DNA from: Phycisphaerae bacterium
GTDB lineage: Bacteria > Planctomycetota > Phycisphaerae > Sedimentisphaerales > Anaerobacaceae
Direction: 5' to 3'
Length of the DNA stretch: 64,000 nucleotides
Assembly (NCBI GenBank): GCA_017993835.1
Contig: JAGOLX010000009.1
Span: forward strand, 62,001 to 126,000
The notes under the pieces were generated by a model. The model did not search any database and was not told where the DNA came from. It worked only from the letters and a program-made list of their open reading frames with translations. A program made the position numbers and the translations under genes. The first letter of the stretch is position 1. Each line of letters begins with the position of its first letter. Shown in pieces: positions 1 through 64,000 of the stretch.

Positions 1-654
1 ACCTGCGAATTCATGGCGATCACGGACGACAAACGCGTCCGCGACGTTTCTGGCCCTCGCTGCGGGTGTCGCAGCCTGCGGCTGAGGCCGGGTCCGGCGG
101 ATACGGACTAGGTCTGTACTCACCTTCGCACGCGGATGGCGGAGTCGGCGGGCGATGAGATTGGCTTGATTATAGCCTCGCAGAATCCGCCGGGTCCAGT
201 GAAGGGGGACCGGGACGAACAGATCGACGTCGTCGTGAAAGCCGCTGCCCTCGAGCGCTGCCTGCGCCAAGGGCGCCAGCGTGGAGGCAAGCTCGCTGTG
301 GTCGTGCTTGAAGGCCAGGATCATCCGCTGGAGGGTGTCAGTATACACGCCCGCGCGGGCGATCCCGTCGAAGTGGAACTCTTCCGACCGGCAGGCGCCA
401 CAAGCGCCGCCGACGAGGCCGTATCGACTGGCGTCCCGCCCGCAGCGGGGGCAGTAGTCGCCCGCCGTGCAGGTCAGAAGCTCGCTCCAACAGTCCCGGC
501 AGAGCTCGTTGTCCTCGATGCATATGCCCCGGCCGCAGTCGCGGCAGACGGGCGGCCACAACAGATGGCTGACGCCTTGCCACGTCAGCGCGACGACTCG
601 CCCGGCCCGGCCGACGACACCATGGACTCGCGGCAATCCCATGGTCGCCATCAT
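1..654 (-). CDS. comF: ComF family protein, 3' end cut by window edge
   Basis: The reading frame stays open from the tandem ATGs at 654 and 651 to base 1, giving 218 codons. It begins 17 bases after the stop of the prepilin gene, so the two are probably co-transcribed. The N-terminal third carries a zinc-ribbon pattern of paired cysteines (CRDC, CRDC, CPRC, CGAC). The rest has ComF phosphoribosyltransferase-type signatures: GVYTDTLQRMILAFKH, then VPVPLHWTRRILRGYNQANL, then a TRPQ and RARNVADAF stretch. ComF proteins take part in handling incoming DNA during natural transformation in some bacteria; the role here is not shown by sequence. The PRPP-binding loop lies beyond the window. The family call is firm. 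Confidence 0.88.
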   Translation of the reverse strand, partial: MMATMGLPRVHGVVGRAGRVVALTWQGVSHLLWPPVCRDCGRGICIEDNELCRDCWSELLTCTAGDYCPRCGRDASRYGLVGGACGACRSEEFHFDGIARAGVYTDTLQRMILAFKHDHSELASTLAPLAQAALEGSGFHDDVDLFVPVPLHWTRRILRGYNQANLIARRLRHPRAKVSTDLVRIRRTRPQPQAATPAARARNVADAFVVRDRHEFAG

Positions 655-670
655 ACGCGAGAACCCAGAC

Positions 671-1462
671 TCATTTCAAGTCGTAGAGGCCATTGTCGCA
701 GGAGAGGAAGCCGATCCGTACGTCGCCTTTCGCATTGTGGGTGTCCAAGATCCCCTTGGCGGAAGAGTCGGTCCTGGTGTGGACCTCGGACCACGGGCCG
801 GCGTGGCCGTCACAGAACGCGACGTTCGTCTGGCGAAGGTGGCGGTAGCCCTGGGCACCGGCATAGCGGGCCGAGTCGGGCAGGAGCGTGTCGCCTGCGT
901 GAGAGAAGGGGGCTCGCATGTACTTGTTGGCCCCGCCGGCAGGGCACTGGCCGTCGCCAAACAAGGCGGTCTGGGCCGGACGACCCACGCTGGTAGTCTG
1001 CGCCGAATCCGCAGGCGACAACGTGTCGATCAACCCGATGTAGCTGGTGTTGTAGTTGTATCCTGTGTAGGGGTCGGCCATGGTGTTGCTGGCTCCTTTG
1101 AAGGCAGGGCATTGCTGGACCTTCTCGATGGTCCGGCCCGCCCACAGCAGGCCGGGCTCGGCGTGGATGGTCCCGGTCGTCCCCGACCATACCTTCCATG
1201 TGACGAAATCCCAGCAATAGGATCGCACGATGTCGCCTTCCTGCCGGTTGTAGTAGGCCAGCGGGTAGTGTTCGTCGTAGGTCGAAGCGTAGCCGTGGGC
1301 CGCGATGGCCATCTGTCGCAGATTGCTCAGGCAGGCCGTCTTCTGTGCCTGTTGGCGGGCCGTCTGGAGGGAGGGCAGCAGCAGGCCCAGAAGCAGAGCG
1401 GTCGTGGATACGACGACCAGCGTCTCCACCAGGGTGAAGCCTTCACGATGTGCATGCTGTCC
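671..1462 (-). CDS. Prepilin-type secreted protein with H-x9-DG tail
   Basis: 263 residues from ATG 1462. The N-terminus is a class III signal: a nine-residue leader, then FTLVE at the cleavage point and a hydrophobic helix (TTALLLGLLLPSLQ), followed by the AR-x-QA-x-K-x-x-C-x-SNLRQM block common in planctomycete pilin-like proteins. Near the C-terminus HLRQTNVAFCDG matches the H-x9-DG motif that marks a large planctomycete paralogue family. Such proteins are probably processed by a prepilin peptidase and placed in a pseudopilus or at the cell surface. An upstream in-frame ATG at 1495 would give an untypically long leader, so 1462 is preferred. It lies between the cobalamin-controlled secreted protein and comF. 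Confidence 0.85.
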   Translation of the reverse strand, partial: GQHAHREGFTLVETLVVVSTTALLLGLLLPSLQTARQQAQKTACLSNLRQMAIAAHGYASTYDEHYPLAYYNRQEGDIVRSYCWDFVTWKVWSGTTGTIHAEPGLLWAGRTIEKVQQCPAFKGASNTMADPYTGYNYNTSYIGLIDTLSPADSAQTTSVGRPAQTALFGDGQCPAGGANKYMRAPFSHAGDTLLPDSARYAGAQGYRHLRQTNVAFCDGHAGPWSEVHTRTDSSAKGILDTHNAKGDVRIGFLSCDNGLYDLK

Positions 1463-1561
1463 CATCGTCTGCCCTATCCGCATCGTTCGAGGCATCGGCG
1501 GACCGGCTCATGGGACCGGCCCGCCGACGCCCACATTCTCTCTTGTGATTCCCCGGGGATG

Positions 1562-3124
1562 TCAGACCTTTCCCCAGGCGATCGTTCCCAGGTTACTGTT
1601 GACGATTCCGAGATCCGTCTCGTCCACGGTCCCATCGGCGTTGAGATCCGCAGCCGCCGGGACCGCCGGATCGCTGACGGACTTGCCCAGATTGGCGTTG
1701 ACGATGTCCACGTCCTTCTGATCGACGCGGAAATCGCCGTTCACGTCGCCAACCGGCGCGGAGTGCCTGTAATCGCCCGGACAACTCACATCCGCGACGG
1801 CGTCGATCTCGGGGTTTATCCCTGCATGACCCAGGACATCATCGATCCGGACGTATTTGAACCACTTGAGCTGCGTGTCGGGATCGACGGGCAGGTCGAG
1901 CCGGGCTATGTCGTAGCCGGTCCCGCCGGCGGAGTCGCCATAGATCTGCGCTACGCGGGCCACCGAATGCCCGGTCAGATCCGCAAGGGTCAGGTTCGGA
2001 TCGAGCGGCAGGGTCGGATTGGTCGCCTCGGCCCACCACAGATTCGTTTCGCCCACGGAAGTGTCCACATGGCAGGGGTCGTAGACTCGTCCGAGCGTGG
2101 GGGCGAAGCCGTCACAGAACGGGCCATCCTGGGCCTCGGCCGGGAGCCTGATGAAGTTGGCGTCGGTCGCCATGAAGTTCGGATCGGTGGTGAAGCTGTA
2201 CCAGGTGATGCCGTCCTGGCTGACGGACACGACACCCGGCTCGCTGCTGGTCAGATTGCCCACGATGACGTCGGTGGGAGCGACGTTCTCCAGGAACTGC
2301 CCTCCGGCATTCTTCAGACAGGTGTTGCCGAAGACGATGAAATCGATCCCGTAGGGATTGTATGTGTCGTCGCGGACAGGATGATTGAAGGCCAGTGTGA
2401 GCGATCCGCCGTCCCCCAAGAAGACCAGTTCGTGGGAACGAAAGGCCGAGTAGACCGGCACGACCGGGACCGCTGCGCTGGCCGGAGCGAGCCATCCATC
2501 GCCGGTGGTATCGACGGCCGGGCGGCCCAGCGCAGCGTTGGGATCGTCGAAGGCCTTGCCGCTCAGGAAGTCGTTCATCATACCTTGCGGCCGGTAGTCG
2601 ATCCAGGCGGTGGCGAAATCGTTGGCGTCATAGACGTACTGTCCATACCCGGACAGGAAGGGGATCTCCCATTGAGGTTTGGGCCCGTCGTCACGACCGT
2701 AGATCCAGGCATCGGCATCGCCGTGGCGAACGATTCGGTCGGATGCTCCTGTCCAGGAGGAGGCCCAGGCGTCCGTGCTGCCGATATTGTCGTTCCAGTA
2801 GTGCCACCACATCGCCCCTTCGACGTAGCCGACATTGTTGTGATCTTGATAGACGAAGCCCTCCACCGCGATGCCCCAATCGTAGTCCATTCGTACCGTG
2901 ACGAGTTCCGTCTCCGCCTCGATGATATCGAGGAGTCCGATGCCGGTTGTTGTCTCCGACTCGGTCTGGCCGAAACGGACGAGGAACTCGATGCTGAAAC
3001 CGTCCTGCCACTCGATGTAGACATTCGCTTTGTTGACGCCGGCGCCGACCTCGATGAGCTCTGCCGACGCGGTCGTTGTGACCGCCAGCAGGATGCCGAG
3101 GGCGAGCCATATTCCGCGTTTCAT
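1562..3124 (-). CDS. Large secreted protein with dockerin-like C-terminus, under a cobalamin riboswitch
   Basis: 520 residues from ATG 3124, chosen because GGAG lies ten bases upstream and a signal peptide follows at once (MKRGIWLALGILLAVTTTA). Residues 20-150 are Trp/Tyr/Asp rich (for example MWWHYWNDNIG and GDADAWIYG), resembling corrinoid- or cobalt-uptake-associated secreted domains. A middle beta-rich domain has GGSLTLAFNHPV, IDFIVFGNT and a VSQDGITWY pattern. The last 60 residues hold two dockerin/EF-hand-like repeats (DVNGDFRVDQKD and DLNADGTVDETD). Position downstream of a cobalamin aptamer plus terminator suggests a B12-repressed, surface-exposed corrinoid-acquisition protein. That role is inference; the architecture and the riboswitch are visible. 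Confidence 0.8.
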   Translation of the reverse strand: MKRGIWLALGILLAVTTTASAELIEVGAGVNKANVYIEWQDGFSIEFLVRFGQTESETTTGIGLLDIIEAETELVTVRMDYDWGIAVEGFVYQDHNNVGYVEGAMWWHYWNDNIGSTDAWASSWTGASDRIVRHGDADAWIYGRDDGPKPQWEIPFLSGYGQYVYDANDFATAWIDYRPQGMMNDFLSGKAFDDPNAALGRPAVDTTGDGWLAPASAAVPVVPVYSAFRSHELVFLGDGGSLTLAFNHPVRDDTYNPYGIDFIVFGNTCLKNAGGQFLENVAPTDVIVGNLTSSEPGVVSVSQDGITWYSFTTDPNFMATDANFIRLPAEAQDGPFCDGFAPTLGRVYDPCHVDTSVGETNLWWAEATNPTLPLDPNLTLADLTGHSVARVAQIYGDSAGGTGYDIARLDLPVDPDTQLKWFKYVRIDDVLGHAGINPEIDAVADVSCPGDYRHSAPVGDVNGDFRVDQKDVDIVNANLGKSVSDPAVPAAADLNADGTVDETDLGIVNSNLGTIAWGKV

Positions 3125-3214
3125 CTGTTTTCTCCAGTCTGAGTGCTGTTGTTTCGGCCAATCAGGCCGTATTGTCACTTTCCATCTTCCGGACTGCGTG
3201 AAGTCCGCCCATTT

Positions 3215-3244
3215 CTACGCAGGTGTCTTGATCGCTCGGAACAT
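3215..3244 (-). other. Nine-codon leader ORF with perfect Shine-Dalgarno
   Basis: Reading minus, AAAGGAGG is followed by TTGGG and ATG at 3244, then nine codons (MFRAIKTPA) and TAG at 3215. It lies between the riboswitch terminator and the secreted-protein gene. The ribosome site is stronger than that of the downstream gene. It could be a short regulatory leader peptide or a chance match. No homology can be judged at this length. Confidence 0.3.
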
Positions 3245-3302
3245 CCCAACCTCCTTTCGGATTGGCCCGCCCTTGTCGCGAGGGCCCGGCCCGCAGGCGC
3301 AC

Positions 3303-3337
3303 AAAAAAAACGCCGTTCCAACGAATCGGAACGGCGT
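3303..3337 (-). terminator. Intrinsic terminator of the cobalamin riboswitch
   Basis: A perfect 10-bp stem (3310-3319 pairing with 3328-3337) with an 8-base loop is followed on the minus strand by eight Ts (3310 to 3303). It sits about 100 bases downstream of the aptamer and about 180 bases before the start of the secreted-protein gene. This is the layout expected for transcription attenuation by B12. Confidence 0.85.
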
Positions 3338-3434
3338 CTCATGCCTGCGTCTTGCACCAGAGCGGCTCAACATGCTTGCCCTGTGCCATCACACGTGCGT
3401 TCCAACTCGCGAGAACACAACAACTTGTGCATTC

Positions 3435-3657
3435 AACCACAGGCAGGTTTTCTGGCTTGCGTCCTACCGAGAGGCTCCTTCCCATTCGCAGGGCGAATAG
3501 TGGATTGGGCGTTCCCCCAGAAGTCAGAGGGCCCGGTGCCTCGGGGATTTCCGAATATTCCTCGGAACAGACGCTCACAGCGGCGCGACCGTCGCGGATT
3601 TTCACCGCGTTCCCATTTGCATATCCCGGAGCCAAAGCTCCGAGACCTGCAGTCGAA
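3435..3657 (-). promoter_or_regulatory. Cobalamin riboswitch aptamer
   Basis: On the minus strand the conserved landmarks appear in the right order: GGTGAAAATCCGCGACGG (family core GGUGaaAAUCCgG), then GCCGCTGTGAG, then GGGAAGGAG, and finally an AGCCAGAAAACCTGCC closing segment that matches the AGUCAGGAgACCUGCC end of the B12 box. The opening AGGT near 3650 can pair with the closing ACCT. Spacing and order fit RF00174. It lies 3' of a strong promoter and 5' of a terminator, so it should switch off the downstream secreted-protein gene when adenosylcobalamin is plentiful. Confidence 0.92.
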
Positions 3658-3684
3658 TCACCTACTTGGCAAAGAACGAGAGCG

Positions 3685-3713
3685 ATGCTAACGACGAGCA
3701 GGAGGGCTGTCAA
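3685..3713 (-). promoter_or_regulatory. Sigma-70-type promoter driving the riboswitch transcript
   Basis: TTGACA (3708-3713) and TAGCAT (3685-3690) are separated by 17 bases on the minus strand. Transcription would start near 3678, about 20 bases before the aptamer. Confidence 0.7.
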
Positions 3714-3834
3714 CAATGAAATCCGTCCCCAGAATCGGAGATTCATGCGGAATCCTGGTGGGAGGCGGGAGGGACCGCGATCCGGGCAGGCTCCTCCGAC
3801 CTGCCCGGAATACGCGGCGAGACTGGTCAGAAGG

Positions 3835-6027
3835 TCAAGAGTTGAAGGCGTCCATCGATTTGTTGCTCTCGATCGGGATCCTCCGTTCAGGCGACGATTG
3901 GGCAGACTTCTTGCCGCTGTGAGCAATCTGATGGAACGTCTCGTGCGATTTCCCGAGACCTTTGCTGCGGGTCATGGTGTGCTCGGCGCTCTGGCGCCCG
4001 AAGTGGCGCGAGGAACCCTGCTGGCTTGCCTCGAATCCCTTCCGGCCTTGGCTGTGCTGTTGTGAATGACAGCCCCCAATCAGGGCAGCCAGCGTGCCGA
4101 CCAGGTCGTTCATGGCCGATGCCTGGGCGGTGAGTTGCTCGGACGCGCTGGCCGACTCCTCCGCGTTGGCCGCGTTCTGCTGCGTGACCTTGTCCATCTG
4201 AGCGATCGCCGTATTGACCTGGTCGATCCCCTGGGCCTGTTCCTGCGAGGCGGCCGCGATCTCGCTGACCAGATCGGTGGTCTTGCCGACGCTCCGGACG
4301 ATTTCGTCCAGAACCTTGGCGACCTCGCCGGCGATGCCGACGCCGTTGTTCGAGTTCTTGACCGATTCCTGGATCATGTTGGCGGTGTTCTTGGCGGCCT
4401 CGGCCGATCTCATGGCGAGATTGCGGACCTCCTCGGCGACCACGGCAAATCCCTTGCCCGCCTCGCCCGCTCGGGCGGCCTCGACTGCGGCGTTGAGGGC
4501 CAGCAGGTTGGTCTGGAAGGCGATCTCGTCGATGACCTTGATGATGTTCGCGGTTTCATCGGAGCTCTTCTGGATCTGCTGGATGGCCGCATTCATCCGA
4601 GACATGGCTTCCGTTCCAGTGCTTGCGGACTCCCTCGCCTCGGTGGAGAGCGAATTGGCCTTCTGGGCACTGTCGGCGTTCTGCTTGGTCATGGAGGCCA
4701 TCTCTTCGAGGCTGCTGGAGGTTTCCTGGAGCCCCGCGGCCTGTTCGGTGGCGCCTTCCGCCAGCGACTGGGAGGCTGCTGAGACCTGTCCGGCGGCTGC
4801 GGCGACCTGCTCGGCGCCCGCCGAGAGGTCCGCAACGACCCGCGCGATCTTGCCGGTGATGCTGCGGGCCATGAGGAACCAGACGACGATCGCGGCGACC
4901 AGGGCCCCAAGCGAGACTCCCGCGAGAATCCGGTTGCTGGCAGCGCCGATGGCAATCACCTGATCCCTGGCCTCGTAGAACTCGTCGATGTAGGAACCGA
5001 CGCCAATGATCCAATCCCAGGGCTCGAAGTAGACAAGCCGTGCGATCTTCTCGCGAGCGGTGGCATCGCCGTCGTTCTTCCAGGGATAGCGTTGTTCGCC
5101 GATTTCCCTTTCCTTCAGAGTAGTTGCTGTTGCACAGATCTTCTGAATGAACGGCGAACCGCCGGCATCCTTGGCCTCCCAGATGCACTCTCCGTCGCGT
5201 TTGCCGCCAGCGGAGATGACGTAGTTGCCCTTGGAGTCCAAGACATAGACGTACCCGGTCTTGCCGACCTTCGCGGCCATGATAGACGTGCGCAGCGAGG
5301 TGACACTCTCCTGGGGCACGCCGACGAAGAGCATGCCGACGACCTTCTTGTTCTGGTCGAGGATGGGCTCGTACGCCGTGATGTACCATCTGTTCACGAC
5401 GAACGCCCGCCCCTGGTAGGTCTCACCCTGGAGCACGCGGGAGATCACGGAGTCCGGCTTGCCGTCCGGGTGGGTCTTCGGGATGTACGTCCCAATCGCC
5501 CGCGAGCCGTCCAGCTTCTGAACGTTGGTGCAGACGCGGAGCATGTCTCCTGCGTCATTCATCCTCTGGAAGATGGTGCAGGTCCCGCCGATGAGCTTCT
5601 GCGTCTCGTCCACGACCGGGGCCGTCGTGCTCATGTCGGAGACTTTTCCGAACCAGGTTTCGCCTGCCATCATCTTGGGCAACTCGACCCGCAGAGAGGT
5701 CTTCGATTCCTGGTTCACTGCCTCCCACGGCACAGTCTCCGGGGCGAAGTGGATATCGCCTGCGTGCAAAAGGACACGACGAGCCACATTGAGCGAGGAC
5801 GTCACGTTGCTCTGCAGCATCTCCTGCTGAGCCTTGCACATTCCGTAGATGTTTTGCGCGATGTGATCGAGGTCGGCATAGGCCAGATCGGTGTTGCCCT
5901 TCTCCGCGACCTCCGTCATTCGTCCGTTCTGGGTGAAGATCACGACGGAGATGGCCACGAGCGGAATGGCTGTCACCAGGATGCCGATGGCCAACAGTTT
6001 GGTTTGCAGCTTCACGTTCTTGAGCAT
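3835..6027 (-). CDS. Methyl-accepting chemotaxis protein with Cache-type sensor
   Basis: 730 residues. The N-terminal membrane helix ([19 protein letters not shown]) is followed by a periplasmic region to about residue 355 that reads like a Cache_3/Cache_2 sensor ([47 protein letters not shown]). A second helix near 370-390 leads to a short linker and a long methyl-accepting coiled coil. The signalling tip contains [20 protein letters not shown] and [11 protein letters not shown]. Cache domains bind small organic acids or amino acids. There is no NWETF-like C-terminal tether. It is the last gene of the module cheW - porin - receptor, and its signalling half closely resembles the second receptor at 8983-10950. 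Neither cheA nor cheR/cheB is present. Confidence 0.93.
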
Positions 6028-6080
6028 TGGGCTTTCCTTTCACCGGGGGTAATCAGCATGCCCTCTGGCACGCCGGCTCT

Positions 6081-7382
6081 TCAGAATGAGTAGATGAACG
6101 ACAGTTGCGCCCGGATGTCGTCGGCGTCGCCGTCGCCGCTGTAATGCGTGTTCCAGCGGGACAGTTCGAAGCCCGCCTGGGCGTTCCTGGTCCATGAGTA
6201 GAGGACGTTTGCGAAGATGGAGGAATTCAGCGTTCTCGCTCCGGCGGCCACGTCGTCGGCATTCACGTCATCGACGCCGGCGCCCAGGTTGAACGCCCAT
6301 TGGGACCAGGGTCCCAGAGACGCGGCGATCCAGCCGCCTTTGCTGCGGATCTCCTTCAGGGAGCCTGTGTTGACCCCCTGGTTGATCCCGCCGTAGTAGG
6401 CGTTGAGGTTCTCGCCGGAGAACAACTCGCCCAACAAGGTGAGTTTCTTGCACACAGGTATGGTCGCGTCCAGGCACACCATCCAGGTGTCAAAGTCCGT
6501 GTTTCTGCCGGTGGCGTCGAGGTCATACTCCTCCCGACCGCTGTGGCCGCCCAGACCGATGACCGTTGGCTTCGGACCAAGGAGCGGGAAGGCCACGCTG
6601 ACGCGCCCCTGAGCGGTGGGAAGTCCTGCGTCCTCGCCGGTTTCCGAGTTGGCGGCATCGGTTCTTCCGATGGTCCGTGCGACGGCGGCCTCGAACTTCA
6701 ACGACGTCTTCTCGTTGAGCGCGAGGCTCTTGGTCAGGCGGAACTGCGGCCGGCGGTAGCCGGTGTTGCCGGCATCCCACATCACGGAGTAGTTCAGCGT
6801 GTTCGGAGACAGAGGCGAGACCACGTCCCAGGTCTGGCCTGCGAGCAGGGAGAAGTCCGACTTGGGCCACAGCAGAGTCAGGTAGGCGTGGCGCATCTGG
6901 AGCTTGGCCTTGTTCTCGTCGGCGTAGTTGCCGAAGAAATCGATTTCGATCTTGCCCGACGCCTTCATCGTCTCGCTCTCGGGACCGCTGATGTTCAGAC
7001 CCAGGCGAGTCTGGTTGGCCGTCAGGTTGAACTCGGCGTCGTTCTTCTTCGTGGCCTCCGAATCGACATACAGGACGAAATTGCCCGTGCTGGTCCGGGA
7101 CGAGTCCCGTGAGGCGTCGCCCTTGACATATCCGTACAACTGGATGTCCAGGTTGGACCAGAGGCTCTTCTTCGCGGGCAGCTCTTTGGGGGCGGCAGGC
7201 TTGGCGTCCGATGCCGGCGTTGCAGCCTCTTTCTTGAGATCTGCCACCTGCTTCTCCAACTGCTCGATTCGGTCCTGCAGCGAGGGATCCTGCGTTGTGG
7301 CGCCCAGGCCGACGCGTGAGAGCCCCAGAAGGCCCAGGAGCCCCATGGCCGCCCAAATGTATGGTGACTTCCGATGTTCCAT
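6081..7382 (-). CDS. DcaP-like trimeric outer-membrane porin
   Basis: 433 residues. A signal peptide (GLLGLLGLSRVGLGA) precedes a short trimerising coiled coil (LQDRIEQLEKQVADLKKEA) and a linker rich in Ala, Pro and Lys. The rest is an amphipathic beta-barrel: IQLYGYVKGDASRDSS, ARLGLNISG-type strands (TRLGLNISGPES), LLAGQTWDVVSPL, and a terminal aromatic (FIYSF) typical of BAM substrates. The coiled coil followed by a YGYVK start and a GQTWDVVSPL segment fits DcaP-like porins, which take up anionic aromatic or dicarboxylic solutes. The start ATG 7382 overlaps the last base of the cheW stop, so translation is probably coupled. A porin inside a chemotaxis operon suggests that uptake and tactic response share one ligand. 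Confidence 0.8.
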   Translation of the reverse strand: MEHRKSPYIWAAMGLLGLLGLSRVGLGATTQDPSLQDRIEQLEKQVADLKKEAATPASDAKPAAPKELPAKKSLWSNLDIQLYGYVKGDASRDSSRTSTGNFVLYVDSEATKKNDAEFNLTANQTRLGLNISGPESETMKASGKIEIDFFGNYADENKAKLQMRHAYLTLLWPKSDFSLLAGQTWDVVSPLSPNTLNYSVMWDAGNTGYRRPQFRLTKSLALNEKTSLKFEAAVARTIGRTDAANSETGEDAGLPTAQGRVSVAFPLLGPKPTVIGLGGHSGREEYDLDATGRNTDFDTWMVCLDATIPVCKKLTLLGELFSGENLNAYYGGINQGVNTGSLKEIRSKGGWIAASLGPWSQWAFNLGAGVDDVNADDVAAGARTLNSSIFANVLYSWTRNAQAGFELSRWNTHYSGDGDADDIRAQLSFIYSF

Positions 7383-7942
7383 CACGATGTCCTTTCACTT
7401 GCGTCTGTAGTCTGATCTGCGGTTGCACTATCGATCTGGCCGCAGCCAAGGCCCTCCGGGCCGCCACCGAGGACGCGGTCGATATCCAGAAGAATTTTCA
7501 CCGATTCTCCGACCTTGCCCATGCCCAGGATGAAGTCGGTGTTCACCGAGGCGCCGAACTGAGGTGCCTCCTCAATGTTGCCGCCGGGGATATCCAGCAC
7601 CTCCTGGACGCGATCCACGACGATGCCTGTGCTGAACTTACGTCCGTTGTGCGCGATCTCGACGACGATGATGCAGGTTTCGTCCGTCACGTCCGCGGTG
7701 TCCATGCCGAACTTGGTCCTGAGATCGACGACCGGAATGACCTGCCCTCGGAGATTGATGACGCCCTTAACGTAGTGGGGCGTCTGCGGCAGCGCAGTGA
7801 CCTGGATGTACCCGATGATCTCGCGGACCTTCAGGATCTCCAGGCCGTACTCCTCATGGGCCAGGGCGAAAGTCAGGTACTTGCCTTCCTTGTCCAAGAT
7901 CACTCCGTTGCGGCCATCCATCTGTGGTGCGGTTGCAGCCAT
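7382..7942 (-). CDS. cheW: CheW-type chemotaxis coupling protein (module 1)
   Basis: 186 residues. Residues 20-165 are a complete CheW SH3-like domain: YLTFALAHEEYGLEILKVRE, then GVINLRGQVIPVVDLRTKFG and SVKILLDIDRVL. CheW links receptors to the kinase CheA. A Ser/Thr-rich tail of about 20 residues follows the domain. It is first in the operon cheW - porin - receptor and divergent from the XRE-cupin regulator at 8285. It is closely similar to the second cheW at 11050-11541. Confidence 0.95.
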   Translation of the reverse strand: MAATAPQMDGRNGVILDKEGKYLTFALAHEEYGLEILKVREIIGYIQVTALPQTPHYVKGVINLRGQVIPVVDLRTKFGMDTADVTDETCIIVVEIAHNGRKFSTGIVVDRVQEVLDIPGGNIEEAPQFGASVNTDFILGMGKVGESVKILLDIDRVLGGGPEGLGCGQIDSATADQTTDASERTS

Positions 7943-8284
7943 GACGAAGTCTCCTCAACATGTATTTCCAGGTGCAGCCAGTGACAGACCGAGCAAGTCG
8001 GGTCCGTCGGGAATTGCCACGCCCCCAATTGCAGTCGTCCGAGAGGACGGTGTCGTGTTCACCCGACCAGCAGTCGCCGTCCCGACGAGGAAGCGGCGTA
8101 TGTAAAATCGGCATGCGGGCGTGCAAAGTTAAACAATATGAGGAAAAGTCACAAATAGTAGCCGCACTGAATTGTCAAGTTGGGCACGTACGTCCTGTAA
8201 ACGGTCTTTCTTCGTTGACAAGGGGATAAGACGGCCCTATTCTTGCCACATTCCGTTTTGGCGTGCCTGTTGAGAGGTTTGCTG
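7943..8284 (+). other. Divergent control region between cheW (minus) and XRE-cupin regulator (plus)
   Basis: 342 bases with no convincing gene. It holds the plus-strand promoter 8215-8243. On the minus strand a TTGACA at 8173-8178 is a candidate -35 for cheW but lacks a well-spaced -10. The 10-mer ATTGCCACGC at 8013-8022 recurs in the matching control region of the second module (11709-11718), and a related TTGCCACA overlaps the end of the regulator's -10 (8243-8250). These are possible regulator binding sites. Confidence 0.4.
8215..8243 (+). promoter_or_regulatory. Promoter of XRE-cupin regulator 1
   Basis: TTGACA (8215-8220) and TATTCT (8238-8243) are 17 bases apart, about 40 bases upstream of the ATG at 8285. 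Confidence 0.6.
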
Positions 8285-8881
8285 ATGAACAGTGTCTACG
8301 ACTTTCGGGTGATGCGTGTGTTGCGCCGGCAATTGGGTCTGACGCTCCATGAGGTGGCCCGTCGGGCCGGGCTGACCTATCCGACGGTTGAAGCCGTGGA
8401 GACGAACAAGACGCAGCCCTCGCTGAAGACCCTGGATGCTGTTGCCGGCGTACTGGGCCTGTCCGCCAGCGATCTGGTTCGGCTGGCGGAACGCCGTCTC
8501 GTGCAGCGGCGCAAGGCCGAACCCACGCACGACGTGCGCACTCGGCACAAGGACACGGGCAGCGAGAACTGCCGCATCGCAGAATTCGACAAGGGCAAGG
8601 TGATCCGGGTGACCGCGATGGCTGGACAGACCGTGCACGTCATGGGATTGCACGAGAATGTACACGAGTTCTGCTATGTGCTCAGCGGCGTTGTGGACCT
8701 TCGCGTGGAGGACAAGACGTACCGTCTGGGCCCGGACGAGACGATCCTCTTCGACGGACTTCTGGACCATTCCTATAACCAGTGCGAGGCGGGGGAGTAC
8801 GTCACCGTCCATATCCCCAAGGACATCCGCGTGATCGAACGGTTGCTGGAAAGCCAGGTGGAATCGGCGAAGACGGAGTGA
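8285..8881 (+). CDS. XRE-family regulator with C-terminal cupin sensor (module 1)
   Basis: 198 residues from ATG 8285, chosen for the GAGAGG eight bases upstream and for agreement with the paralogue's MNSDYDF start. Residues 7-62 are a Cro/CI-type helix-turn-helix (LTLHEVARRAGLTYPTVEAV). Residues 110-180 form a cupin barrel (HVMGLHENVHEFCYVLSG, ILFDGLLDHSY, YVTVHIPKD) with several histidines able to hold a metal or small ligand. HTH-cupin regulators usually sense a small molecule and control an adjacent divergent operon, here cheW - porin - chemoreceptor. A very similar copy lies at 11988-12587. The ligand is unknown. Confidence 0.85.
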   Translation: MNSVYDFRVMRVLRRQLGLTLHEVARRAGLTYPTVEAVETNKTQPSLKTLDAVAGVLGLSASDLVRLAERRLVQRRKAEPTHDVRTRHKDTGSENCRIAEFDKGKVIRVTAMAGQTVHVMGLHENVHEFCYVLSGVVDLRVEDKTYRLGPDETILFDGLLDHSYNQCEAGEYVTVHIPKDIRVIERLLESQVESAKTE

Positions 8882-8920
8882 CGGTCGCCTGGTCCTGAGA
8901 TCCTCGTCGGAATGAATGAA

Positions 8921-8954
8921 GCCAGGCGGGCCATTCGATTCTGACCCGCCTGGC
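8921..8954. terminator. Hairpin between convergent genes
   Basis: A perfect 10-bp inverted repeat (GCCAGGCGGG at 8921-8930 with its complement at 8945-8954) separates the regulator (plus, ending 8881) from the receptor (minus, ending 8983). On the plus strand it is followed by GTCTCTAT, which is only partly U-rich. It probably acts as a bidirectional terminator. Confidence 0.6.
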
Positions 8955-8982
8955 GTCTCTATCCTAAGACTGATCGTGGCCG

Positions 8983-10950
8983 TTACGTGTTGAAGTGGCC
9001 CATTTCCTCATCGTCGCTGAGCGGGATGGCCTTTTCCTTCGCAGGAGTTGCCGACTGCGTTGTCTTCTTTCGAGGCTTTCCCTCTGCGATGCTATGGAAG
9101 ACGTGATCGGATTGCTGGAGTTTCGGCTCCTTGGTCCGTCGCACGGTCTTCTTGGTCTCGGTGCTCCGGGCAGCGCCGCCCACGAGGGAGACCAGATCCG
9201 CGACGACGTCGTTCATCGACTCCGCCTGCGAACTCAGTTCCTCGGAAGCGCTGGCGCTCTCTTCGGCGTTGGCCGCATTCTGCTGGGTGACCTTGTCCAT
9301 CTGAGCGATGGCCGTGTTGACCTGGTCGATCCCCTGGGCCTGCTCCTGGCAGGCGGCAGCGATCTCGCTGACGAGGTCGGTGGTCTTGCCGACGCTCTGG
9401 ACGATCTCCTCGAGGACCTTGCTGACCTCGGTGGCGATGTCCACGCCGTTCTTGGAGTTCTTGACGGATTCCTCGATCATGTTGGCAGTGTCCTTGGCCG
9501 CTTCCGCCGACCGCATGGCGAGATTGCGGACCTCTTCGGCGACCACGGCGAAGCCCTTGCCCGCTTCGCCCGCCCGGGCGGCCTCGACCGCGGCGTTGAG
9601 GGCCAGCAGGTTGGTCTGGAAGGCGATCTCGTCGATGACCTTGATGATCTTGGAGGTCTCGTCGGAGCTCTTCTGGATCTCGTGGATCGCCTCGTTCATC
9701 CGCTGCATGGACTCGGTGCCGGTGTTGGCGGAGGTGCGGGCCTCGGTGGCCAGGGTGTTCGCCTGCTGAGCGTTGTCCGCGTTCTGCTTGGTCATGGAGG
9801 CCATCTCTTCGAGACTGGACGAGGTTTCCTCGAGGCCGGCGGCCTGTTCCGTGGCGCCTTCCGCGAGGGACTGCGACGCGGCAGACACCTGGCTGGAGGC
9901 GGCGGCCACCTGCTCGGAGCCGCTCGTCAGTGCATCGATGATCCGTTTGATGGGCTTGATGATGCTCATGGTGATCAAGACCGCCAGGACGACGCCCAAG
10001 ACGATGCCGGCGATGGCCATGGTGATCATCAGGGTATTGGTCTGGGCAACCGTACTCTCCATCTTGTTCTTCAGAGACGTCTGGAGGCGGTTGATGGTAT
10101 CCACAATCGCCTTGGCGGCGGTTGCCATCTCGGCCAGTGCGGTTTCCCGTGCCACCATTCCATCGTGGTACTGGCGACCTGCGTCATCGTAACTGTTGAT
10201 GTAGCCTGCGATGTTCTGGGCAACGACTTCGACCTTGGCGTCGCCCTTGACCAGAGTCGTCCAGGCCTCCACGCTGGTCTTCACCTTGGCCAGTTGCTTC
10301 TGGTAGTTGGCCCACTGCTCCTCCTTGTTGGTTGCCAGCAGGTAGACGGCACTGACCCGCAGGAGGAGGAACTCCTGGAAGACCTGCTCATCGAGCTGCG
10401 TGCCGATCTTGGTCCATCGGATGATGTCGTCGGCGTTCTTGGCCTCTTCGGCTGCCTTCCTCGCCGGCTCGATAACGTCGGTGATTACTGCGGAGACGGC
10501 CTTCGTCACGTCCCCACCGATTTTGCTCCAACTGGCGAACGCCGTGTCCCTCATCTTACGGGCGTCCTCCTGATGCACGAAAGACGTCAGATAGGGAGGC
10601 ATCTTGCTGCTGGCCTCGGCGACGATCGCCCGGTCGCTGCTGGACAGCCCCTTGGTGTTCTCCAACTCCTGAAGCTTGGCGGTCAAGGCGGTGTAGGCGT
10701 CGTGCCACTTCTCCGCCGCGTTCTTCTCCTCATTGGCGGCCTTCTCGAATCCTTGAATGGTGAAGTCCTTGCGGAGGGATGCGCATTGATTCAGCCCTGC
10801 GAGGCAGTCATTGCCGGCCGTGTTCAGATTGGCATTGGTGGCTACGTTGGTCAGTCCATTCCACCCGACGAGGCCCAGCACGCCGGAGATGACGACCAGA
10901 ACGCCAAACCCTATGCCCATTTTTGTCGCGAGTTTCATTTTCTTGAACAT
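8983..10950 (-). CDS. Methyl-accepting chemotaxis protein with helical-bundle sensor
   Basis: 655 residues. One N-terminal helix ([19 protein letters not shown]) and a second near 310-330 ([20 protein letters not shown]) bracket an all-helical periplasmic region of about 270 residues, longer than a simple four-helix bundle and possibly a helical bimodular (HBM) sensor. Two cysteines occur early in it ([10 protein letters not shown]). The cytoplasmic half matches the receptor at 3835-6027 almost block for block, including [20 protein letters not shown]. It follows the second cheW by 99 bases. Because the sensor halves differ in fold while the signalling halves match, the two receptors look like paralogues that exchanged sensors. 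Confidence 0.92.
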
Positions 10951-11049
10951 CTCTGTTCTCCTTGTATCTATTCTGTGAAGTCTTGCGGCCTACAGTAGCC
11001 TTGTCCTTGTGTCCCAGGCAAAGGGGTTGCCCGATGCCCGGGGGATTGG

Positions 11050-11541
11050 TCAGGATGTGGTGTCGCAGAAGGCGGCCAGATCGGTTCCGCCCAGGACGCG
11101 GTCGATGTCCAGCAGGATCTTGACGGAATCGCCGATCTTGCCCATGCCGAGGATGCAATCCGTGTTGACGCCCGAGCCGAAGTTCGGGGAGTCCTCGATG
11201 TTCTCATCGAGGACGTCCAGGACGTCGCGGACGCGGTCCACGACGATGCCGGTGTTGCACTTGCCGCTTCCCTGGCGGGTCTCCACGACAATGATACAGG
11301 TTTCGGAGGTCGTCTCGGTGCTGTCCATGACGAACTTGGCCCGCAGGTCGACGACAGGGATGACCTGTCCTCGGAGGTTGATGACGCCTTTGACATACCC
11401 CGGCGTCTGGGGAACCGCCGTGATGGGCATGTACCCGATGATCTCACGGACCTTGAGGATTTCCAGACCGAACTCCTCATGGCCCAGCGCGAACGTCAGG
11501 TACTTTCCGGCGGCTGCGCGCGTTCTTTCCACGGTCTGCAT
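11050..11541 (-). CDS. cheW: CheW-type chemotaxis coupling protein (module 2)
   Basis: 163 residues, a full CheW domain: YLTFALGHEEFGLEILKVRE, GVINLRGQVIPVVDLRAKF, SVKILLDIDRVLGG. It is highly similar to the cheW at 7382-7942 but lacks that protein's Ser/Thr-rich tail. It is divergent from the second XRE-cupin regulator (11988) and upstream of the helical-sensor receptor. A porin gene, present in module 1, is absent here. Confidence 0.95.
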   Translation of the reverse strand: MQTVERTRAAAGKYLTFALGHEEFGLEILKVREIIGYMPITAVPQTPGYVKGVINLRGQVIPVVDLRAKFVMDSTETTSETCIIVVETRQGSGKCNTGIVVDRVRDVLDVLDENIEDSPNFGSGVNTDCILGMGKIGDSVKILLDIDRVLGGTDLAAFCDTTS

Positions 11542-11987
11542 GTTTGATCCCTTTCACCATCACAAAGATGACATCTGTCCACGATGGACGAGTCCCGCGC
11601 GATGCGGAACAGGCGGGTCGACCGCCCGAGCGTGTTTCCACCCCACTGAGAGATGTGCCCATCCTTGGGTCTACTGCGATCCCATCCCCTGCTCTCTCTT
11701 GACTCGCGATTGCCACGCTGTCATTTACTGCACGCATAACATCGTTCTGTCTGAGGCCCCGGTTTCAGTCGGACGGACCGAGAAGATGGAACGGGAGGTA
11801 TGCCGCCGCTGGGTTAGGAACGCCGCCGGTGGCGTTTTTGCATGCGGAAATGAGGGTGTGTGTGCCGATAAATAAAAAAGTCTTTACAGAGAGGCCGATC
11901 TTGTGTTTTACTAGATACGGGCCGAGTCAGGCCCGATAACTCGACGAATGGGGCGGCCACCCCGAGGTGCTTGGGAAGGAACTTGTG
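11542..11987 (+). other. Divergent control region of module 2
   Basis: 446 bases with no convincing gene. It contains the shared 10-mer ATTGCCACGC (11709-11718) also found in the module 1 control region, a plus-strand terminator-like hairpin near 11819-11839, and a weak plus-strand promoter candidate (TTTACA near 11892, then TTTACT 18 bases on) upstream of the regulator. A five-codon ORF with a GGGAGG ribosome site (ATG near 11800) ends just before the hairpin, an arrangement seen in attenuators. Confidence 0.35.
11819..11839 (+). terminator. Short terminator-like hairpin inside the module 2 leader
   Basis: AACGCC and GGCGTT pair around a 6-base loop, followed by a run of Ts on the plus strand. 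No gene ends just upstream, so it would end a short leader or small RNA about 150 bases before the regulator's start. Confidence 0.4.
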
Positions 11988-12587
11988 GTGAACAGCGACT
12001 ACGACTTTCGGATCATTCGCGTCCTGCGGCGGCGACTGAACCTCACGTTGCAGGGACTGTCCGGCCGTGCCGGACTGACATATCCGACGGTCGAATCCGT
12101 GGAGACGAACAAGACAATGCCGTCCCTCAAGACCCTGGACGCCTTGGCCGGCGCGCTCCAGATCTCCACCAGTGACCTGTTGGGACTCTCCGAACGACGC
12201 CTGGTCCAGCGGCGTAAGGCCCAGGTCGAGGAGCGCAACCATGCAACGCGGTCCGACAAGGGACTGGAGCGGTGCAAAGTCGCCCGGTATGACAAGGGTA
12301 AACTGATTCGCGTCGCGGCCCTGGCGGGCGATCACGTTCACGTCATGGGGTTGCACGAAGACATTCACGAGTTTTGCTATGTCCTGAGCGGAGGCGTGGA
12401 CCTCCGCATCGAAGACAGAACCTTTCGGCTCAATCCGGACGATACGATCCTGTTCGACGGGCTTCTCGACCACTCCTACACCCAAGTCGAGGCCGGCGAG
12501 TACGTCACCGTGCATATCCCCAAGGACATCCGCATCATCGAGAGACTGCTGGAGGCCAAAGGGGAGGATTCCGGCGAGGACGCGTAA
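11988..12587 (+). CDS. XRE-family regulator with C-terminal cupin sensor (module 2)
   Basis: 199 residues from GTG 11988; AAGGAAC precedes it and the resulting MNSDYDFRIIRVLRR start aligns with the paralogue at 8285. Residues 7-62 are the helix-turn-helix (GLTYPTVESVETNKTMPSLK), and residues 110-180 the cupin (HVMGLHEDIHEFCYVLSGG, ILFDGLLDHSYTQ, HIPKDIRIIERLL). It is divergent from cheW2 - receptor and is probably their regulator. Similarity to the first copy extends through the whole cupin, so both may sense the same or related ligands. Confidence 0.85.
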   Translation: MNSDYDFRIIRVLRRRLNLTLQGLSGRAGLTYPTVESVETNKTMPSLKTLDALAGALQISTSDLLGLSERRLVQRRKAQVEERNHATRSDKGLERCKVARYDKGKLIRVAALAGDHVHVMGLHEDIHEFCYVLSGGVDLRIEDRTFRLNPDDTILFDGLLDHSYTQVEAGEYVTVHIPKDIRIIERLLEAKGEDSGEDA

Positions 12588-12618
12588 CCTCGACCCCGGG
12601 GGACGGGCTCGGCGGTTC

Positions 12619-13836
12619 TCAATGCGACGGCGCGTGCTCCGCACAGTCCGAGGCTGCCGGAAACCAATGCTTGGTCCTCAGGCAGATCCGCACCAGCATG
12701 AGCATCACGGGCACTTCGATGAGCACGCCGACCACGGTAGCCAGGGCAGCCCCGCTCGATAGGCCGAACAGGATCGTCGCAGTGGCGATGGCGACCTCGA
12801 AGTGGTTGGATGCTCCGATCATCGCGGACGGTGCGGCATCCTCGTAGGACAGCTTGAGTGCCTTCGACAGCACATAGCCCAGGCCGAAGATCAGCATCGT
12901 CTGGAGGAACAGCGGAATCGCGATCCAGAGGATCGTCAGGGGATCATTGAGAAGGGTCTGGCCTTTGAAAGAGAACAACAGGACCAGGGTTGCCAGCAGG
13001 GCGCAGATCGTGATGGGCGTCAGAATGTGCAGGAATCGCTCGCGGAACCACGCCTCGCCCCTGGCCGCAACGATCCATCTGCGCGAGAAGAAGCCGGCCA
13101 CCAGCGGCAGTGCCACATAGATTGCGATGGATAGCAGCAGTGCCTGCCAGGGGACGGGGAGCTTCCCGACGCCCAGGAGAAACCCGCCCAGCGGCCCATA
13201 GAGGAACAGCATGGTTAGCGAGTTGATCGCGACCATGACGAGCGTGTGTGCGTCGTTGCCCCGGGCCAGGTAGCCCCAGACCAGGACCATGGCGGTGCAG
13301 GGGGCGACGCCCAGCAGGATGCAGCCGGCCAGATAGCTGCGCCACAGGGGGACCTGGAGCATCCTGATACCTCCGTTGTCGACGACGGTGCCCACGCCGT
13401 AGGTTGCCCCGACCTGCAGGTCCATACCGAAGGGCATTTTGACCAAGTCCACAGCGTCCGGCCCGATGAGCCCGTGGAACACGGTGCCCAGGAAGAACAC
13501 CGCGATGGCGTACATTGTGAACGGCTTGATGGCCCAGTTGACGAACAGAGTCAGGCCGACCGGTTTGATGCTCTTGCCCGCTCTCAGCACGTTCGCGAAG
13601 TCGATCTTGACCATGATGGGATACATCATGAAGAACAGGCATGCCGCGATGGGGATCGACACGACCGGTGCGCCGCCGACGTAGATTGCCATGGCATCCA
13701 GTGACTTCGCGATTCCGGGAGCAGCCTTGCCAAGCCCGATGCCTGCGATGATGCTCATCGCGACCCATATCGTCAGATACCGTTCGAAAAAGCCGAGGCC
13801 TTTGGCGCGTGGCGCGACGGCAGTCTGTGCGGTCAT
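12619..13836 (-). CDS. acr3: ACR3-type arsenite efflux permease
   Basis: 405 residues with about ten membrane helices. Diagnostic ACR3 residues are present: the cysteine of [14 protein letters not shown] near residue 180 that is required for arsenite transport, and the glutamate of [13 protein letters not shown]. It exports As(III) from the cytoplasm using the proton-motive force. A loop of some 30-40 residues (around [14 protein letters not shown] and [14 protein letters not shown]) is inserted before the conserved cysteine helix, making it longer than a typical ACR3. It starts one base after the arsM stop and ends the operon arsR - arsC - arsM - acr3. Confidence 0.95.
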
Positions 13837-13837
13837 A

Positions 13838-14992
13838 TCATCGTGCCCTTTCCTGTGTGTCTGTAGCCGATTTCCCCCGTGTTCCGCAGCATGTGCCCGC
13901 CGGAGGGACGCATCCGTCGTCGGGCGAAGCGGTGCATCCCAGAAGTTTGTTCGCCAGATCCAGCACGGCGCGAGCGGGCGCCTCTTTCACCTTCTGCGCC
14001 ATGGTCACGGCACAGGCCATATCCTCCTGCGAGACGCCGAGCTTGCGGGCCTGCGTGGAATGGTATTTGAAACAGCCCTCGCAGTTGGCTGCGATGGCCG
14101 CCCCGATGGCGACCAGTTCGCCGACCGCTGGCGTGTACAGTGACCCACCCGTCCCCGATGTCTGTCCGGCCTTCTTCCTGGCTGTGACTTCGAGGCTGGT
14201 GATGTAGTCGTTCGCCCTTGATCCCTGGGGCAGATGTTCGATGATCTTGCGGTAGAGCGGATCGTTCCAGTCGACCATGCCGTCCACATACCCCGGCTTA
14301 GGCGTCAGTACGATGTCCGCCAGACCGGCCGATTCGGCCATTTGGCGGGTCTCGTCCACGTGTACCGCTCCGGCGATGCAGCCGACGAGCGCCTCGACCA
14401 TCTCCCGGACTCCCTCGGGGAGGGGCTTGAGCAATGCCAGATCGGAGACCGCGACTCGCCCGCCCGGTTTCAGGACACGGGCGATTTCCCGCCAGACCTG
14501 ATCCTTCTGGGGGGAGAGATTGATCACGCAATTGGAGATCACCACGTCGATGCTGTTGTCCGCGACGGGCAGGTGTTCGATCTCGCCCAGGCGAAACTCA
14601 ACGTTGTTCAGGCCCGTCCTGCGGGAGAAGGCGGCAATGCTGCTGCGGGCCTTGGCCAACATCTCCGCCGTCATGTCGACGCCGATGATTCGGCCGGTAG
14701 GGCCGACCTTGGGCGCGGCGATGAAGGCGTCGAATCCGGCCCCGCTGCCCAGGTCCAGCACGACCTGTCCTGTTTCCAGGCCCGCCAGAGCGGTCGGGTT
14801 CCCGCAGGACAGACCCAGGTTCGCGCCTTCCGGAAGGGCCTCCAGATCCTGTTGAGCATACCCGATCGCCTGTGCGAGTTGCGAGGGATTGGCGGCGCCG
14901 CAGCAACCTCCGCCGCAACCCTTGGCGATCTTCGCGTATCCTTCCCGAACCGACTCACGGATGCCTTCGCTCGATTCCGAATTCCCTGTCAT
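13838..14992 (-). CDS. arsM: Arsenite methyltransferase ArsM fused to a CMD domain
   Basis: 384 residues. Residues 15-265 are ArsM: an SAM-binding [12 protein letters not shown] loop and the three conserved arsenic-binding cysteines at about 63 (LSCGNPT), 155 ([10 protein letters not shown]) and 205 (VGCIAGA). It methylates As(III) with SAM and reductant. Residues 280-345 are a carboxymuconolactone decarboxylase/AhpD-like domain with the redox motif C304-x2-C307 (NCEGCFKYH). The tail adds Cys at about 343, 351, 358 and 359. An early cysteine cluster (GCGGGCCG) lies at 25-32. The AhpD-like half may supply thiol reduction for methylation; this is inference. It lies between arsC and acr3. Confidence 0.93.
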
Positions 14993-15018
14993 CGCAGATT
15001 CTCCAGCAGATTACGTAT

Positions 15019-15462
15019 TTATGTCTTGAGACAATCCGGCAGGGACTCGACGAATCGCCGAATCTCATCGCGGACTCTCCGGTAGCAGCCCAGTGCTTCC
15101 TGTTCGCTTCTCGCCTGCCTCGCCAGTCTTGGCGGATCGTCGAAACCGACATGCACGACCTTTGTCCTGCCCGGAAACAGGGGACAGGATTCACGGGCGT
15201 TGTCGCAGACGGTCACGACATAATCGAAGGGAATGTCCCTGATCTCGTCCACGTGCTTGGACCGCTGGGCGGAGATATCCACGCCGGACTCAGCCATTAC
15301 TGTTACGGCGTTCGGATTGAGTCCGTGTGTCTCGATGCCCGCGGAATATGGCTCGATCACATTCCCCTTCAGGTATCGAGCCCAGCCCTCGGCCATCTGG
15401 CTCCGACACGAGTTGCCCGTACACAGAAACAGCACCTTCAGCTTCTGCACTGCTTCCGGCAT
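15019..15462 (-). CDS. arsC: Arsenate reductase, low-molecular-weight phosphatase type
   Basis: 147 residues from ATG 15462. The phosphatase loop C14-T-G-N-S-C-R20 binds arsenate, and the redox cysteines C86 and C93 (TVCDNARESCPLFPG) complete the thioredoxin-linked catalytic triad. It reduces As(V) to As(III) for methylation by ArsM or export by ACR3. The start lies 25 bases inside the 3' end of arsR, with GGAG just upstream of the ATG, so the two are translationally coupled. Confidence 0.95.
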   Translation of the reverse strand: MPEAVQKLKVLFLCTGNSCRSQMAEGWARYLKGNVIEPYSAGIETHGLNPNAVTVMAESGVDISAQRSKHVDEIRDIPFDYVVTVCDNARESCPLFPGRTKVVHVGFDDPPRLARQARSEQEALGCYRRVRDEIRRFVESLPDCLKT

Positions 15463-15803
15463 ATCTCCTCCGGGTCCATCGCGAGAACCATCTTCAGTCT
15501 CTTCTGATCCTGGGTTGTCTGGGGCGAATCGGCAAGGTAGCGTTGAACCCACCTCACGGCCTCCCTGACGGCTTTGGGCGCGTCCCGGCCGGGAAGTCGA
15601 TAGTACATCCACCGCCCGTCCTTGCGGCCTTCGACGAGCCGTGCCTGTCGCAGGATGGCCATGTGCTTGGACACGGTCGAAGGGGCCAATTCGAGCAGCT
15701 CGACGATCTGGCAGACGCACAACTCGCCGCCCGCCAGTGCCGTCAGAACCCGCAGCCGATTCCCGTCGGCCATCGCCTTGGCTATCTGCAGAATCTCACG
15801 CAT
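15438..15803 (-). CDS. arsR: ArsR-family arsenic repressor (operon 1)
   Basis: 121 residues, winged helix (APSTVSKHMAILRQARLV). The metal-binding helix reads ELCVCQIVELL, with Cys29 and Cys31 as in classical ArsR As(III) sites. Two further cysteines sit at the C-terminus (ICRKQCRS). It should repress its own operon (arsR - arsC - arsM - acr3) until As(III) binds. A promoter and palindromic operator lie directly upstream. Confidence 0.93.
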   Translation of the reverse strand: MREILQIAKAMADGNRLRVLTALAGGELCVCQIVELLELAPSTVSKHMAILRQARLVEGRKDGRWMYYRLPGRDAPKAVREAVRWVQRYLADSPQTTQDQKRLKMVLAMDPEEICRKQCRS

Positions 15804-15812
15804 ATTTACCTA

Positions 15813-15861
15813 TCATATTTCGCCATATGACGAATTATAGCTACGACTTCCTACGAGTCAA
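15813..15861 (-). promoter_or_regulatory. arsR operon 1 promoter and operator
   Basis: On the minus strand TTGACT (15856-15861) and TATAAT (15834-15839) are 16 bases apart. Immediately downstream the palindrome TCATAT-N6-ATATGA (15813-15830) covers the probable start of transcription, a good position for ArsR repression. Confidence 0.75.
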
Positions 15862-15950
15862 CGGAAGAGATGTTCGACACGGCACACCAGTCCCCGTGTC
15901 CGCCGATGGCGAGATCCTCATCCGTCTCAACAGGAACCGAGGCCGGACCT

Positions 15951-16619
15951 CTATGTCGTCCTGGTGGCGAGCTTCAGAGCGACTTCCGCGATGTGTCGGC
16001 CGAGGTTCTTGGCGGTGTTGATCCCGAATTCGTCCTTGCTGATATCGTCGTTCGTGTTGATGAGCGTGGCCCCGAAGTGACTGGTGGGCCGGCCGTCGCC
16101 GACGACGATCATGTTCTGGCCCATCAGGGATGCCTGGACGGACTGAAGGGTCAGCTCCTGGCCGCCGTTGCGTCCGGCGCCCACCGCGACGACCCCGCCC
16201 ACCTTACCGGACAGGGCGAACTCCTTCTGGCGGAAGACCATCCAGTGGTCGAGGAACGCTTTGCACAGGGAGCTCATGTTCCCGAAGTAGACAGGCGTCC
16301 CGACCACGATGGCCGCCACGTCCGGACTGGAAAGGACGGGGATGAGTTCGACGAAACCTCCCTGAACGGCCTTGGGATCGGCGGGGTCGTAGACGCCGAT
16401 ATTGCGGCCTGCCAGCTCGATCAACTCCGTCGCGATGGCCGGGTTGACTGCCTTGGCGGCTTCCAGGCAGATGCCTAGTGCGGCCGCCGTGGTCTTGCCC
16501 TTGCGCGGGCTGCACGACACGCCGATGATCTTGACGGTCTTCCCGGCTCCAGCCGCGGCGGCGGTCGATGTGGTTGCCCCTGCGGCAACAGCAGTGGTCA
16601 GAAATTCCCTTCGATTCAT
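15951..16619 (-). CDS. Tat-exported flavodoxin-like FMN reductase
   Basis: 222 residues from ATG 16619 (AAGGAG eight bases upstream). The N-terminus is a twin-arginine type signal (NRREFLTTAVAAGATTS). The mature part is a flavodoxin-like NADPH-dependent FMN reductase or iron-sulfur-flavoprotein relative: IIGVSCSPRKGKTTAAA binds the FMN phosphate, then VVGTPVYFGNMSSLCKAFLD and VAVGAGRNGGQELTLQSV. No four-cysteine cluster motif is seen, so it is probably a plain flavoprotein. Export of an FMN protein suggests a redox role on the outer face of the cytoplasmic membrane. It is the last gene of the second arsenic unit, 54 bases after ccdA. Confidence 0.8.
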   Translation of the reverse strand: MNRREFLTTAVAAGATTSTAAAAGAGKTVKIIGVSCSPRKGKTTAAALGICLEAAKAVNPAIATELIELAGRNIGVYDPADPKAVQGGFVELIPVLSSPDVAAIVVGTPVYFGNMSSLCKAFLDHWMVFRQKEFALSGKVGGVVAVGAGRNGGQELTLQSVQASLMGQNMIVVGDGRPTSHFGATLINTNDDISKDEFGINTAKNLGRHIAEVALKLATRTT

Positions 16620-16673
16620 TCTCTGCACTCCTTCATCTGACGTAATAATGTGGATGTCTTGACATGTCCCGTC

Positions 16674-17372
16674 TCACTGTGCGACGTAGATCAGGTACAG
16701 TCCCCCCAGCAGGACCAGAACGCCGCAGACTCGCTTGACTATAACGGCGCCCTTGGATTGTTCGTTCCAGTTCATGTACTTCTGGACCCAGCCGGTGGAG
16801 GTGCCCGCGACCACGATCACCGAGCAGTGGCCCACGCCGTAGACCAGCAACAGCAGGGTCCCATACACCGCGTGGGTCGAGGCCAGCTTGAAGGTTACGC
16901 CCAGCATGGGGGCCATGTAGGCGAAGGTGCACGGGCCGATCGCGATCCCGAACACCAGGCCCAGGACCAGTGCCGCGAGCAGGCCTTTGCGTTTCATGCC
17001 GACCTGGCCCGGGCCGGACCAGGGCGTCGGGATCACGTCAAGCAGGTGCAGGCCGACGAGAAAGAAGATGATCGCGACGAAGTAGTTGCCGTAGGGTCCC
17101 ACGTCGCCCAGTATCCGGCCCGCGGCGGCCGTGATCGCGCCAATCAGGGCGATGGTGACCAAGATGCCCCCTGCGAAGAGAACCGAGATGGCGAACGCCC
17201 TTCGCGTGGACATCCGGCCCTGTTTGTCGATGAAGCCCACGATCAAAGGGATACTCGCCAGGTGGCACGGGCTCAGCAGGACGCTGAGGATGCCCCAGAC
17301 CAACGCAGCGGTCAGGGCGATTGCCGGCGTACCCTCAATCGCATGCGTCAAAGCCGTGAACAGCCTGTCCAT
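16674..17372 (-). CDS. ccdA: CcdA/DsbD-type transmembrane thiol electron carrier
   Basis: 232 residues, six helices. The paired cysteines of CcdA are both visible, C36 in VLLSPCHLASIPLI and one in AIGPCTFAYMAP. CcdA moves electrons from cytoplasmic thioredoxin across the membrane to exported thioredoxin-fold proteins. Two such proteins are encoded immediately upstream (17376-18308 and 18341-19609), the first only three bases away, so these are its likely partners. The arsenic-linked neighbourhood argues against a dedicated cytochrome c role. Confidence 0.9.
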   Translation of the reverse strand: MDRLFTALTHAIEGTPAIALTAALVWGILSVLLSPCHLASIPLIVGFIDKQGRMSTRRAFAISVLFAGGILVTIALIGAITAAAGRILGDVGPYGNYFVAIIFFLVGLHLLDVIPTPWSGPGQVGMKRKGLLAALVLGLVFGIAIGPCTFAYMAPMLGVTFKLASTHAVYGTLLLLVYGVGHCSVIVVAGTSTGWVQKYMNWNEQSKGAVIVKRVCGVLVLLGGLYLIYVAQ

Positions 17373-17375
17373 GTC

Positions 17376-18308
17376 TTATTGGACTCCGATTTCCGCCAGT
17401 TTCTTCTCGATCTCCGCCTCCGGCCAGAACCCCGTGTGGCGGAATACTTCCTTGCCATCCTTGTCATAGAAGAACTGCACCGGGATGCTCTGGACGCCGT
17501 ACCGGGCGGCGAGGATCTGCTCTTGGCCGACGTGAACGAACAGGACGTTCACCTTGCCGGCATATTTCTCTTTCAGCGTCTCAAGGATCGGGGCCAGCAT
17601 GTCACAAGGGCGACAGCCCGTGGACCCGAAGTCCACCAGGGAAGGCCTTCCACTGGCGCGGGCCTTGTCCACAGGATTGTCCCTGGCCAGTGCAGCCTGC
17701 TCTCTCGTCCAGGACGCGGAGACCTCGATGGGTATGCGCCGCCCCATCGTGCGGATGTGCTCATTGATGAACTCCTGTTGCTTTTGCTGGAGCACGACCT
17801 GTTTGATGGAATCCTTCATCTGGTCCAGGGTCGCTCCGCCGCAGGCCTCCTTGTTCTCCTCGTAGAACTTGGATACCTCCGCATCGGTGACCTGCACATC
17901 GGCGACCAGCCCCTTGAGGTAGGTCTGGATTACCGCTCGTTCGTCAGATGCAGCCGCATCCTTCGGCTCGGCGGCTCCGGCCTTGGCCTGTGCGACCAGG
18001 AGTTGACGCGTCGCCATGTTCTCCAGCAGGAAGAACGCGTTCTTCCTGATTTGGGTCTGCATCTCTGCAGGCCCCTTGGCGATCTCGCCGGCGACATCCG
18101 TGTCCTTCATGGCGAGACCATCTGTCCTGAGGACCACACCGGCGGGCAGATCGGACAGCTTCGCATAGGTCAAGCTGTTTGAGGCCAAGCCGGGATAGAC
18201 GTCGCATACCAGGGGAGGCTTAGGCGGAACATCAGCCGCATGTGCCGCAAAAGCGGATGTGCCGAGCACGACAATGACGGCCACTGGAAGGATCTCTCTT
18301 CTCATCAT
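17376..18308 (-). CDS. Exported thioredoxin with long helical N-terminal domain
   Basis: About 310 residues; ATG 18308 is favoured because GGAG lies nine bases upstream, though in-frame ATGs at 18314 and 18305 exist. After a signal peptide (LPVAVIVVLGTSAFAAHA) comes a roughly 150-residue helical, Gln/Lys-rich region that looks like a SurA/PpiC-type chaperone segment (TRQLLVAQAKAG, VTDAEVSKFYEENKE). The last 100 residues are a thioredoxin fold with C232-R-P-C235 and the cis-Pro segment YGVQSIPVQFFYD. It probably receives electrons from CcdA encoded three bases downstream. The substrate is unknown. Confidence 0.78.
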   Translation of the reverse strand: MMRREILPVAVIVVLGTSAFAAHAADVPPKPPLVCDVYPGLASNSLTYAKLSDLPAGVVLRTDGLAMKDTDVAGEIAKGPAEMQTQIRKNAFFLLENMATRQLLVAQAKAGAAEPKDAAASDERAVIQTYLKGLVADVQVTDAEVSKFYEENKEACGGATLDQMKDSIKQVVLQQKQQEFINEHIRTMGRRIPIEVSASWTREQAALARDNPVDKARASGRPSLVDFGSTGCRPCDMLAPILETLKEKYAGKVNVLFVHVGQEQILAARYGVQSIPVQFFYDKDGKEVFRHTGFWPEAEIEKKLAEIGVQ

Positions 18309-18340
18309 GATCATGGTCTCCGCGGGTAGAGTTGTGTCGA

Positions 18341-19609
18341 TTACTTCGGGACGCACTCACCAATCCTGCATGCCTTCTGGATCTGCTCGGGCGAGAGTTT
18401 CATCTTGTCGGCCAGTGCCTGGCTGATGGGGATGAGCCTGCCGGTCTCAGAGGGGTTCTGCTCGACCCATTTCTTGAGGTTGTCGGCATTGGTGAAGAAG
18501 CCCTGGTGGAAGCATCCGGCGGAGGCCCAGGCCCCGTCGGGTTTCTGTCGCTGGCCGAACCAGGCGACCGCAGTCACTGGTTCCAGCGAAGCGACCTTGC
18601 CCTCGAACGTCTTGACGACGATGGGCTCTTTCGTCAGGCGATCCTTCTCGCGGACCTCGATGTTCTTGCCGGTCCTCGCGGCCACGCCCAGGGCGCAGTG
18701 GGAGCAACACCCCCAGGTGCGTACCCCGCCTTCGACGGTCACCTCGGCGGCATCCTGGGGATAGCATGCGCGATCGCAGAACCCGCAGCGGTGCGACATC
18801 TCCTTTTGCGCAAGAGATTCCAGGGTCAGGACGCTCCCGCCGCTGGTCGCTCGCCAGGTGACGGCGGCATCCTTGCTGGCAAATGCCTTGATCCACGGCC
18901 TGCCCGAGGCTTCCTCCTCGCCCGAGAGGAACGCGGCCTCGGAGATCGCGACGGGTTTGCCTGTCGCCCAGTCGGTGACAGTCACCTTCTTCTCAAAGCC
19001 GGCCTTATCCTCTGTGAGGCAGGAATACAGGATGAAGTAGCAGTGCGGCCCGCACAGTCTGACCTCGCCCTTGTCCGTTTGGACGGTGACGAGAGTCTTC
19101 GCATCGATGGTTCCATCGCACAGGTAGCAGATGGTGTCTTTCGGACGCTCATCCGGCTTGGCGGGGGTGAGACGTTCAAAAACAGACATCTGAGTCGAGG
19201 CATCCGGCAGGTCCACGCCGAACTCCCTGAACTTGGCGAGGATATCCTCCTTGGAGAAGAAACCCTCGTGGCGGAAGAGTTCCTTCCCGGCGGCGTCGTA
19301 GAGGATCTGTGTTGGAATGAGCTTGATGCCATACTCCGTGCCGGCGTTTGGGTCCTTCCATACGTCGATGAAGACCACGTTCAGTCTGTCCTTGTACTGC
19401 TCCTTCAGTTCCTCAAGAACGGGGGCCATCATCTTGCACGGGATGCACTTGTCCGCCCCGAGGTCCACCAAGCGGGGCAAGCCCTGGGTCGCCGGCGTGA
19501 CCACGCCCTGCGCGGTGTCCGTCGGGCTATCTTGCCGCTTGATATGTACGACTGCCGCCACGGACAGGATCAGAGCCGCGACCACCACGATCTTCAATGT
19601 ACTATTCAT
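18341..19609 (-). CDS. Thioredoxin fused to two cysteine-rich NosL/TRASH-like modules
   Basis: 422 residues from ATG 19609 (AAAGGAG upstream). A membrane anchor (IVVVAALILSVAAVVHI) is followed by a thioredoxin domain with C55-I-P-C58 and LIPTQILYDAAG. Residues 158-250 carry C161-x2-C164 and C186-x3-C190 and continue as VTVTDWATGKPVAISEAAFL, resembling NosL-type metal-binding proteins. Residues 270-385 repeat the plan (C275-x2-C278, C301, C302, C305). The arrangement suggests capture of a soft metal or metalloid by paired cysteines kept reduced by the attached thioredoxin. I do not know a described protein with this exact architecture. Confidence 0.72.
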   Translation of the reverse strand: MNSTLKIVVVAALILSVAAVVHIKRQDSPTDTAQGVVTPATQGLPRLVDLGADKCIPCKMMAPVLEELKEQYKDRLNVVFIDVWKDPNAGTEYGIKLIPTQILYDAAGKELFRHEGFFSKEDILAKFREFGVDLPDASTQMSVFERLTPAKPDERPKDTICYLCDGTIDAKTLVTVQTDKGEVRLCGPHCYFILYSCLTEDKAGFEKKVTVTDWATGKPVAISEAAFLSGEEEASGRPWIKAFASKDAAVTWRATSGGSVLTLESLAQKEMSHRCGFCDRACYPQDAAEVTVEGGVRTWGCCSHCALGVAARTGKNIEVREKDRLTKEPIVVKTFEGKVASLEPVTAVAWFGQRQKPDGAWASAGCFHQGFFTNADNLKKWVEQNPSETGRLIPISQALADKMKLSPEQIQKACRIGECVPK

Positions 19610-19736
19610 GCGATCTCCTTTCGATCTCCAGACTGAAGGAACCCACACGAAGATGCACCACATACCTGCCGCAGTGGCCAGCAAGAAGACGATGTTCGCC
19701 CGACCGGGAGTGCAGCATTGCGCAAGCATCATGGCT

Positions 19737-20228
19737 TCACCCTTTGGGCTCGCCGTTCAGGAGCGTGTAGATCTCATTGACCAAGTGCTCCGAGAAAGCC
19801 TCCGGACGATCCTTCAGTTCCCACAGAGCGTCCAGTCTCTTGGAGTACTTGCACTTGCCGTCTTCCATCCTCGCCACCACGAGTTCGCTTCCTCTGGCGT
19901 TGAACCGCTGCCCGAGAGCTTTGCCCTGTGGTTCATCAACGTTCACTGACATCCAGACAACCTGTCCCTTCCGAGTCTCTTCGGCAAAACGCTCCTCGAT
20001 GGTTCGGGCTGCCAGGTCCTCCATCGTCTGACACGAGATGCAGCGGAAGGTCCGGTGGAAGTAGTACGCATACACGATGGCCATGCTGGCGGTGGATTCG
20101 CCCTGTACTGTCGCAGTCGGCGAATCTCCTGCCGAAGACTTGGCGGCCTGCCGGCTCGAAGGGTCACCAGCCTGACAACCTAGACAGGACAGGCACATCG
20201 CCATCACGAGAACACATCGACCGACCAT
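19737..20228 (-). CDS. ArsF-like thioredoxin-fold lipoprotein
   Basis: 163 residues. The signal ends in a lipobox (LSCLGC). The mature protein has a thioredoxin-like start with VYAYYFHRTFRCISCQTMED, the CxxC pair being C-I-S-C, and a later VNVDEPQGKALGQRF. This matches proteins labelled nitrophenyl compound nitroreductase subunit ArsF family, which occur in arsenic operons; their activity is not established. It lies between the DGC protein (13 bases away) and the thioredoxin/NosL-like fusion and is probably held at the outer face of the cytoplasmic membrane or the outer membrane. Confidence 0.75.
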   Translation of the reverse strand: MVGRCVLVMAMCLSCLGCQAGDPSSRQAAKSSAGDSPTATVQGESTASMAIVYAYYFHRTFRCISCQTMEDLAARTIEERFAEETRKGQVVWMSVNVDEPQGKALGQRFNARGSELVVARMEDGKCKYSKRLDALWELKDRPEAFSEHLVNEIYTLLNGEPKG

Positions 20229-20240
20229 GGGCAGCCCTCC

Positions 20241-20618
20241 TTACGAGCAGATCATCTCCTTCGCCCTCACCGCCACTCTATTGACATTCTCCTCGCTCGC
20301 CGGGCTCTTGCCTTTCTCCAGGCCGAGGTCCGCCAGCCGCAGATGTTTGAACGTGCTGAACCCTGCCTGTTCCAGGCTCGACTTGACACAATGGAGCGAA
20401 CAGCCGTCGATAGCAAGGATGCTGTCCGCCGCTTCCGTGGTCTTGAGGATGCCGCCGATTCGTCCGCCCAGCCCGGCCATGCAGAACATGCGTCCGGCTC
20501 CGTCGCGGCTCAACTTCCTCGCGGCCCTGTCTGCGATTTCTCCCACATCTGCGGCGCCGCTACACGCAAAGATCAGCTTCGCTCCGCCACCGCATCCACA
20601 TGATTGCTGAGCACTCAT
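20241..20618 (-). CDS. DGC-domain putative zinc-binding protein
   Basis: 125 residues. It starts with a Cys/Gly cluster (SCGCGGGAK), followed by IFACSGAADVGEIADRAARK and MFCMAGLGGRIGG. The signature aspartate-glycine-cysteine occurs in SILAIDGCSLHCVK. DGC-domain proteins are small, cysteine-rich and thought to bind metal; they recur beside arsenic and redox genes. No signal peptide, so cytoplasmic. It sits between the small thioredoxin and the ArsF-like lipoprotein in one operon. Confidence 0.82.
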   Translation of the reverse strand: MSAQQSCGCGGGAKLIFACSGAADVGEIADRAARKLSRDGAGRMFCMAGLGGRIGGILKTTEAADSILAIDGCSLHCVKSSLEQAGFSTFKHLRLADLGLEKGKSPASEENVNRVAVRAKEMICS

Positions 20619-20648
20619 CGATTGTCCTTTCTATCTCTTGTCGGGCGT

Positions 20649-20882
20649 TTACGCCAGCATCTTCTTGATCTCCTCCGGCGAGGGCACTTTCCCGACGACC
20701 TTCACCTGGCCGTCCACCGCCAACGCGGGCGTCATCATCACGCCGAACTTCATGATCTCGTTGATGTCGGTCACCTTCACCATATCGTACTCGATGCCCA
20801 GGGCCTTGGCGGCCGCGTCCGCATTCTCCGCCAGCTTCTTACACTTTGGGCATCCCGTGCCCAGGATCTGCAACTTCTTCAT
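20649..20882 (-). CDS. Small thioredoxin-like redox protein
   Basis: 77 residues, a minimal thioredoxin fold of the redox-active disulfide protein 2 kind: LQILGTGCPKCKKLAENAD with CPKC, and the cis-Pro segment GVMMTPALAVDG. It is cytoplasmic. Proteins of this size are often next to DUF318/ArsP permeases, as here (18 bases after the permease). It may pass electrons to CcdA or to metalloid-bound cysteines. Confidence 0.88.
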   Translation of the reverse strand: MKKLQILGTGCPKCKKLAENADAAAKALGIEYDMVKVTDINEIMKFGVMMTPALAVDGQVKVVGKVPSPEEIKKMLA

Positions 20883-20900
20883 ATGTGTGTCTCCCAGAGG

Positions 20901-22238
20901 TTAGAACAACGCGCCGAAGATCATGCCTGTGATCGTGGCCATGACGACCACCAGCGTCACGTAGACGAGCGTTTTCCGGGTTCCCATGACCGAGCGGATC
21001 ACGAGCACACTGGGCAACGACAGAGCCGGACCTGCCAGCAGCAGGGCCAGGGCCGGTCCCTTGCCCATCCCGGAACCCATGAGTCCCTGAACGATGGGCA
21101 CCTCGGTCAACGTGGCGAAGTACATGAACGCTCCGGCCACCGACGCGAGCAGATTCGCTCGGAGCGAATTGCCGCCGACCGCCTGGTTGATCCAAGTCAC
21201 GGGAATGACTCCCTCGTGGTCCGGGCCGGGTCGGCCGAGCAGGAAGCCAGCGACGAGGACGCCGAATAGCAGCAGGGGCAGAATCTGCTTGGCGAAACCC
21301 CACGTCGCCCCCACCCACTCTGTCAGCTCATCTCGGTTGAACCACCGGGTGACCATGAAGGCGAAGGCCGCCAGCAGCGCCAGCACGAGGGCCCAGCGGA
21401 ATCGGTAGACCAGCTCGCTGGTGCTGTTCCTCTTGAGATTCTCGACACCCTGCAGGAGCGGCGTCGATATGGTCCGTGTCTGCCCTTTGGTGTCCACCAG
21501 CGTTATGGACGAATCGGTCCTTTCGACGATTCTCCCCTCGATGGCGTAGGTCTCCAGTCCGCCGGGGCAGCACAGGAATAGAGCCCGCGTGTCTCCGCTG
21601 CGTGCCCAGTTGGCGAAGACGAGGATTCCCACCATGGACGCGAAGTACAGGCCGTTCTTCCACAGCGGTCTTGCTGCCACCGGCTCGGGCATGGCGGCCT
21701 GGCTCGCGGCCTTCGCGGCCTCCTCTTTGCGATAGATCAGATGCATCAGCAGGCCGATGACGATGCTGAAGGCGACCGCTCCGACCGCGCGGGCGATCCC
21801 GAGTTCCAGACCGAGAATGCGGGCGGTCAGAATGATCGCCAGGACGTTGATCGCGGGACCCGAGTAGAGAAACGCGGTCGCGGGACCCAGGCCTGCGCCC
21901 ATGCGGTAGATGCCTGCGAACAGCGGAAGCACCGTACACGAGCACACGGCCAGGACGCTGCCGGAAACCGACGCCACGCCGTAGGCCAGGACCTTGTTGG
22001 CCTTGGCGCCGAGGTACTTCATCACGGACGCCTGACTGACAAACACCGAGATCGCCCCGGCGATGAAGAACGCGGGCACCAGGCACAGCAGCACGTGCTC
22101 GCGGGCGTACCATCGGACCAGTTGCAGCGATTCCATCACGGCGCTGTCGAATCGCGGCTTGCCCACCGGCAGATAGAAGAACGCCAGGAACGCCGCGACG
22201 ATCAGCAGGAGTTTCTTCCATTCACTTCTGAAATCCAT
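20901..22238 (-). CDS. arsP: ArsP/DUF318-type permease
   Basis: 445 residues with eight or more helices. The helix VSGSVLAVCSCTVLPLFAGI contains the family's CxC-x3-P signature, followed by GAGLGPATAFLYSGPAINVL. The second half repeats the fold (GMGKGPALALLLAGPALSLP). A central soluble insertion of about 75 residues (around TRALFLCCPGGLETYAIEGR) carries a CC pair and beta structure and is not typical of short ArsP proteins. ArsP exports trivalent methylated arsenicals; related proteins may move other metals. Context, directly after arsR and before thiol-redox genes, supports an arsenic role, but the exact substrate is inferred. Confidence 0.78.
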   Translation of the reverse strand: MDFRSEWKKLLLIVAAFLAFFYLPVGKPRFDSAVMESLQLVRWYAREHVLLCLVPAFFIAGAISVFVSQASVMKYLGAKANKVLAYGVASVSGSVLAVCSCTVLPLFAGIYRMGAGLGPATAFLYSGPAINVLAIILTARILGLELGIARAVGAVAFSIVIGLLMHLIYRKEEAAKAASQAAMPEPVAARPLWKNGLYFASMVGILVFANWARSGDTRALFLCCPGGLETYAIEGRIVERTDSSITLVDTKGQTRTISTPLLQGVENLKRNSTSELVYRFRWALVLALLAAFAFMVTRWFNRDELTEWVGATWGFAKQILPLLLFGVLVAGFLLGRPGPDHEGVIPVTWINQAVGGNSLRANLLASVAGAFMYFATLTEVPIVQGLMGSGMGKGPALALLLAGPALSLPSVLVIRSVMGTRKTLVYVTLVVVMATITGMIFGALF

Positions 22239-22250
22239 TCCGACTCTCCG

Positions 22251-22580
22251 TCACAGGGCCGCCAGCAGTCTCTCGTTGTCCTTGGCCTGTTGCTTGAGCA
22301 CTCGGCAGACACAGCCAAGAAAGTCGGCCACGCAAGGTGTCTTGAGCGTGTAAAAGACCTTAAGCCCGTCCTTGCGACAGCTCAGCACGCCCGCGCGGAC
22401 CATAAGCGTCAGGTGCCGAGAGACGTTCGACCGCTCCGACCCGACACGCTCGGCAATGTCGCAGACGCACTTCTCGCCGTCCTGGAGGAAATCGAGCACC
22501 GCGATCCGAAGCGGGTGCGCCACCGCCTTGGCAATCTCCGCCTGCCGCTCGTACAGCAGGGCTCTCGTCTTGTCGATCAT
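22251..22580 (-). CDS. arsR: ArsR-family metalloregulator (operon 2)
   Basis: 109 residues from ATG 22580 (GGAG seven bases upstream). Winged helix GSERSNVSRHLTLMVRAG with the metal-site motif EKCVCDIAERV (C38 and C40). Extra cysteines at 68, 83, 90 and 92 (SCRKDG, TPCVADFLGCVCRV) could form a second metalloid site of a different type. It is first in the nine-gene unit that continues with the permease 12 bases on. A perfect palindrome overlaps its promoter. Confidence 0.9.
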   Translation of the reverse strand: MIDKTRALLYERQAEIAKAVAHPLRIAVLDFLQDGEKCVCDIAERVGSERSNVSRHLTLMVRAGVLSCRKDGLKVFYTLKTPCVADFLGCVCRVLKQQAKDNERLLAAL

Positions 22581-22591
22581 CGTACAACTCC

Positions 22592-22644
22592 AACTATGTG
22601 ATAATATACTCACATAGTTATATTATGTTCGTCGGAACAATCAA
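22592..22644 (-). promoter_or_regulatory. arsR operon 2 promoter and perfect palindromic operator
   Basis: On the minus strand TTGATT (22639-22644) and TATAAC (22617-22622) are 16 bases apart. A perfect 10-bp inverted repeat, AACTATGTGA-N8-TCACATAGTT (22592-22619), starts at the -10 and spans the transcription start. Its sequence differs from the operon 1 operator (TCATAT arms), suggesting that the two ArsR proteins do not share sites. Confidence 0.8.
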
Positions 22645-22729
22645 GTAATTCTTCTCAGATTTGGTCAGTCAGACTGCTCTCGCTTCTGCCGTGTGATCTC
22701 TCTGCCTGCCGTGGATCATGTGCCAGTGG

Positions 22730-23839
22730 CTATCGACTAGTCGATGTGATCCAAGGAATTTGTTTGATATCGAGTCCGAAACCACTATCCATCTCCTCCG
22801 CCCAATAGACCGTGGGTTGAGGATTGCGTGCCCGACACCATTGCATGATCCGGTGTCTGTCTCCTGCTTTGATCCTACAACCGAGAATCACCTCCCTGAG
22901 TGCCTCCGCTGGGTACTGATGGACCCCCGGGCCCTTTATGTGGTCATCAATCCTCCACTCATCCTCATATGCCCAATCCTCTGACTTCACGAACAAATCG
23001 TCGGCCCCTTTCTCAGGATCGAGGGGTTCGATGAGATTCCGACAAGGACGGTCGCGCCTGTAACTGACGGGCTGTGCACGTCCGAAAAATGGATTGCCAG
23101 TTTCAAACCCCAAACAGAAGCCTGTGTGAGCCTCCGCGTAGTGCGCCCACATGAGTATGCTATCCTTCCTGCTAGTCATGCAGAAGATACCGAGTTGCTT
23201 CCGAATCCTCTCAGCGGATCGCTTGACACTCGGCAGCATGAGCGTCACATCCCGACAGTCCTGCATGAGATCCAACGCCTGTATGCGTAAGTCCTCGACT
23301 TTCTTGTCCTTTGCGGGACCGTTGCGCCAGGCTTGTACCAGGCGATCCAGCCTTTGCTCATTGGTTCCCTCGTACGTGGCTAATGGCTTCGAGTCAAAAG
23401 GATCGTTGAAGCCATCCGGAGATTGGAAGTATATCTCGTTCCGCTCGAAGATATTCTCCGTCCACTCGTTGAAGGCGTAATACTTGTACAGGCAGGGCGG
23501 TGTTTTCATCAGGTCGGGCAATAGGGACAGATCAAGACCGTCGAGCGTCCTAGTTCCGAGGACAGGGCCATCCCCCGGCTTGGCAAAGACGACCTCATCA
23601 ATGGTGAAACTGTCGCCGATGCGCAGGATGGCAAAGCCGACACTACGTATTACGGATTGGCCACTGGCTGTCCTGAGTTGCAGGCATTCCTTTTCAACGG
23701 TGACCCCAATCTCCTCCAGCACTGCGCCGGGAATCCACGTGTGCTCACAGTTTGTATCGGCAAGAAGGTCCTCGACATGGACTGCCTTGCTTCTGTCCCT
23801 ATGGTTCTCGATTCTGCAGCTTGTGTGAAACGTTCCCAT
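22730..23839 (-). CDS. Clan AA retropepsin-like domain fused to DUF2971
   Basis: 369 residues. Residues 1-110 look like a bacterial clan AA aspartyl-protease-like domain: VEDLLADTNCEHTWIP where the family has DTGA, then VLEEIGV, VGFAILRIGD and the closing GPVLGTRTLDGLDL. The catalytic motif here is D28-T-N, so activity is doubtful. Residues 115-350 are DUF2971: LYKYYAFNEWTENIFERNEI, FNDPFDSKP, and the later ILMWAHYAEAHTGFCLGFE and EDEWRI. DUF2971 function is unknown; it recurs in accessory and defence-associated genes. The ATG lies almost at the predicted transcription start. Single gene, unrelated in strand or theme to lpxB. Confidence 0.75.
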   Translation of the reverse strand: MGTFHTSCRIENHRDRSKAVHVEDLLADTNCEHTWIPGAVLEEIGVTVEKECLQLRTASGQSVIRSVGFAILRIGDSFTIDEVVFAKPGDGPVLGTRTLDGLDLSLLPDLMKTPPCLYKYYAFNEWTENIFERNEIYFQSPDGFNDPFDSKPLATYEGTNEQRLDRLVQAWRNGPAKDKKVEDLRIQALDLMQDCRDVTLMLPSVKRSAERIRKQLGIFCMTSRKDSILMWAHYAEAHTGFCLGFETGNPFFGRAQPVSYRRDRPCRNLIEPLDPEKGADDLFVKSEDWAYEDEWRIDDHIKGPGVHQYPAEALREVILGCRIKAGDRHRIMQWCRARNPQPTVYWAEEMDSGFGLDIKQIPWITSTSR

Positions 23840-23845
23840 GCCGTA

Positions 23846-23874
23846 ATCCTACCCCCGCTTGTTTGGCTTTTCAA
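23846..23874 (-). promoter_or_regulatory. Promoter of the retropepsin-like/DUF2971 gene, possibly leaderless
   Basis: TTGAAA (23869-23874) and TAGGAT (23846-23851) are 17 bases apart on the minus strand. Transcription would begin at about 23839, the A of the start codon, so the mRNA may have no 5' leader. Confidence 0.45.
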
Positions 23875-23905
23875 TCTCCCTCGCCACATCGATTTGTCTT
23901 GCTGA

Positions 23906-23934
23906 TTGATGTTCCGGGCCCGTGGTGGTAGAAA
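23906..23934 (+). promoter_or_regulatory. Possible lpxB promoter
   Basis: TTGATG (23906-23911) and TAGAAA (23929-23934) are 17 bases apart, ending 16 bases before the lpxB ATG. Confidence 0.35.
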
Positions 23935-23950
23935 CTACTGACTTACGACT

Positions 23951-25093
23951 ATGATCGACATGAAAAAGACCCAACGCGTGTTCGTCAGTGTCAACGATCC
24001 CAGTGCGGATGTGCACTGTGCGGGGTTGATCGCTGCGCTCAAGAAGGGCGGCATGGAGGCCGAGTTCGTGGGGATCGGCGGGCCCAAGATGGCGGCCGCG
24101 GGCTGCGAGGTCATCGAGAGCACCGTCGGCAGGGCGGTCATGACCTATACCGCCATCGCCCACGTCGGGCACTTCTACAGGCTCGTGCGACGGGTTCGGC
24201 GGTACCTGCAGGAACATCCCGTCGATCTGATGATCGTCTGCGATTCCCCCTCGTTCAATTTCCACGTCGCCAAGGCCGCCAAACAGGCCGGTGTCAAGAC
24301 CCTGTTCTACGTCGCGCCGCAGCTCTGGGCCTGGGGCGGCTGGCGAATCCGCAAGCTTCGGCGGCTCTGCGACAAGCTGTGCTGCCTGCTGCCGTTCGAG
24401 GAAGGGTGGTTCCGGGAACGAGGGGTGGACGCCGCCTTCGTCGGCAATCCGCTGCTGGATGGGCTGCCGAGCGATTTGACGGGTTCGCGCAAAGACTACT
24501 CTCGCTTCGACCCCAACCGTGCCAGGATCGCCCTGATGCCGGGCTCGCGACTGGCGGAGATCGCGTCGCTCTGGAAGCCGATGCAGGAGATCGCGGTGCG
24601 ACTGAAGCAGAAGTATCGCGACGCGAGCTTCGTTGTGGTCGCGGCCAGCGACGAGCGACGGCAACTGCTGGAGCAGACGCAAATCCCGGGCTTCGTCTGC
24701 GAGTACTCCGTCGATACGGTCCGGCGCACCGCGGCCCAGGTGGACTTCTCCATTGTCGCCAGCGGCAGTGCGACACTGGAGGTGGCCTCTTCCGGCTGTC
24801 CCATGGTGATCATGTACCAGACGAACCGGTTCCTGTGGCACCTGATCGGGCGATGGCTGGTCTATGCGAAGTTCTTCACGCTGGTGAACCTCCTGGCCGA
24901 CCGGGAGGTCGTTCCGGAATTCATGCCGTACTTCACGTCCATCGAGCCGATCCTCCAGCGGGTCGACGCCACTCTGCAGGACCGCACGGAACTGACGCGA
25001 ATCAGCAACGAGCTGATCGATGTGGTCGAGCCGCTGACACGCAGGAAGGCGAGCGAGGGGACCGCACGGACCGTTGTCGAGATGCTCCGATGA
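23951..25093 (+). CDS. lpxB: Lipid-A-disaccharide synthase
   Basis: 380 residues, usual length for LpxB. It shows the family pattern: SVNDPSADVHCAGLIAALKK near the start, FVGIGGPKMAAAGCEV, DSPSFNFHVAKAAKQAGVKT, YVAPQLWAWGGWRIRKLR and CCLLPFEEGWF; later VASGSATLEVASSGCPMV. It condenses UDP-2,3-diacylglucosamine with lipid X at the inner membrane. The usual SGEPSGD-like start reads SVNDPSAD here, a small deviation. An alternative ATG lies at 23960. Its stop overlaps the start of the DMT transporter by four bases (ATGA). Confidence 0.95.
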   Translation: MIDMKKTQRVFVSVNDPSADVHCAGLIAALKKGGMEAEFVGIGGPKMAAAGCEVIESTVGRAVMTYTAIAHVGHFYRLVRRVRRYLQEHPVDLMIVCDSPSFNFHVAKAAKQAGVKTLFYVAPQLWAWGGWRIRKLRRLCDKLCCLLPFEEGWFRERGVDAAFVGNPLLDGLPSDLTGSRKDYSRFDPNRARIALMPGSRLAEIASLWKPMQEIAVRLKQKYRDASFVVVAASDERRQLLEQTQIPGFVCEYSVDTVRRTAAQVDFSIVASGSATLEVASSGCPMVIMYQTNRFLWHLIGRWLVYAKFFTLVNLLADREVVPEFMPYFTSIEPILQRVDATLQDRTELTRISNELIDVVEPLTRRKASEGTARTVVEMLR

Positions 25094-26022
25094 GCCACCC
25101 GACGCGGATCGGCCGGATCGATATGGTCGCGACCGCGGCGACCCTCGGGGCCCTCGTCGGCTGGTCCATCGGCCCGCTCTTCATCAAGTACCTCGCGGGT
25201 CAGGTGGATTCCTGGACGCAGAATGCCCTGCGGTATGTGGTGGCCGGCTTGTTCTGGCTGCCTTTCCTTTTGCACTCGACGGCCAAGGGGACTTTCGCCG
25301 CGAAGACCTGGCGCCGGGCGCTGCTGCCCTCTGTTGCGAATATCACGATGCAGAGTCTCTGGGCGGCGGGGTTCTACTACATCGGTCCGGCGTTCATGAC
25401 GATGCTGTCCAAGACCTCGATCCTGTGGGTAGCCGGCTTCTCCCTGATCGTCTTTCGCGAGGAAAGGCCGCTCATGCGAAGCGTCCGATTCTGGCTGGGA
25501 CTGCTGCTGTCCCTGGGCGGCCTGGTCGGCGTCGTCGCCTTCAAGGGTGATTTCTCGGCTGCGGGCACGCTCACCGGGATTGTCCTTGCACTGTCGCAGG
25601 CCTTCATGTGGGGCGTGTACACGATCTCCGTGCGAGTCGCGTTTCAGGACATCGATCCGCGAGCGAGCTTCTCCGTGATGAGCATCTACGCCGCGGTGGG
25701 CCTGTCGGTGTGTGCCTTTCTCTTCGGGAACCCCTCCCAGGCTCTGGCTCTCGACGTGCGAGGCTGGGGTGCGGTGTTGATTTCGTCCATCGCGGCCATC
25801 GCGCTGGCCCATGTCTTTTACTACACAGCCATCCGGCGGATCGGCGCGACGATCCCCATGCTGGTGGTCCTCGCCCAGCCGTTTGTTGTCTTCAGCATGT
25901 CGAGCGTTCTCTTCCACGAGCGGATGAACGGCGTTCAACTGCTCTTCGGCGCCGTGCTCCTCGTGGGTTCGGGACTGTCGGTCTGGGCCCAGCAGCACCT
26001 GCGCGGCGACCCCCCCAAGTAG
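25090..26022 (+). CDS. DMT-family (EamA) transporter
   Basis: 310 residues, ten predicted helices as two EamA repeats (AALGALVGWSIGPLF-type first helix; second repeat around GIVLALSQAFMWGVYTISVR). Conserved proline/glutamate features such as VLAQPFVVFSMSSVLFHERM close the second repeat. Substrates of this family are metabolites or lipids carried outward. The start is the ATG that overlaps the lpxB stop; an open frame continues upstream inside lpxB but is not part of the gene. Translational coupling to lpxB suggests a role in envelope precursor handling, but this is inference. Confidence 0.85.
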   Translation: MSHPTRIGRIDMVATAATLGALVGWSIGPLFIKYLAGQVDSWTQNALRYVVAGLFWLPFLLHSTAKGTFAAKTWRRALLPSVANITMQSLWAAGFYYIGPAFMTMLSKTSILWVAGFSLIVFREERPLMRSVRFWLGLLLSLGGLVGVVAFKGDFSAAGTLTGIVLALSQAFMWGVYTISVRVAFQDIDPRASFSVMSIYAAVGLSVCAFLFGNPSQALALDVRGWGAVLISSIAAIALAHVFYYTAIRRIGATIPMLVVLAQPFVVFSMSSVLFHERMNGVQLLFGAVLLVGSGLSVWAQQHLRGDPPK

Positions 26023-26197
26023 CCTCCCATTCGGCGCATGACCGTAGTTTCGACCTCCCGCAGAGTGACCAGATTCTCGTTGACCGAGATCCTGCGAATG
26101 AGGTAAACAGTGGCGGATGGGCTGACACAAGGTGTCGTCCATCTTGTTGTGAGGTTTTCGAAGCAGGACAATCGGTTGCTTTAGTGAGGGCAGGATC

Positions 26198-26878
26198 ATG
26201 GTGCGGACAACGGGCAGAACCAGATTGGCGATTGTGGGCTTGGCCTGTCTCGCGGTTCTCGTGGGTTGCCATGGCTTGCGGGGAGGCAAGTCGGCCGGCA
26301 AGAAGACCGTGCTCTGGAACGGCAAGGATTTCGCCGGTTGGACGCGGGTGCTGGCCGATCCCGCCGTGGATGTCAACGAGGTCTGGCGGGTCCGCGATGG
26401 TAATCTCTACTGTGTCGGCAAGCCCAACGGCTACATCCGTACCACGGACAGCTACAGCGACTACCGTCTGCACGTCGACTGGCGATGGCCCGAGAAGCCG
26501 ACCAACAGCGGCGTGCTCCTCCATGCCAATGGCGACGACAAGGTCTGGCCTGCCTGCATCGAGTGCCAGCTCAAGGCCGCGAGCGCCGGCGACCTGGTCC
26601 TCATCAACGGGACCGGCATCTCCGTGAACGGCGTGAACCAGGCGAATGCGACCAAGCAATTCGTGGTTATCGAGAAGAAGATGCCGACCAGCGAAGTCCC
26701 CGCCGGCCAGTGGAACAGCTACGACATCTACTGCCAGGGGGATACCATTCGCTGCCTCGTAAATGGCGTCGTGCAAAACGAGGGGACTGGAGCCAGTGTC
26801 ACTTCCGGCTGGATCTGTCTGCAGAGCGAAGGCAGCCCGATCGAGTTCCGCAACATCTACGTCGAGTCGCTCGACTAG
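26198..26878 (+). CDS. DUF1080 (3-keto-disaccharide hydrolase-like) lipoprotein
   Basis: 226 residues. The signal ends in a lipobox (LAVLVGCHG). The mature protein is a single DUF1080 concanavalin-like domain: LWNGKDFAGWTRVLADP, VWRVRDGNLYCVGKPNGYI, YRLHVDWRWPEKPTNSGVLL, WPACIECQLKAASAGDLVLI and EFRNIYVESLD. DUF1080 proteins are numerous in Planctomycetota and some hydrolyse 3-keto-glycosides. It precedes a methyltransferase gene by 37 bases. A second DUF1080 protein is at 48404-49150. Confidence 0.9.
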   Translation: MVRTTGRTRLAIVGLACLAVLVGCHGLRGGKSAGKKTVLWNGKDFAGWTRVLADPAVDVNEVWRVRDGNLYCVGKPNGYIRTTDSYSDYRLHVDWRWPEKPTNSGVLLHANGDDKVWPACIECQLKAASAGDLVLINGTGISVNGVNQANATKQFVVIEKKMPTSEVPAGQWNSYDIYCQGDTIRCLVNGVVQNEGTGASVTSGWICLQSEGSPIEFRNIYVESLD

Positions 26879-26915
26879 CCGGAGTCAACGGAGGCTCAGG
26901 GAAGGACTTGCACCG

Positions 26916-27908
26916 ATGCCCAGGACATGGACCGCGGATGGACTCTTGGGGACTATGCGGGGATTCCAGGCGGCCTGCGTCATCGCTGCCGCGGCGGACC
27001 TCGATGTGTTCACCGCGTTGGCTAGGGCGCCGGCCACCGCTGCGGTCCTCGCCCAGGCCATCGAAGCCGATCCCCATGCGACGGTCGTGCTCCTGGACGC
27101 CCTGGTTGCTCTTGACTTGCTGATCAAGCAGGGCGACCAGTATCGAGTCCCTGTGGATGCCGCAGAACTGCTGACGGAGGATTCGCCCAGGAGGGTCCTG
27201 CCCGCGGTGCGTCATCAGGCCAACTGCCTGCGCCGATGGGCCGAGCTCGCGAGGGTTGTGCGGACGGGCCGGCCCGCCGACAGGATGCCCAGTATCCGAG
27301 GCGAGGCCGCCGACTGCGAGTCCTTCATCGGAGCGATGAACAGCTTCTCCGAGAGCATAGCACCGCAAGTCATTGCGAGACTCATGCCGATGCGATTCGA
27401 GCGGATGCTGGACATCGGCGGCGCATCAGGCACCTGGACCATCGCGTTTCTGTTGGCTGTGCCCGACGCGACTGCGGTATTGTTCGACCTGCCCGATGTT
27501 GTGCCATTGGCCCGGGACCGGCTTGCCCGTGCGGGCATGGCCGACCGAGTCACCCTCGTGGCAGGGGACTACAACATCGACCCCATGCCCGGCGGCGCCG
27601 ACTTCGCCTGGCTCAGTGCGATTGCCCACCAGAACTCCCGCGAGCAGAATCGCGTCCTTTATGCGAGAATTCACGCCGCTCTGACGCCCGGCGGCGTTCT
27701 CGTGATTCGGGATGTCGTGATGGACTCGTGTCGGACCCAACCGCCCGCCGGGGCGATGTTCGCGGTCAACATGCTCGTCGGCACCGAGGGTGGCGGCACG
27801 TTCACGTTCGACGAGTTCCGCAAAGACCTGGAATCCGCCGGCTTCTCTGACATCGAGCTGCTCCGCAGGGACGAGGGCATGAACTCGCTCGTTCGCGCGA
27901 GAAGGTAA
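26916..27908 (+). CDS. SAM-dependent O-methyltransferase, plant-type dimeric family
   Basis: 330 residues from ATG 26916 (AAGGA upstream). The N-terminal 100 residues form a winged-helix dimerisation domain (GFQAACVIAAAADLDVFTAL, then LLDALVALDLLIKQGDQYRV). The C-terminal half has the SAM loop MLDIGGASGTWTIAFL, FDLPDVVPLARDRL, and VLVIRDVVMD. This is the acetylserotonin/caffeate O-methyltransferase-like family. The catalytic base is usually a histidine; AIAHQNSREQN near residue 235 offers one. The substrate is unknown. Confidence 0.85.
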   Translation: MPRTWTADGLLGTMRGFQAACVIAAAADLDVFTALARAPATAAVLAQAIEADPHATVVLLDALVALDLLIKQGDQYRVPVDAAELLTEDSPRRVLPAVRHQANCLRRWAELARVVRTGRPADRMPSIRGEAADCESFIGAMNSFSESIAPQVIARLMPMRFERMLDIGGASGTWTIAFLLAVPDATAVLFDLPDVVPLARDRLARAGMADRVTLVAGDYNIDPMPGGADFAWLSAIAHQNSREQNRVLYARIHAALTPGGVLVIRDVVMDSCRTQPPAGAMFAVNMLVGTEGGGTFTFDEFRKDLESAGFSDIELLRRDEGMNSLVRARR

Positions 27909-28048
27909 CCGAGGCGGCTTCCTGCTTCCCATCTCACAGTTGCGCTCGGATGTCGCACGGTGCACTCACGGGTTTCCTTCCTGCCCGCTCGCAGCCACCG
28001 TCACGATATTCCTGCCGCTTGACTGCGTCAAGCTCTTCCGCCAGGGCG

Positions 28049-28315
28049 CGACTCTGTCATTCCTGTGCCAAGCAGGAATCCAGGAGCCGCGGGATTGGGC
28101 GCAACCTAATGAATGGATTCCCGCTTGCGCGGGAATGACAAGCGCCGGGATTGGGCGCAATCCGGGGATGACAAGCGCGGGGACGGGACGCAATCCGGGG
28201 ACGACAACCCGACACATGGCAACGACTCTGTCATTCCTGCGCCAAGCAGGAATCCAGGAACCGTGGGACGTGACGCAACCCCATGAATGGATTCCCGCTT
28301 TCGCGGGAATGACAA
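28049..28315. repeat. Cluster of palindromic repeats: two full 93-bp copies and two 33-bp derivatives
   Basis: Full copies at 28049-28141 and 28223-28315 are equal in length and nearly identical. Each starts CGACTCTGTCATTCCTG and ends CGGGAATGACAA, and each contains two hairpins (ATTCCTG-N7-CAGGAAT and ATTCCCGC-N4-GCGGGAAT). The outer halves GTCATTCC and GGAATGAC are inverted repeats. Between them lie two tandem 33-bp units (28142-28174 and 28175-28207) that resemble the element with its second hairpin arm deleted. The rest of the 537-base gap 27909-28445 holds no gene. Confidence 0.85.
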
Positions 28316-28381
28316 TCGGGGGGGGCGACACATGGGGTATCGTGTGCGCGGGCATCGCAAAAAAAATACCAAGAATTCCGC

Positions 28382-28432
28382 TTGACGACCGAACCCGGCC
28401 GCGGTACACTTGTATTAGTTATAGTAGTACAA
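28382..28432 (+). promoter_or_regulatory. Promoter and operator of the GntR/ABC operon
   Basis: TTGACG (28382-28387) and TACACT (28405-28410) are 17 bases apart. TTGTATTA-N7-TAGTACAA (28410-28432), a palindrome with one mismatch, starts at the -10 and covers the transcription start. Its position fits autorepression by the GntR/YtrA-type protein encoded next. Confidence 0.7.
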
Positions 28433-28445
28433 CTGAAGGTGCCCC

Positions 28446-28835
28446 ATGCAGTTTCGAATCGACAACGCATCGGACCGGCCCGTGTACCTGCAGATCATCG
28501 ACCAGGTGAAGCGGGATATCGCCCTGGGCCGCCTGGTCAAAGACGAGCGGCTTCCCACGGTTCGCCAGCTCGCCCAGCAGCTCGCGATCAATCCGAACAC
28601 CATCGCGAAGGCCTTCCGCCAGCTCGAGCAGGAGGGGATCATCGTCACGAGGGCCGGCACCGGGGCGTTCGTCGCCAATCTCGACAGCGTCCTGAGCAAG
28701 GCGGTGCGCCGCAAGCTCGTCTGCGATGAGCTGGAGCGGATCGTCGTCTCGGCCTTCCACATGCAGATCGACAAACAGACACTGGGGGACTGGTTCAACG
28801 CGGCGGTGGAGAAGTTCAACCTGACTTCGGAATGA
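28446..28835 (+). CDS. GntR-family regulator, YtrA subfamily
   Basis: 129 residues. Winged helix VYLQIIDQVKRDIALGRL, then LPTVRQLAQQLAINPNTIAK and GIIVTRAGTGAFVA. The C-terminal region is only about 50 residues, as in YtrA-type regulators, which usually control an adjacent ABC transporter. The ABC genes follow 12 bases on, and a matching palindrome overlaps the promoter. Confidence 0.92.
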   Translation: MQFRIDNASDRPVYLQIIDQVKRDIALGRLVKDERLPTVRQLAQQLAINPNTIAKAFRQLEQEGIIVTRAGTGAFVANLDSVLSKAVRRKLVCDELERIVVSAFHMQIDKQTLGDWFNAAVEKFNLTSE

Positions 28836-28847
28836 GAGAGGATCGGT

Positions 28848-29762
28848 ATGACGGACAACCCGATTGTCATCGAGGAACTGGTGAAGTACTACGACGGGCG
28901 GTGCATTCTGGACGGCATCAGCCTGCGCGTGCCTCGCGGGTGCATCTACGGCCTGCTCGGCCGCAACGGGTCGGGCAAGACCACCATGATCCGCATCCTG
29001 CTGGGCCTGGAACCCCCGACTCGCGGCCGGACGCTGGTCCTGGGCGAGGACTCCACGCGATTGTCCGCGAACGCGCATGGGCGGGTCGGATACGTTGCGG
29101 AGGGGCACCACCTGATCCAGAGCTACACGGTGTCTCGGCTGATCGACCTGTGCAAGGGCTTGTCCCTGCACTGGAACGACGAGTTCTTCGGTCAGCTCAT
29201 GGAGACTTTCCGCCTTCCGATGGACCGCAAGGTCAAGGACCTCTCGACCGGCATGAGGGCGCAGCTCAACCTGGCCCTGGCGATGGCGATCGATCCGGAA
29301 CTGGTAATCCTCGACGACCCGACGCTCGGCCTCGATACCGTCGCCCGCCGGCAGTTCCTGGAACTGGCCATCGACGTCATTCAGCGGCAGGGGCGGACGA
29401 TCCTGTTCAGCTCGCACATCCTGGCGGACGTCGAGCGAATCGCGGATCGCATCGGAATCCTCGTTGCGGGCAAGCTCGTCGTCGATTGCAGCCTGGACGA
29501 GCTCAAGAGCCGGGTCAAGAAGCTGCGCGTGATCTTCCCCGAGCGCACGCCGGACGACCTGTACCTCACAGGCATCATCAATCAGCAGGCGATGGGCCGG
29601 GAGATGGTCCTGACCGTTGCTAACTGGAACCTGCAGAAACAGGCCATTCTCCAGACGTTCGGCCTGGAGAGCTGCACCGAGATGCCCATGACGCTCGAAG
29701 ACATCTTCATCGAATGCACGAGACCCGCATCGGCCGCGGTGCCGCAGGAAAGCGAGGTGTAA
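28848..29762 (+). CDS. ABC transporter ATP-binding protein
   Basis: 304 residues. Walker A GRNGSGKTT (residues 38-46), a degenerate signature LSTGM in place of LSGGQ, and Walker B LVILDDP. The residue after the Walker B aspartate, normally the catalytic glutamate, is Asp here. The switch histidine is present (FSSHILADVERIADR). A C-terminal extension of about 90 residues follows, as in YtrB/BcrA-type exporters. It pairs with the membrane protein that starts two bases after its stop. Confidence 0.92.
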   Translation: MTDNPIVIEELVKYYDGRCILDGISLRVPRGCIYGLLGRNGSGKTTMIRILLGLEPPTRGRTLVLGEDSTRLSANAHGRVGYVAEGHHLIQSYTVSRLIDLCKGLSLHWNDEFFGQLMETFRLPMDRKVKDLSTGMRAQLNLALAMAIDPELVILDDPTLGLDTVARRQFLELAIDVIQRQGRTILFSSHILADVERIADRIGILVAGKLVVDCSLDELKSRVKKLRVIFPERTPDDLYLTGIINQQAMGREMVLTVANWNLQKQAILQTFGLESCTEMPMTLEDIFIECTRPASAAVPQESEV

Positions 29763-29763
29763 T

Positions 29764-30387
29764 GTGCTGACCCTCATCCGCCGAGAGATTCGAGACCAAC
29801 TGCTCTATATCGCGTTGCCCTGTTTCTTCAGTGTGGTCATGATCTGCATCGCGACCGTGTCGTCGTGGTGGGGAGTCCCGGCGCCGATCAGCGTTGCGCT
29901 GGCGGCCAACCTGACGACGGGGCTGTTCCTCGGCCTATGCTGTCTGGGGACCGTGCAGATGCACGCGGACCGGGCGGGCCGGATTTCCGTCCTGCTCTCT
30001 ACGCTGGCGGTCACGCGCGGGCAGATCTTCCTTGCCAGGGTTCTCGTGGGCGTGCTGACCCTCCTGGTCGCTGTCATCCCGCTGGTTATCACGGCCCTGG
30101 TTCTGCCCGGCCAGATCATCCCGCAGGTCTCGTCCTACCACCATGTGCTTGCGGCGGTCTCCGTCACGATCTCACTGGCCGGCTTCGCCTGCTACAGCAT
30201 CGGGCTGCTGGTCGGCTGGCGGACAAACCGCGCCTGGATGCTCATAGGCAGTATTCTCTTGTTGGCCCTTGTGGCGTCTCTGGTCTGGATCAAGGGGTTT
30301 GGCGTCGATGCCATGGCGGTCCTGCTGCTACTGATCGCGGCGGCGCTGCTTCGTACCTGGTCCCAGTTCGTTTCCACGTCTTTGTAG
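29764..30387 (+). CDS. ABC transporter membrane subunit
   Basis: 207 residues starting with GTG two bases after the ATPase stop. Six helices: a short cytoplasmic lead (LTLIRREIRDQLLYIA), then LPCFFSVVMICIATVSS and LTTGLFLGLCCLGTVQMHAD, with a final pair near 160-190. This is the ABC-2-like layout, probably working as a homodimer with the neighbouring ATPase. The substrate is unknown. Confidence 0.82.
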   Translation: MLTLIRREIRDQLLYIALPCFFSVVMICIATVSSWWGVPAPISVALAANLTTGLFLGLCCLGTVQMHADRAGRISVLLSTLAVTRGQIFLARVLVGVLTLLVAVIPLVITALVLPGQIIPQVSSYHHVLAAVSVTISLAGFACYSIGLLVGWRTNRAWMLIGSILLLALVASLVWIKGFGVDAMAVLLLLIAAALLRTWSQFVSTSL

Positions 30388-30397
30388 GGCATGAATC

Positions 30398-32110
30398 ATG
30401 AACGCATCGAGACGATACCTTGTGAATGCCCTGGCGACGGGCGTGATTGCGACGATCCTGTTGGGCACCGGTCTGTTCTGGGCGCGGTGGCTGTGCAGTT
30501 TCAACCGGCATCTGCTCCTGCCCCCTTCGGCTCGCGAGGTGGTGATCCGTCCGTCGCGTCGCGTCGCCGGCGAGGAGGGCACAGACCCGAATCTGCTGGC
30601 GCCATCCCTCGTGACAGCCGCCATGGGGGAGACTCAGCGTGTCTTCTGCGGCCTTGGCGCCTCGCAATATCTGGGCTCGCACGCTTTTCCCGGTGCGTCC
30701 GACGCGTGGCTGTGGCTGGTCCGTCTGCGAGAGGCACACCCGGACAAGGAGCCGCTCGATTTCGATTCATCGCTGGGTTTGTTCGTCTACGAAGGGCTGG
30801 ATCGCTACCTTCAGGAGTCCGACTCCAAGCCGGCGTACCGCAGATTCCTTCACTACGCGGGACCGAACGGCGCGGGCGAAGAGCCCGACGAGAAGCTCGG
30901 GCGATTCAGCTCTCCGATCGCGGACCCCTACGCCGGATCGTCGGTGTTCGTCTACGATCGCGGGCAGAGAAGGTTCTTCGCCATCGAATGGGACGCCAAA
31001 GGATCTTCCGTCCGGAAAGGCCCGGAGTTGGCGGATGCGGACAACCATCACCCGGTCCAGATCGGGGCCATCGAGAAGAACTTCGGGGCAATCCACATGG
31101 CGGTTCCGTGTCCGACGAACGTCGAATCACCCGTGCTGACGCAGTACTTCGGCGGCGATCGGACTTTGGTCCTCGACGCGTCCGGGCGGATCGATTTGCT
31201 TGATATGCAGACGCTCCAAATCATCGGCGTTACCGGTCGCCTGCCGACGCCGATGTCGCCTTTAGGCGTGGCTCGACCGGTCACGCCGGACGATGTCGTT
31301 GCCTATTTCGCACTTCCCTACGGCGTATGTAACGCTCGGCAGGGTCGTGAATGGACTTATCGCGGCTGTGCCGTCGCGACGCTGTCTCGGGAGATGCTGG
31401 CGGTGGAGGTGGCGTGCTTCGATCCCAACGGCAGGGTCATCGAGAGTGGTGGGACGATGTTCCACGAATACGGCAAATCCGCATCGGGCCGGGTCGGAGA
31501 GTCCCTGCGATCCTCCGCGCAGGCGGCTTACTACCACCTTCCCGGTGCGCGATCCCTGACCAGCGCGAAGCTGATCTTGGAGAGCCTGCATCCGCCGGTG
31601 CTCGTGCTCGCGTCCTATTTCGCGGGCTCGCACCAGGAGGCAACCGCGGGCTTTCGGTCGGTGCTTCTGCTGCCGGACTCGTTCGTCGCCATGGTCGCCA
31701 GGGCAGGGGGGGACATGATGTGGTGGGAGAGATTTGGGCGGGTCTTCTGCTACATGATGCCTGGGGTGTTCTTCTTTGGATTCCTCGCCGAACGGGTCGC
31801 CCGGAATGCGGCTCGGATCGGACTGACCAGGAGAACCCGGAAGATCTGGGTAGTTGGGACGGTTGTTTTCGGCCTTCCGGCGTATGTCGCGTATCGCCTG
31901 ACCCGCCCGAAGGGAGCGCTGGTCACATGTGCGAACTGCGGCCTGGGCCGCCAGCCGGACATGGAGAAATGCCATCACTGTGGGAGCGCCTGGGTCGTGC
32001 CCGAACTGATGCCGCCTTCGTGGCGGGTCTTGGGCGATCCGGAGCAGGTCGAGGCAGCATCGCCCTCGCCGGCGGAGGAGACAAGTCAACCGACAAAGTC
32101 CGGCGCGTGA
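30398..32110 (+). CDS. Membrane protein with large extracytoplasmic domain and C-terminal zinc ribbon
   Basis: 570 residues, family not recognised. One helix near 10-30 (LVNALATGVIATILLGTGLF) leads into about 400 residues outside the membrane, then two helices near 450-515 (YMMPGVFFFGFLAERVA and IWVVGTVVFGLPAYVAYRL). A cytoplasmic zinc ribbon follows (C-A-N-C then C-H-H-C) with a Pro/Glu-rich tail. It is ten bases after the ABC membrane subunit, so it is probably part of the same transport system, perhaps a substrate-handling or sensing partner. The soluble part has no motif I can name. Confidence 0.7.
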   Translation: MNASRRYLVNALATGVIATILLGTGLFWARWLCSFNRHLLLPPSAREVVIRPSRRVAGEEGTDPNLLAPSLVTAAMGETQRVFCGLGASQYLGSHAFPGASDAWLWLVRLREAHPDKEPLDFDSSLGLFVYEGLDRYLQESDSKPAYRRFLHYAGPNGAGEEPDEKLGRFSSPIADPYAGSSVFVYDRGQRRFFAIEWDAKGSSVRKGPELADADNHHPVQIGAIEKNFGAIHMAVPCPTNVESPVLTQYFGGDRTLVLDASGRIDLLDMQTLQIIGVTGRLPTPMSPLGVARPVTPDDVVAYFALPYGVCNARQGREWTYRGCAVATLSREMLAVEVACFDPNGRVIESGGTMFHEYGKSASGRVGESLRSSAQAAYYHLPGARSLTSAKLILESLHPPVLVLASYFAGSHQEATAGFRSVLLLPDSFVAMVARAGGDMMWWERFGRVFCYMMPGVFFFGFLAERVARNAARIGLTRRTRKIWVVGTVVFGLPAYVAYRLTRPKGALVTCANCGLGRQPDMEKCHHCGSAWVVPELMPPSWRVLGDPEQVEAASPSPAEETSQPTKSGA

Positions 32111-32223
32111 CGGTCGGAGCGTCGAGCGCGAGTTCTCAACGCTTCGCGCACGACGTCTATCGCTCTACGTTTTCCCGTTACTCCCGTCGGATTGCCGGCC
32201 TTATACGGGCGAGGACTACTCCG

Positions 32224-32790
32224 ATGTGCGATAGTAGCGGATACATGCAGTTTCTGGTGGACGCCCGGTCGGGCGAACAGGCCGCGATGGGCCGACTGGC
32301 CGTGTTGGTCTGGGAGCGGCTGTACCCCTTTGTGTTGCGGACCACGCTGGACCGCGACGCCGCGGAGGACATCGTCCAGGAGACGCTCCTGACGATGCTC
32401 CGCCGGCTCGGCTCGCTCCGCGACGACGAGCGATTCTGGCCCTGGATCTACCGGATTGCATGGAGCAAGATCCGCAACCGCCTCCGACGCCGGCGGCTGC
32501 AGTTCCTTTACGAGCGGATGATGCTCCTCGCGCGGGATGCCGAGTCCGACGCGTGCGATAGTGACATCGGCCCCCTGGACGCCCAGGTTCGCGGAGAGAC
32601 GCTGCGAGAGGTCTCCGCCGCCATCGCCCGGCTCAACCACGAGCAGCGGAACATCCTGCACCTGCGATGCTACGAGGACCTGCCGTATACGGAGATCGCC
32701 GCGAGGACACAGACGACGCCGCAGAAGGCTCGCGTCCATTTTCACCGGGCCAAGAAGACGCTCAAGAAACATCTCGCCTGCCGCGTATAG
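32224..32790 (+). CDS. Sigma-70 family (ECF-like) RNA polymerase sigma factor
   Basis: 188 residues from ATG 32224 (GAGG upstream); the open frame extends far upstream but only as a shadow of the preceding gene. Region 2: VLRTTLDRDAAEDIVQETLL and FWPWIYRIAWSKIRNRLRRR. Region 4: LNHEQRNILHLRCYEDLPYT followed by EIAARTQTTPQKARVHFHRA. No anti-sigma factor is adjacent, so its control is not evident. It follows the ABC operon on the same strand by 113 bases. Confidence 0.92.
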   Translation: MCDSSGYMQFLVDARSGEQAAMGRLAVLVWERLYPFVLRTTLDRDAAEDIVQETLLTMLRRLGSLRDDERFWPWIYRIAWSKIRNRLRRRRLQFLYERMMLLARDAESDACDSDIGPLDAQVRGETLREVSAAIARLNHEQRNILHLRCYEDLPYTEIAARTQTTPQKARVHFHRAKKTLKKHLACRV

Positions 32791-32858
32791 GTGAACATGG
32801 GGCTCTCTGGGGTGTGCCATCCACACCGCTATTGCTTGTGATCCCTTTGAGAAACAGG

Positions 32859-32884
32859 CGAGGCAGGCTCGATGGCCTGCCTCG
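32859..32884. terminator. Hairpin between convergent sigma factor and isomerase genes
   Basis: A perfect 10-bp stem (CGAGGCAGGC at 32859-32868 with its complement at 32875-32884) and a 6-base loop. U-rich only weakly on either side, so a probable bidirectional terminator. Confidence 0.55.
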
Positions 32885-32917
32885 TGGTTGGGTGTTCGGG
32901 TTGCTGAATCGCGTTGG

Positions 32918-33733
32918 TTACGGCCAGAATCGGCGGAGGTAGTCGATGCTCTTCTTCGCAATCGTCTCGGGGTCGGGGTCGTACTTGAAGACCTCGACCG
33001 AGAGCCACTTGTCGTAGCCGATGTCGCGGACCGCCTGGGCGATGGGGGCGTAATCGACCTCGCCCATGCCGGGGCCGTAGAGGTTTGCGTCGTTCACGTG
33101 GAAATGGCCCACGTCCTTGGCCTTCACCGAGCGGATGATCTCCGGCACCGGCCTGCCCTCGGAGTGCATCGCCTTGACGTCGAGGTGGATCTTCAAGCTC
33201 GGATGATTCACTTCGCGGACCAGCTTCATGCCCTCTTCGACCGTGTTGACGAAGTTCGTCTCGACAGGCGCCAGGGGCTCGAAGCAGATCGTCAGACCCA
33301 GCTTGCCGGCCTGCTCGACCACGGAGCCGAGCAGATCGATTGCCCGTCTCCAGGCGCCTTGCTTGGTCTGGTTCTCCAGGATGTTCCGTTGCTTGGGCGA
33401 GCCGAGGACGAGGACCTTGCCGCCGAGATCGCTGCACAGGTCCAGCAGGGTGGCCAGGTAGTCCCGCGTGTGCTGCCAGGTGGTCTGTTCCGGCGTGGTC
33501 ATATGCAGACCCTTAGGCCCGGCGAACAGCCAGTGCAGGCCGACTGTTTCCAGACCGTGGTCCTCGATGGCCTTGCGGGTCTCCTTGCGCTTGGCGGCCG
33601 GGATCTCCGTGGCCGAGGGCCCGAGCGTGAACGGCGCGATCTCAATGCCATGATAGCCGAGTTTGGCCGCGACCGAGGCGACCTGACCCATCGGCGTGTT
33701 CTCGAACATCTCGTTGCAGAGTGCGAACTTCAT
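32918..33733 (-). CDS. Sugar phosphate isomerase/epimerase, hydroxypyruvate-isomerase-like
   Basis: 271 residues from ATG 33733. Xylose-isomerase-like TIM barrel: MKFALCNEMFENTPM, LGYHGIEIAPFTLGPSATEI, LTICFEPLAPVETNFVNT (metal-ligand Glu), LKIHLDVKAMHSEG, VGHFHVNDANLYGPGMGEVD and WLSVEVFKYDPDPE. It probably interconverts a keto sugar or acts on an oxidised sugar made by the neighbouring Gfo/Idh dehydrogenase (33835-35316, same strand, upstream). No signal peptide, so cytoplasmic. Confidence 0.88.
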   Translation of the reverse strand: MKFALCNEMFENTPMGQVASVAAKLGYHGIEIAPFTLGPSATEIPAAKRKETRKAIEDHGLETVGLHWLFAGPKGLHMTTPEQTTWQHTRDYLATLLDLCSDLGGKVLVLGSPKQRNILENQTKQGAWRRAIDLLGSVVEQAGKLGLTICFEPLAPVETNFVNTVEEGMKLVREVNHPSLKIHLDVKAMHSEGRPVPEIIRSVKAKDVGHFHVNDANLYGPGMGEVDYAPIAQAVRDIGYDKWLSVEVFKYDPDPETIAKKSIDYLRRFWP

Positions 33734-33738
33734 CAATC

Positions 33739-33836
33739 ACCAATTGATTGAGGATGATGGATAATGGATGATTGAAGCGGAAGGGCAAAACCTTCTTCTC
33801 AATCATCCATCATCCTTTATCAATCATCAAATCCTC
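33739..33836. repeat. Hairpin-forming ATCATC-rich spacer, copy 1
   Basis: The spacer between the Gfo/Idh and isomerase genes is built of GATGAT/ATCATC-type units in two opposed arms (about 33752-33776 and 33799-33830) that can fold into a long imperfect hairpin. The 17-mer TCAATCATCCATCATCC (33799-33815) recurs at 35394-35410. Confidence 0.65.
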
Positions 33837-35316
33837 AGACTTGTTCCGGGATCACGAACGGCTCGCGGTAGTTTCGCTTGATGAACAGGTTCGCGAGATC
33901 GCTGTTCTCGCCGACGTAGCGTTCCGTCTGCGGGTCCATCGTCAGGACGGGTCCGAGCGTGATCGGCTCGGTCTCCAGGTTCACCTCATTGGCGGCCAGG
34001 TGTTCAAGCATCCGATTGAATGAATCCATCATCTCGATGTTGTCGCCGATGGCGGCCTTGATCTCATCGACCGTTGCCTTCTTGCCCAAGCGATAGGAGG
34101 TGTTGGCCATGTGGCACAGAGACGCCGAGAGGTGCCCGACCTCGATGTCGGCGTTCTGGTCTTCTCGTTTGCGGCTGCGGACGGCCTTGATGAAGTTCTC
34201 ATGGTGGCCAGCGCCGCCGCGACCGGTGAACTGCTGGATCCTCTTACCGTCGTTGTCGTAGACCCAGCCGCCCCCGTCGCCAGAGGCGAAGTAGCCGCCC
34301 TCACACTGGACGCAGTTGCCGATATCGACGCCGGTCCTGCGATAGTTGTCCATCGAGCGGTCGCCCTTCTTGCGAGGCAGCCCGCGGACCTCGAAGATCA
34401 GCGGCGCCGGCTTGTAGTCGAAGAAGGCGATCTGGGTATTGGCGGTTTCCCCCACGTCGCCGGTCTCGCCGACCCCGAACCGGCCCCCGATGCTGAAGCA
34501 TCGGGTCGGCAGGCCCGGATCACCCAGCGCCCAGCGTGCGATGTCCATCTCGTGCGGCCCCTGGTTGCCAATGTCGCCATTTCCGGTATTCCACATCCAG
34601 TGCCAAACGTAGTGCAACTGCTCGCGATGGAGCGGGACCATGTCGGCCGGGCCGCACCAGAAGTTGTAGTCTACGCTGGCCGGCACCGGCTTGGGCCCGT
34701 TCGTGCCCTTGACGATTCCGTTGGTGCCGGGGCCCCGGCCCTTGTAGCAGAATCCCCGGGACCACAGGACCTTGCCGATATTGCCTTCGCGAATCCACTG
34801 GTATGCGGCCGGATGGGCCTCGGACGACCGCTTCTGCGTGCCGATCTGGACGATGCGATTGTACTTGCGGGCGGCCTCGACCATCTTGCGCCCTTCCCAG
34901 ATCTCGTGGCAGGCGGGTTTCTCGATGTAGATGTCCTTGCCCGCCTGGCAGGCCCAGACGGTCGTGAGGGCGTGCCAGTGGTTCGGCGTAGCAGACGTGA
35001 CCGCGTCGATCTCCTTGTTGTCGAGCAGCTCCCGCATGTCCGTATAGGTCTGGAGCTTGACGCCGTTGTCCTTCTCGAAATTCGCAGCCCTCTTCTCGAC
35101 GTGGTCGCGGTCAGCGTCGCAAATCGCCACGAGTCGGACGCCGGGGATCTTGCTGAAGATACCCATATGCCCGCCGCCCTGGCTGCCGACGCCGATGATG
35201 CCCAAACGGATGTCGTCATTGGCCCCGAGCACACGGGAAGTCGGCCCGGCCATCGCCAGACCGGCACCCACGGCCATCGAACTGCGGATGAAATCACGAC
35301 GCGTCAACTTGCTCAT
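33835..35316 (-). CDS. Tat-exported Gfo/Idh/MocA family oxidoreductase
   Basis: 493 residues from ATG 35316 (AGAAAGGAAGA upstream). Twin-arginine signal KLTRRDFIRSSMAVGAGLAM. NAD-binding fold RLGIIGVGSQGGGHMG, ending in the EKP signature (DIYIEKPACHEIWEGRKMVE). The C-terminal half is the long planctomycete type with WCGPADMVPLHREQLHYVWH and GPHEMDIARWALG. These enzymes oxidise or epimerise sugars with a tightly held nicotinamide cofactor. It is between a TIM-barrel/PmoA-like fusion (upstream) and a sugar isomerase (downstream), so a sugar-catabolic set. Confidence 0.93.
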   Translation of the reverse strand: MSKLTRRDFIRSSMAVGAGLAMAGPTSRVLGANDDIRLGIIGVGSQGGGHMGIFSKIPGVRLVAICDADRDHVEKRAANFEKDNGVKLQTYTDMRELLDNKEIDAVTSATPNHWHALTTVWACQAGKDIYIEKPACHEIWEGRKMVEAARKYNRIVQIGTQKRSSEAHPAAYQWIREGNIGKVLWSRGFCYKGRGPGTNGIVKGTNGPKPVPASVDYNFWCGPADMVPLHREQLHYVWHWMWNTGNGDIGNQGPHEMDIARWALGDPGLPTRCFSIGGRFGVGETGDVGETANTQIAFFDYKPAPLIFEVRGLPRKKGDRSMDNYRRTGVDIGNCVQCEGGYFASGDGGGWVYDNDGKRIQQFTGRGGAGHHENFIKAVRSRKREDQNADIEVGHLSASLCHMANTSYRLGKKATVDEIKAAIGDNIEMMDSFNRMLEHLAANEVNLETEPITLGPVLTMDPQTERYVGENSDLANLFIKRNYREPFVIPEQV

Positions 35317-35325
35317 GGCTCTTCC

Positions 35326-35415
35326 TTTCTGATTGATGATCGATGATTGATAGTTGATGATTCGAAAGGAGGTTAAGACTGCTCCTTCAATAATCAATCA
35401 TCCATCATCCGTAAT
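35326..35415. repeat. Hairpin-forming ATCATC-rich spacer, copy 2
   Basis: The gap between the TIM-barrel/PmoA-like fusion and the Gfo/Idh gene repeats the same plan as 33739-33836: a GATTGATGAT-rich arm, a central segment, and an ATCAATCATCC-rich arm, with the shared 17-mer at 35394-35410. Confidence 0.65.
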
Positions 35416-35418
35416 CAA

Positions 35419-37224
35419 TTACTTCGCGACATAATCGGCGTAGCGTTCCGCCACTTTGCCCTGTTTGTCGTCGCCTTTGTGGAAGTAGAAACGGTATTTG
35501 AATGTCACGCTCTCGCCGGCGGGAATGACCAGATCGCCCGTGCCGGCGGGTTTCTTCTCGAAGTCGTGGATGCCGAAGGGATTGACCGCGAACAGACCGT
35601 AGTCCCGAACGTGCCACCACGTCGGATGGCGTGGGTTGCTCGGGTGATCGAAGATCGCCACGCCCACGATCTCGTCCTTGACGGGGCCGTAGTAGTCGCA
35701 CCACTTCGCCCGCTTGCCCCAGGCGTCGCCGTCGGTCTGGCCTTCACTGTTGACGATGTGTCCCTTGGCCGCTTCGCCCCTGGATTTCATGGCTTTCGTT
35801 GGCGCCAGTTGCATCGACGGGGTCAGGCGGATGGCCATGGAACCCTCCTTCGTGTCGCCCATCTTCACCTCGCCGTTGGAGGCGTGGATGGTGACCTCAA
35901 AGTCCATGATCTGTCCGCCGGGCGTGTTGTAGAATCGGTGCGTCCGCACGTCTGTGCAGACCACCTTGCCGTCTGGGGCAACCCAGTTGTTTTGCGAGGC
36001 GATCACGCCCACCTTCGGCCCCGAACTGACCTCGATGAACTTGTCGTGGACGATCTTACCCTTGCCGTCCGACCAGAAATCGATGCCATTGACAGCGCCG
36101 TGCGTGAACCAGAGGGATTTCTGATGCACATGATCACGATCGTCATCCGGATTGTCCTCCTCTATCGGCCAGTGACGCATGACTGGCTGGCCCGTCGGCC
36201 CAATCACCGGATAGAAGAAGGGTCGCTGTGGTTCCTTGAACCGATACTCGGTGAACAGGTTGCCGTTGATCTCCACCGTGACGCGGTCGTTCTTCTCGGT
36301 GAGCTTGACCCCCTCGGCGGGGGCGCCGCCGCCTGACCGGGCCTTGGCGACCATCTGTTCGAAAACCTCTCGCTGCTCGGCCAGCGCCTGGACGCGGTCC
36401 GCGGGCTTGGTCCTTGCCTCGAGCAGGACCCAACCCTCGTAGTTTGTCGCAACGAGCAGGTTCATCAGCTCCTGGTAGGGGTAGTCGCTGAGATTCAGTT
36501 CGCGGACGTGGGCGGTGTCGCCGAATCGGGACCGGACGAGATTGAAGTTGTAGGCCAGCCCCTCGCCTTCGAGGTCCTGGCCGTTGCAGTTCCAGCACAC
36601 CGCGACGTTCGGATGATCCGCCACGTCCATGATGGCCTTGATCGTCGGCAGGAGAGAACAACTGCCGTGGACCTCCAGACGAACCTCCTGATGGTAGTCG
36701 GCGGCGAACTTGCCCAGCTCATTGAGCGATCGGCCGATCTGCTCGATGGTCTTCTCATAAGGTACGCCTTTGGGCAGATCGTTCGGCTTGACCTTTACGC
36801 CCGATGCACCGCAGTCGTAGGCGAGCTTGATGTACTGTTTTGCGCCCTCGATCTCCTTCGCGACCCGGTCTGACTCGGGATAATGGAACGCGAAGTTCGT
36901 TCCGAGCCCGACCAGCGTCACTCGGCTGTCGGCGAATCGCTTCTTCACGTCGCGCCGCTGCGACTCGGTCAGGGTGGCCTCCACGCCGTGGGCATGCTCC
37001 GTTCGCAGCTCCACGCCGAGCACGTCGGTCTTTTCGCAGTTGGCGATCACCGTCGGGAGATCCCAGTCCTGGCCCCACAGGTAGGTGACGAGCCCGAACT
37101 TCATCTGCGATCCCGGTGTGGCCGCCGTCAGGATTCGTTGGAGTGGGCCGACCGCCGCGATCCCCGCACCGAGGGCTACCGAACTCCTGAGAAACTCCCG
37201 TCGCGTGCTTCGAACCCTGCTCAT
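35419..37224 (-). CDS. Tat-exported TIM-barrel isomerase fused to PmoA/DUF6807-like domain
   Basis: 601 residues. Tat signal STRREFLRSSVALGAGIAAV. Residues 40-290 are a xylose-isomerase-like TIM barrel (KFGLVTYLWGQDWDLPTVIA, LGVELRTEHAHGVEATL, VRLEVHGSCSLLPTIKAIMD, VAVCWNCNGQDL). Residues 310-600 are a PmoA/DUF6807-like beta domain (PFFYPVIGPTGQPVMRHWPI, HVHQKSLWFTHGAVNGIDFW, YYGPVKDEIVGVAIFDHPSN, AGESVTFKYRFYFHKGD). Each part usually occurs as a separate protein. The fusion suggests two steps of one periplasmic sugar-processing path. It starts the set that continues with the Gfo/Idh protein. Confidence 0.85.
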   Translation of the reverse strand: MSRVRSTRREFLRSSVALGAGIAAVGPLQRILTAATPGSQMKFGLVTYLWGQDWDLPTVIANCEKTDVLGVELRTEHAHGVEATLTESQRRDVKKRFADSRVTLVGLGTNFAFHYPESDRVAKEIEGAKQYIKLAYDCGASGVKVKPNDLPKGVPYEKTIEQIGRSLNELGKFAADYHQEVRLEVHGSCSLLPTIKAIMDVADHPNVAVCWNCNGQDLEGEGLAYNFNLVRSRFGDTAHVRELNLSDYPYQELMNLLVATNYEGWVLLEARTKPADRVQALAEQREVFEQMVAKARSGGGAPAEGVKLTEKNDRVTVEINGNLFTEYRFKEPQRPFFYPVIGPTGQPVMRHWPIEEDNPDDDRDHVHQKSLWFTHGAVNGIDFWSDGKGKIVHDKFIEVSSGPKVGVIASQNNWVAPDGKVVCTDVRTHRFYNTPGGQIMDFEVTIHASNGEVKMGDTKEGSMAIRLTPSMQLAPTKAMKSRGEAAKGHIVNSEGQTDGDAWGKRAKWCDYYGPVKDEIVGVAIFDHPSNPRHPTWWHVRDYGLFAVNPFGIHDFEKKPAGTGDLVIPAGESVTFKYRFYFHKGDDKQGKVAERYADYVAK

Positions 37225-37450
37225 CCTGCGGCCTTTCCAAGAAATGCCCGATCTGAACCGTATTGCACGAGTACAGACGCATTATCTTGGTCGGAAATTG
37301 CAGTGTCAAGGCATTTTGCCGGACGAGGGGGCGATGAGGTACAGGGGCACTCTCACGACGGGGACATGGGCTTGGGGAGGCGAGCAGGGCGGTGCGTGGT
37401 GACGCCGCAGGACGCCGTCCTCCATATGGGGATGTTCCCTCGCGGGCACG

Positions 37451-38350
37451 CTACAAGTCAATCGCGTCCTTCTGACCAACACCGGCCGTGGTGAGAGGCT
37501 GCGCGTTCTGGACCTTCGGGATTCGCTGGAAGGAGAGTCGATAGCCTTCGTAGACGGCCAGGCCGTAGAACAGAATGTCCAGGGGATGGAACGTGTCGAT
37601 CGTCAGTCGGACAATGGCAAGCGGATTGCCTCGTGCCAGCACGGCGGTCGTGGAAAGTTCCGCCTCCCGCGCAATGAGCATGCAGTTGGTCAGATGACTG
37701 CCGAGCAGGCAGCCGAGGAGAACCATCGCGGCGCCCAGCCAACCGAAGGACTTGTCGAAACCCCTGCCAAGCACGCGGACCACGCTGCTGACCAGCAGAC
37801 CCACGACGATCGCCATCCAGGCAATGTGGAGGTTCGTCATGGTGGTGACGACAGCCCACAGCATGGCACCGACCACGGCGGCCAACAAGCCGCCGGCGGC
37901 TGCCACCGGGAAACTCTGTCTGCCCTGCAGTTCCGCGATCGGCTGCTCGACGCCGGCCGCATCCTGGGGGGCCGGTGCCGTCGCGTCAAGCTCAGTGCAG
38001 CCCGGCGCTCCGTCATAGATAGGCACCGTGCCCGAATCGTCCGGCATCTCGATCACCGCGGTCGGAGCAGGCGCGATCGCTAGGCGAGGTCGTGTGCCGG
38101 GAGACGGACGCTCGGGCAGAGGTTCCTCGGTCTCGGCCCGCGCGACGTCCGACAGGCACCGCCGTTGGGGTTTGGGACCGCAGGATGGTTCATCCGTCTG
38201 ACCCTGGATGTCGGAGAGTCGTTTGCGCCGCGGTTTGACCTGTGCGGCCGACTCGCCCGCCGGGGTGGACTCAGTGTTGATGTCCACGAGCGGTTCTTTC
38301 TGTGCGGTCGGATCCTGGTGTGACGGATGCTCCTCAAACGCCGGCGCCAT
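37451..38350 (-). CDS. Membrane protein with disordered, repeat-bearing N-terminus
   Basis: 299 residues, family not recognised. Residues 1-140 are Pro/Glu/Arg rich and probably disordered. They contain two copies of an R-R-x-x-LSD motif (KPRRKRLSDIQGQTDEP and KPQRRCLSDVARAETEEP), which could be peptide docking or phosphorylation sites. From about 145 there are three or four helices (GGLLAAVVGAMLWAVVT, IAWMAIVVGLLVSSVVRVLG, LGAAMVLLGCLLGSHLTN). Single gene with no clear partners; the gap to rmlA on the other strand is 387 bases. Confidence 0.65.
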   Translation of the reverse strand: MAPAFEEHPSHQDPTAQKEPLVDINTESTPAGESAAQVKPRRKRLSDIQGQTDEPSCGPKPQRRCLSDVARAETEEPLPERPSPGTRPRLAIAPAPTAVIEMPDDSGTVPIYDGAPGCTELDATAPAPQDAAGVEQPIAELQGRQSFPVAAAGGLLAAVVGAMLWAVVTTMTNLHIAWMAIVVGLLVSSVVRVLGRGFDKSFGWLGAAMVLLGCLLGSHLTNCMLIAREAELSTTAVLARGNPLAIVRLTIDTFHPLDILFYGLAVYEGYRLSFQRIPKVQNAQPLTTAGVGQKDAIDL

Positions 38351-38737
38351 AACTGACCTCCCACATCAAAAACGCGACACGGCGGACATCCTGTGTGTCC
38401 TCGATAATCGGCACAGGGCCCCGTGAGATCCGCCGCCTCTGACACGAGTTATCGGTCCCATGTCGCATCGGACGTCCGACGGGCAGAGAACCGCTCTCTG
38501 TAAGAGATAAGAAACGACGCGGTTTCCGGCAAACCGCGGGGTTCAGGCGGATGGTCTGCCGGGTGTGTTTTTGCTGGAGTCGTTCCAGGGGGGTGCCGAT
38601 AAGGTGGGTGGCGGCCAGACGGCGTGCGTCCCTGCGTCCGAGAGATCGTGCCGACATGGGGTCCTTCCGGCGTCCTTGACGTCGTGCGGATCGAGGCATA
38701 GAATCTGGCCGGTTCATTATGGATTGGAGAACGCGTT
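38351..38737 (+). other. Control region between the membrane protein (minus) and rmlA (plus)
   Basis: 387 bases. It holds the rml promoter at 38676-38704. A small hairpin (GCGGTTT-N5-AAACCGC, 38519-38537) is present without a T-run. No further gene is seen. Confidence 0.4.
38676..38704 (+). promoter_or_regulatory. Promoter of the rmlACDB operon
   Basis: TTGACG (38676-38681) and TAGAAT (38699-38704), spacer 17 bases, about 33 bases upstream of the rmlA ATG. Confidence 0.7.
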
Positions 38738-39463
38738 ATGGGTCTCAGAGGCGTTGTGCTCGCAGGCGGCACCGGCTCGCGACTGCGGCCGTTGACGAAA
38801 GTGACCAACAAGCACCTGCTCCCGGTGGGTTCCAAGCCGATGATCTACTACCCCATTGAGAAGCTCACGTCCGTCGGGATCGAGGAGATCCTGATTGTGA
38901 CGGGTGTCGAGCACATGGGCAGCGTGGTCGGCTCGCTCGGCTCGGGGCGGGAGTTCGGTTGCCGGTTCACCTACAAGGTTCAGGACGAGGCCGGCGGGAT
39001 CGCCCAGGCTCTTGGGCTGGCCGAGAACTTCGCCAATGGTCAGCCGCTGGCGGTGATCCTCGGCGACAATCTCTTCCAGTCGAATCTCAAGCCGCACGCG
39101 GAGCGGTTCCTCGCCCAGGGCGGCGGCGCTCGCGTGCTGCTCAAACAGGTTTCTGATCCCCATCGCTTCGGCGTCGCCGAGATCCGCGACGGCAAGGTCG
39201 TCGGGATCGAGGAGAAGCCCAAGCAGCCCAAATCCGACTACGCGATCACCGGCATCTACTTCTATGACGGCGAAGTCTTCGACATCATTCGGATGCTCAA
39301 ACCCTCCGGCCGCGGAGAGTTGGAGATCACCGACGTGAACAACTGGTACGTTCGCAAGAACCGCCTGGGGTGCGACTTCCTCGAGGGTTGGTGGACGGAC
39401 GCCGGCACGTTTGAATCGCTGGTGCGAGCCAACGAACTGGTTATCCGGGAGCCGCCGAAATGA
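38738..39463 (+). CDS. rmlA: Glucose-1-phosphate thymidylyltransferase, short form
   Basis: 241 residues. Nucleotidyltransferase signature LAGGTGSRLRPLTKVTNKHL, then GSKPMIYYPIEKLTSVGIEE, AVILGDNLFQ, IVGIEEKPKQPKSDYAITGI and WWTDAGTFESL. It makes dTDP-glucose from dTTP and glucose-1-phosphate. At 241 residues it is the short RmlA form lacking the C-terminal helices of the 290-residue enzymes. Its stop overlaps the rmlC start by four bases. Confidence 0.93.
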   Translation: MGLRGVVLAGGTGSRLRPLTKVTNKHLLPVGSKPMIYYPIEKLTSVGIEEILIVTGVEHMGSVVGSLGSGREFGCRFTYKVQDEAGGIAQALGLAENFANGQPLAVILGDNLFQSNLKPHAERFLAQGGGARVLLKQVSDPHRFGVAEIRDGKVVGIEEKPKQPKSDYAITGIYFYDGEVFDIIRMLKPSGRGELEITDVNNWYVRKNRLGCDFLEGWWTDAGTFESLVRANELVIREPPK

Positions 39464-39987
39464 CCAAGCAAGTACTGCCCATGAAGGCTGTTCTCGTCGA
39501 CGAAGGGCTGATTGTCCGCAGCACCGGACGTCTGATCGAGGGCGCGGGCGTCCGTCGGGCCAAGGTGATTCCCGATGAGCGAGGCCGGCTCGGAGAGATC
39601 CTCCGCAACGACGATCCGTGGTTCCAGCAGTTCGGCCAGGTCTACTTCACCACGACCTACCCGGGCATGGTGAAGGCATGGCACTATCACGCCAGGCAGT
39701 TTGATCATTTCTACGTGATCCGCGGCCTGGTGAAGGTCGGCTTGTACGACGCGAGGCCCGAGTCGCCCACCCATGGCACCGTCAACGAGGTCTATCTTGG
39801 CGAGCACTGTCCGGGTCTGGTGCGGATTCCGCCGGGCGTGCAGCACGGATGGATGTGCGTCAGCGAGACGGAGGCCTACATCGTCAACGTCGTCTCCGAG
39901 GCATACGACTGCAAGAAGCCGGATGAGTTCCGCACCCATCCGCACGACAACGACATTCCCTACGATTGGACGAGACGGGATGGGTAA
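39460..39987 (+). CDS. rmlC: dTDP-4-dehydrorhamnose 3,5-epimerase-family cupin
   Basis: 175 residues, RmlC-like cupin: AKVIPDERGRLGEILRNDDP, VYFTTTYPGMVKAWHYHARQ, DHFYVIRGLVKVGLYDAR and LVRIPPGVQHGWMCVSE. The catalytic region reads KAWHYH rather than the usual RGLHYQ, so it belongs to a variant subgroup of the family. With rmlA, rmlD and rmlB on either side, it very probably performs the epimerase step of dTDP-L-rhamnose (or a close deoxysugar) synthesis. It overlaps both neighbours by a few bases. Confidence 0.88.
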   Translation: MTKQVLPMKAVLVDEGLIVRSTGRLIEGAGVRRAKVIPDERGRLGEILRNDDPWFQQFGQVYFTTTYPGMVKAWHYHARQFDHFYVIRGLVKVGLYDARPESPTHGTVNEVYLGEHCPGLVRIPPGVQHGWMCVSETEAYIVNVVSEAYDCKKPDEFRTHPHDNDIPYDWTRRDG

Positions 39988-40825
39988 GCACGTGGTAGCC
40001 CTGCTCGGAGGTCGGGGTATGCTCGGGACCGAATTGGCCGCAGCATGCCGTCGTCGCGGGTATGAGGTCCGCGTCCACGATCTGCCCGAGTTCGATATTT
40101 CCGATATGGAGCATCTGAGAAAAGCGGCGAACGACGCCGACGTGATCGTCAACTGCGCCGCATATACCAATGTCGATGGCGCGGAGAGCCAATCGCAGCT
40201 CGCGCATCGCGTGAACGCGGAGGCGGTCGGTCGCCTGGGCGAAGTGGCGAGCAAGAGCGGCAAGTGGGTGCTGCACTTCGGCACGGACTTCGTCTTCGAC
40301 GGCCGCCTGGATCGACCCTACGTCGAGACCGACGAACCGAATCCGATCAGTGAATATGGTCGCAGCAAGCTGGCGGGCGAGAGACTGCTGCAGGCCAGCG
40401 GCTGTGCTCATTGCATCGTCCGTCTGGAGTGGACCTACGGCCCAAACGGTAACAACTTCATCACAAAGCTCATCCAGCGTGCGACGGCCAACGGCGCCGT
40501 CTCCGTCGTGGAGGACCAGGTCGGCGCCCCGACCGCGGTCGCCGAGGTGGCCAAGATCGCATGTCGGATGATGGAAGGGCGGATCACCGGGCTCTATCAT
40601 TTTGCGAGCGCCGGGTACGCAAGCCGCTACGATGTCGCGGCGTTCGTCTTCGATCGTTTGTTGCGACCGGTCGACCTGCGGCCGTGCCGGACCTCCGACT
40701 ACCCGTCGCCCGCGGCCCGGCCGTTGAACAGCCGGTTCCACTGCGGCAAGATCCAGGCCATCCTGGACGCGCCCATCGCGCCCTGGCAGGAGCCGCTGGA
40801 ACTCTACTTGAGGCAACTACAATGA
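39980..40825 (+). CDS. rmlD: dTDP-4-dehydrorhamnose reductase
   Basis: 281 residues from ATG 39980, which overlaps the rmlC end by eight bases. Rossmann loop LLGGRGMLGTELAAACRRRG, the DVIVNCAAYTNVDGAE block, FGTDFVFDG, and the Y-x3-K pair in EYGRSKLAGERLL. RmlD performs the final reduction to dTDP-rhamnose using NAD(P)H. The order A-C-D-B with overlaps at each junction indicates one translationally coupled operon. Confidence 0.93.
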   Translation: MGKHVVALLGGRGMLGTELAAACRRRGYEVRVHDLPEFDISDMEHLRKAANDADVIVNCAAYTNVDGAESQSQLAHRVNAEAVGRLGEVASKSGKWVLHFGTDFVFDGRLDRPYVETDEPNPISEYGRSKLAGERLLQASGCAHCIVRLEWTYGPNGNNFITKLIQRATANGAVSVVEDQVGAPTAVAEVAKIACRMMEGRITGLYHFASAGYASRYDVAAFVFDRLLRPVDLRPCRTSDYPSPAARPLNSRFHCGKIQAILDAPIAPWQEPLELYLRQLQ

Positions 40826-41835
40826 AGAGCATTCTCGTCACAGGCGGCGCCGGCTTCATCGGGAGCAACTTCATCCGGATGGTGCTCGCGGAACATCCCG
40901 ACATCCACGTCGTGAACCTCGACAAGCTGACCTACGCGGGCAACCTGGAGAACCTCGTGGAGGTCCAGGACTGCGAGCGGTACGAGTTCGTGCACGGGGA
41001 CATCCTGGACGGCCCTCTCGTCGAGAGGCTGATCGACGAGCACGAGATCGACACGGTCGTCAACTTCGCGGCCGAGAGCCACGTGGATCGCTCCATCACC
41101 GGGCCCAAGATCTTCATCGAGACCAATGTCACCGGCACCCTGACGCTGCTTCAGGTCGCCCGGGACAAGGGGATCGAGCGATTCCTCCAGGTCTCGACGG
41201 ACGAAGTCTACGGATCACTGGGGTCCGAGGGCAAGTTCACCGAGCAGACCCCGTTGAGCCCGAACTCGCCGTATTCCGCGAGCAAAGCGGCGGCGGATCA
41301 CCTGGTCCGGGCCTTCGGGCACACCTTCGGTCTCAAGTACAGCATCACGCGGTGCTCGAACAACTACGGCCCGTATCAGTTCCCCGAGAAGCTCATTCCG
41401 TTGATGATCCACAACGCCCTGCACGACAAAGAGCTGCCCGTCTACGGCGACGGCCTGCAGGTCCGCGACTGGCTCTACGTCTACGACCACTGCACCGCCA
41501 TCTGGCGGGTCTTGGAGCGGGCCGAGCCGGGCGAGGTCTTCAACATCGGCGGCTGCAACGAGAAGACGAACCTCGAAGTGCTCGACATCATCCTGAGCCG
41601 GCTCAACAAGCCCCAGAGTCTGATCCGCCACGTGAAGGACCGGCCCGGTCACGACCGCCGGTACGCCATCGACGCGGACAAGATCATCACGCAACTGGGC
41701 TGGAAGCCCTCCGTCACGTTCGAACAGGGCATCGCCAAGACTATCGACTGGTATCTCGGCCAGGGGAAGTGGCTCGCCAACGTCGTCTCCGGCCAGTATC
41801 AGCAGTACTACGAGAGGATGTACGCGGGCCGCTGA
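40822..41835 (+). CDS. rmlB: dTDP-glucose 4,6-dehydratase
   Basis: 337 residues from ATG 40822 (ATGA overlap with rmlD). Extended SDR features: LVTGGAGFIGSNFIRMVL, NFAAESHVDRSITGP, STDEVYGSLG with the catalytic Thr-Asp-Glu, YSASKAAADHLVRAFG, and RCSNNYGPYQFPEKLIPLMI. It converts dTDP-glucose to the 4-keto-6-deoxy sugar. Last gene of rmlACDB; the next gene is convergent. Confidence 0.96.
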   Translation: MKSILVTGGAGFIGSNFIRMVLAEHPDIHVVNLDKLTYAGNLENLVEVQDCERYEFVHGDILDGPLVERLIDEHEIDTVVNFAAESHVDRSITGPKIFIETNVTGTLTLLQVARDKGIERFLQVSTDEVYGSLGSEGKFTEQTPLSPNSPYSASKAAADHLVRAFGHTFGLKYSITRCSNNYGPYQFPEKLIPLMIHNALHDKELPVYGDGLQVRDWLYVYDHCTAIWRVLERAEPGEVFNIGGCNEKTNLEVLDIILSRLNKPQSLIRHVKDRPGHDRRYAIDADKIITQLGWKPSVTFEQGIAKTIDWYLGQGKWLANVVSGQYQQYYERMYAGR

Positions 41836-41855
41836 GCGGCGCAGTCTCGTTGAAT

Positions 41856-43352
41856 TCACTTCCTGGAATTGCTGCTATTGATCCACGAAAGCAGACGACG
41901 CCGGGTGACCGCCATGATCTTGCGAGCATACCCTTCGCGGTTGCGGCGCACCGAGGGGTTCAGAAGAAGGTAGGGCAGGAAGAACCGCATGCGGTCCGTG
42001 TTGCTGATTCCCCGAGGCAGCATGTTGATCTGCACGAGATTCTTACGCCGCAGGCGGCTGCGAAGGTATCGGTGCTTGCGGGTCCGCTCGTTGTCGATGA
42101 GAAAGAACTCCCAGCGGTCCTCTTTTTTCCGCACGAGCACATTGCCCGGTCTCAGGTCGCCATGCACGATGCCTGTGCGGTGCATTCGTCCGACGGTCAA
42201 CCCGAACTGTCGGAGCAGGTCTCGCCTCTCGCGGAGCGAGCAGGGCGCCGGTTCGTCGGGCGCCGGCATGAGGTACTTCTGGATCGGCATAGCGCCTTGT
42301 ACCTCGCACGTGGCCATGAAGCAGCGAGACGTCCCGGCACGGCGGGACGAAGCACGTGAGTCGGCAATCCTGCGTTTGATGTTCCCGGCGGCAACGACCT
42401 GCGGGGCCTGAAACCCGTGCTCGCCGAGCATCCGCGAGGCCCTCATAGCCCGCACCGCCCGGCTGGAACGCAGCGTCTGTTTGAGCGGGTCCCAGACGGA
42501 CCGGTCCAGATACTCCTTCCAGTAGAGGTTCGTCGGCGCGTCATTGAAGGACGCGGTGATCCGGCGCACGCGAGAGGTGCTCGCGGACGGGATGGGCTGG
42601 GCCTGGAATCGCTCGTCGAGTGCCTGCGACCCGCCCGAGAGAGCTTCCTCCAATTCACGAGTGGGGAAATCCGGGTTCAACCACACGACACCTCCGGCTC
42701 GCTGGACCCTGATGAACTCCGCATTGGGCCGATTCGCATTCTGCGTGCCCGCCAACTCCGGGATCAATCCCGCAACGTCGCTTCGGCGCATCAGGTGGCT
42801 CAGCCAGCCCGATCTGCGGAACTGGACGCCGTCCGGATCGGTCAACAGAATGCGTCCTTTGTCGCAGAGAATGCCATTTGCCTGCGTCTTCCGCGATCCG
42901 ACGCGATCCAGCAGTCGCACGGCCTGACGGAGGAGACGCCGCCTGCGCCCTTCGGACACGGACGCGTCGCCCAGAACGGCAGCGAGGGTCGGCCGATCCA
43001 GATGCTCCTGGACAAACCATGACTCCCACAACAGCGGACCACGACGGCGGTCGATACAGGCCAGCGGCCGGGCGGTCGGAATCCGCAGTGCAACGAGTCG
43101 GTGGCTGGCGGCCCAGGCACGCTGGGCCCGCGAACCGACGAACGTCTCGTAGAGCGAGCGAATCAGGCTGGTGTGCCCGTACCGCCGGAGAGTTACCTCG
43201 CGACCTCGCCATATCGTGTGATACACGTCGGCGCGGGCGCCTCGTCTGACGAGGTGGGCGTCGTCGAGACTCACGGCGAGTTCATCCGCCATGCGGGAGA
43301 GATCCGCCTGTGTCGGGCCGTCGTTCTGTGCTTGTCCCCGGTCGCTGGTCAT
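41856..43352 (-). CDS. Tandem LPS-kinase-like protein with degenerate first kinase half
   Basis: 498 residues. The C-terminal half (about 280-480) is an InaA/WaaP/KdkA-like small kinase with HRTGIVHGDLRPGNVLVRKK (catalytic HGD near 397) and FFLIDNERTRKH. The N-terminal half (about 30-180) has the same plan (LVRRGARADVYHTIWRGREV, ESWFVQEHLDRPTLAAVLG, GILCDKGRILLTDPDGVQF) but lacks the H-x-D catalytic site, so it looks like a pseudokinase. Such kinases phosphorylate Kdo or heptose in the LPS core. It is last in the lpxD - lpxI operon, 36 bases after lpxI. Confidence 0.78.
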   Translation of the reverse strand: MTSDRGQAQNDGPTQADLSRMADELAVSLDDAHLVRRGARADVYHTIWRGREVTLRRYGHTSLIRSLYETFVGSRAQRAWAASHRLVALRIPTARPLACIDRRRGPLLWESWFVQEHLDRPTLAAVLGDASVSEGRRRRLLRQAVRLLDRVGSRKTQANGILCDKGRILLTDPDGVQFRRSGWLSHLMRRSDVAGLIPELAGTQNANRPNAEFIRVQRAGGVVWLNPDFPTRELEEALSGGSQALDERFQAQPIPSASTSRVRRITASFNDAPTNLYWKEYLDRSVWDPLKQTLRSSRAVRAMRASRMLGEHGFQAPQVVAAGNIKRRIADSRASSRRAGTSRCFMATCEVQGAMPIQKYLMPAPDEPAPCSLRERRDLLRQFGLTVGRMHRTGIVHGDLRPGNVLVRKKEDRWEFFLIDNERTRKHRYLRSRLRRKNLVQINMLPRGISNTDRMRFFLPYLLLNPSVRRNREGYARKIMAVTRRRLLSWINSSNSRK

Positions 43353-43388
43353 GGAATCGCGTCGATTGCCTCGCTCTTGCGGAAGCCG

Positions 43389-44252
43389 TCACCATCCGAC
43401 GATGCAGACCCCCAGCTCATCGGCGAGCGCCAGCGTCTGCGGCTTGTCGAGGACGAGGGTCTTGCCCGCCTCGACGACGAGGCACTTGCCCCCGCCGGCA
43501 GCCAGGTCCCGGATGGTCTGGGGCCCCACGCAGGGCACATCGAATCGCATGTCCTGCGCCGGCTTGGCGGTCTTGATCAGCGTCCAGCCCCCGGCCTTGC
43601 AGAACTGGCCCGCCCGCTTGACCATTTCCGCGGTCCCCTCGATGGCCTCGACCGCGATCACTTCCCGTTCCTTGACCGCGATCGCCTGGCCGATGTCGAG
43701 TTCGCCGAGCTTCTTGGCGAGCGGCCAGCCGAACTCGATGTCGTGCTCGATCTGTGTCCCCGGTTTGTGTCGCGTCATCACGCCGGCGTCGGCAAGATAT
43801 TCCTCGCAGTACATGGTGGAATTCTCCAGGACCACGCCGCCGCTGGCCAGTTCCGCGGCCAGCGCCGACAGCAGGGTGTCCGTCTGTTTCGATTTGCCTC
43901 GCAGCCGCCAGTAGTAGATGCGAAAGGCCCGCCAGTCCGGCAGGTATCGCAGGATTCGCCACGGGGTGAACAGGTGCGACTTTGTGACCTGCCCGACCAT
44001 GACGGCGCGGGTCACGCCGTGCTTGCGGAGCTTGCGAATCCAACTGCCTGGACGTGCGACCGCGACGGGCTGGAAGACGTCCACCTCGCCGGCCAGGGGC
44101 TCATCGACGTACCCGGCCAGACCGACGCAAACGACCCGCAGACCGTGCCGTCTGGCCCCAGCGGCAACCATGAACGGCAGTCGGCCGCCCCCAGCGATCA
44201 GGCCGACCACCTGTGGCTTGTCGCCGGCCTCGTTGCATCGAAGAACGCTCAC
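43389..44252 (-). CDS. lpxI: UDP-2,3-diacylglucosamine pyrophosphatase LpxI
   Basis: 287 residues, the DUF1009/LpxI family: VGLIAGGGRLPFMVAAGARR, VRAVMVGQVTKSHLFTPW-like block (VTRAVMVGQVTKSHLF), DTLLSALAAELASGGVVLEN, AIAVKEREVIAVEAIEGT, and DMRFDVPCVGPQTI near the end with the conserved aspartate. It releases UMP from UDP-2,3-diacylglucosamine to form lipid X, replacing LpxH. The start overlaps the lpxD stop (ATGA). Its product is a substrate of the lpxB enzyme encoded at 23951. Confidence 0.95.
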   Translation of the reverse strand: MSVLRCNEAGDKPQVVGLIAGGGRLPFMVAAGARRHGLRVVCVGLAGYVDEPLAGEVDVFQPVAVARPGSWIRKLRKHGVTRAVMVGQVTKSHLFTPWRILRYLPDWRAFRIYYWRLRGKSKQTDTLLSALAAELASGGVVLENSTMYCEEYLADAGVMTRHKPGTQIEHDIEFGWPLAKKLGELDIGQAIAVKEREVIAVEAIEGTAEMVKRAGQFCKAGGWTLIKTAKPAQDMRFDVPCVGPQTIRDLAAGGGKCLVVEAGKTLVLDKPQTLALADELGVCIVGW

Positions 44253-45343
44253 TCGACATCCTGCGGCTCGGCCGAGTCCGTGGGCCGAGCCTCCAAAGCG
44301 GCTGCAATCTTCTCCAGTTGGTTCTGCAAATCCCGAATATCCTGTCGGATCTGCGGCAGATACGGGATCATGGCGTACGCACGCCGCGCCCGGTTCATGT
44401 CAACAGCAGGAGCGCCGGCCACGATCTGGCCGTCCGCGACATTGTTGATGACGCCCGCTTGCGCCGCGACGGTGACATTGTCGCCAAGGGCGATATGACC
44501 GACGACGCCGACCTGGCCGCCGAGCGTGCAGTGGTGCCCGAGCGTGGCGGACCCCGCGATGCCTACCTGCGCTACGATGAGGCAGTGCGGGCCGATTCGC
44601 GTGCCGTGCCCGATGGTCACGAGGTCGCCCAGCTTGCTTCCCTGGCCGATGACTGTGTCGGAGAGCGTCCCTCGTTCGATGCTGCTGCACGCTCCGATTT
44701 CCACGTCGTCTTCCACGATCACCCCGCCGATCTGCGGAATCTTGTGATGCACGCCCTTGTGGGTGGCGAAGCCGAACCCGTCGCTTCCGACGGTCGAGTT
44801 TGCGTGGATGAGGACCCGCCTGCCGATCCGACATCTCTCATAGACGACCGCGTTCGCGTGGATGATGGTGTCGTCGCCGATCTCGGCGCCCTCGCCGATG
44901 TACGCACACGGATAGACCACGCATCCCCGACCGATCTGGGCGCCGGACGCCACGGTCGCGAAATCGTGGATCTGGCAGTCCTCGCCGATCTGTGCGTCCG
45001 GGGCGATCGCGGCGCGCGGGCTGATGCCCACGACCTGGTGCTTGCGCTGGCCGTACAGGAGGACCAGGACCTGGCTGAACGCGAAATAGGGATCCTCGAC
45101 CACCAGCAGCGGCACGCGGGCCTCCGCGATCTCTTGACCGACGATCAATGCGCTGGCCCTCGTGGTCTCCAGTTGCCTCGTGTACTTGCGGTTGACGAGG
45201 AAACTGATGTCGCCCTCGCGGGCCTCGCTCAGCGTTGCGGCGCCGAGGATGGTCGTGTCCGGGTCGCCGCACAGTTGTCCGCCAACGTGTTCGGCGATCT
45301 CACGAAGTGTTCGTTTCTGGGTCGAATTGTCCATCGAATCCAT
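44249..45343 (-). CDS. lpxD: UDP-3-O-acylglucosamine N-acyltransferase
   Basis: 364 residues from ATG 45343; a second in-frame ATG is at 45334. The N-terminal uridine-binding domain (TLSEAREGDISFLVNRKY) is followed by a left-handed beta-helix of hexapeptide repeats, with VGSDGFGFA, KIPQIGGVIVEDDVEIGACS and LVTIGHGTRIGPHC, where the His is the expected catalytic base. The C-terminus ends in a coiled coil (IRQDIRDLQNQLEKIAAALE). It adds the N-linked hydroxyacyl chain to UDP-3-O-acylglucosamine. Confidence 0.96.
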   Translation of the reverse strand: MDSMDNSTQKRTLREIAEHVGGQLCGDPDTTILGAATLSEAREGDISFLVNRKYTRQLETTRASALIVGQEIAEARVPLLVVEDPYFAFSQVLVLLYGQRKHQVVGISPRAAIAPDAQIGEDCQIHDFATVASGAQIGRGCVVYPCAYIGEGAEIGDDTIIHANAVVYERCRIGRRVLIHANSTVGSDGFGFATHKGVHHKIPQIGGVIVEDDVEIGACSSIERGTLSDTVIGQGSKLGDLVTIGHGTRIGPHCLIVAQVGIAGSATLGHHCTLGGQVGVVGHIALGDNVTVAAQAGVINNVADGQIVAGAPAVDMNRARRAYAMIPYLPQIRQDIRDLQNQLEKIAAALEARPTDSAEPQDVE

Positions 45344-45392
45344 CGATTGCAGGTATCCAGCCACCGCGAAGTCAACAACAGCCAAAAACCAT

Positions 45393-45420
45393 ATCATACC
45401 GGTTGCCGGGCGGCCGTCAA
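45393..45420 (-). promoter_or_regulatory. Promoter of lpxD - lpxI - kinase
   Basis: On the minus strand TTGACG (45415-45420) and TATGAT (45393-45398), spacer 16 bases; about 50 bases upstream of the lpxD start. Confidence 0.6.
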
Positions 45421-45467
45421 CCCGCATTGCAGGACTCAGGACCATGGGGTCAAGACGATGGCTTGCG

Positions 45468-46457
45468 TCAGAAGACGAGGTGGTCCAGGACGGTCTGCTG
45501 GAGTGTGGCGGAAACCTTGTCGGCGAACCCTTCCGGCTGGCCTCGGACCACCGTGACTCTCGGCCCGAGGGGCTGGTACACGGCCGGGTCGGTGGGCCCG
45601 AACAGGGCGACCGTCCGCAATCCCATGCAGGCGGCCAGGTGGGTGACGCCGCTGTCGTTGCCGAGGAAGGCGTCCGCACAACTGAGCAGGCCAACCACTT
45701 CGGCCAGCGACGGGTGCGCAATGCACCGAGTCACGCTGTGAATCTGAACCTTCTCCGACGGGCGAAGCCGCTCCACCTCCGCGGGTCCCAGCAGAAAGAG
45801 CACCTCGACCTCGGGGCCGCGGAGCGTTCGCGCGACGTTCAGGAAGTTCTCCAGATACCAGCACTTCTCCCGCCCGCCGCTGCCCGGCTGAATCACCACG
45901 AGTCTCTTGGCCAGGTCGATGCCTGCCTGTTCGAGCATCTCGACGCCGCGGTCCCGATCGGCGTCGGCGACCCGGACCTGGATGCTCTTCTTGTCGACGA
46001 TGGCCTTCTCGAGCGGCAGGCCGCTCTGGCGGGCGAGCTGTTCCGTGTGGTATTCGGTGATGTGCTGCGCGTGGCCCGCCGGCGGTTTGAGCGGCAGCGT
46101 GACCACCTCTGCGTTCCGGCTGCAATTGGCTGTGAAGATCAGGTTCTGCTCGAAGTCGCTTCCCGGCTCGCCCAGGAACGTGATGATCCACGAGTAATCG
46201 GCGAACAGGTGGATGAGCGGGTCCCGGTCCGCCAGGTCGAATCGGGTCGGCTCCACAAACAGCCTGTGCAGATCCAGCGACTCGAGGGAGCGGATGCCGT
46301 CGACGCAGCTTCGCTCCGGCAGGATGCCGACGTAATCGGAGTGGCCGACGAGATCGACCCCGCCCAGATCCAGGGCCTCTCTGACCAGCTTGACTAGGGG
46401 CAAGGTCAGGATGCAATCGCCCAGCGCGCCAGGCTGCAGAATCACCGCGCGTTTCAT
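45468..46457 (-). CDS. Glycosyltransferase family 9 (heptosyltransferase-like)
   Basis: 329 residues from ATG 46457. The start MKRAVILQPGALGDCILTLP is the usual GT9 beginning. An in-frame ATG at 46520 would add 21 residues but lies at the predicted transcription start, so 46457 is preferred. Later blocks are LVVIQPGSGGREKCWYLENF and SCADAFLGNDSGVTHLAACM, the donor-binding region of the WaaF/WaaC family, then LRTVALFGPTDPAVYQPLG. It probably adds ADP-heptose or a related sugar to the LPS core. It lies upstream of lpxD on the same strand. Confidence 0.9.
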   Translation of the reverse strand: MKRAVILQPGALGDCILTLPLVKLVREALDLGGVDLVGHSDYVGILPERSCVDGIRSLESLDLHRLFVEPTRFDLADRDPLIHLFADYSWIITFLGEPGSDFEQNLIFTANCSRNAEVVTLPLKPPAGHAQHITEYHTEQLARQSGLPLEKAIVDKKSIQVRVADADRDRGVEMLEQAGIDLAKRLVVIQPGSGGREKCWYLENFLNVARTLRGPEVEVLFLLGPAEVERLRPSEKVQIHSVTRCIAHPSLAEVVGLLSCADAFLGNDSGVTHLAACMGLRTVALFGPTDPAVYQPLGPRVTVVRGQPEGFADKVSATLQQTVLDHLVF

Positions 46458-46528
46458 CTCTTTGGCCGATCGGGCGCTCTGTACTTCCAGCAAACTCAGA
46501 ATATCGTTCTCAGCCTGCATCGCGAACC

Positions 46529-46557
46529 ATTATACCGGCGAGGCCCGTCCGCCTCAA
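46529..46557 (-). promoter_or_regulatory. Promoter of the GT9 gene
   Basis: TTGAGG (46552-46557) and a consensus TATAAT (46529-46534), spacer 17 bases, minus strand. Start of transcription expected near 46522, which leaves a leader of about 65 bases if translation begins at 46457. Confidence 0.65.
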
Positions 46558-46663
46558 CAACGAATCTTGGCGCGGTCATCGTCCATGCGAGCCGGGGGGA
46601 CGTCTTCGCAGGTTGCGCCAGGGCACCTGGATTCTCGAAGTCGCTGACAGACGGCATCGCCTG

Positions 46664-48142
46664 CTAGTTCCGTTCGGAGGCCACCTTGACGATCCGCAGG
46701 GCGATGTCGTCCGTGTACGCAGGCACTTGGAGCGTTCGGATGCCGCCATCGTGCCGGAAGGGCTCGTCCTTGTCGATCCCGCCCGTCTTCGTGTTAATCC
46801 ATTGGGCGGCGTATTGACCCGCCGGCAGATCGATCGCGAGCGTCGTGAGACCGTTCCCGTTAACGTAGGCAGCGTAGGCCCGCCCGGATTGGCAGAGCAC
46901 GCGGACTGTGACGTTCTGGGGCAGGGGACCCTTGACGACGGAATTGTCCGGCTTCATTCGGACGAAGTCGAATCGGTGGATGAACTCCTTGAGGATTTGC
47001 AGTTGTCTCTGTAGTTCGGGCCCGCCTCCGCCGGGGGCGTTGATCCTGTTGCTGCCGTCTTCTCGTCCGACGGCGAACGAGTAGTCGAGATTGCTGTAGA
47101 CCGCGCCGCCGGCGAGGATGAAATCCCAGCCCTCCAGGCGGTAGGGCTTCACCCGGTCGTCGCCGGAGAAACCCGTCTCGTCGTCCGCAATGACCCGGTT
47201 GAGGGGGTAATTGTCCGCTACCGTGGTTGGCGGCTTGGCATAGTGAAAGTTGAAGATGGAGACGTGGGGGTTCGGATCCTCGATCTTCATGCCCTTGTTG
47301 GCGATGTTCTGGGCGACGAGGTGCTTGTGCTCGAATCCCGACTCCGCAGTCGTGATGGTTTGTGCAATGTGGGCCTGCCAGTCGAGGGTGACGCCGCCGA
47401 AGTAGGGCTCGTTGCAGATCTCGTAGTACAGATTGTCGAACTCCTTGAGGGCCTCGACGATCCGCCGGACCATGGCGTCCTGCACCGCCAGCAGCTTCGG
47501 GTGGCGGAGGGTGTAGACCTCTGTTCGAGGCATGTCGCCGATCCCATTGACGTTATTGCGGGCGTTCATCGGGCTGAGGCTCCACATCGCATCCTCATAG
47601 AACGGACAGAACAGGACCAGTTCGACGACGATGCCTCGTCTGCCCGCTTCCGCGACGAAGCCGGTCAGACGCCGGAAGTAGTCCGGGTCCCATCGGGTGA
47701 GGTCGAACCGGTTCCCGCCGCCGGCGTAGCCGCCCTCTCCGCTGCGGGCCCACGGGCACAGCAGATCGCCCTCGCCCGGCGCCAGAGTGTTGTTCTCGAT
47801 GTTGAACGCGCCCACCGGCTCGCAATAGGCCCCGCTGAAGGTCCGCGTGAGGTTGAAGCCGTAGGATTGAAGCGTGTCGAGATACCGTTTGTAGTCGAAC
47901 GCTCGGTTCAGCACCGCGCCGTAGTGTTCGCCCGAGGTGATCAGGATCGTTGATCTGTCCTGCCAGAGGAAATAGTGGGGATTCTGAGGGTGCAGCGTGA
48001 TTGGGGCTGCTCGGACGCCGGTGGCTGCAATGAGCACGGTCGCCAAGCTCAGAAACACCAGACGCGATCTGTTACGTGCTCCGTCGGAGACCTCGGGGGC
48101 GCAGCCCACCCCTGTCGTCTTCACGTTATGCCATTGGCGCAT
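46664..48142 (-). CDS. Secreted glycoside hydrolase-like protein, GH-A clan TIM barrel
   Basis: 492 residues from ATG 48142 (AAAGGA upstream). A signal peptide (LVFLSLATVLIAATGVRA) precedes a TIM-barrel domain of cellulase-like type: YGFNLTRTFSGAYCEP, GIVVELVLFCPFYEDAMW, LYYEICNEPYFGGVTLDW with the putative acid/base Glu in NEP, and RVIADDETGFSG with a possible nucleophile Glu. A beta domain of about 90 residues closes the protein. It resembles cellulase-family or GH140-like hydrolases; the polysaccharide is unknown. No carbohydrate-binding or dockerin module. Confidence 0.8.
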   Translation of the reverse strand: MRQWHNVKTTGVGCAPEVSDGARNRSRLVFLSLATVLIAATGVRAAPITLHPQNPHYFLWQDRSTILITSGEHYGAVLNRAFDYKRYLDTLQSYGFNLTRTFSGAYCEPVGAFNIENNTLAPGEGDLLCPWARSGEGGYAGGGNRFDLTRWDPDYFRRLTGFVAEAGRRGIVVELVLFCPFYEDAMWSLSPMNARNNVNGIGDMPRTEVYTLRHPKLLAVQDAMVRRIVEALKEFDNLYYEICNEPYFGGVTLDWQAHIAQTITTAESGFEHKHLVAQNIANKGMKIEDPNPHVSIFNFHYAKPPTTVADNYPLNRVIADDETGFSGDDRVKPYRLEGWDFILAGGAVYSNLDYSFAVGREDGSNRINAPGGGGPELQRQLQILKEFIHRFDFVRMKPDNSVVKGPLPQNVTVRVLCQSGRAYAAYVNGNGLTTLAIDLPAGQYAAQWINTKTGGIDKDEPFRHDGGIRTLQVPAYTDDIALRIVKVASERN

Positions 48143-48403
48143 GTTTTGTCCTTTCCGCCTGCGAGACTGGAAATATGCAAGTAATACGATGTGATATGAA
48201 CTTATTATGGGACGATGCGTATTATGTACAGAAAGAAAGAACACGGCCCGGCGATGCCGATGACCGCCGAGGTCGTGAGGGGAGATACTGGCAGACTTTG
48301 CTTCCTTTCTAAACCCCGGCGCCATCACCCAGAGCCCGGGGTCTATCCACAGGACACACGCACGGCGAGCTCCGCGTCGCGAACTGCATTGCGACCGGCC
48401 GTC

Positions 48404-49150
48404 CTACTTCCGTCCTTGGGCCGGCGGTTCGTTCGTTTTGTCGAGGACCCTGATGCGAGCGTTGCGGATCATCACGTGCTCGGCACCCCGGCTGAGTTCC
48501 TGGAAGCCGATGTGGCCCTTGCGCGGACGGTCTTTGACTTGCGGGCAAGGCTTGCCGTTATGACGCAACACAAGCTGGGTCTGTTCGTCGAGGTTCAGGT
48601 CGTGGATCACCTCGCCGTTGAGCACGACGTGCAGGTGCGAGCCCTGGAGGGTCACGGTGTACGAGTTCCACTCCGTGGGTTTGTAGACCTGCTTGCGCGG
48701 CGCGATGGCGCGGTAGATGCCGCCGGCGAGCTCGGAGTCCTTGGCCTGCGGATTGTAGCGGTAGTCGGCCATTTGCAGCTCCATGCCGTCGAAGGCGGGA
48801 TCGCCGAACAGCGGGACGCGAAGGGCACAGCCGCTGTTGCCGGTGGGACCGAGCTTGAAGTCGAATTTCAGGATGAAGTCGCCGTACTGTTTCTTGCTGA
48901 GCAGCCAGCTCCCTCGCGGCTCGCCGCCGTGAAGGATGCCGTCCTTGACGATCCACTTGGTGTTCGGGTCGGCGGGCGGCTGGTTCACGTCGCTCCAGCT
49001 TCGCACGAGCCAGCCGTCGGGCACGCCGTCCTTGGCAAACAGCGGCGAGAATCCCTCTTCTCTCTGTTGTTGGCCTGCGAATCCTGTCATGCCCACGGCC
49101 AGGACGGCCGCGACGACCACCCCTCTGGGGCAGATGCGTTGAACCTTCAT
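48404..49150 (-). CDS. Secreted DUF1080 protein
   Basis: 248 residues. Signal peptide GVVVAAVLAVGMTGFAG; no lipobox. One DUF1080 domain: FSPLFAKDGVPDGWLVRSW, WIVKDGILHGGEPRGSWLLS, YGDFILKFDFKLGPTGNSG, MELQMADYRYNPQAKDSELA and HIGFQELSRGAEHVMIRNAR. Probably a 3-keto-glycoside hydrolase or sugar-binding protein of the periplasm or surface. It is upstream of the glycoside hydrolase on the same strand with a gap of 261 bases. Confidence 0.9.
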   Translation of the reverse strand: MKVQRICPRGVVVAAVLAVGMTGFAGQQQREEGFSPLFAKDGVPDGWLVRSWSDVNQPPADPNTKWIVKDGILHGGEPRGSWLLSKKQYGDFILKFDFKLGPTGNSGCALRVPLFGDPAFDGMELQMADYRYNPQAKDSELAGGIYRAIAPRKQVYKPTEWNSYTVTLQGSHLHVVLNGEVIHDLNLDEQTQLVLRHNGKPCPQVKDRPRKGHIGFQELSRGAEHVMIRNARIRVLDKTNEPPAQGRK

Positions 49151-49368
49151 TGTTCGACCTCCTTACGCATGGTATCCATGTTCTCGTCATTTTGGACGGC
49201 CGTACAGCGACAAGGCCGCCCGGAATTCTGCCATTGTACGACGAGATCGAGCGTCGATCAATGTGGGCCGTGAATTCCGGGGGCATCACGAGGCTTCCCT
49301 GCCAGGCACGGACCGGGTAAACTGGCGAAAACGCCGACGAGCTTGTGCAATACGGATTGGGAACTGCT

Positions 49369-50178
49369 ATGAAGAGAATCGCTGTGCTGGCAGAGATGCT
49401 CACGCTGTCTCTGGTCGCTGGGTGTCATGAGCGAGTTGTGAGCAACCGGGCGGGAGCTTCGGTTGCCCCCGAGGAAGTCTCCATGCTGCGAGAGGCGGAG
49501 GTCCTTGGCCGGCGGATTCGCATGCACGACCAGTATGCGATGAGGGCAACCAGTTTGATGTACAGCCACGGCGTGGATCTGGTCGAGATGGGCACGCGGG
49601 GTTGGGTCACCGAGAGTCGTCCGGACGGCTGCGTTGTGACCTTCATCGGCGGCGACCCGGAGCTGTGGCGATCCGTGTGCACCGTCACCTTCACCGAGGG
49701 CGAGGACCCGAACCTCATCCTGGTGGACAAGGACCTCAGCGAGACCCAGGCCGCGATGTTCAACGCGCGGCAGCTTGTTCTGGGCACGGTCCAGACGCCG
49801 TGTTCGGGGGCGTACAATACGGTGGTGTTTCCGCGAGACGGCCAGCCGGGCTGGCTGGCCTATGCCCTGGCCGCATCGAGCGATCCGAACCTCCTCCTCG
49901 TGGGCGGGCACTACCGCGCCACGGTGTCGGCCGACGGGCAGACGGTCCTGGAGCATCGGGCCCTCACCAAAGACTGCCTGGTCTTGAGAAACTCCGGGAC
50001 TGCGGGCCCTGACCACGACGAGGTGGCCCACACGGTGCCCCATGTTCTGGATGTCCGCCCAACGGAGATTCACGTATTCCTGAATCTGGTTTGCGGCAAG
50101 CCGGTGAACGTCGTGACAGCGGACCGGCGCCTGTGGCGCATCGAGGAGGGGCGGATCAGCCTGCTCGTGCAACCGTGA
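49369..50178 (+). CDS. Lipoprotein of unknown function
   Basis: 269 residues from ATG 49369. Lipobox signal LTLSLVAGCHERV. The mature part is mixed alpha/beta with no motif I recognise (VTFIGGDPELWRSVCTVTFT, ARQLVLGTVQTPCSGAYNTV, GWLAYALAASSDPNLLLVGG). It lies just upstream of the membrane glycerophosphodiesterase on the same strand, with its stop 37 bases before that gene's probable start, so the two may be expressed together. Confidence 0.65.
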   Translation: MKRIAVLAEMLTLSLVAGCHERVVSNRAGASVAPEEVSMLREAEVLGRRIRMHDQYAMRATSLMYSHGVDLVEMGTRGWVTESRPDGCVVTFIGGDPELWRSVCTVTFTEGEDPNLILVDKDLSETQAAMFNARQLVLGTVQTPCSGAYNTVVFPRDGQPGWLAYALAASSDPNLLLVGGHYRATVSADGQTVLEHRALTKDCLVLRNSGTAGPDHDEVAHTVPHVLDVRPTEIHVFLNLVCGKPVNVVTADRRLWRIEEGRISLLVQP

Positions 50179-50214
50179 TTCCGTTTGTTGGAGCCTCTGG
50201 GAGACCGAGTACCT

Positions 50215-51939
50215 GTGCGTAGAGGATGGCTACTCGATTTGGCAGGCAAGGTCCTGCGGGACCTTCGCGGCAGTCTCTGGACGTTGCTGCTGTACGATGC
50301 AGCTATCGCTCTGTGGAGCTTCTTCCTGTGGACGCCGCTGGTCTCCTGGGCTGTGTCGTTCATGGCTGCGTCCGAGGGCCGGCTGTCCGTCAACAACGGG
50401 GAAGTCCTGTCCTTTCTCCTTTCGGCGCGGGGCGTTGTCTTCGTACTGCTCGTGGGAGTGTTGAAGGTCGTCATGCTCTACGTCAAGCAGGCCGGCATGA
50501 TGCTCATTGCCTGGGAGAGCATGGCTGGTCGGAGGATGAGCGTCCCGCGGGCGTTCTGGTGCGTCGTCCAACGATTGCCTGGGTTGACACTGCTCGGCGC
50601 GCGCCACATCGTCGGACACGTAGTTCTTCTTGTTCCGTTGGTGATCCTCGGGACGGCTGCCTACCGTTTCGTGTTCTCGTCGATGCCTGTGTACTTCTTT
50701 CTCCTCGCAAGTGCCACCGCCCGGCGGGTCGGCCTTGCGGTCGGTGTGTTGCTGGCCGCAGTTACGCTCGCCGCCCACGGCGCTGTCTATCTTCACTGTG
50801 TCTTCTCATTGCCGGCCGTGGTCGGGGACAACCTGTCGGCGGCGTCCGCGCTGACGTACACTCGTGGTCTGCTCGGGGGCAAGAGATGGCGGATCGGAGT
50901 TGTGGTCTTCTTCTGCTGGGCAGCGATCATTCTCCTACCCTTCGGCCTGGCGCGGGGATTCCATTGGTTTGGAGGCGAAGTCTTCGCACGTCTCCCGGAG
51001 CGACACTGGTTGAACATGCCGACGGTTCTGTCGCTCATGGCGGGCTACCTGGCGATCTCGTTCCTGGCGGAGTTCGTGATGGTTGCTGTCAGCAGTCTGA
51101 CGATCACTCGTCTCTACGGCAGCCTGCGGGGATTGCCCCCGGCGGAGACGTTGGAACTGCCATCGCCGAGTCCATCTAGTCTTGCGCACCCGAGACCAAC
51201 CGTTGTGTTTCTGATCCTGGCGGGGGTTGTGTCGTTGTCAGTCGCAGCGATTCAGGAAGGCGCAGACTATGCGGAGGTGGATGTGCGTTTCACCGCCGAC
51301 GGCCATCCGGTCCTCGTACACGACAAGGACTTGTTCCGAGTGGCCGAGGTCGCTCGGAACGTGGCGGACCTCCCCTACGAGCGAATCGCAGCGCTCGACG
51401 TGGGGAGCTGGTTCTCGCCCCGGTTTCGAGATGAGCGCATTCCACTGCTGGCCGACGTGGTCGCCCTCTGCAGAGACCGGATTCAGCTGAACATAGAGAT
51501 CAAAGCCGGGAGTGCACCTCGCGAAATGGCCGAAGGAGTTGTCCGCATCCTTCGCGAGCAGGGCGCCTTCCACGAGTGTATCGTCAGTTCGGCCAGCATC
51601 GAAGTCGTGGAACACATCCGCGCTCTGGATCCGAATGTCCGTACGGGTCTGATCCTGTCCCAGTCGCTTGGCAAGGTGACGGCGCTGGACGTCGATTTCC
51701 TCAGCGTCGCATCGCGTCTGGTGACCCCGGGGTTGATTGCTGCGGCGCACGCCGCCGCAAAAGAGGTGCACGTCTGGACCGTCAACAAACCCGCCCAGAT
51801 GGCCAGGCTCATCGATCTCGGGGTGGACAACATCATCACGGACGTGCCGCGTGAGGCGAAGACTCTCCTGGAGAAAAGGGCCGCGATGCCCAAGGAGGAG
51901 CTTCTGTTCCTCAAAGTCCGCCATTGGTTCTTATTGTGA
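50215..51939 (+). CDS. Membrane glycerophosphodiester phosphodiesterase-like protein lacking the catalytic N-terminal segment
   Basis: 574 residues from GTG 50215 (GGGAGA ten bases upstream); TTG codons at 50185 and 50188 are alternatives. About eight helices fill residues 1-345. The rest is a GDPD domain: EGADYAEVDVRFTADGHPVL, VHDKDLFR, LDVGSWFSPRFRDERIPLLA, IQLNIEIKAG and KEVHVWTVNKPAQMARLIDL. The family's opening HRG and PENT motifs, with a catalytic His, an Arg and a metal-binding Glu, should lie between the last helix and EGADYAEVDV, but the sequence runs straight from VSLSVAAIQ into that block. About 35-40 residues seem to be missing in frame, so the enzyme is probably inactive or altered. 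Confidence 0.82.
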   Translation: MRRGWLLDLAGKVLRDLRGSLWTLLLYDAAIALWSFFLWTPLVSWAVSFMAASEGRLSVNNGEVLSFLLSARGVVFVLLVGVLKVVMLYVKQAGMMLIAWESMAGRRMSVPRAFWCVVQRLPGLTLLGARHIVGHVVLLVPLVILGTAAYRFVFSSMPVYFFLLASATARRVGLAVGVLLAAVTLAAHGAVYLHCVFSLPAVVGDNLSAASALTYTRGLLGGKRWRIGVVVFFCWAAIILLPFGLARGFHWFGGEVFARLPERHWLNMPTVLSLMAGYLAISFLAEFVMVAVSSLTITRLYGSLRGLPPAETLELPSPSPSSLAHPRPTVVFLILAGVVSLSVAAIQEGADYAEVDVRFTADGHPVLVHDKDLFRVAEVARNVADLPYERIAALDVGSWFSPRFRDERIPLLADVVALCRDRIQLNIEIKAGSAPREMAEGVVRILREQGAFHECIVSSASIEVVEHIRALDPNVRTGLILSQSLGKVTALDVDFLSVASRLVTPGLIAAAHAAAKEVHVWTVNKPAQMARLIDLGVDNIITDVPREAKTLLEKRAAMPKEELLFLKVRHWFLL

Positions 51940-51947
51940 GGTGGATC

Positions 51948-53225
51948 ATGGGTCATCACGTATCGAGACGACAGGTGCTCGGCGCCGCGGCGGCATTTGC
52001 CATGCCCGCCGTGGTTTCCTCCGCAGCTTGGGGCGCGAACGCGCCGAGCGGGCGGATCACGATGGGAGCCATCGGCCTCGGCGGGCAGGGGCTCCACAAT
52101 CTCAAGAGCTTCCTGACGTTCGACGATGTCCGCGTGCTGGCGGTCTGCGACGTCGATGCAGGCCACCTCAAGCGGGCGAAGGAGACGGTGGATACTGCCT
52201 ACGGCAATGGGGACTGCGTCGCGTACAGGGATTTCCGCGAGGTGCTTGCGCGGCGCGACCTCGACACGGTGCTCATCGCGACGCCGGACCACTGGCACGC
52301 AGTCCTGGCCATCGAGGCCGCCAAGGCGGGCAAGGACATCTACTGTGAGAAGCCGATCTCGCTGACGGTCGCGGAGGGCCGGGCGGTGGTCGAGACGATG
52401 AATCGCTACAACACGGTCTATCAGAGCGGCACGCAGCGTCGGAGCATCGCGTGCTTTCGGTTCGGCGTGGACATCGCCCGCAGCGGCGTGCTCGGCGAAC
52501 TCCAGACCCTGCACTGCTACTACCACAACGGCCCGACGTGTCCGCCGCAGCCGGTCGAGCCGGTCCCGGCGGGATTCGATTACGACCTGTGGCTCGGTCC
52601 CGCGCCGCTGGAACCCTATACACCGAGACGATGTCACGGCACTTTCCGCTGGATCTACGACTACTCCGGCGGCCAGCTCACCGACCTCGGGGCGCACTTC
52701 GTGGACCTGGCCCAGTGGGCCCATGGCGATGAGAACACCAGCCCGGCGCAGTATGAAGGCTGGGCCGAGTTCCCCAAGGAGGGCCTGTACAACACCCCGG
52801 TTCGGTTCGAGATCACCGCGACATATCCCGACGGCGTGAAGCTCGTCATCCACGACGAGACCGAGCCGGGCAGGGGGCCGCGAGGCAACAAGTACGTCGG
52901 CACGGAGGGCTGGGTCAGCGTCGACGACACGGGCAAGGTCACCGCCTCCAGCGACGCCATCCTGCGGAGACTGAACGCCGCCCAGCGGGGCTACGAGTTC
53001 ATGGAGGGTCATCATCGCGACTTCCTGGAGTGTGTGCGGACGCGGGCCCGGACGATCGCGCCGCCGGAGGTGGCGCACCGCTCGACGACGACCTGTCACA
53101 TCACGAACCTCTGCCTGCGCTTGGGACGCAAGCTGCAGTGGGACGCTGCGAAGGAACGCTTCATCAATGATCCTGAGGCGGACCGGATGCTTTCGCGCGC
53201 GATGCGCAGCCCGTGGAGGCTGTAA
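51948..53225 (+). CDS. Tat-exported Gfo/Idh/MocA family oxidoreductase
   Basis: 425 residues from ATG 51948 (GAGGTGG upstream). Tat-like signal HVSRRQVLGAAAAFAMPAVV. Cofactor fold TMGAIGLGGQGLHNLKSFLT, then DTVLIATPDHWHAVLAIEAA and the EKP signature DIYCEKPISLTVAEGR. The C-terminal domain has LTDLGAHFVDLAQWAHGDEN. Same broad family as 33835-35316 but clearly a different subgroup. It begins eight bases after the GDPD-like gene's stop, so possibly one operon. Confidence 0.92.
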   Translation: MGHHVSRRQVLGAAAAFAMPAVVSSAAWGANAPSGRITMGAIGLGGQGLHNLKSFLTFDDVRVLAVCDVDAGHLKRAKETVDTAYGNGDCVAYRDFREVLARRDLDTVLIATPDHWHAVLAIEAAKAGKDIYCEKPISLTVAEGRAVVETMNRYNTVYQSGTQRRSIACFRFGVDIARSGVLGELQTLHCYYHNGPTCPPQPVEPVPAGFDYDLWLGPAPLEPYTPRRCHGTFRWIYDYSGGQLTDLGAHFVDLAQWAHGDENTSPAQYEGWAEFPKEGLYNTPVRFEITATYPDGVKLVIHDETEPGRGPRGNKYVGTEGWVSVDDTGKVTASSDAILRRLNAAQRGYEFMEGHHRDFLECVRTRARTIAPPEVAHRSTTTCHITNLCLRLGRKLQWDAAKERFINDPEADRMLSRAMRSPWRL

Positions 53226-53272
53226 CCTCTGCGTCTGCCTGACGTGGAGAGCGGGCGATGTTGGGCGGATGG

Positions 53273-53728
53273 CTATAGGCTTGTGTGATCGGGTGTCCCG
53301 TCGCCGTCTGTGTCTCGGGGATCGTCGGCCTGGAAGTCGGCGGTCACCGGGTCGAATCGCCAGCCGTGGGTGCCCGCCCCGGCCTGGGGGCCTCCGACTC
53401 GGACGGTGTTGAGCCGGTTGTAGGGATTGGCGGGTACGCTCTCCAGACGCATGTTGGAATCGTTGTCCTGTGTACCCTGTCCAGCGTCGGTGATCCGCTG
53501 GACGAATTCCTCACCCGTCTCGCCCAGTGACGCGGGAAGCCGGCCCTCGTGCAGACGCCGATAGACCTCGATGTGTCGTCGAACGGTTTGGAGGCTCTCG
53601 CACAGGTTTGCCGTCCTTGCATCCGAGGCCGCGTCCGAGAATCGCGGAGCCATGGACGTCCCGACCAGGACCAGGATCACTGCTGCAATGATAACCTGCA
53701 GCAACGAGAAACCGCCTCGTGCTTTCAT
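53273..53728 (-). CDS. Type II pseudopilin-like protein with unusual FSLLQ cleavage motif
   Basis: 151 residues. Short leader MKARGG, then FSLLQVIIAAVILVLVGTSM. The fifth mature residue is Gln where nearly all type IV pilins and pseudopilins have Glu. After the helix come APRFSDAASDARTANLCESL and a C-terminal globular part with the NPYNRLNTV motif seen in GspG-like pseudopilins and a Ca-binding-like DTDGDGTPDH end. It probably belongs to a type II secretion or related pseudopilus. It follows the DUF6057 gene on the same strand. ATG 53731 is an alternative start. Confidence 0.8.
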   Translation of the reverse strand: MKARGGFSLLQVIIAAVILVLVGTSMAPRFSDAASDARTANLCESLQTVRRHIEVYRRLHEGRLPASLGETGEEFVQRITDAGQGTQDNDSNMRLESVPANPYNRLNTVRVGGPQAGAGTHGWRFDPVTADFQADDPRDTDGDGTPDHTSL

Positions 53729-53856
53729 CATTTCCCCCGAGCTGCGTGCCAGTGACATGGACAGATCCGGCTTCGGTGCCGTCGCCATCCACAGAAAGCA
53801 TACGAAACGCCGGTCGGGGCACCAAGCCGTCCGGCCCAGGCGGTCGGGAATCCTCG

Positions 53857-55809
53857 CTATTGCAGCCCGACGCGGCCGAAGGAGTAGTAGAAGAAGTAGG
53901 TGGACCCGAAGTCGCGAATCAGGCGGGCGAGCACTTCCTGCTGGTTGTGCGGTTGCAGCGTGTTCTGGACCCGGACGAAGGCGAGGTATCTCTGGAATGT
54001 CTCCGGACGGATGCCGGTTTCGGCCAGATCCACCGTCATCTGCCTGGACCCGTAGTAGACGAGCATCGCCTCCTCGTAGAGGGTCGGCATCCCCTGGTAA
54101 TCGAAGTCGACCAGTCGCTGGATGTTCTTGGCAATCTGGTCCACCTGTCCGGTGAGCAGGTAGCAGGCCATGAGGTACTCGAAGGCCATCTTGTTGTGCG
54201 GGTTCCTCTCGAGCAGTGCGGCCAGGGTCTCGTCGACGGGTTCCGTGCCGGTGATGGCGGTGGTCTGTTCCCACATACAGGAGCGAATCCTGTCGATATA
54301 GGCGGCCTGTTCCGGCGTGAAGCCGCGGTCCAGGCCGCGAAGGAGGGATTCTGCGGTTCCACGGTGGATCAGGTCCTTCCTGAGGGCGTTCAGATAGACC
54401 CGTGCGGTGTCGGCGTGCCCTTTGATGATGCTGATCCACCCCAGTCTCTCGAGCGCGGGACCGAAGTGGCTCTTCGTCGCCAGCAACTCCGAGGCCAGTT
54501 TCTCCGCCATATTGACGTGTCCCAACTCCAGGAAGATGTCGCACAGCTTCTGTTGGGTCAGATCGGATTCCCTCTGTTCGTGCGTCAGCAGCAGTGCGTG
54601 GGGATTCTGGGGATAGCGGAACAGGTCGTAGGGCAGCCGGCCTGTGTGATAGAGAGCGCGGATCAGGTCATGGTTGACGAAGGGATTGTTCCTGTCCTTG
54701 GGCAGGCGACGATTCAGGTCCACAATTCGGCCCCATTGTCCCTGGCGGCAGTAGCAGTTCGACAGGACATAGGGTTTGCGGAGATCATCGTGTCCCAGGT
54801 ACAGACCTAGTGCCATCAATGCGATGGGCAAGGCAGACAGGGCCGCCTTCGCGAAGGCCCACAAGGGTGCTCTCTTCCGCTGTGCCGGAGCGTGTTGGTC
54901 CTTTGCCCTGGTCTTCTTCACGACCGGCTTGGTCTTGTGCTTCCGTCGGATGAGCAGGATCCTGCCGATGAGTACGAGCAAGACGGCCAGGGGGGTTGCG
55001 CCGTAGAGCAGGCACATCAAGACCTTCAGGGGGGTGTCCATGCCCACCATCAGGACCGGCGAGAAAGGCGTGAGGCCGGCCAATGCCTGGCCGCCTGGAA
55101 TGAGGACCACGTATTCCGCGAGCAGCCAGGCGATCGCGACACCCGTGGGCAGGGCGATGCAGGTGGCGAGCCAATCCCTGTGGGCGAGGAACCGCCAGAT
55201 GGCGGTCAGGGTGACGAAAACCAGGAGCGTCCCGCCGCCTCCGATGCAGAAGCCCGCTGCCGCCAGGAGACAGCAGGCCGCGATGCGCGCGAGCGGCTGT
55301 CGCAGGGCCCACCTCTCGAAGGCAAGGGAAAGCAGCAGCCCCAGCGACACCGCCAGGCAGGGGGTCAGAGGGTGCTTGTACTGGCTGTAGATCAGAAACA
55401 GCGCGATGGCCGGGAGGCAGGCCGGGATGGAGGCTCGACGAAGGCCGGCCCGAGCGAGATGCCGCCGAGAGAGTTCCGCGATACAGAAACCAGCCAGAAC
55501 GATCACCACCGCCCCGAGCCAGGCGTGGCAGAATCCCTGCGAGAGCCACCCCGATGCGTAGGCGACGAGTCCGCCCGGCATGCCGGCGCAGTCTCGCAGG
55601 AACGCCCATCCGCCAGCGAACTGGGGGGCATCGGGCAGAATCGTGCCGAATGAGCAGTAGATCAGGTTCGGCTCGACCACGAGCCAGAGGTAGACGAAGG
55701 CCGGTGCGAAGAACAGAAGGTAGGAAGGTGAGAAGGTCAGAAGGTCGGAGGTTCCGACTCGGTTCCCTGACTCCAGCACGACTCCTTTATCTTCGTGTCT
55801 GATGGCCAT
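53857..55809 (-). CDS. DUF6057-like multispanning membrane protein
   Basis: 650 residues. About ten helices up to residue 360 (YLLFFAPAFVYLWLVVEPNL, AWLGAVVIVLAGFCIAELS, IPACLPAIALFLIYSQYKHP, ALPIALMALGLYLGHD), then a soluble C-terminal region of helical, TPR-like hairpins (ILELGHVNMAEKLASELLAT-type, AYIDRIRSCMWEQ, MAFEYLMACYLLTGQVDQIA). DUF6057 has no assigned function. The start is one base after the stop of the heme/propeller lipoprotein gene, indicating tight coupling. Confidence 0.75.
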   Translation of the reverse strand: MAIRHEDKGVVLESGNRVGTSDLLTFSPSYLLFFAPAFVYLWLVVEPNLIYCSFGTILPDAPQFAGGWAFLRDCAGMPGGLVAYASGWLSQGFCHAWLGAVVIVLAGFCIAELSRRHLARAGLRRASIPACLPAIALFLIYSQYKHPLTPCLAVSLGLLLSLAFERWALRQPLARIAACCLLAAAGFCIGGGGTLLVFVTLTAIWRFLAHRDWLATCIALPTGVAIAWLLAEYVVLIPGGQALAGLTPFSPVLMVGMDTPLKVLMCLLYGATPLAVLLVLIGRILLIRRKHKTKPVVKKTRAKDQHAPAQRKRAPLWAFAKAALSALPIALMALGLYLGHDDLRKPYVLSNCYCRQGQWGRIVDLNRRLPKDRNNPFVNHDLIRALYHTGRLPYDLFRYPQNPHALLLTHEQRESDLTQQKLCDIFLELGHVNMAEKLASELLATKSHFGPALERLGWISIIKGHADTARVYLNALRKDLIHRGTAESLLRGLDRGFTPEQAAYIDRIRSCMWEQTTAITGTEPVDETLAALLERNPHNKMAFEYLMACYLLTGQVDQIAKNIQRLVDFDYQGMPTLYEEAMLVYYGSRQMTVDLAETGIRPETFQRYLAFVRVQNTLQPHNQQEVLARLIRDFGSTYFFYYSFGRVGLQ

Positions 55810-55810
55810 T

Positions 55811-57358
55811 CTACTCGCGTTCCTTCCACGGATCGGACGGCGCCGCCTTCGGGCTGGCGCCGGTGATGGGAATCGCAGGCGTCACGGAAGGTCTGGACCG
55901 GGACGCACGGGCCAGACGCGATGGACTCACTCTGATGGGCCCGTTGACCAGTTCGGGAGCGCTGTACGTCTCGAGCAGCGAGTCGTAGTAGGTCGGGTCC
56001 CGCTGGGGCAGGACGAAGGGCTTGTGAGCGATCCCCTCGCTGTCCACATAGCTCAGATACGTCCGGGTGAACAGTCCTCCCTGGCGCTTGCTGCTGAAGG
56101 CGATCCACCGGCTGTTGCTCGACCAACTGTGCCAGGATTCCGAGAACTCACTACTAACCGATAGCTTGTGAAATTGCCTGTCCGCGGAGGCGAGATCCAT
56201 GATGTACAGGTCGCTGCTGGGCTGGTAGACGGGGAAGCAGCCGTAGTCGCACATGCAGAAGAGGAGGAATCGCCCATCCGGCGAGATCCTGGGCAACAGG
56301 ATGCTCCGGCCCGTCTGCTCAGCGGAAAGGACGGTCTCGGCCCGGCCCCACTGGTCCGTCGCGGCGTCGTAGGCGATCCGCCGCAGATCGTAGCGGAGCT
56401 TCTCGTAGTTCTCAGGCGGGACGGTGTTGCGATCCTTCCACAAGATCGGGGCACTGCAGTAGTAAAGGTATCTGCCGTCCGGAGACCACGCCGGATAGGT
56501 CTCGAGTCGGTCCTTGTCGGCCAGTTCCTTCGGGCTGGTCGCCTTCCGGTCCTCCACCCGGTAGCAGAGCAGCGCCGAGTCCAGGTCGGCTACGTCTCGG
56601 ACCTCCATCCCGCCGGCGTGGAAGAACTGCGTCACCTTGTTGATCGAGTACACCGCGAGGGCACCGCTGGGGTGCCAGGCGGTGTACCCCCACTTGGCGC
56701 CGATCCGGTCCACAACGCCATCGTGGGCCAGGAGGGTATCGCTGCCGTAGGTGGCGCTTCGCAAGGCGATCGACAGCGTATCCGGGTTATTGCCCACGAA
56801 ACTGTGGCAGTTCAGGCATCCGCCGCCGAAAGACCGCCCGTGCAGGAGGACGGACGTGTTGAAATCCGCCAGCGTGCGCTGGTAGATGCCGATTTGACGC
56901 CACCAGTTGTAGAGGGGCTTCATGAATCGGAATACCAGCGTCCCGTCGATGTCCTCCTGGGCAACGGTGTTGGCGATGGGCAGGAACCGCGTCCACTGGC
57001 GATCCGCGTCCTGCACGCACACATCGATGAAGATGTCCTTTCCTCGATTGGCGTCGAGCAGGGCGTGCCAAGGGCGAATGGGGATGCGAACGCGGCCTGA
57101 CTTGCTGAAGATTCGGATGGGCTGCCCCTGGTCGGAGCGGATCACGACGAGGTACGCCCGTCCGGCGTCCAGAATCCGGAAGTTCAGGGGGGCGATATTG
57201 GCGGGTACAGTAACCCCGGCGTGGTCAGGACTGATTGTGGGTGCTCTGCCGACCTCGCGGCATTGCCCGATGGCTCTTGGACGGCAGGACACAGTGCCCG
57301 CCCCCGCGAGGATGAGCGTACTCAAGAAGACGATTCTGCCGGCGAGTCGTGTTCTCAT
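55811..57358 (-). CDS. Lipoprotein with c-type heme motif and WD40/PD40-like beta-propeller
   Basis: 515 residues. The signal ends in a lipobox-like sequence (LILAGAGTVSC). C181-L-N-C184-H is a c-type heme-attachment motif in GGGCLNCHSFVGNN. Propeller repeats of the TolB/PD40 kind follow: YTAWHPSGALAVYSINKVTQ, YPAWSPDGRYLYYCSAP, LPRISPDGRFLLFCMCDYG, WSSNSRWIAFSSKRQGG. It may link electron transfer to surface scaffolding or substrate recognition. The gene is preceded by a promoter and a terminator-containing leader and followed at once by DUF6057. Confidence 0.78.
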   Translation of the reverse strand: MRTRLAGRIVFLSTLILAGAGTVSCRPRAIGQCREVGRAPTISPDHAGVTVPANIAPLNFRILDAGRAYLVVIRSDQGQPIRIFSKSGRVRIPIRPWHALLDANRGKDIFIDVCVQDADRQWTRFLPIANTVAQEDIDGTLVFRFMKPLYNWWRQIGIYQRTLADFNTSVLLHGRSFGGGCLNCHSFVGNNPDTLSIALRSATYGSDTLLAHDGVVDRIGAKWGYTAWHPSGALAVYSINKVTQFFHAGGMEVRDVADLDSALLCYRVEDRKATSPKELADKDRLETYPAWSPDGRYLYYCSAPILWKDRNTVPPENYEKLRYDLRRIAYDAATDQWGRAETVLSAEQTGRSILLPRISPDGRFLLFCMCDYGCFPVYQPSSDLYIMDLASADRQFHKLSVSSEFSESWHSWSSNSRWIAFSSKRQGGLFTRTYLSYVDSEGIAHKPFVLPQRDPTYYDSLLETYSAPELVNGPIRVSPSRLARASRSRPSVTPAIPITGASPKAAPSDPWKERE

Positions 57359-57384
57359 CTCACATGCCGCACGGGCCCAGCGAG

Positions 57385-57442
57385 TATAAAAAAGAAGCCC
57401 CCGCTTTTTGATGAGGGAGAGGAAGCGAGACTATGCGGGGGC
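57385..57442 (-). terminator. Leader terminator/attenuator of the heme/propeller gene
   Basis: On the minus strand GCCCCCGC (57442-57435) pairs perfectly with GCGGGGGC (57404-57397) around a 30-base loop, followed by TTCTTTTTTAT. It lies within the first 90 bases of the transcript from the promoter at 57479-57507 and before the coding start at 57358. It could end a small RNA or act as an attenuator. Confidence 0.65.
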
Positions 57443-57456
57443 CTGTGGACGAATTT

Positions 57457-57478
57457 AGTTTTTTGTTCTCTAAAAACT
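57457..57478 (-). other. 5' stem-loop at the predicted transcript start
   Basis: AGTTTTT and AAAAACT arms around a short loop form an AU-only hairpin at the predicted 5' end of the leader RNA, upstream of the terminator-like stem. Confidence 0.4.
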
Positions 57479-57507
57479 ATCGTATCCGATGCCGATACCG
57501 AAGTCAA
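57479..57507 (-). promoter_or_regulatory. Promoter of the heme/propeller operon leader
   Basis: TTGACT (57502-57507) and TACGAT (57479-57484) on the minus strand, spacer 17 bases; transcription would start near 57472. Confidence 0.65.
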
Positions 57508-57776
57508 CAGCTTTCCCGGATTTTTTCAAAAAAAACTGCGTCTGCGGACGGGGCAAGGCACGAATGCCGCCTTAGTCCTGATGAGAACTGACTTTATGAT
57601 TCATCCAGGGACATGTTGAGATCCGCCCGATTGCGACGAGACAGGGTGGACCGCGTGGGTCTAGGAAAAACCTCTCTTGATCTCGCCCACGATGCCTTTC
57701 ATAGGCGGATCGCCTCCACAACAGGCGGCTCCGTGGCGCCTGTGAGCGACTGCCCCGTTGCCCTGGACAACCTGCC

Positions 57777-57805
57777 TTGACGCCAAGGGCACGGTGGAAT
57801 ATAGT
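57777..57805 (+). promoter_or_regulatory. Promoter of ykgJ-like gene and hisS
   Basis: TTGACG (57777-57782) and TATAGT (57800-57805), spacer 17 bases; about 53 bases upstream of the ATG at 57858. Confidence 0.7.
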
Positions 57806-57857
57806 TCTCTCTTTTCCACCATCGGCGAGTGCCGATGACCGTACAGGAATCGTCGAA

Positions 57858-58259
57858 ATGGCCGAGAAGAGTCAATGTGGGAGGTGTACGGGTCTGTGTT
57901 GCCGGTATTTTGCGCTGCCGATCGACACGCCCGGGACCCGGAAGGACTACGATGACATACGCTGGTACCTCTGCCATGAGGACATCACGGTCTTCGTCGA
58001 AAAGGGCGACTGGTACCTCAACGTGAAGAACAAGTGCCGCCATCTGTCCGAGAAGGGGCATCTGTGCCGGATCTATGATCGACGACCGCAGATCTGCCGC
58101 AAGTACAAACACGCGGACTGTGACTTCACCCCGGGCGAGTACGACTACGAACTGCATTTCACCAACGACCGGGAGATGGAAGAGTACATCCGCGTGAAAT
58201 TCGACAACAACATCAGCGAAAAGCGCACAACTGGCAAGTCCAAAGGACGCAGAGCATGA
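57858..58259 (+). CDS. YkgJ-family cysteine cluster protein
   Basis: 133 residues from ATG 57858 (AGGAA upstream). Cysteines are arranged as in the YkgJ/Zn- or Fe-binding cluster: CGRCTGLCCRYF near the start, then KCRHLSEKGHLCRIYDRRPQ and ICRKYKHADC. The function of the family is unclear; it may bind zinc or an iron-sulfur cluster. It overlaps the hisS start by four bases, so the two proteins are made together. Confidence 0.88.
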   Translation: MAEKSQCGRCTGLCCRYFALPIDTPGTRKDYDDIRWYLCHEDITVFVEKGDWYLNVKNKCRHLSEKGHLCRIYDRRPQICRKYKHADCDFTPGEYDYELHFTNDREMEEYIRVKFDNNISEKRTTGKSKGRRA

Positions 58260-59551
58260 AGATAGCTCCGGTCAAAGGAACGAGGGATTTCTATCCGCCG
58301 CAGATGGCCCGGCGCAACTGGATCATCGACGGGTGGAAGAAGGTCTCCCAACGCAACGGCTTCGAGGAATACGACGGCCCGATCTTCGAGCACCTGCAGA
58401 TGTACCAGGTCAAGAGCGGCGATGAGATCGTCGAACAGCTCTTCTCCCTTCAAGATCGCGGCGGGCGGGAGCTGGCGATCCGCCCGGAGATCACGCCCAC
58501 GCTGGCACGCATGGTCAACCAGCAGATCAACGCGCTGCCCCGCCCGATCAAATGGTTCAGCGTCCCGCGATTGTGCCGGGCGGAGCGGCCACAGAAAGGG
58601 CGGCTTCGCGAGTTCTTCCAATGGAACGTCGATATCATCGGCGAGGATCGGGCCGACGCGGATGCGGAGATCATCTTCACGACCTTGGACTACCTCCGCA
58701 CGGTCGGTCTGACCGCCAAGGACATCCGGGCCAAGATCTCGAGTCGCCGACTCCTGGCGGCGGTCCTCACCAGCATCGGGCTCCCGGCGGAGCGTCTGGA
58801 CCCGATCTACGCGGTCCTGGACAAGAAACCGAAGCTGCCGGCGGAGACTTTCGAGGCCCTGCTGGCCGAACAGGTGCCCGACAAGACCCAGGCCGGGAAG
58901 ATCCTCGGTTTCATGGCCCTCGACTCGGTGGAGGGAGTCGCGCAGATTGTCCAGCCCGACGAGACCCTGGGCAAGGCGGTCGACGAACTCCGGGGCGTCC
59001 TCGCGGTTCTGAACTCCATGGGGATGGGCGAGTACTGCGGGTTTGATCCGGGCATCGTCCGCGGCCTGGCGTACTACACGGGGGTCGTTTTCGAAGTGCA
59101 CGACATCGCGGGCGAACTGCGAGCGATCTGCGGCGGCGGGCGCTATGACAACCTGTTGCGGGACTTCGGCGGTCCGCCCGTCGGCGCGACGGGCATGGGC
59201 ATGGGCGACTGCGTCCTGGAGATCCTGCTGGAGCAGCGAGGCCTGCTCGATGCCCAGGTCCCGAAACGGACCATCGACTACTTCGTGGCCGTCGCGGACC
59301 CGCAGGTGGCCGAGGCGATGTACTGGGTCGTCGCCCAGATTCGTTCGAAGGGCCGCTCCGCGAGCTTCAGCTACAAGCAGGGCGGCCTGTCGAAGCAACT
59401 GAAGGAAGCGGTAGCCCAGAACGCGGCCAAGTGCGTGATTCTCGGCCAGGAGTACCGGGACAGCCGGCAAGTGGTGGCCAAGGACATGGCCACAGGCACC
59501 CAGGAAACCCTGGACGTGGACCAGTTCCTGTCGCGACTGGCCGGCGGCTGA
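58256..59551 (+). CDS. hisS: Histidyl-tRNA synthetase
   Basis: 431 residues, normal length. Class II features: motif 1 region KGTRDFYPPQMARRNWIIDG, motif 2 RAERPQKGRLREFFQWNVDI, the histidine-specific GLAYYTGVVFEVHDI and motif 3 GATGMGMGDCVLEILLE, plus a C-terminal anticodon-binding domain (RSKGRSASFSYKQGGLSKQL). It charges tRNA-His. Translationally coupled to the YkgJ-like gene. Confidence 0.97.
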   Translation: MKIAPVKGTRDFYPPQMARRNWIIDGWKKVSQRNGFEEYDGPIFEHLQMYQVKSGDEIVEQLFSLQDRGGRELAIRPEITPTLARMVNQQINALPRPIKWFSVPRLCRAERPQKGRLREFFQWNVDIIGEDRADADAEIIFTTLDYLRTVGLTAKDIRAKISSRRLLAAVLTSIGLPAERLDPIYAVLDKKPKLPAETFEALLAEQVPDKTQAGKILGFMALDSVEGVAQIVQPDETLGKAVDELRGVLAVLNSMGMGEYCGFDPGIVRGLAYYTGVVFEVHDIAGELRAICGGGRYDNLLRDFGGPPVGATGMGMGDCVLEILLEQRGLLDAQVPKRTIDYFVAVADPQVAEAMYWVVAQIRSKGRSASFSYKQGGLSKQLKEAVAQNAAKCVILGQEYRDSRQVVAKDMATGTQETLDVDQFLSRLAGG

Positions 59552-59640
59552 TTGCACGTGCGGCGGGTCACGGGTAGTGTGCAGAGTCTCCGTGCGCCGC
59601 GGAGGATCGGGGCTCCGCTGACGAGATGAGGTGCGGTCTC

Positions 59641-60156
59641 ATGCACGATCTCTCTCCGAACTGTTATGAGCGGGCATTCGAGAATTGGTTGCTCGACCAT
59701 CATATTGCGCACGTCCGCTGTGATGAGAGCCATCGGCTCGGGCCGTCCGAGGGCTCCGTCAAGAACTTCGATTTCCTGCTCCGCCTGCCAATGGGGCGCG
59801 CCCTGATCGTCGAGGTCAAGGGACGGACGTTCGCGGGAACGACCCTGGCGGGACGGGCCGGCCTCGAGTGCTGGGTCACGCGGGACGACATTGAGAGCCT
59901 CCAGGTGTGGAGGCGTGCCCTGGGGCCCGACCACGAGGCCATCTTCGTCTTCGCCTACCGAGTGACGCAGGCGGACGTGGACTTCGACGGACATGAGGTG
60001 CTCGTCTTCGATTCCGATCGGTTCGTCTTTTTTTGTGTTCGGCTGTATGACTACGTGCGACACATGAGGGGTCGCAGCCGCAAGTGGCGGACGGTGGCGC
60101 TCCCGGCCGACGACTTCAGGCGGTGCGCCGTCGGACTGGGGGACTTTCTGTCCTAG
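59641..60156 (+). CDS. HYExAFE-family protein with PD-(D/E)xK nuclease-like signature
   Basis: 171 residues from ATG 59641 (GAGG eight bases upstream); ATG 59626 would add five residues. The family signature is present as CYERAFENWL (Cys replaces the usual His). A likely nuclease core follows: NFDFLLRLPMGRALIVEVKG, with Asp and then E-V-K, as in PD-(D/E)xK nucleases, and a downstream Gln (SLQVWRRALG). HYExAFE proteins are restricted to Planctomycetota and their function is not known. No signal peptide. It follows hisS by 89 bases. Confidence 0.8.
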   Translation: MHDLSPNCYERAFENWLLDHHIAHVRCDESHRLGPSEGSVKNFDFLLRLPMGRALIVEVKGRTFAGTTLAGRAGLECWVTRDDIESLQVWRRALGPDHEAIFVFAYRVTQADVDFDGHEVLVFDSDRFVFFCVRLYDYVRHMRGRSRKWRTVALPADDFRRCAVGLGDFLS

Positions 60157-60204
60157 GGGCCGGTAACGGGCAGGAAACTGTGCTTCTCGCTGTAACCGAT
60201 CTGG

Positions 60205-60210
60205 TATGAT
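60205..60210 (+). promoter_or_regulatory. Possible extended -10 promoter of the CotH gene
   Basis: TGGTATGAT gives an extended -10 (TATGAT 60205-60210) without a good -35, about 50 bases upstream of the CotH start. Confidence 0.3.
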
Positions 60211-60259
60211 GGACACTTGGATAGTGTGAAATGGCACCGATGCCATGAGGAGGAACAAC

Positions 60260-62410
60260 ATGACGGCAAGGGCGCTGGTTGTGCTGTCCGTTGGGGCGGC
60301 GTTGTGGGGGTCGTGCATGGTGCGAGGCGCGGACCTCTACGATGAGAGCGCATTGCCTGTCCTGCACTTGCAGTTCACCCAGTGGAATTGGTACGCCCTC
60401 CTGCTGAGCAACTACTCGAGCAAGACCGACCTGGCTGCCACGCTGACGGTCGATGGCGTGGTGTACGAGGGAGTGGGAGTCCGGTTCCGCGGCAACACGT
60501 CCTACATGGTGAACTCGGAGAAGAAATCGTTCAATCTCTCGATTGATTACACCCTCCCGGAACAGCGTCTGATGGGCTACAAGACGCTGAACTTGATCAA
60601 CTGCAACCTGGACGCGACCTTCATGCGGGAGGTGCTCTACTCGAATACCTGCCGGCAGGTGGCCCCCAGCGCCAAGGCGAACTTCGTCGTGCTCGAGATC
60701 AATGGCGAGAACTGGGGTGTCTACGCCAACATCCAGCAGCTCAACGCCCAGTTCCTCGACGAGTGGTTCGCCAGCAACGACGGTACCCAGTGGCGCGGGG
60801 ATGGTATGAGGGCGATCACGGGTGGGGGAGGCAACACGGGCGGCGGCACGACCGGTGGCGGCACCGTCCGACGATCGGCCGGCCAGATTGGCGTTGCCGG
60901 AGACGATGACGCGACCGGCGATATCCGCATCGCCGAAGGCGGCGTCACCTCCGGCAGTGCTGCGCTGATCTGGCTGGGCGCGACCAGCTCGCCGTACCAG
61001 ACGGTGTATGAGTTGAAGCGTACAAGTCTCGCAGACCCCTGGGCCAGTCTGATCCACGTCTGCGACGTCCTGAACAACACGACGCCGGCGGAACTGCCCG
61101 ACAAGCTAGAACCCGTCCTCAATGTGGACGGCGCGCTGTGGATCTGCGCGATGGAGATCATCTTCCAGGATGAGGATGGATACGTCCACAAGCGAGGCAG
61201 CGACTACGGCCTGTACTACGAGCCTGAGACCGGACGAATCCATCTGGTGCAGTACGATGGGAACGAGTCCATGGGGAACAGCCAGTGGTCCGTCTTCTAT
61301 CGCGCCGACGATTCGTCGGTCCCGCTCATGTACCGGCTCATGTCGATCCCCAGATACCGCCAGCGGTATCTCGCCCACGTCCGCACGATTCTGAACGCCT
61401 TTTTCACGGAGGACGCGCTGTTCCCGCAGATCGAGGCCTATCGTGGCGTGATCGACGCGGAGGTCCAGGCCGACACGAAGAAGCTCTACACCTATTCGGC
61501 CTTCACCAGCGGGATTGCGACCCTCAAGAGTTTCATCACGAACCGTCGGGCCGTGCTGCTGGCGAACACGGAGGTGAACGTCCAATCGCCCCAGATCACG
61601 TCGGTTGAGCGGGAGGTGATCGAGCTGGAGTCGGGAGAGAGCATCGTCGTTACGGCCCGCCTGAGCGACGCGGTGGCTGTCGCGAGCGTGCAGTTGTTCG
61701 TTGCGGAGGGCCCGTTTGCCCTTTTCTTGCCTGTGTCCATGGCAGATCTGGGCGTTCAGCAGAGGGCGGACGGGTCAACCGAACGGGTGTTCAGCGCGAC
61801 GCTGTCCGGCTATCCCGCGGGCACGGTGGTCCGATATTACGTCCAGGCGACCGCGGCCGACAATGCCGGTACGCTGGCCTTCAACCCTGAAACGGCGGAG
61901 CATGGCTTCTGCGCCCACGTTGTGACCTGCCCCCAGGCGCCGTATTCCGGCATCGTGTTCAACGAACTCATGTCCAAGAACGTGGCCGTCCTGGCGGACC
62001 CCCAGGGCGAATACGACGACTGGATCGAGTTGAAGAACATCGGCGAAGAGACGATCCGTCTGGGCGGGATGTACCTGAGCGACGATGCGAACCGTCCGCT
62101 CATGTGGCGGTTCCCGGATGGGACCGAGCTTGGGCCGGGAGAGTACCTGCTCGTCTGGGCGGACGAGGACGGCGGGGATGAGCCGGGCCTGCACGCCAAT
62201 TTCAAGCTCTCGGCCGAAGGGGAGACGGTCTGGCTGTTCGACACGCTCGAAAACGGGCACGCACTGCTGGACTCGGTCACGATCAACAAATCGTACGGGG
62301 ATCAGTCGTGTGGCCGCTACCCGGACGGGATCGGCCTGATGCAGGTCCTGTCCGCCCCCACGCCCTGGGGCGAGAATGCGGAGTCCCGGATTGTCAACGG
62401 CGAGGGTTGA
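60260..62410 (+). CDS. CotH-kinase-family secreted protein with lamin-tail domain
   Basis: 716 residues from ATG 60260 (GAGGAGGAACAAC precedes). Signal peptide ALVVLSVGAALWGSCMVRG. Residues 30-450 match CotH: VLHLQFTQWNWYALLLSNY, GVGVRFRGNTSYMVNSEKKS, GYKTLNLINCNLDATFMREV, DGYVHKRGSDYGLYYE and HLVQYDGNESMG. A Gly/Thr-rich linker (near 190-205) interrupts the fold. Residues 560-700 contain a lamin-tail domain (GIVFNELMSKNVAVLADPQG, YDDWIELKNIGEETIRLGGM). CotH-like proteins phosphorylate partner proteins; the partner here is unknown. VTC and DUF4956 genes follow. Confidence 0.85.
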   Translation: MTARALVVLSVGAALWGSCMVRGADLYDESALPVLHLQFTQWNWYALLLSNYSSKTDLAATLTVDGVVYEGVGVRFRGNTSYMVNSEKKSFNLSIDYTLPEQRLMGYKTLNLINCNLDATFMREVLYSNTCRQVAPSAKANFVVLEINGENWGVYANIQQLNAQFLDEWFASNDGTQWRGDGMRAITGGGGNTGGGTTGGGTVRRSAGQIGVAGDDDATGDIRIAEGGVTSGSAALIWLGATSSPYQTVYELKRTSLADPWASLIHVCDVLNNTTPAELPDKLEPVLNVDGALWICAMEIIFQDEDGYVHKRGSDYGLYYEPETGRIHLVQYDGNESMGNSQWSVFYRADDSSVPLMYRLMSIPRYRQRYLAHVRTILNAFFTEDALFPQIEAYRGVIDAEVQADTKKLYTYSAFTSGIATLKSFITNRRAVLLANTEVNVQSPQITSVEREVIELESGESIVVTARLSDAVAVASVQLFVAEGPFALFLPVSMADLGVQQRADGSTERVFSATLSGYPAGTVVRYYVQATAADNAGTLAFNPETAEHGFCAHVVTCPQAPYSGIVFNELMSKNVAVLADPQGEYDDWIELKNIGEETIRLGGMYLSDDANRPLMWRFPDGTELGPGEYLLVWADEDGGDEPGLHANFKLSAEGETVWLFDTLENGHALLDSVTINKSYGDQSCGRYPDGIGLMQVLSAPTPWGENAESRIVNGEG

Positions 62411-62499
62411 TCGGTACTATATGCGGACCTTCCCTTCGCGGGAGTGCGCCGCCAGGTCTGGGGATCTGGGAAGGCGGATGCCATTTCGCCGGCAGGTGC

Positions 62500-62529
62500 T
62501 TGACTGAAATGTGTGGTTTGTGTTAAAAT
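62500..62529 (+). promoter_or_regulatory. Promoter upstream of the VTC-domain gene
   Basis: TTGACT (62500-62505) and TAAAAT (62524-62529), spacer 18 bases. Confidence 0.5.
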
Positions 62530-62650
62530 AGACAAGGGATTGGGGTGGTAATCGATCCAATCCAGTGTCGGAGAGGGTGTTGGCGGAGACACCCGAGTTG
62601 GGGTATGTTGCCTGCCTCTCCGATGGATTTGCGGAAGGACACAGAGTAAC

Positions 62651-63577
62651 GTGGGTAACAGCAGGACTGACACGAGCCTGGGAAGGTCGGACGTTGTTGC
62701 GCTGGGCGGTTCCGGGCAGCAGGCTGTCGCGGTCTCAGGTCAGTCAGGGCATCCCACCGGCAGTGGGGCCGAGCCGAAGGGCGGGCAGAAGCCCCGTCCG
62801 GTGAAGAAGGTCATGGTGGACGGCATGCTCTCGTGCCGTTACGAGATGAAGTACCTCATAACGGAGATCGAAGCCGCCGAAATCACCCGATATGTACGTC
62901 CGTTCCTGGAATACGACAAGTACTCGAAGCTGCAACGGGATGGGATGTACCCCATCGTCAGTCTGTATCTGGACTCGCCGGACTTGCAGTTGTGCCGCGA
63001 GAGCCTGTTCGGGGTGAAGAACCGGTTCAAGCTGCGGATTCGCAGCTATACGGACGAGCCCGAGTATCCGCGCTTCTTCGAGATCAAGCGACGAATCAAT
63101 CGTGTGATCTGGAAGAGCCGAGCCCGGGTCATGGATCAGGATGTCGTGGTTCTGCTGCGTGGACGGCGTCTGCCGCCCCAGGGGTATACGACCGACGAGG
63201 CGGCGCTGAGTCAGTTTCAGCTCTACGTCGCCATGATCCAAGCCGGACCGATGATCCTGATCCGGTACTTGAGACAGGCGTTCGAGAGCAGCTCCGAGAA
63301 TCGTGTGAGAGTGACGTTCGACCGGGAGTTGTGCTATAAGGTCACTTCGGAGCCCCAGGTGCTTCTGGGCGGCTCCGGCTGGCAGTATAACGATCTGACG
63401 ACGGGCTATGCGATCCTGGAGATCAAGTTCACCGGCTGCTACCCCGAGTGGCTCAGTCGGATGGTGCGGCAGTTCAACCTGAATGCCCGCTCCATCTCCA
63501 AGTTCGCCACGTCGATGGAACAGTCGCACCGGTTGGGGTTCTGTGGACCGGCGATGAGGAGTTCGTGGAATGGATAG
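62651..63577 (+). CDS. VTC-domain (polyphosphate polymerase-like) protein
   Basis: 308 residues from GTG 62651; ATG 62813 would remove a low-complexity lead of 54 residues, and either is possible. The VTC/CYTH-like tunnel fold is seen in CRYEMKYLITEIEAAEITRY, MYPIVSLYLDSPDLQLCRES, KNRFKLRIRSYTDEPEYPRF with FEIKRRINRVIWKSRA (basic residues that hold polyphosphate or nucleotide), RVTFDRELCYK, and AILEIKFTGCYPEWL with the metal-binding E-x-K. Bacterial VTC proteins of this kind are commonly encoded with CotH and DUF4956 genes. Its stop overlaps the next start. Confidence 0.88.
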   Translation: MGNSRTDTSLGRSDVVALGGSGQQAVAVSGQSGHPTGSGAEPKGGQKPRPVKKVMVDGMLSCRYEMKYLITEIEAAEITRYVRPFLEYDKYSKLQRDGMYPIVSLYLDSPDLQLCRESLFGVKNRFKLRIRSYTDEPEYPRFFEIKRRINRVIWKSRARVMDQDVVVLLRGRRLPPQGYTTDEAALSQFQLYVAMIQAGPMILIRYLRQAFESSSENRVRVTFDRELCYKVTSEPQVLLGGSGWQYNDLTTGYAILEIKFTGCYPEWLSRMVRQFNLNARSISKFATSMEQSHRLGFCGPAMRSSWNG

Positions 63578-64000
63578 ATGGTGGCAATTGATCGAGGACA
63601 CCGCGATGACCGGCTCGTCGTTCGGCCCGCAGACGATCCTGCTGTCGCTGCTGCTGGCCTTCGTGCTCGGCCAGGTTATCGCCTGGGTGTACTACATCAC
63701 GCACAGCGGCTTGTCTTACTCCCGTTCCTACGTGCAATCGCTGATCCTGATTACGGTCGTGGTCGCGATGGTGATGGCGGTGATCGGCAACAACATCATC
63801 ACGGCGGTCGGATTGATGGGGGCGCTGGCCATCGTTCGGTTCCGCAACGTGGTCAAGGACACGCGGGACATCGTGTTCATCTTCTCGTCTCTGGTGATCG
63901 GGATGGCTTGCGGCTCGCACCGTTACCTGACCGCCATTCTGGGGACTGCGATCCTGAGCCTGATCGCCATCTACCTGTTCTTCACGGATTTCGGGGCGCA
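63570..64000 (+). CDS. DUF4956 membrane protein, 3' end cut by window edge
   Basis: The frame opens at ATG 63570, overlapping the VTC stop by eight bases, and runs off the window after 143 codons. Helices: ILLSLLLAFVLGQVIAWVYY, SLILITVVVAMVMAVIGNNI, then VGLMGALAIVRFRNVVKDTR, a sequence typical of DUF4956, and ILSLIAIYLFF. It is the usual membrane partner in CotH / VTC / DUF4956 cassettes. Confidence 0.88.
   Translation, partial: MDRWWQLIEDTAMTGSSFGPQTILLSLLLAFVLGQVIAWVYYITHSGLSYSRSYVQSLILITVVVAMVMAVIGNNIITAVGLMGALAIVRFRNVVKDTRDIVFIFSSLVIGMACGSHRYLTAILGTAILSLIAIYLFFTDFGA

Follow-up and report, generated by a model that had tools for sequence, protein, structure and literature searches.

The operon described here probably serves, in our opinion, for scavenging corrinoids at the cell surface in Planctomycetota: it would be off with adenosylcobalamin, whereas in scarcity a secreted protein made of two domains, A and B, and a dockerin would be produced along with a pilin-like protein. 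It is very probably an alternative and so far unstudied planctomycete route to extracellular B12 capture, because at the same spot, and governed by the same switch, near relatives have a protein proven to bind B12. The proposal is built on the sequence of the window, which is the whole 64-kb stretch of DNA that was analysed, and on its comparison with related genomes.

Riboswitch leader and transcription unit

The features of the operon and its leader are the following:
3685..3713 (-), sigma-70-like promoter, TTGACA-17-TAGCAT, matching the consensus at 10/12 positions (chance alone would give 0.4 such sites in the region)
3425..3665 (-), cobalamin riboswitch aptamer RF00174, 73.8 bits, E 2.6e-16
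3392..3420 (-), conserved hairpin GUUCUCGCGAGUUGGAACGCA, 3' of the aptamer, near-invariant in eight leaders from both cassette types
3300..3340 (-), intrinsic terminator, 15-pair stem and U tract, with equivalents in the seven compared leaders
1562..3124 (-), secreted A-B-dockerin fusion protein of 520 aa, from the CDS and the domain reading
2675..3061 (-), domain A, residues about 22-150, candidate corrinoid-binding domain of a new family, from relatives' loci and profile searches
1769..2635 (-), domain B, residues about 164-452, new family, from relatives' loci and profile searches
1589..1750 (-), dockerin type I domain, residues 459-512, Dockerin_1 PF00404, E 1.3e-8
671..1495 (-), pilin/pseudopilin-like protein, second operon gene, with N-methylation motif and DUF1559

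The near-consensus cobalamin aptamer noticed in the initial annotation was confirmed by a covariance search of the window, in which RF00174 was matched on the minus strand over its full length (positions 1-189 of 189), scoring 73.8 bits where the gathering score is 31.5 bits. It is the sole Rfam match within the window and one of two RF00174 matches in the whole 6.4-Mb genome. Where a promoter was claimed upstream of it, a promoter-like site is present (3713-3685, minus strand). The leader was aligned with those of four congeners carrying the other gene cassette and three relatives carrying the same one (n=8), and the hairpin arms GUUCUCGCGA..UGGAACGCA are nearly invariant downstream of the aptamer, with a strong terminator 50-80 nt past the hairpin. 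A perfect 10-bp terminator had been proposed for the window; the terminator exists (3340-3307, minus strand), but its stem actually has 15 pairs, followed by a U tract. The terminator 5' arm contains CGUUCC, the complement of GGAACG on the 3' side of the window hairpin, and for this reason GGAACG is probably an antiterminator element. When the window leader is folded without the terminator 3' arm, GGAACG pairs with the terminator 5' arm. Terminator and probable antiterminator are present and conserved, and control of the gene is putatively ligand-responsive.

The 520-residue secreted protein had been correctly placed directly downstream of the aptamer and terminator. Its CDS (3124-1562, minus strand) has a Shine-Dalgarno-like GGAG 9 nt upstream of the ATG, and a hydrophobic signal peptide is evident from the sequence. 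The pilin-like gene at 671-1495 (minus strand), absent from the initial annotation, belongs to the same unit; 66 bp with no terminator within separate it from the 520-aa CDS. Its product is a prepilin-type (DUF1559) protein, scoring 28.3 bits for DUF1559 (cut-off 23.3) and, with the sequence REGFTLVETLVVVST, 19.5 bits for N_methyl, slightly below the cut-off of 21.2. Nearly all relatives also have a pilin-like gene directly downstream of A/B, and a pilin subtype ending in GFLSxDNxxYDLK accompanies the A/B cassettes.

Other genes surround this unit. A ComF-family gene lies downstream of the pilin (1-650, minus strand, running off the window) and has counterparts in 15 loci, covering both types of cassette; it was considered as an operon member and counted only as a neighbour, because the closest A-B relatives (L033, L034, L035) do not have it alongside. 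On the other side, two closely spaced genes for methyl-accepting chemotaxis proteins (3835-6027 and 8983-10950, minus strand) form, with adjoining CheW-like and XRE/cupin genes, a tandem-duplicated block common to congeners. Elsewhere in the genome, the second cobalamin riboswitch (G000:C51:33930-34055, i.e. L054 13931-14056; 86.4 bits, core only) precedes a gene for cob(I)yrinic acid a,c-diamide adenosyltransferase. Judging by its gene content, the organism uses corrinoids, since one FecCD permease and 14 B12-binding-domain matches are found in the genome.

Domains A and B and their loci in relatives

Homologues of the 520-aa protein were searched for in 60 relatives, and loci were then read. 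From these the protein is seen to be a fusion of two domains, because in relatives A and B are separate neighbouring genes. Domain A, of about 140 aa and rich in aromatic residues, is elsewhere mostly its own gene of ~180 aa with a PEP-CTERM tail, whereas domain B, of about 290 aa, is usually encoded by its own gene of ~320 aa ending in dockerin-like repeats. In one genome (G015) domain A is duplicated, with the order A-A-B. The dockerin-like C-terminus of the window protein, already suspected, is recognised by Pfam as Dockerin_1 at residues 459-512, with 35.3 bits against a gathering score of 22.9 bits; among relatives the C-terminus varies between dockerin-like repeats and PEP-CTERM.

Neither A nor B has a match in Pfam, NCBIfam or PADLOC, and profile searches detected no sequence similarity of either to a known B12 binder. 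Profile comparison gave no homology of domain A to DUF4465, to B or to X, the protein encoded next to DUF4465 in congeners, and nothing meaningful came up when profiles of A, B and X were searched against the PDB. AlphaFold models, built from three input sequences, had a pLDDT of 33 for domain A and 38 for domain B, too poor for fold comparison.

A link to DUF4430 and transcobalamin had been put forward in the initial annotation. In its developed form, domain A would be a divergent transcobalamin-like beta-grasp (DUF4430/SLBB) whose B12 site would share its ancestry with the one in animal transcobalamin and intrinsic factor, which we regard as possible but rather doubtful. When a profile of 25 domain A sequences was aligned to planctomycete DUF4430, the alignment was collinear and full-length (hhalign P 7e-4, probability 26%) and was equalled by none of 300 column shuffles, and the transcobalamin-like clade is reported to be common in planctomycetes (PMC1796856). 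This alignment nevertheless stays below any accepted homology threshold, Pfam DUF4430 (PF14478) matches no domain A and is present in 0/41 relatives, and the AlphaFold result gives no reliable fold for domain A. Planctomycete DUF4430 genes were also considered as possible sharers of the cobalamin riboswitch, and this was rejected, with no RF00174 in the stretch searched at their loci. The original link did not hold up at Pfam level, and the resemblance serves as a suggestive lead only.

RF00174 lies upstream and on the same strand in 38 of the 39 domain-B loci read, the sole exception being L112, where the contig ends 2 bp beyond the match. This cannot be a chance association, because there are only about two such riboswitches per genome. 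Where domain A occurs without B, the order is riboswitch, A and pilin in four loci (L152, L156, L157, L159), and no RF00174 was found within the stretch searched in three others (L153, L155, L158). The genes downstream in L156 were considered as a TonB receptor and rejected, being read by eye as HtrA-like proteases.

As first described, no transporter or B12 synthesis gene lies alongside in the window, but several relatives differ in this respect. Downstream of the pilin come, in L045, a periplasmic binding protein (PF01497, BtuF-like), an ATPase and a FecCD permease and, in L115, CobT, CobS and a BtuF-like protein, while L035, which encodes the closest relative found of the 520-aa protein (62%), has CobQ, CobT, CobS, a FecCD permease and an ATPase on the opposite strand. 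A locus of the DUF4465 type, L093, is likewise linked to corrinoid transport or salvage genes. One genome (G048) carries two separate A/B/pilin riboswitch operons, L049 and L115, the latter running into cobT, cobS and the btuF-like gene. In six further loci under a cobalamin riboswitch (L053, L055, L116, L121, L122, L123) a propeller-like secreted protein, with a PQQ_2 match in L116, replaces domain A beside B. From weak profile matches and context, this combination may be a third state of the slot, formally like BtuG.

DUF4465 and cassette exchange at the locus

DUF4465 is the family of BtuJ, for which B12 binding has been shown in eight distant members (PMC13398666) and also in Bacteroides (PMC12751083). 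It is matched in 21 of 41 relatives, and PF14717 has no match anywhere in the genome studied here. Not one of the 41 relatives has both DUF4465 and domain B, all 16 genomes with domain B being devoid of DUF4465 (Fisher p 5e-8, a value not corrected for kinship). Both cassette types occur within each of four families (f1, f2, f4, f5). The exclusion extends across the phylum: in a sample of 343 genomes, DUF4465 is found in 8, domain B in 22 and domain A in 16, and DUF4465 co-occurs with A or B in none.

The DUF4465 genes share the setting of the A/B genes. Of 19 such loci, 16 have RF00174 upstream, and in the remaining three the sequence is interrupted by a contig end or by a stretch of N. In congeners the DUF4465 genes are followed by a gene of ~370 aa, X, and then by a pilin gene. 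Distant homology links X to domain B (hhalign 98.4%, E 4e-15), and the relatives' DUF4465 proteins match the solved B12-binding DUF4465 structures 9hmu (E 5e-41) and 9fct (E 5e-31). Congeners often have DUF4465 in tandem, doubled within a single protein, or as a fusion with X (L097, L103 and others), which mirrors the A-A-B and A-B fusions.

The comparison with the congener G005 locates the replacement. A continuous alignment (78.6%) covers window positions 3387-7958, with the riboswitch, the chemotaxis receptor and beyond, and a second one covers -135 to 505, in the ComF-like gene; between these blocks nothing aligns apart from 100 bp of the pilin start. The comparisons with G001, G004 and G007 agree with this as far as their contigs reach. 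This spot, with the same riboswitch and flanking genes around it, is occupied in the congeners by DUF4465, the distant relative of domain B and a pilin of another subtype. A tblastn search with the 520-aa protein found no match in seven congener loci. The window pilin is only 26-30% identical to the pilins at the congener loci. In the pilin tree, sequences cluster by cassette type, A/B versus DUF4465, and the window pilin groups with those of L035, L033 and L034 (100/99 support), within a clade that holds all A/B pilins. From the alignment gap, the tblastn result, and the pilin identities and tree, it follows that the aptamer and flanks were kept and the coding cassette, pilin included, was exchanged. 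This looks like the in-place swap of one corrinoid-capture cassette for another, capture being putative on the A/B side. The direction was presumably from the DUF4465 cassette to the A-B-pilin cassette, since the other congeners carry DUF4465.

Proposed function and comparison with known systems

With regard to the direction of control, we infer that cobalamin turns the operon off. With enough adenosylcobalamin, the aptamer would fold, the hairpin would be kept and the terminator would form. When corrinoids are scarce, the free aptamer would let GGAACG pair with the terminator 5' arm, which would give read-through and turn the operon on. The cell would then secrete the A-B-dockerin protein along with the dedicated pilin-like protein, domains A and/or B would capture the corrinoid outside the cell, and the captured corrinoid would be handed towards an uptake system (ABC transporter) encoded elsewhere in the genome. 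The pilin might contribute as an appendage or as a secretion helper, and the A-B trap would be functionally equivalent to DUF4465-X. The initial annotation had already suggested a secreted corrinoid-capture protein made in B12 scarcity. The context supports it well (the conserved riboswitch, the btu/cob genes in relatives and the replacement of DUF4465 at the same locus); binding by A/B, the surface location, the hand-over and the role of the pilin are inferred. A more specific version, to which we give a little less than even credence, is that domain A, with or without B, forms an unrecognised extracellular corrinoid-binding family that works with a dedicated pseudopilin, either in a capture appendage or through pilin-assisted secretion, and that, under a riboswitch that stayed conserved, has been repeatedly swapped with DUF4465.

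Genes for B12-independent isozymes or cobalt transporters are in some cases under a cobalamin riboswitch. The operon could by analogy be B12-controlled and bind no corrinoid, its task being to capture cobalt or another nutrient, or to attach the cell to particles or to neighbours that produce B12; no relatives of A and B are known, and the dockerin and pilin could serve adhesion. We think this unlikely in view of the in-place replacement of B12-binding DUF4465 under the same riboswitch, the mutual exclusion of DUF4465 and A/B, and the operon linkage to btuF/D/C and cobT/S. Highly improbable is a cellulosome-like assembly with the dockerin on cohesin scaffolds and an incidental riboswitch link: the dockerin is real at Pfam level and 13 dockerin matches occur in the genome, but cohesin (PF00963) has no match in this genome, which is 99% complete, and the riboswitch is kept in 38/39 loci while the C-terminus switches between dockerin and PEP-CTERM. 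The docking to a partner through the dockerin suggested at first is unsupported for the same reasons, the lack of cohesin and the variable C-terminus.

Corrinoid scavenging by the A/B operon, our preferred reading, must be set against what is known. Extracellular B12 capture under riboswitch control has precedents, nearly all of them in Bacteroides (BtuG/H/J/K). In searchable papers no description of the A/B/pilin operon was found, and the two domains, their partnership with a pilin and the exchange of cassettes seem to be undescribed there. For Planctomycetota, the locus suggests that two protein families so far unannotated, and one pilin subtype, serve the same task, and it offers a place where one capture cassette seems to have been swapped for another with the switch retained. 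Besides, it provides concrete proteins for testing, with the DUF4465 proteins of sister genomes as positive control.

Among the closest known systems is BtuJ/DUF4465 (PF14717, IPR027828), which is secreted, controlled by a cobalamin riboswitch and btu-linked, and which in congeners fills the same slot between riboswitch and pilin gene. However, no sequence similarity connects A or B with DUF4465, and the Bacteroides operons encode lipoproteins with TonB receptors, no pilin being described there (PMC12751083). The surface lipoproteins BtuG, BtuH and BtuK of Bacteroides thetaiotaomicron resemble the A/B proteins in multi-domain corrinoid capture at the surface under a riboswitch, putative for A/B. 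The BtuGH fusion joins two capture domains as the A-B fusion may do, and there is a formal likeness to BtuG in the PQQ-type or other propeller-like protein adjoining B in some relatives. Unlike them, A and B have no detectable homology to any solved structure, and the A/B proteins are secreted with dockerin or PEP-CTERM tails instead of being lipoproteins. The transcobalamin-like SLBB beta-grasp (DUF4430, PF14478) has motifs suggestively collinear with domain A, but the similarity is not significant, there is no Pfam match, and DUF4430 loci are not riboswitch-linked within the stretch searched. Finally, the downstream gene is, by Pfam, one of the DUF1559/H-X9-DG pilin-like proteins of Planctomycetota, with the difference that the operon pilin falls into subclades that match the type of cassette and remain associated with the B12 operon, which gives a first lead to the function of one subclade of these very abundant pilins.

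Follow-up and report, generated by a model that had tools for sequence, protein, structure and literature searches.

The hairpin found upstream of a gene for PD40 propeller repeats in the stretch of Phycisphaerae DNA analyzed here (hereafter the window, that is, the whole stretch of 64,000 nucleotides) is, in our opinion, probably one copy of a multicopy family of sibling small RNAs (sRNAs), whose members would have their own promoters and terminators and would pair in trans through their loop. At the level of sequence, the comparison across genomes demonstrates the existence of the family, the covariation of its stems, the constancy of its loop, the enrichment of promoters upstream of its copies, and its independence from the downstream gene; the constant loop on changing stems looks like a shared regulatory signal. 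In the window, the element is read from the minus strand, where a sigma-70-like promoter (57507-57479) is followed by a stem, a pyrimidine-rich loop, and a U-run. Its parts and the neighbouring genes are the following:

57502..57507, minus strand: -35 hexamer TTGACT, with an equivalent arrangement in 43/83 chromosomal copies
57479..57484, minus strand: -10 hexamer TACGAT, separated by a 17-nt spacer from the -35 hexamer; start site expected at ~57472
~57385..57472, minus strand: predicted small RNA of ~85 nt (type-A copy, 3' end expected at ~57387), from the promoter and terminator positions and the match to the covariance model R2
57435..57444, minus strand: 5' arm of the terminator stem, AGGCCCCCGC
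57413..57432, minus strand: constant loop core AGUCUCGCUUCCUCUCCCUC, with 3 exact copies in the genome and at most one mismatch in 9/9 genomes of the genus
57395..57404, minus strand: 3' arm of the terminator stem, GCGGGGGCUU
57388..57394, minus strand: U-run CUUUUUU
55811..57358, minus strand: downstream gene with PD40 propeller repeats and a CxxCH motif, not needed for the presence of the RNA
53857-55809, minus strand: DUF6057 protein (PF19529), behind the PD40 gene
57861..58259, plus strand: divergent ykgJ-like gene (PF03692), a constant neighbour
58256..59551, plus strand: hisS, a constant neighbour behind ykgJ

The promoter, which the initial annotation called consensus-like, is present, but its 9/12 match to the consensus makes it fair rather than strong. 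The 8-bp GC stem proposed there holds and is extended to 10 bp by a G-U and an A-U pair added to the 8 G-C pairs, and the 30-nt loop and the U-run are as originally described. The 64-nt hairpin has a folding energy of -19.0 kcal/mol (z = -3.18), a stability that 0/200 shuffled sequences equalled; it escaped a simple terminator scanner whose loop length is limited to 3-8 nt. The AU hairpin assigned to the leader also exists. Its 5' arm (57479-57472), however, occupies the interval from the -10 box to the expected start site and overlaps the promoter/start region, so that the hairpin is probably not transcribed in full; moreover, no such hairpin was observed ahead of the remaining type-A copies that were read.

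When the 123-base stretch carrying the element was compared with the whole genome, two more places were found, the match being limited to the loop region; both loci carry the loop of the window copy on different stems. The genome has three exact copies of the 19-nt loop GTCTCGCTTCCTCTCCCTC and one more site at 3 mismatches, and an 18-nt loop core is present, with at most one mismatch, in all nine genomes of the genus. The window hairpin is not a product of chance, since its loop recurs on other stems, within the genome as well as across the family. The loop core can be written as UCUCGCUU-(Y)n-CCUCUCCCUC, and the covariance model R2 places it on differing stems in five copies in the window genome, the window copy itself being matched at 57448-57385 with 72.1 bits.

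A scan of GTDB 220 (one genome per species) with the loop pattern returned 48 stretches, 45 of which come from metagenome-assembled genomes labelled Planctomycetota, Phycisphaerae, Phycisphaerales or Sedimentisphaerales, while the three from elsewhere (L037, L059, L083) all lack a stem; these three and L036, another stemless genome match, were set aside as chance. The covariance model R1, built from 29 distinct hairpins, matched 71/89 genomes of the taxonomic family and added diverged copies, whose loop consists of UCUCGCUU, a few extra pyrimidines, and CCUCUCCCUC. The wider model R2 matched 83/161 genomes of the order. Within the family of the window, 81 of the 89 genomes have 1-15 R2 matches each, for a total of 337 (median 3, maximum 15); the other families of the order yielded one weak match each in 2/72 genomes (E 1.4e-4 and 1.9e-4), and a phylum sample of 294 genomes yielded the own genome plus 2 weak matches among the other 293. 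One of the weak matches outside the family (L198) is an ordinary terminator whose stem is similar and whose loop is short.

One helix was modelled, and that helix covaries. In a MAFFT alignment of 29 sequences, two-sided changes affect 10 of 11 pairs, with a covariation of 0.416 vs 0.151 in shuffled alignments. The R2 alignment of 100 matches, which leans to structure since it was fitted to the model, has two-sided changes in all 11 pairs (157 cells, 94.6% of cells being paired) and a score of 0.456 vs 0.130, reached by 0/500 shuffles. Of 111 candidate loci, 100 were given to the model, L035, L036, L037, L059, L083, L188, L190, L193, L194, L196, and L197 being left out. The covariation across homologous loci that the initial annotation had suggested checking is strong in the stem. 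The 100 matches have 42 different 5' arms (4 of them gapped), and UCUCGC-Yn-CUCUCC(C)U is kept in 95/100 loops, a constancy that is overstated for the copies retrieved by the exact loop pattern, the model-found copies having a variable pyrimidine linker. This linker, between UCUCGCUU and CCUCUC, differs in length among copies, and loops range from 24 to 39 nt in most of them. The covariation of the stem is equally expected of RNA and DNA hairpins, and hence it is not decisive between the two.

The copies keep their own neighbours, at a varying distance from the downstream gene. Those of type A adjoin the divergent ykgJ-hisS pair in all 14 genomes compared, hisS being visible in two of them only via a second locus of the same place. 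Judging from a reading of the sequence rather than from a family search, type-D copies lie between a divergent rubrerythrin-like gene and rex, and type-C copies adjoin a divergent ACT-domain gene. Downstream of the type-C copies, some genomes have an ECF sigma gene and others do not; in three genomes these copies are beside neither of these two genes.

A sigma-70-like promoter precedes 43/83 chromosomal copies (in 100 shuffled sets the count averaged 4.75 and never exceeded 9), and the other 40 lack one at the threshold used; upstream sequence was sufficient in 96/99 distinct rows, one N-containing row having been dropped earlier. In 30 of these 43 cases, 17-24 nt separate the end of the -10 box from the stem. 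At least six T within the 10 bases 3' of the stem were counted in 51/83 copies, a count that omits the rows of L119, L120, L070, L031, and L189. A second arrangement, GAAC-N16/17-CGTN, which we take to be an ECF-type promoter, stands upstream of 10/10 type-D rows and of 14/96 rows overall (control mean 1.3, maximum 7); the type-D loci, belonging to two genera, have it as GAAC-N16/17-CGTA (L046, L054, L057, L060, L063, L069, L071, L081, L135, L220). For three type-D rows, a distance of 103-107 nt separates the stem from the first GAAC match; a closer match also exists in two of these rows, and the type-D copy of the window genome has the distant one only. Judging from the predicted promoters, the copies thus share the loop but not the promoter. 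As expected of sibling sRNAs, the copies appear to have independent promoters and terminators, and several loci per genome share one common unpaired recognition sequence. An sRNA of about 85 nt, one of the two possibilities raised initially, is in agreement with these sequence data, that is, its own promoter, its own terminator, the covariation of the stem, and the paralogues and orthologues at other loci.

On these bases, we infer that RNA is produced from these loci and that it acts in trans via base pairing. Each copy would be transcribed from its own promoter and stop at its own terminator, and in most cases the RNA would comprise little beyond a terminator hairpin with a pyrimidine-rich loop of 24-39 nt. 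The loop (UCUCGCUU, the variable pyrimidine linker, and CCUCUCCCUC) would be the active part, and the role of the stem might be restricted to displaying it and ending transcription. The copy-specific promoters (housekeeping-type in the window copy, ECF-type near rex) would bring several inputs to one output. Most likely, the loop would pair in trans with mRNA sites rich in purines, for instance Shine-Dalgarno regions, and neither Hfq nor ProQ would take part. Neither Hfq (PF17209) nor ProQ/FinO (PF04352) was found in the 21 genomes searched, namely, the own one and its relatives (as controls, Hfq was detected in 5/14 known genomes and ProQ/FinO in 1/14, E. coli); therefore, pairing would be chaperone-free or would occur via another protein.

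The search for targets gave no complementary class. Loop complementarity at 518 crudely called gene starts in 855 kb of the own genome did not exceed that of shuffled loops, in a test of low power that relied on rough gene calls and covered ~0.86 Mb of one genome. The pattern GAGGGAGAGG-N2-12-ATG had 21 non-RNA sites in 9 genomes vs 13 for the reversed control, a result that does not amount to enrichment. A search of the whole genome for a long antisense partner of the 19-nt loop, allowing 3 mismatches at most, found none apart from one site with 3 mismatches. Since the crude target test gave no support, the pairing mechanism is one that we infer; the failed tests weaken it and leave in play the binding of a protein.

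According to this second explanation, to which we attribute a small but real probability, the partner of the exposed YC-rich loop would be an RNA-binding protein (Rho, a cold-shock protein or one specific to the lineage), which the copies would titrate in the way that CsrB titrates CsrA. The constancy of the loop despite the outcome of the target searches is in favour of this possibility, together with the varying length of the linker from UCUCGCUU to CCUCUC, which would be compatible with two distinct sites, and with the phage-borne copies, which keep stem and loop without the promoter. A longer variant class also repeats UCUCGC two or three times, but it includes only four loci, and it fits either pairing or a decoy.

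A related and doubtful conjecture is that of a chaperone-free signal of the lineage, in which many promoters, including a stress-type (ECF) one, would feed RNAs with a single 20-25-nt loop as their only common part, titrating a global RNA-binding factor (for example, Rho or a new protein), and phages would carry the loop as a decoy or mimic. In IMG/VR, the gapped loop pattern retrieved 19 stretches, 14 of which (13 distinct) have the loop on a good stem; the other five (L188, L190, L193, L194, L196) lack a stem and were set aside as chance. The contigs with good but differing stems are L085-L090, L184/L195, L185, L186, L187, L189, L191, and L192, and none of the 13 distinct copies has a promoter by the criterion used for chromosomal copies. 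The proteins tested on L085, L086, and L088 match phage tail families and, in L086 and L088, also to integrase families; the phage and plasmid record collections searched gave no match. The phage hairpins may be decoys, terminators or attachment sites.

The last of these functions, extended to the whole family, would make the loop a DNA recombination site (a phage attachment site) inside a terminator. We consider this very improbable: the 13 distinct viral contigs do have the loop on differing stems, and an integrase gene lies just downstream in parallel orientation in 5 of them, but no clear chimeric or half-site copies were seen among the chromosomal loci read, the stem-loop was near 0/13 related integrase loci from 12 host genomes, and promoters precede 43/83 chromosomal copies.

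Equally hard to sustain is the other possibility raised in the initial annotation, an attenuator or riboswitch that acts in cis on the heme/propeller operon downstream. The window terminator is located ~30 nt before the start codon, and a PD40 homologue follows the type-A hairpin in 6/14 genomes (G000, G001, G006, G426, G427, G428). In the other 8 (G002, G003, G005, G007, G008, G429, G430, G453), however, the hairpin is nearly unchanged beside ykgJ-hisS and the homologue is absent from the downstream sequence at the type-A loci listed (837-7209 nt), which contradicts attenuation as a general function. Membership in a leader/attenuator class, with the hairpin always upstream of one gene, was rejected for the same reason. 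The paralogues near rex lie 439-2364 nt before it, and no aptamer-like structured part is apparent; covariation was seen in the one helix modelled, and what is conserved seems to be an unpaired constant loop rather than a folded aptamer. At gathering score, Rfam 15 matched the whole window only with a Cobalamin riboswitch at 3425-3665 (minus strand, 73.8 bits) and did not match any of 17 loci with family members; a permissive local search gave chance-level matches only. Of the initial interpretation, then, the sRNA half is supported and the attenuator half is not.

A dispersed repeat (REP/MITE-like) with no regulatory role would account for the many copies per genome, but it can hardly be reconciled with copies that adjoin the same genes across genera, covarying stems, sequence sharing mainly limited to the loop core, and promoters at a set distance.

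Concerning known systems, Yfr1, alpha-r14/NfeR1, the CcsR cuckoo RNAs, and csRNAs likewise have a short single-stranded motif that is conserved, rich in pyrimidines, and similar to an anti-Shine-Dalgarno sequence; they differ from the window family in lineage and architecture. No description of this sRNA family was found in the open-access literature of PubMed Central; thus, the family is apparently undescribed so far, though of a known type, that is, small RNAs present in multiple copies whose recognition loop is C/U-rich. In Helicobacter pylori, the C/U-rich terminator loop of RepG is sufficient for regulation (PMC8295292), and the consulted parts of that article do not mention Hfq. The window family likewise has a C/U-rich terminator loop, but the resemblance is one of architecture, not homology: RepG has two stem-loops and targets a homopolymeric G-repeat, whereas the window family is multicopy and has mostly one stem-loop. 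Five copies of LhrC exist in Listeria monocytogenes; the terminator loop is one of their CU-rich sites, and LhrC blocks a Shine-Dalgarno sequence, Hfq not being required for the lapB effect (PMC4132741). The likeness lies in the multiple copies and in the CU-rich site of the terminator loop; however, each LhrC RNA has three redundant sites with a UCCC motif and one two-component system is needed for all copies, whereas the window family has mostly one loop and promoters that differ per copy. Membership in the LhrC family, which requires three CU-rich sites, was rejected for the window copy, which has one loop. By the precedent of RepG and LhrC, a long pyrimidine loop would be expected to pair with purine-rich leader sites. 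The Neisseria sibling sRNAs are likewise paralogous small RNAs called siblings, but of another sequence and another phylum.

An RNA present across the family, with a loop that hardly varies, numerous copies, and promoters that differ per copy, offers a testable entry into RNA regulation in a group known here almost solely from metagenome-assembled genomes; the relatives tested lack Hfq and ProQ. That the loop also matters to phages is suggested by the phage-borne copies.

Some minor observations can be added. Several genomes retain the PD40-DUF6057 pair downstream of the RNA, and at L072/L134 (G427) the homologues of both genes are matched only piecemeal, as if decayed, beside an intact RNA. 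The longer relatives, with bulged stems, are L070:768-847, L119:1474-1545, L120:1453-1531, and L031:1471-1539; UCUCGC is found again near the 5' end in the first three and also after the stem in L120, and L031 is a weaker member of the class. Lastly, L147 (G010:C318) harbors three family members, all located on one strand and within 1.2 kb; in two of them the loop lacks UCUCGCUU but keeps CU-rich repeats.
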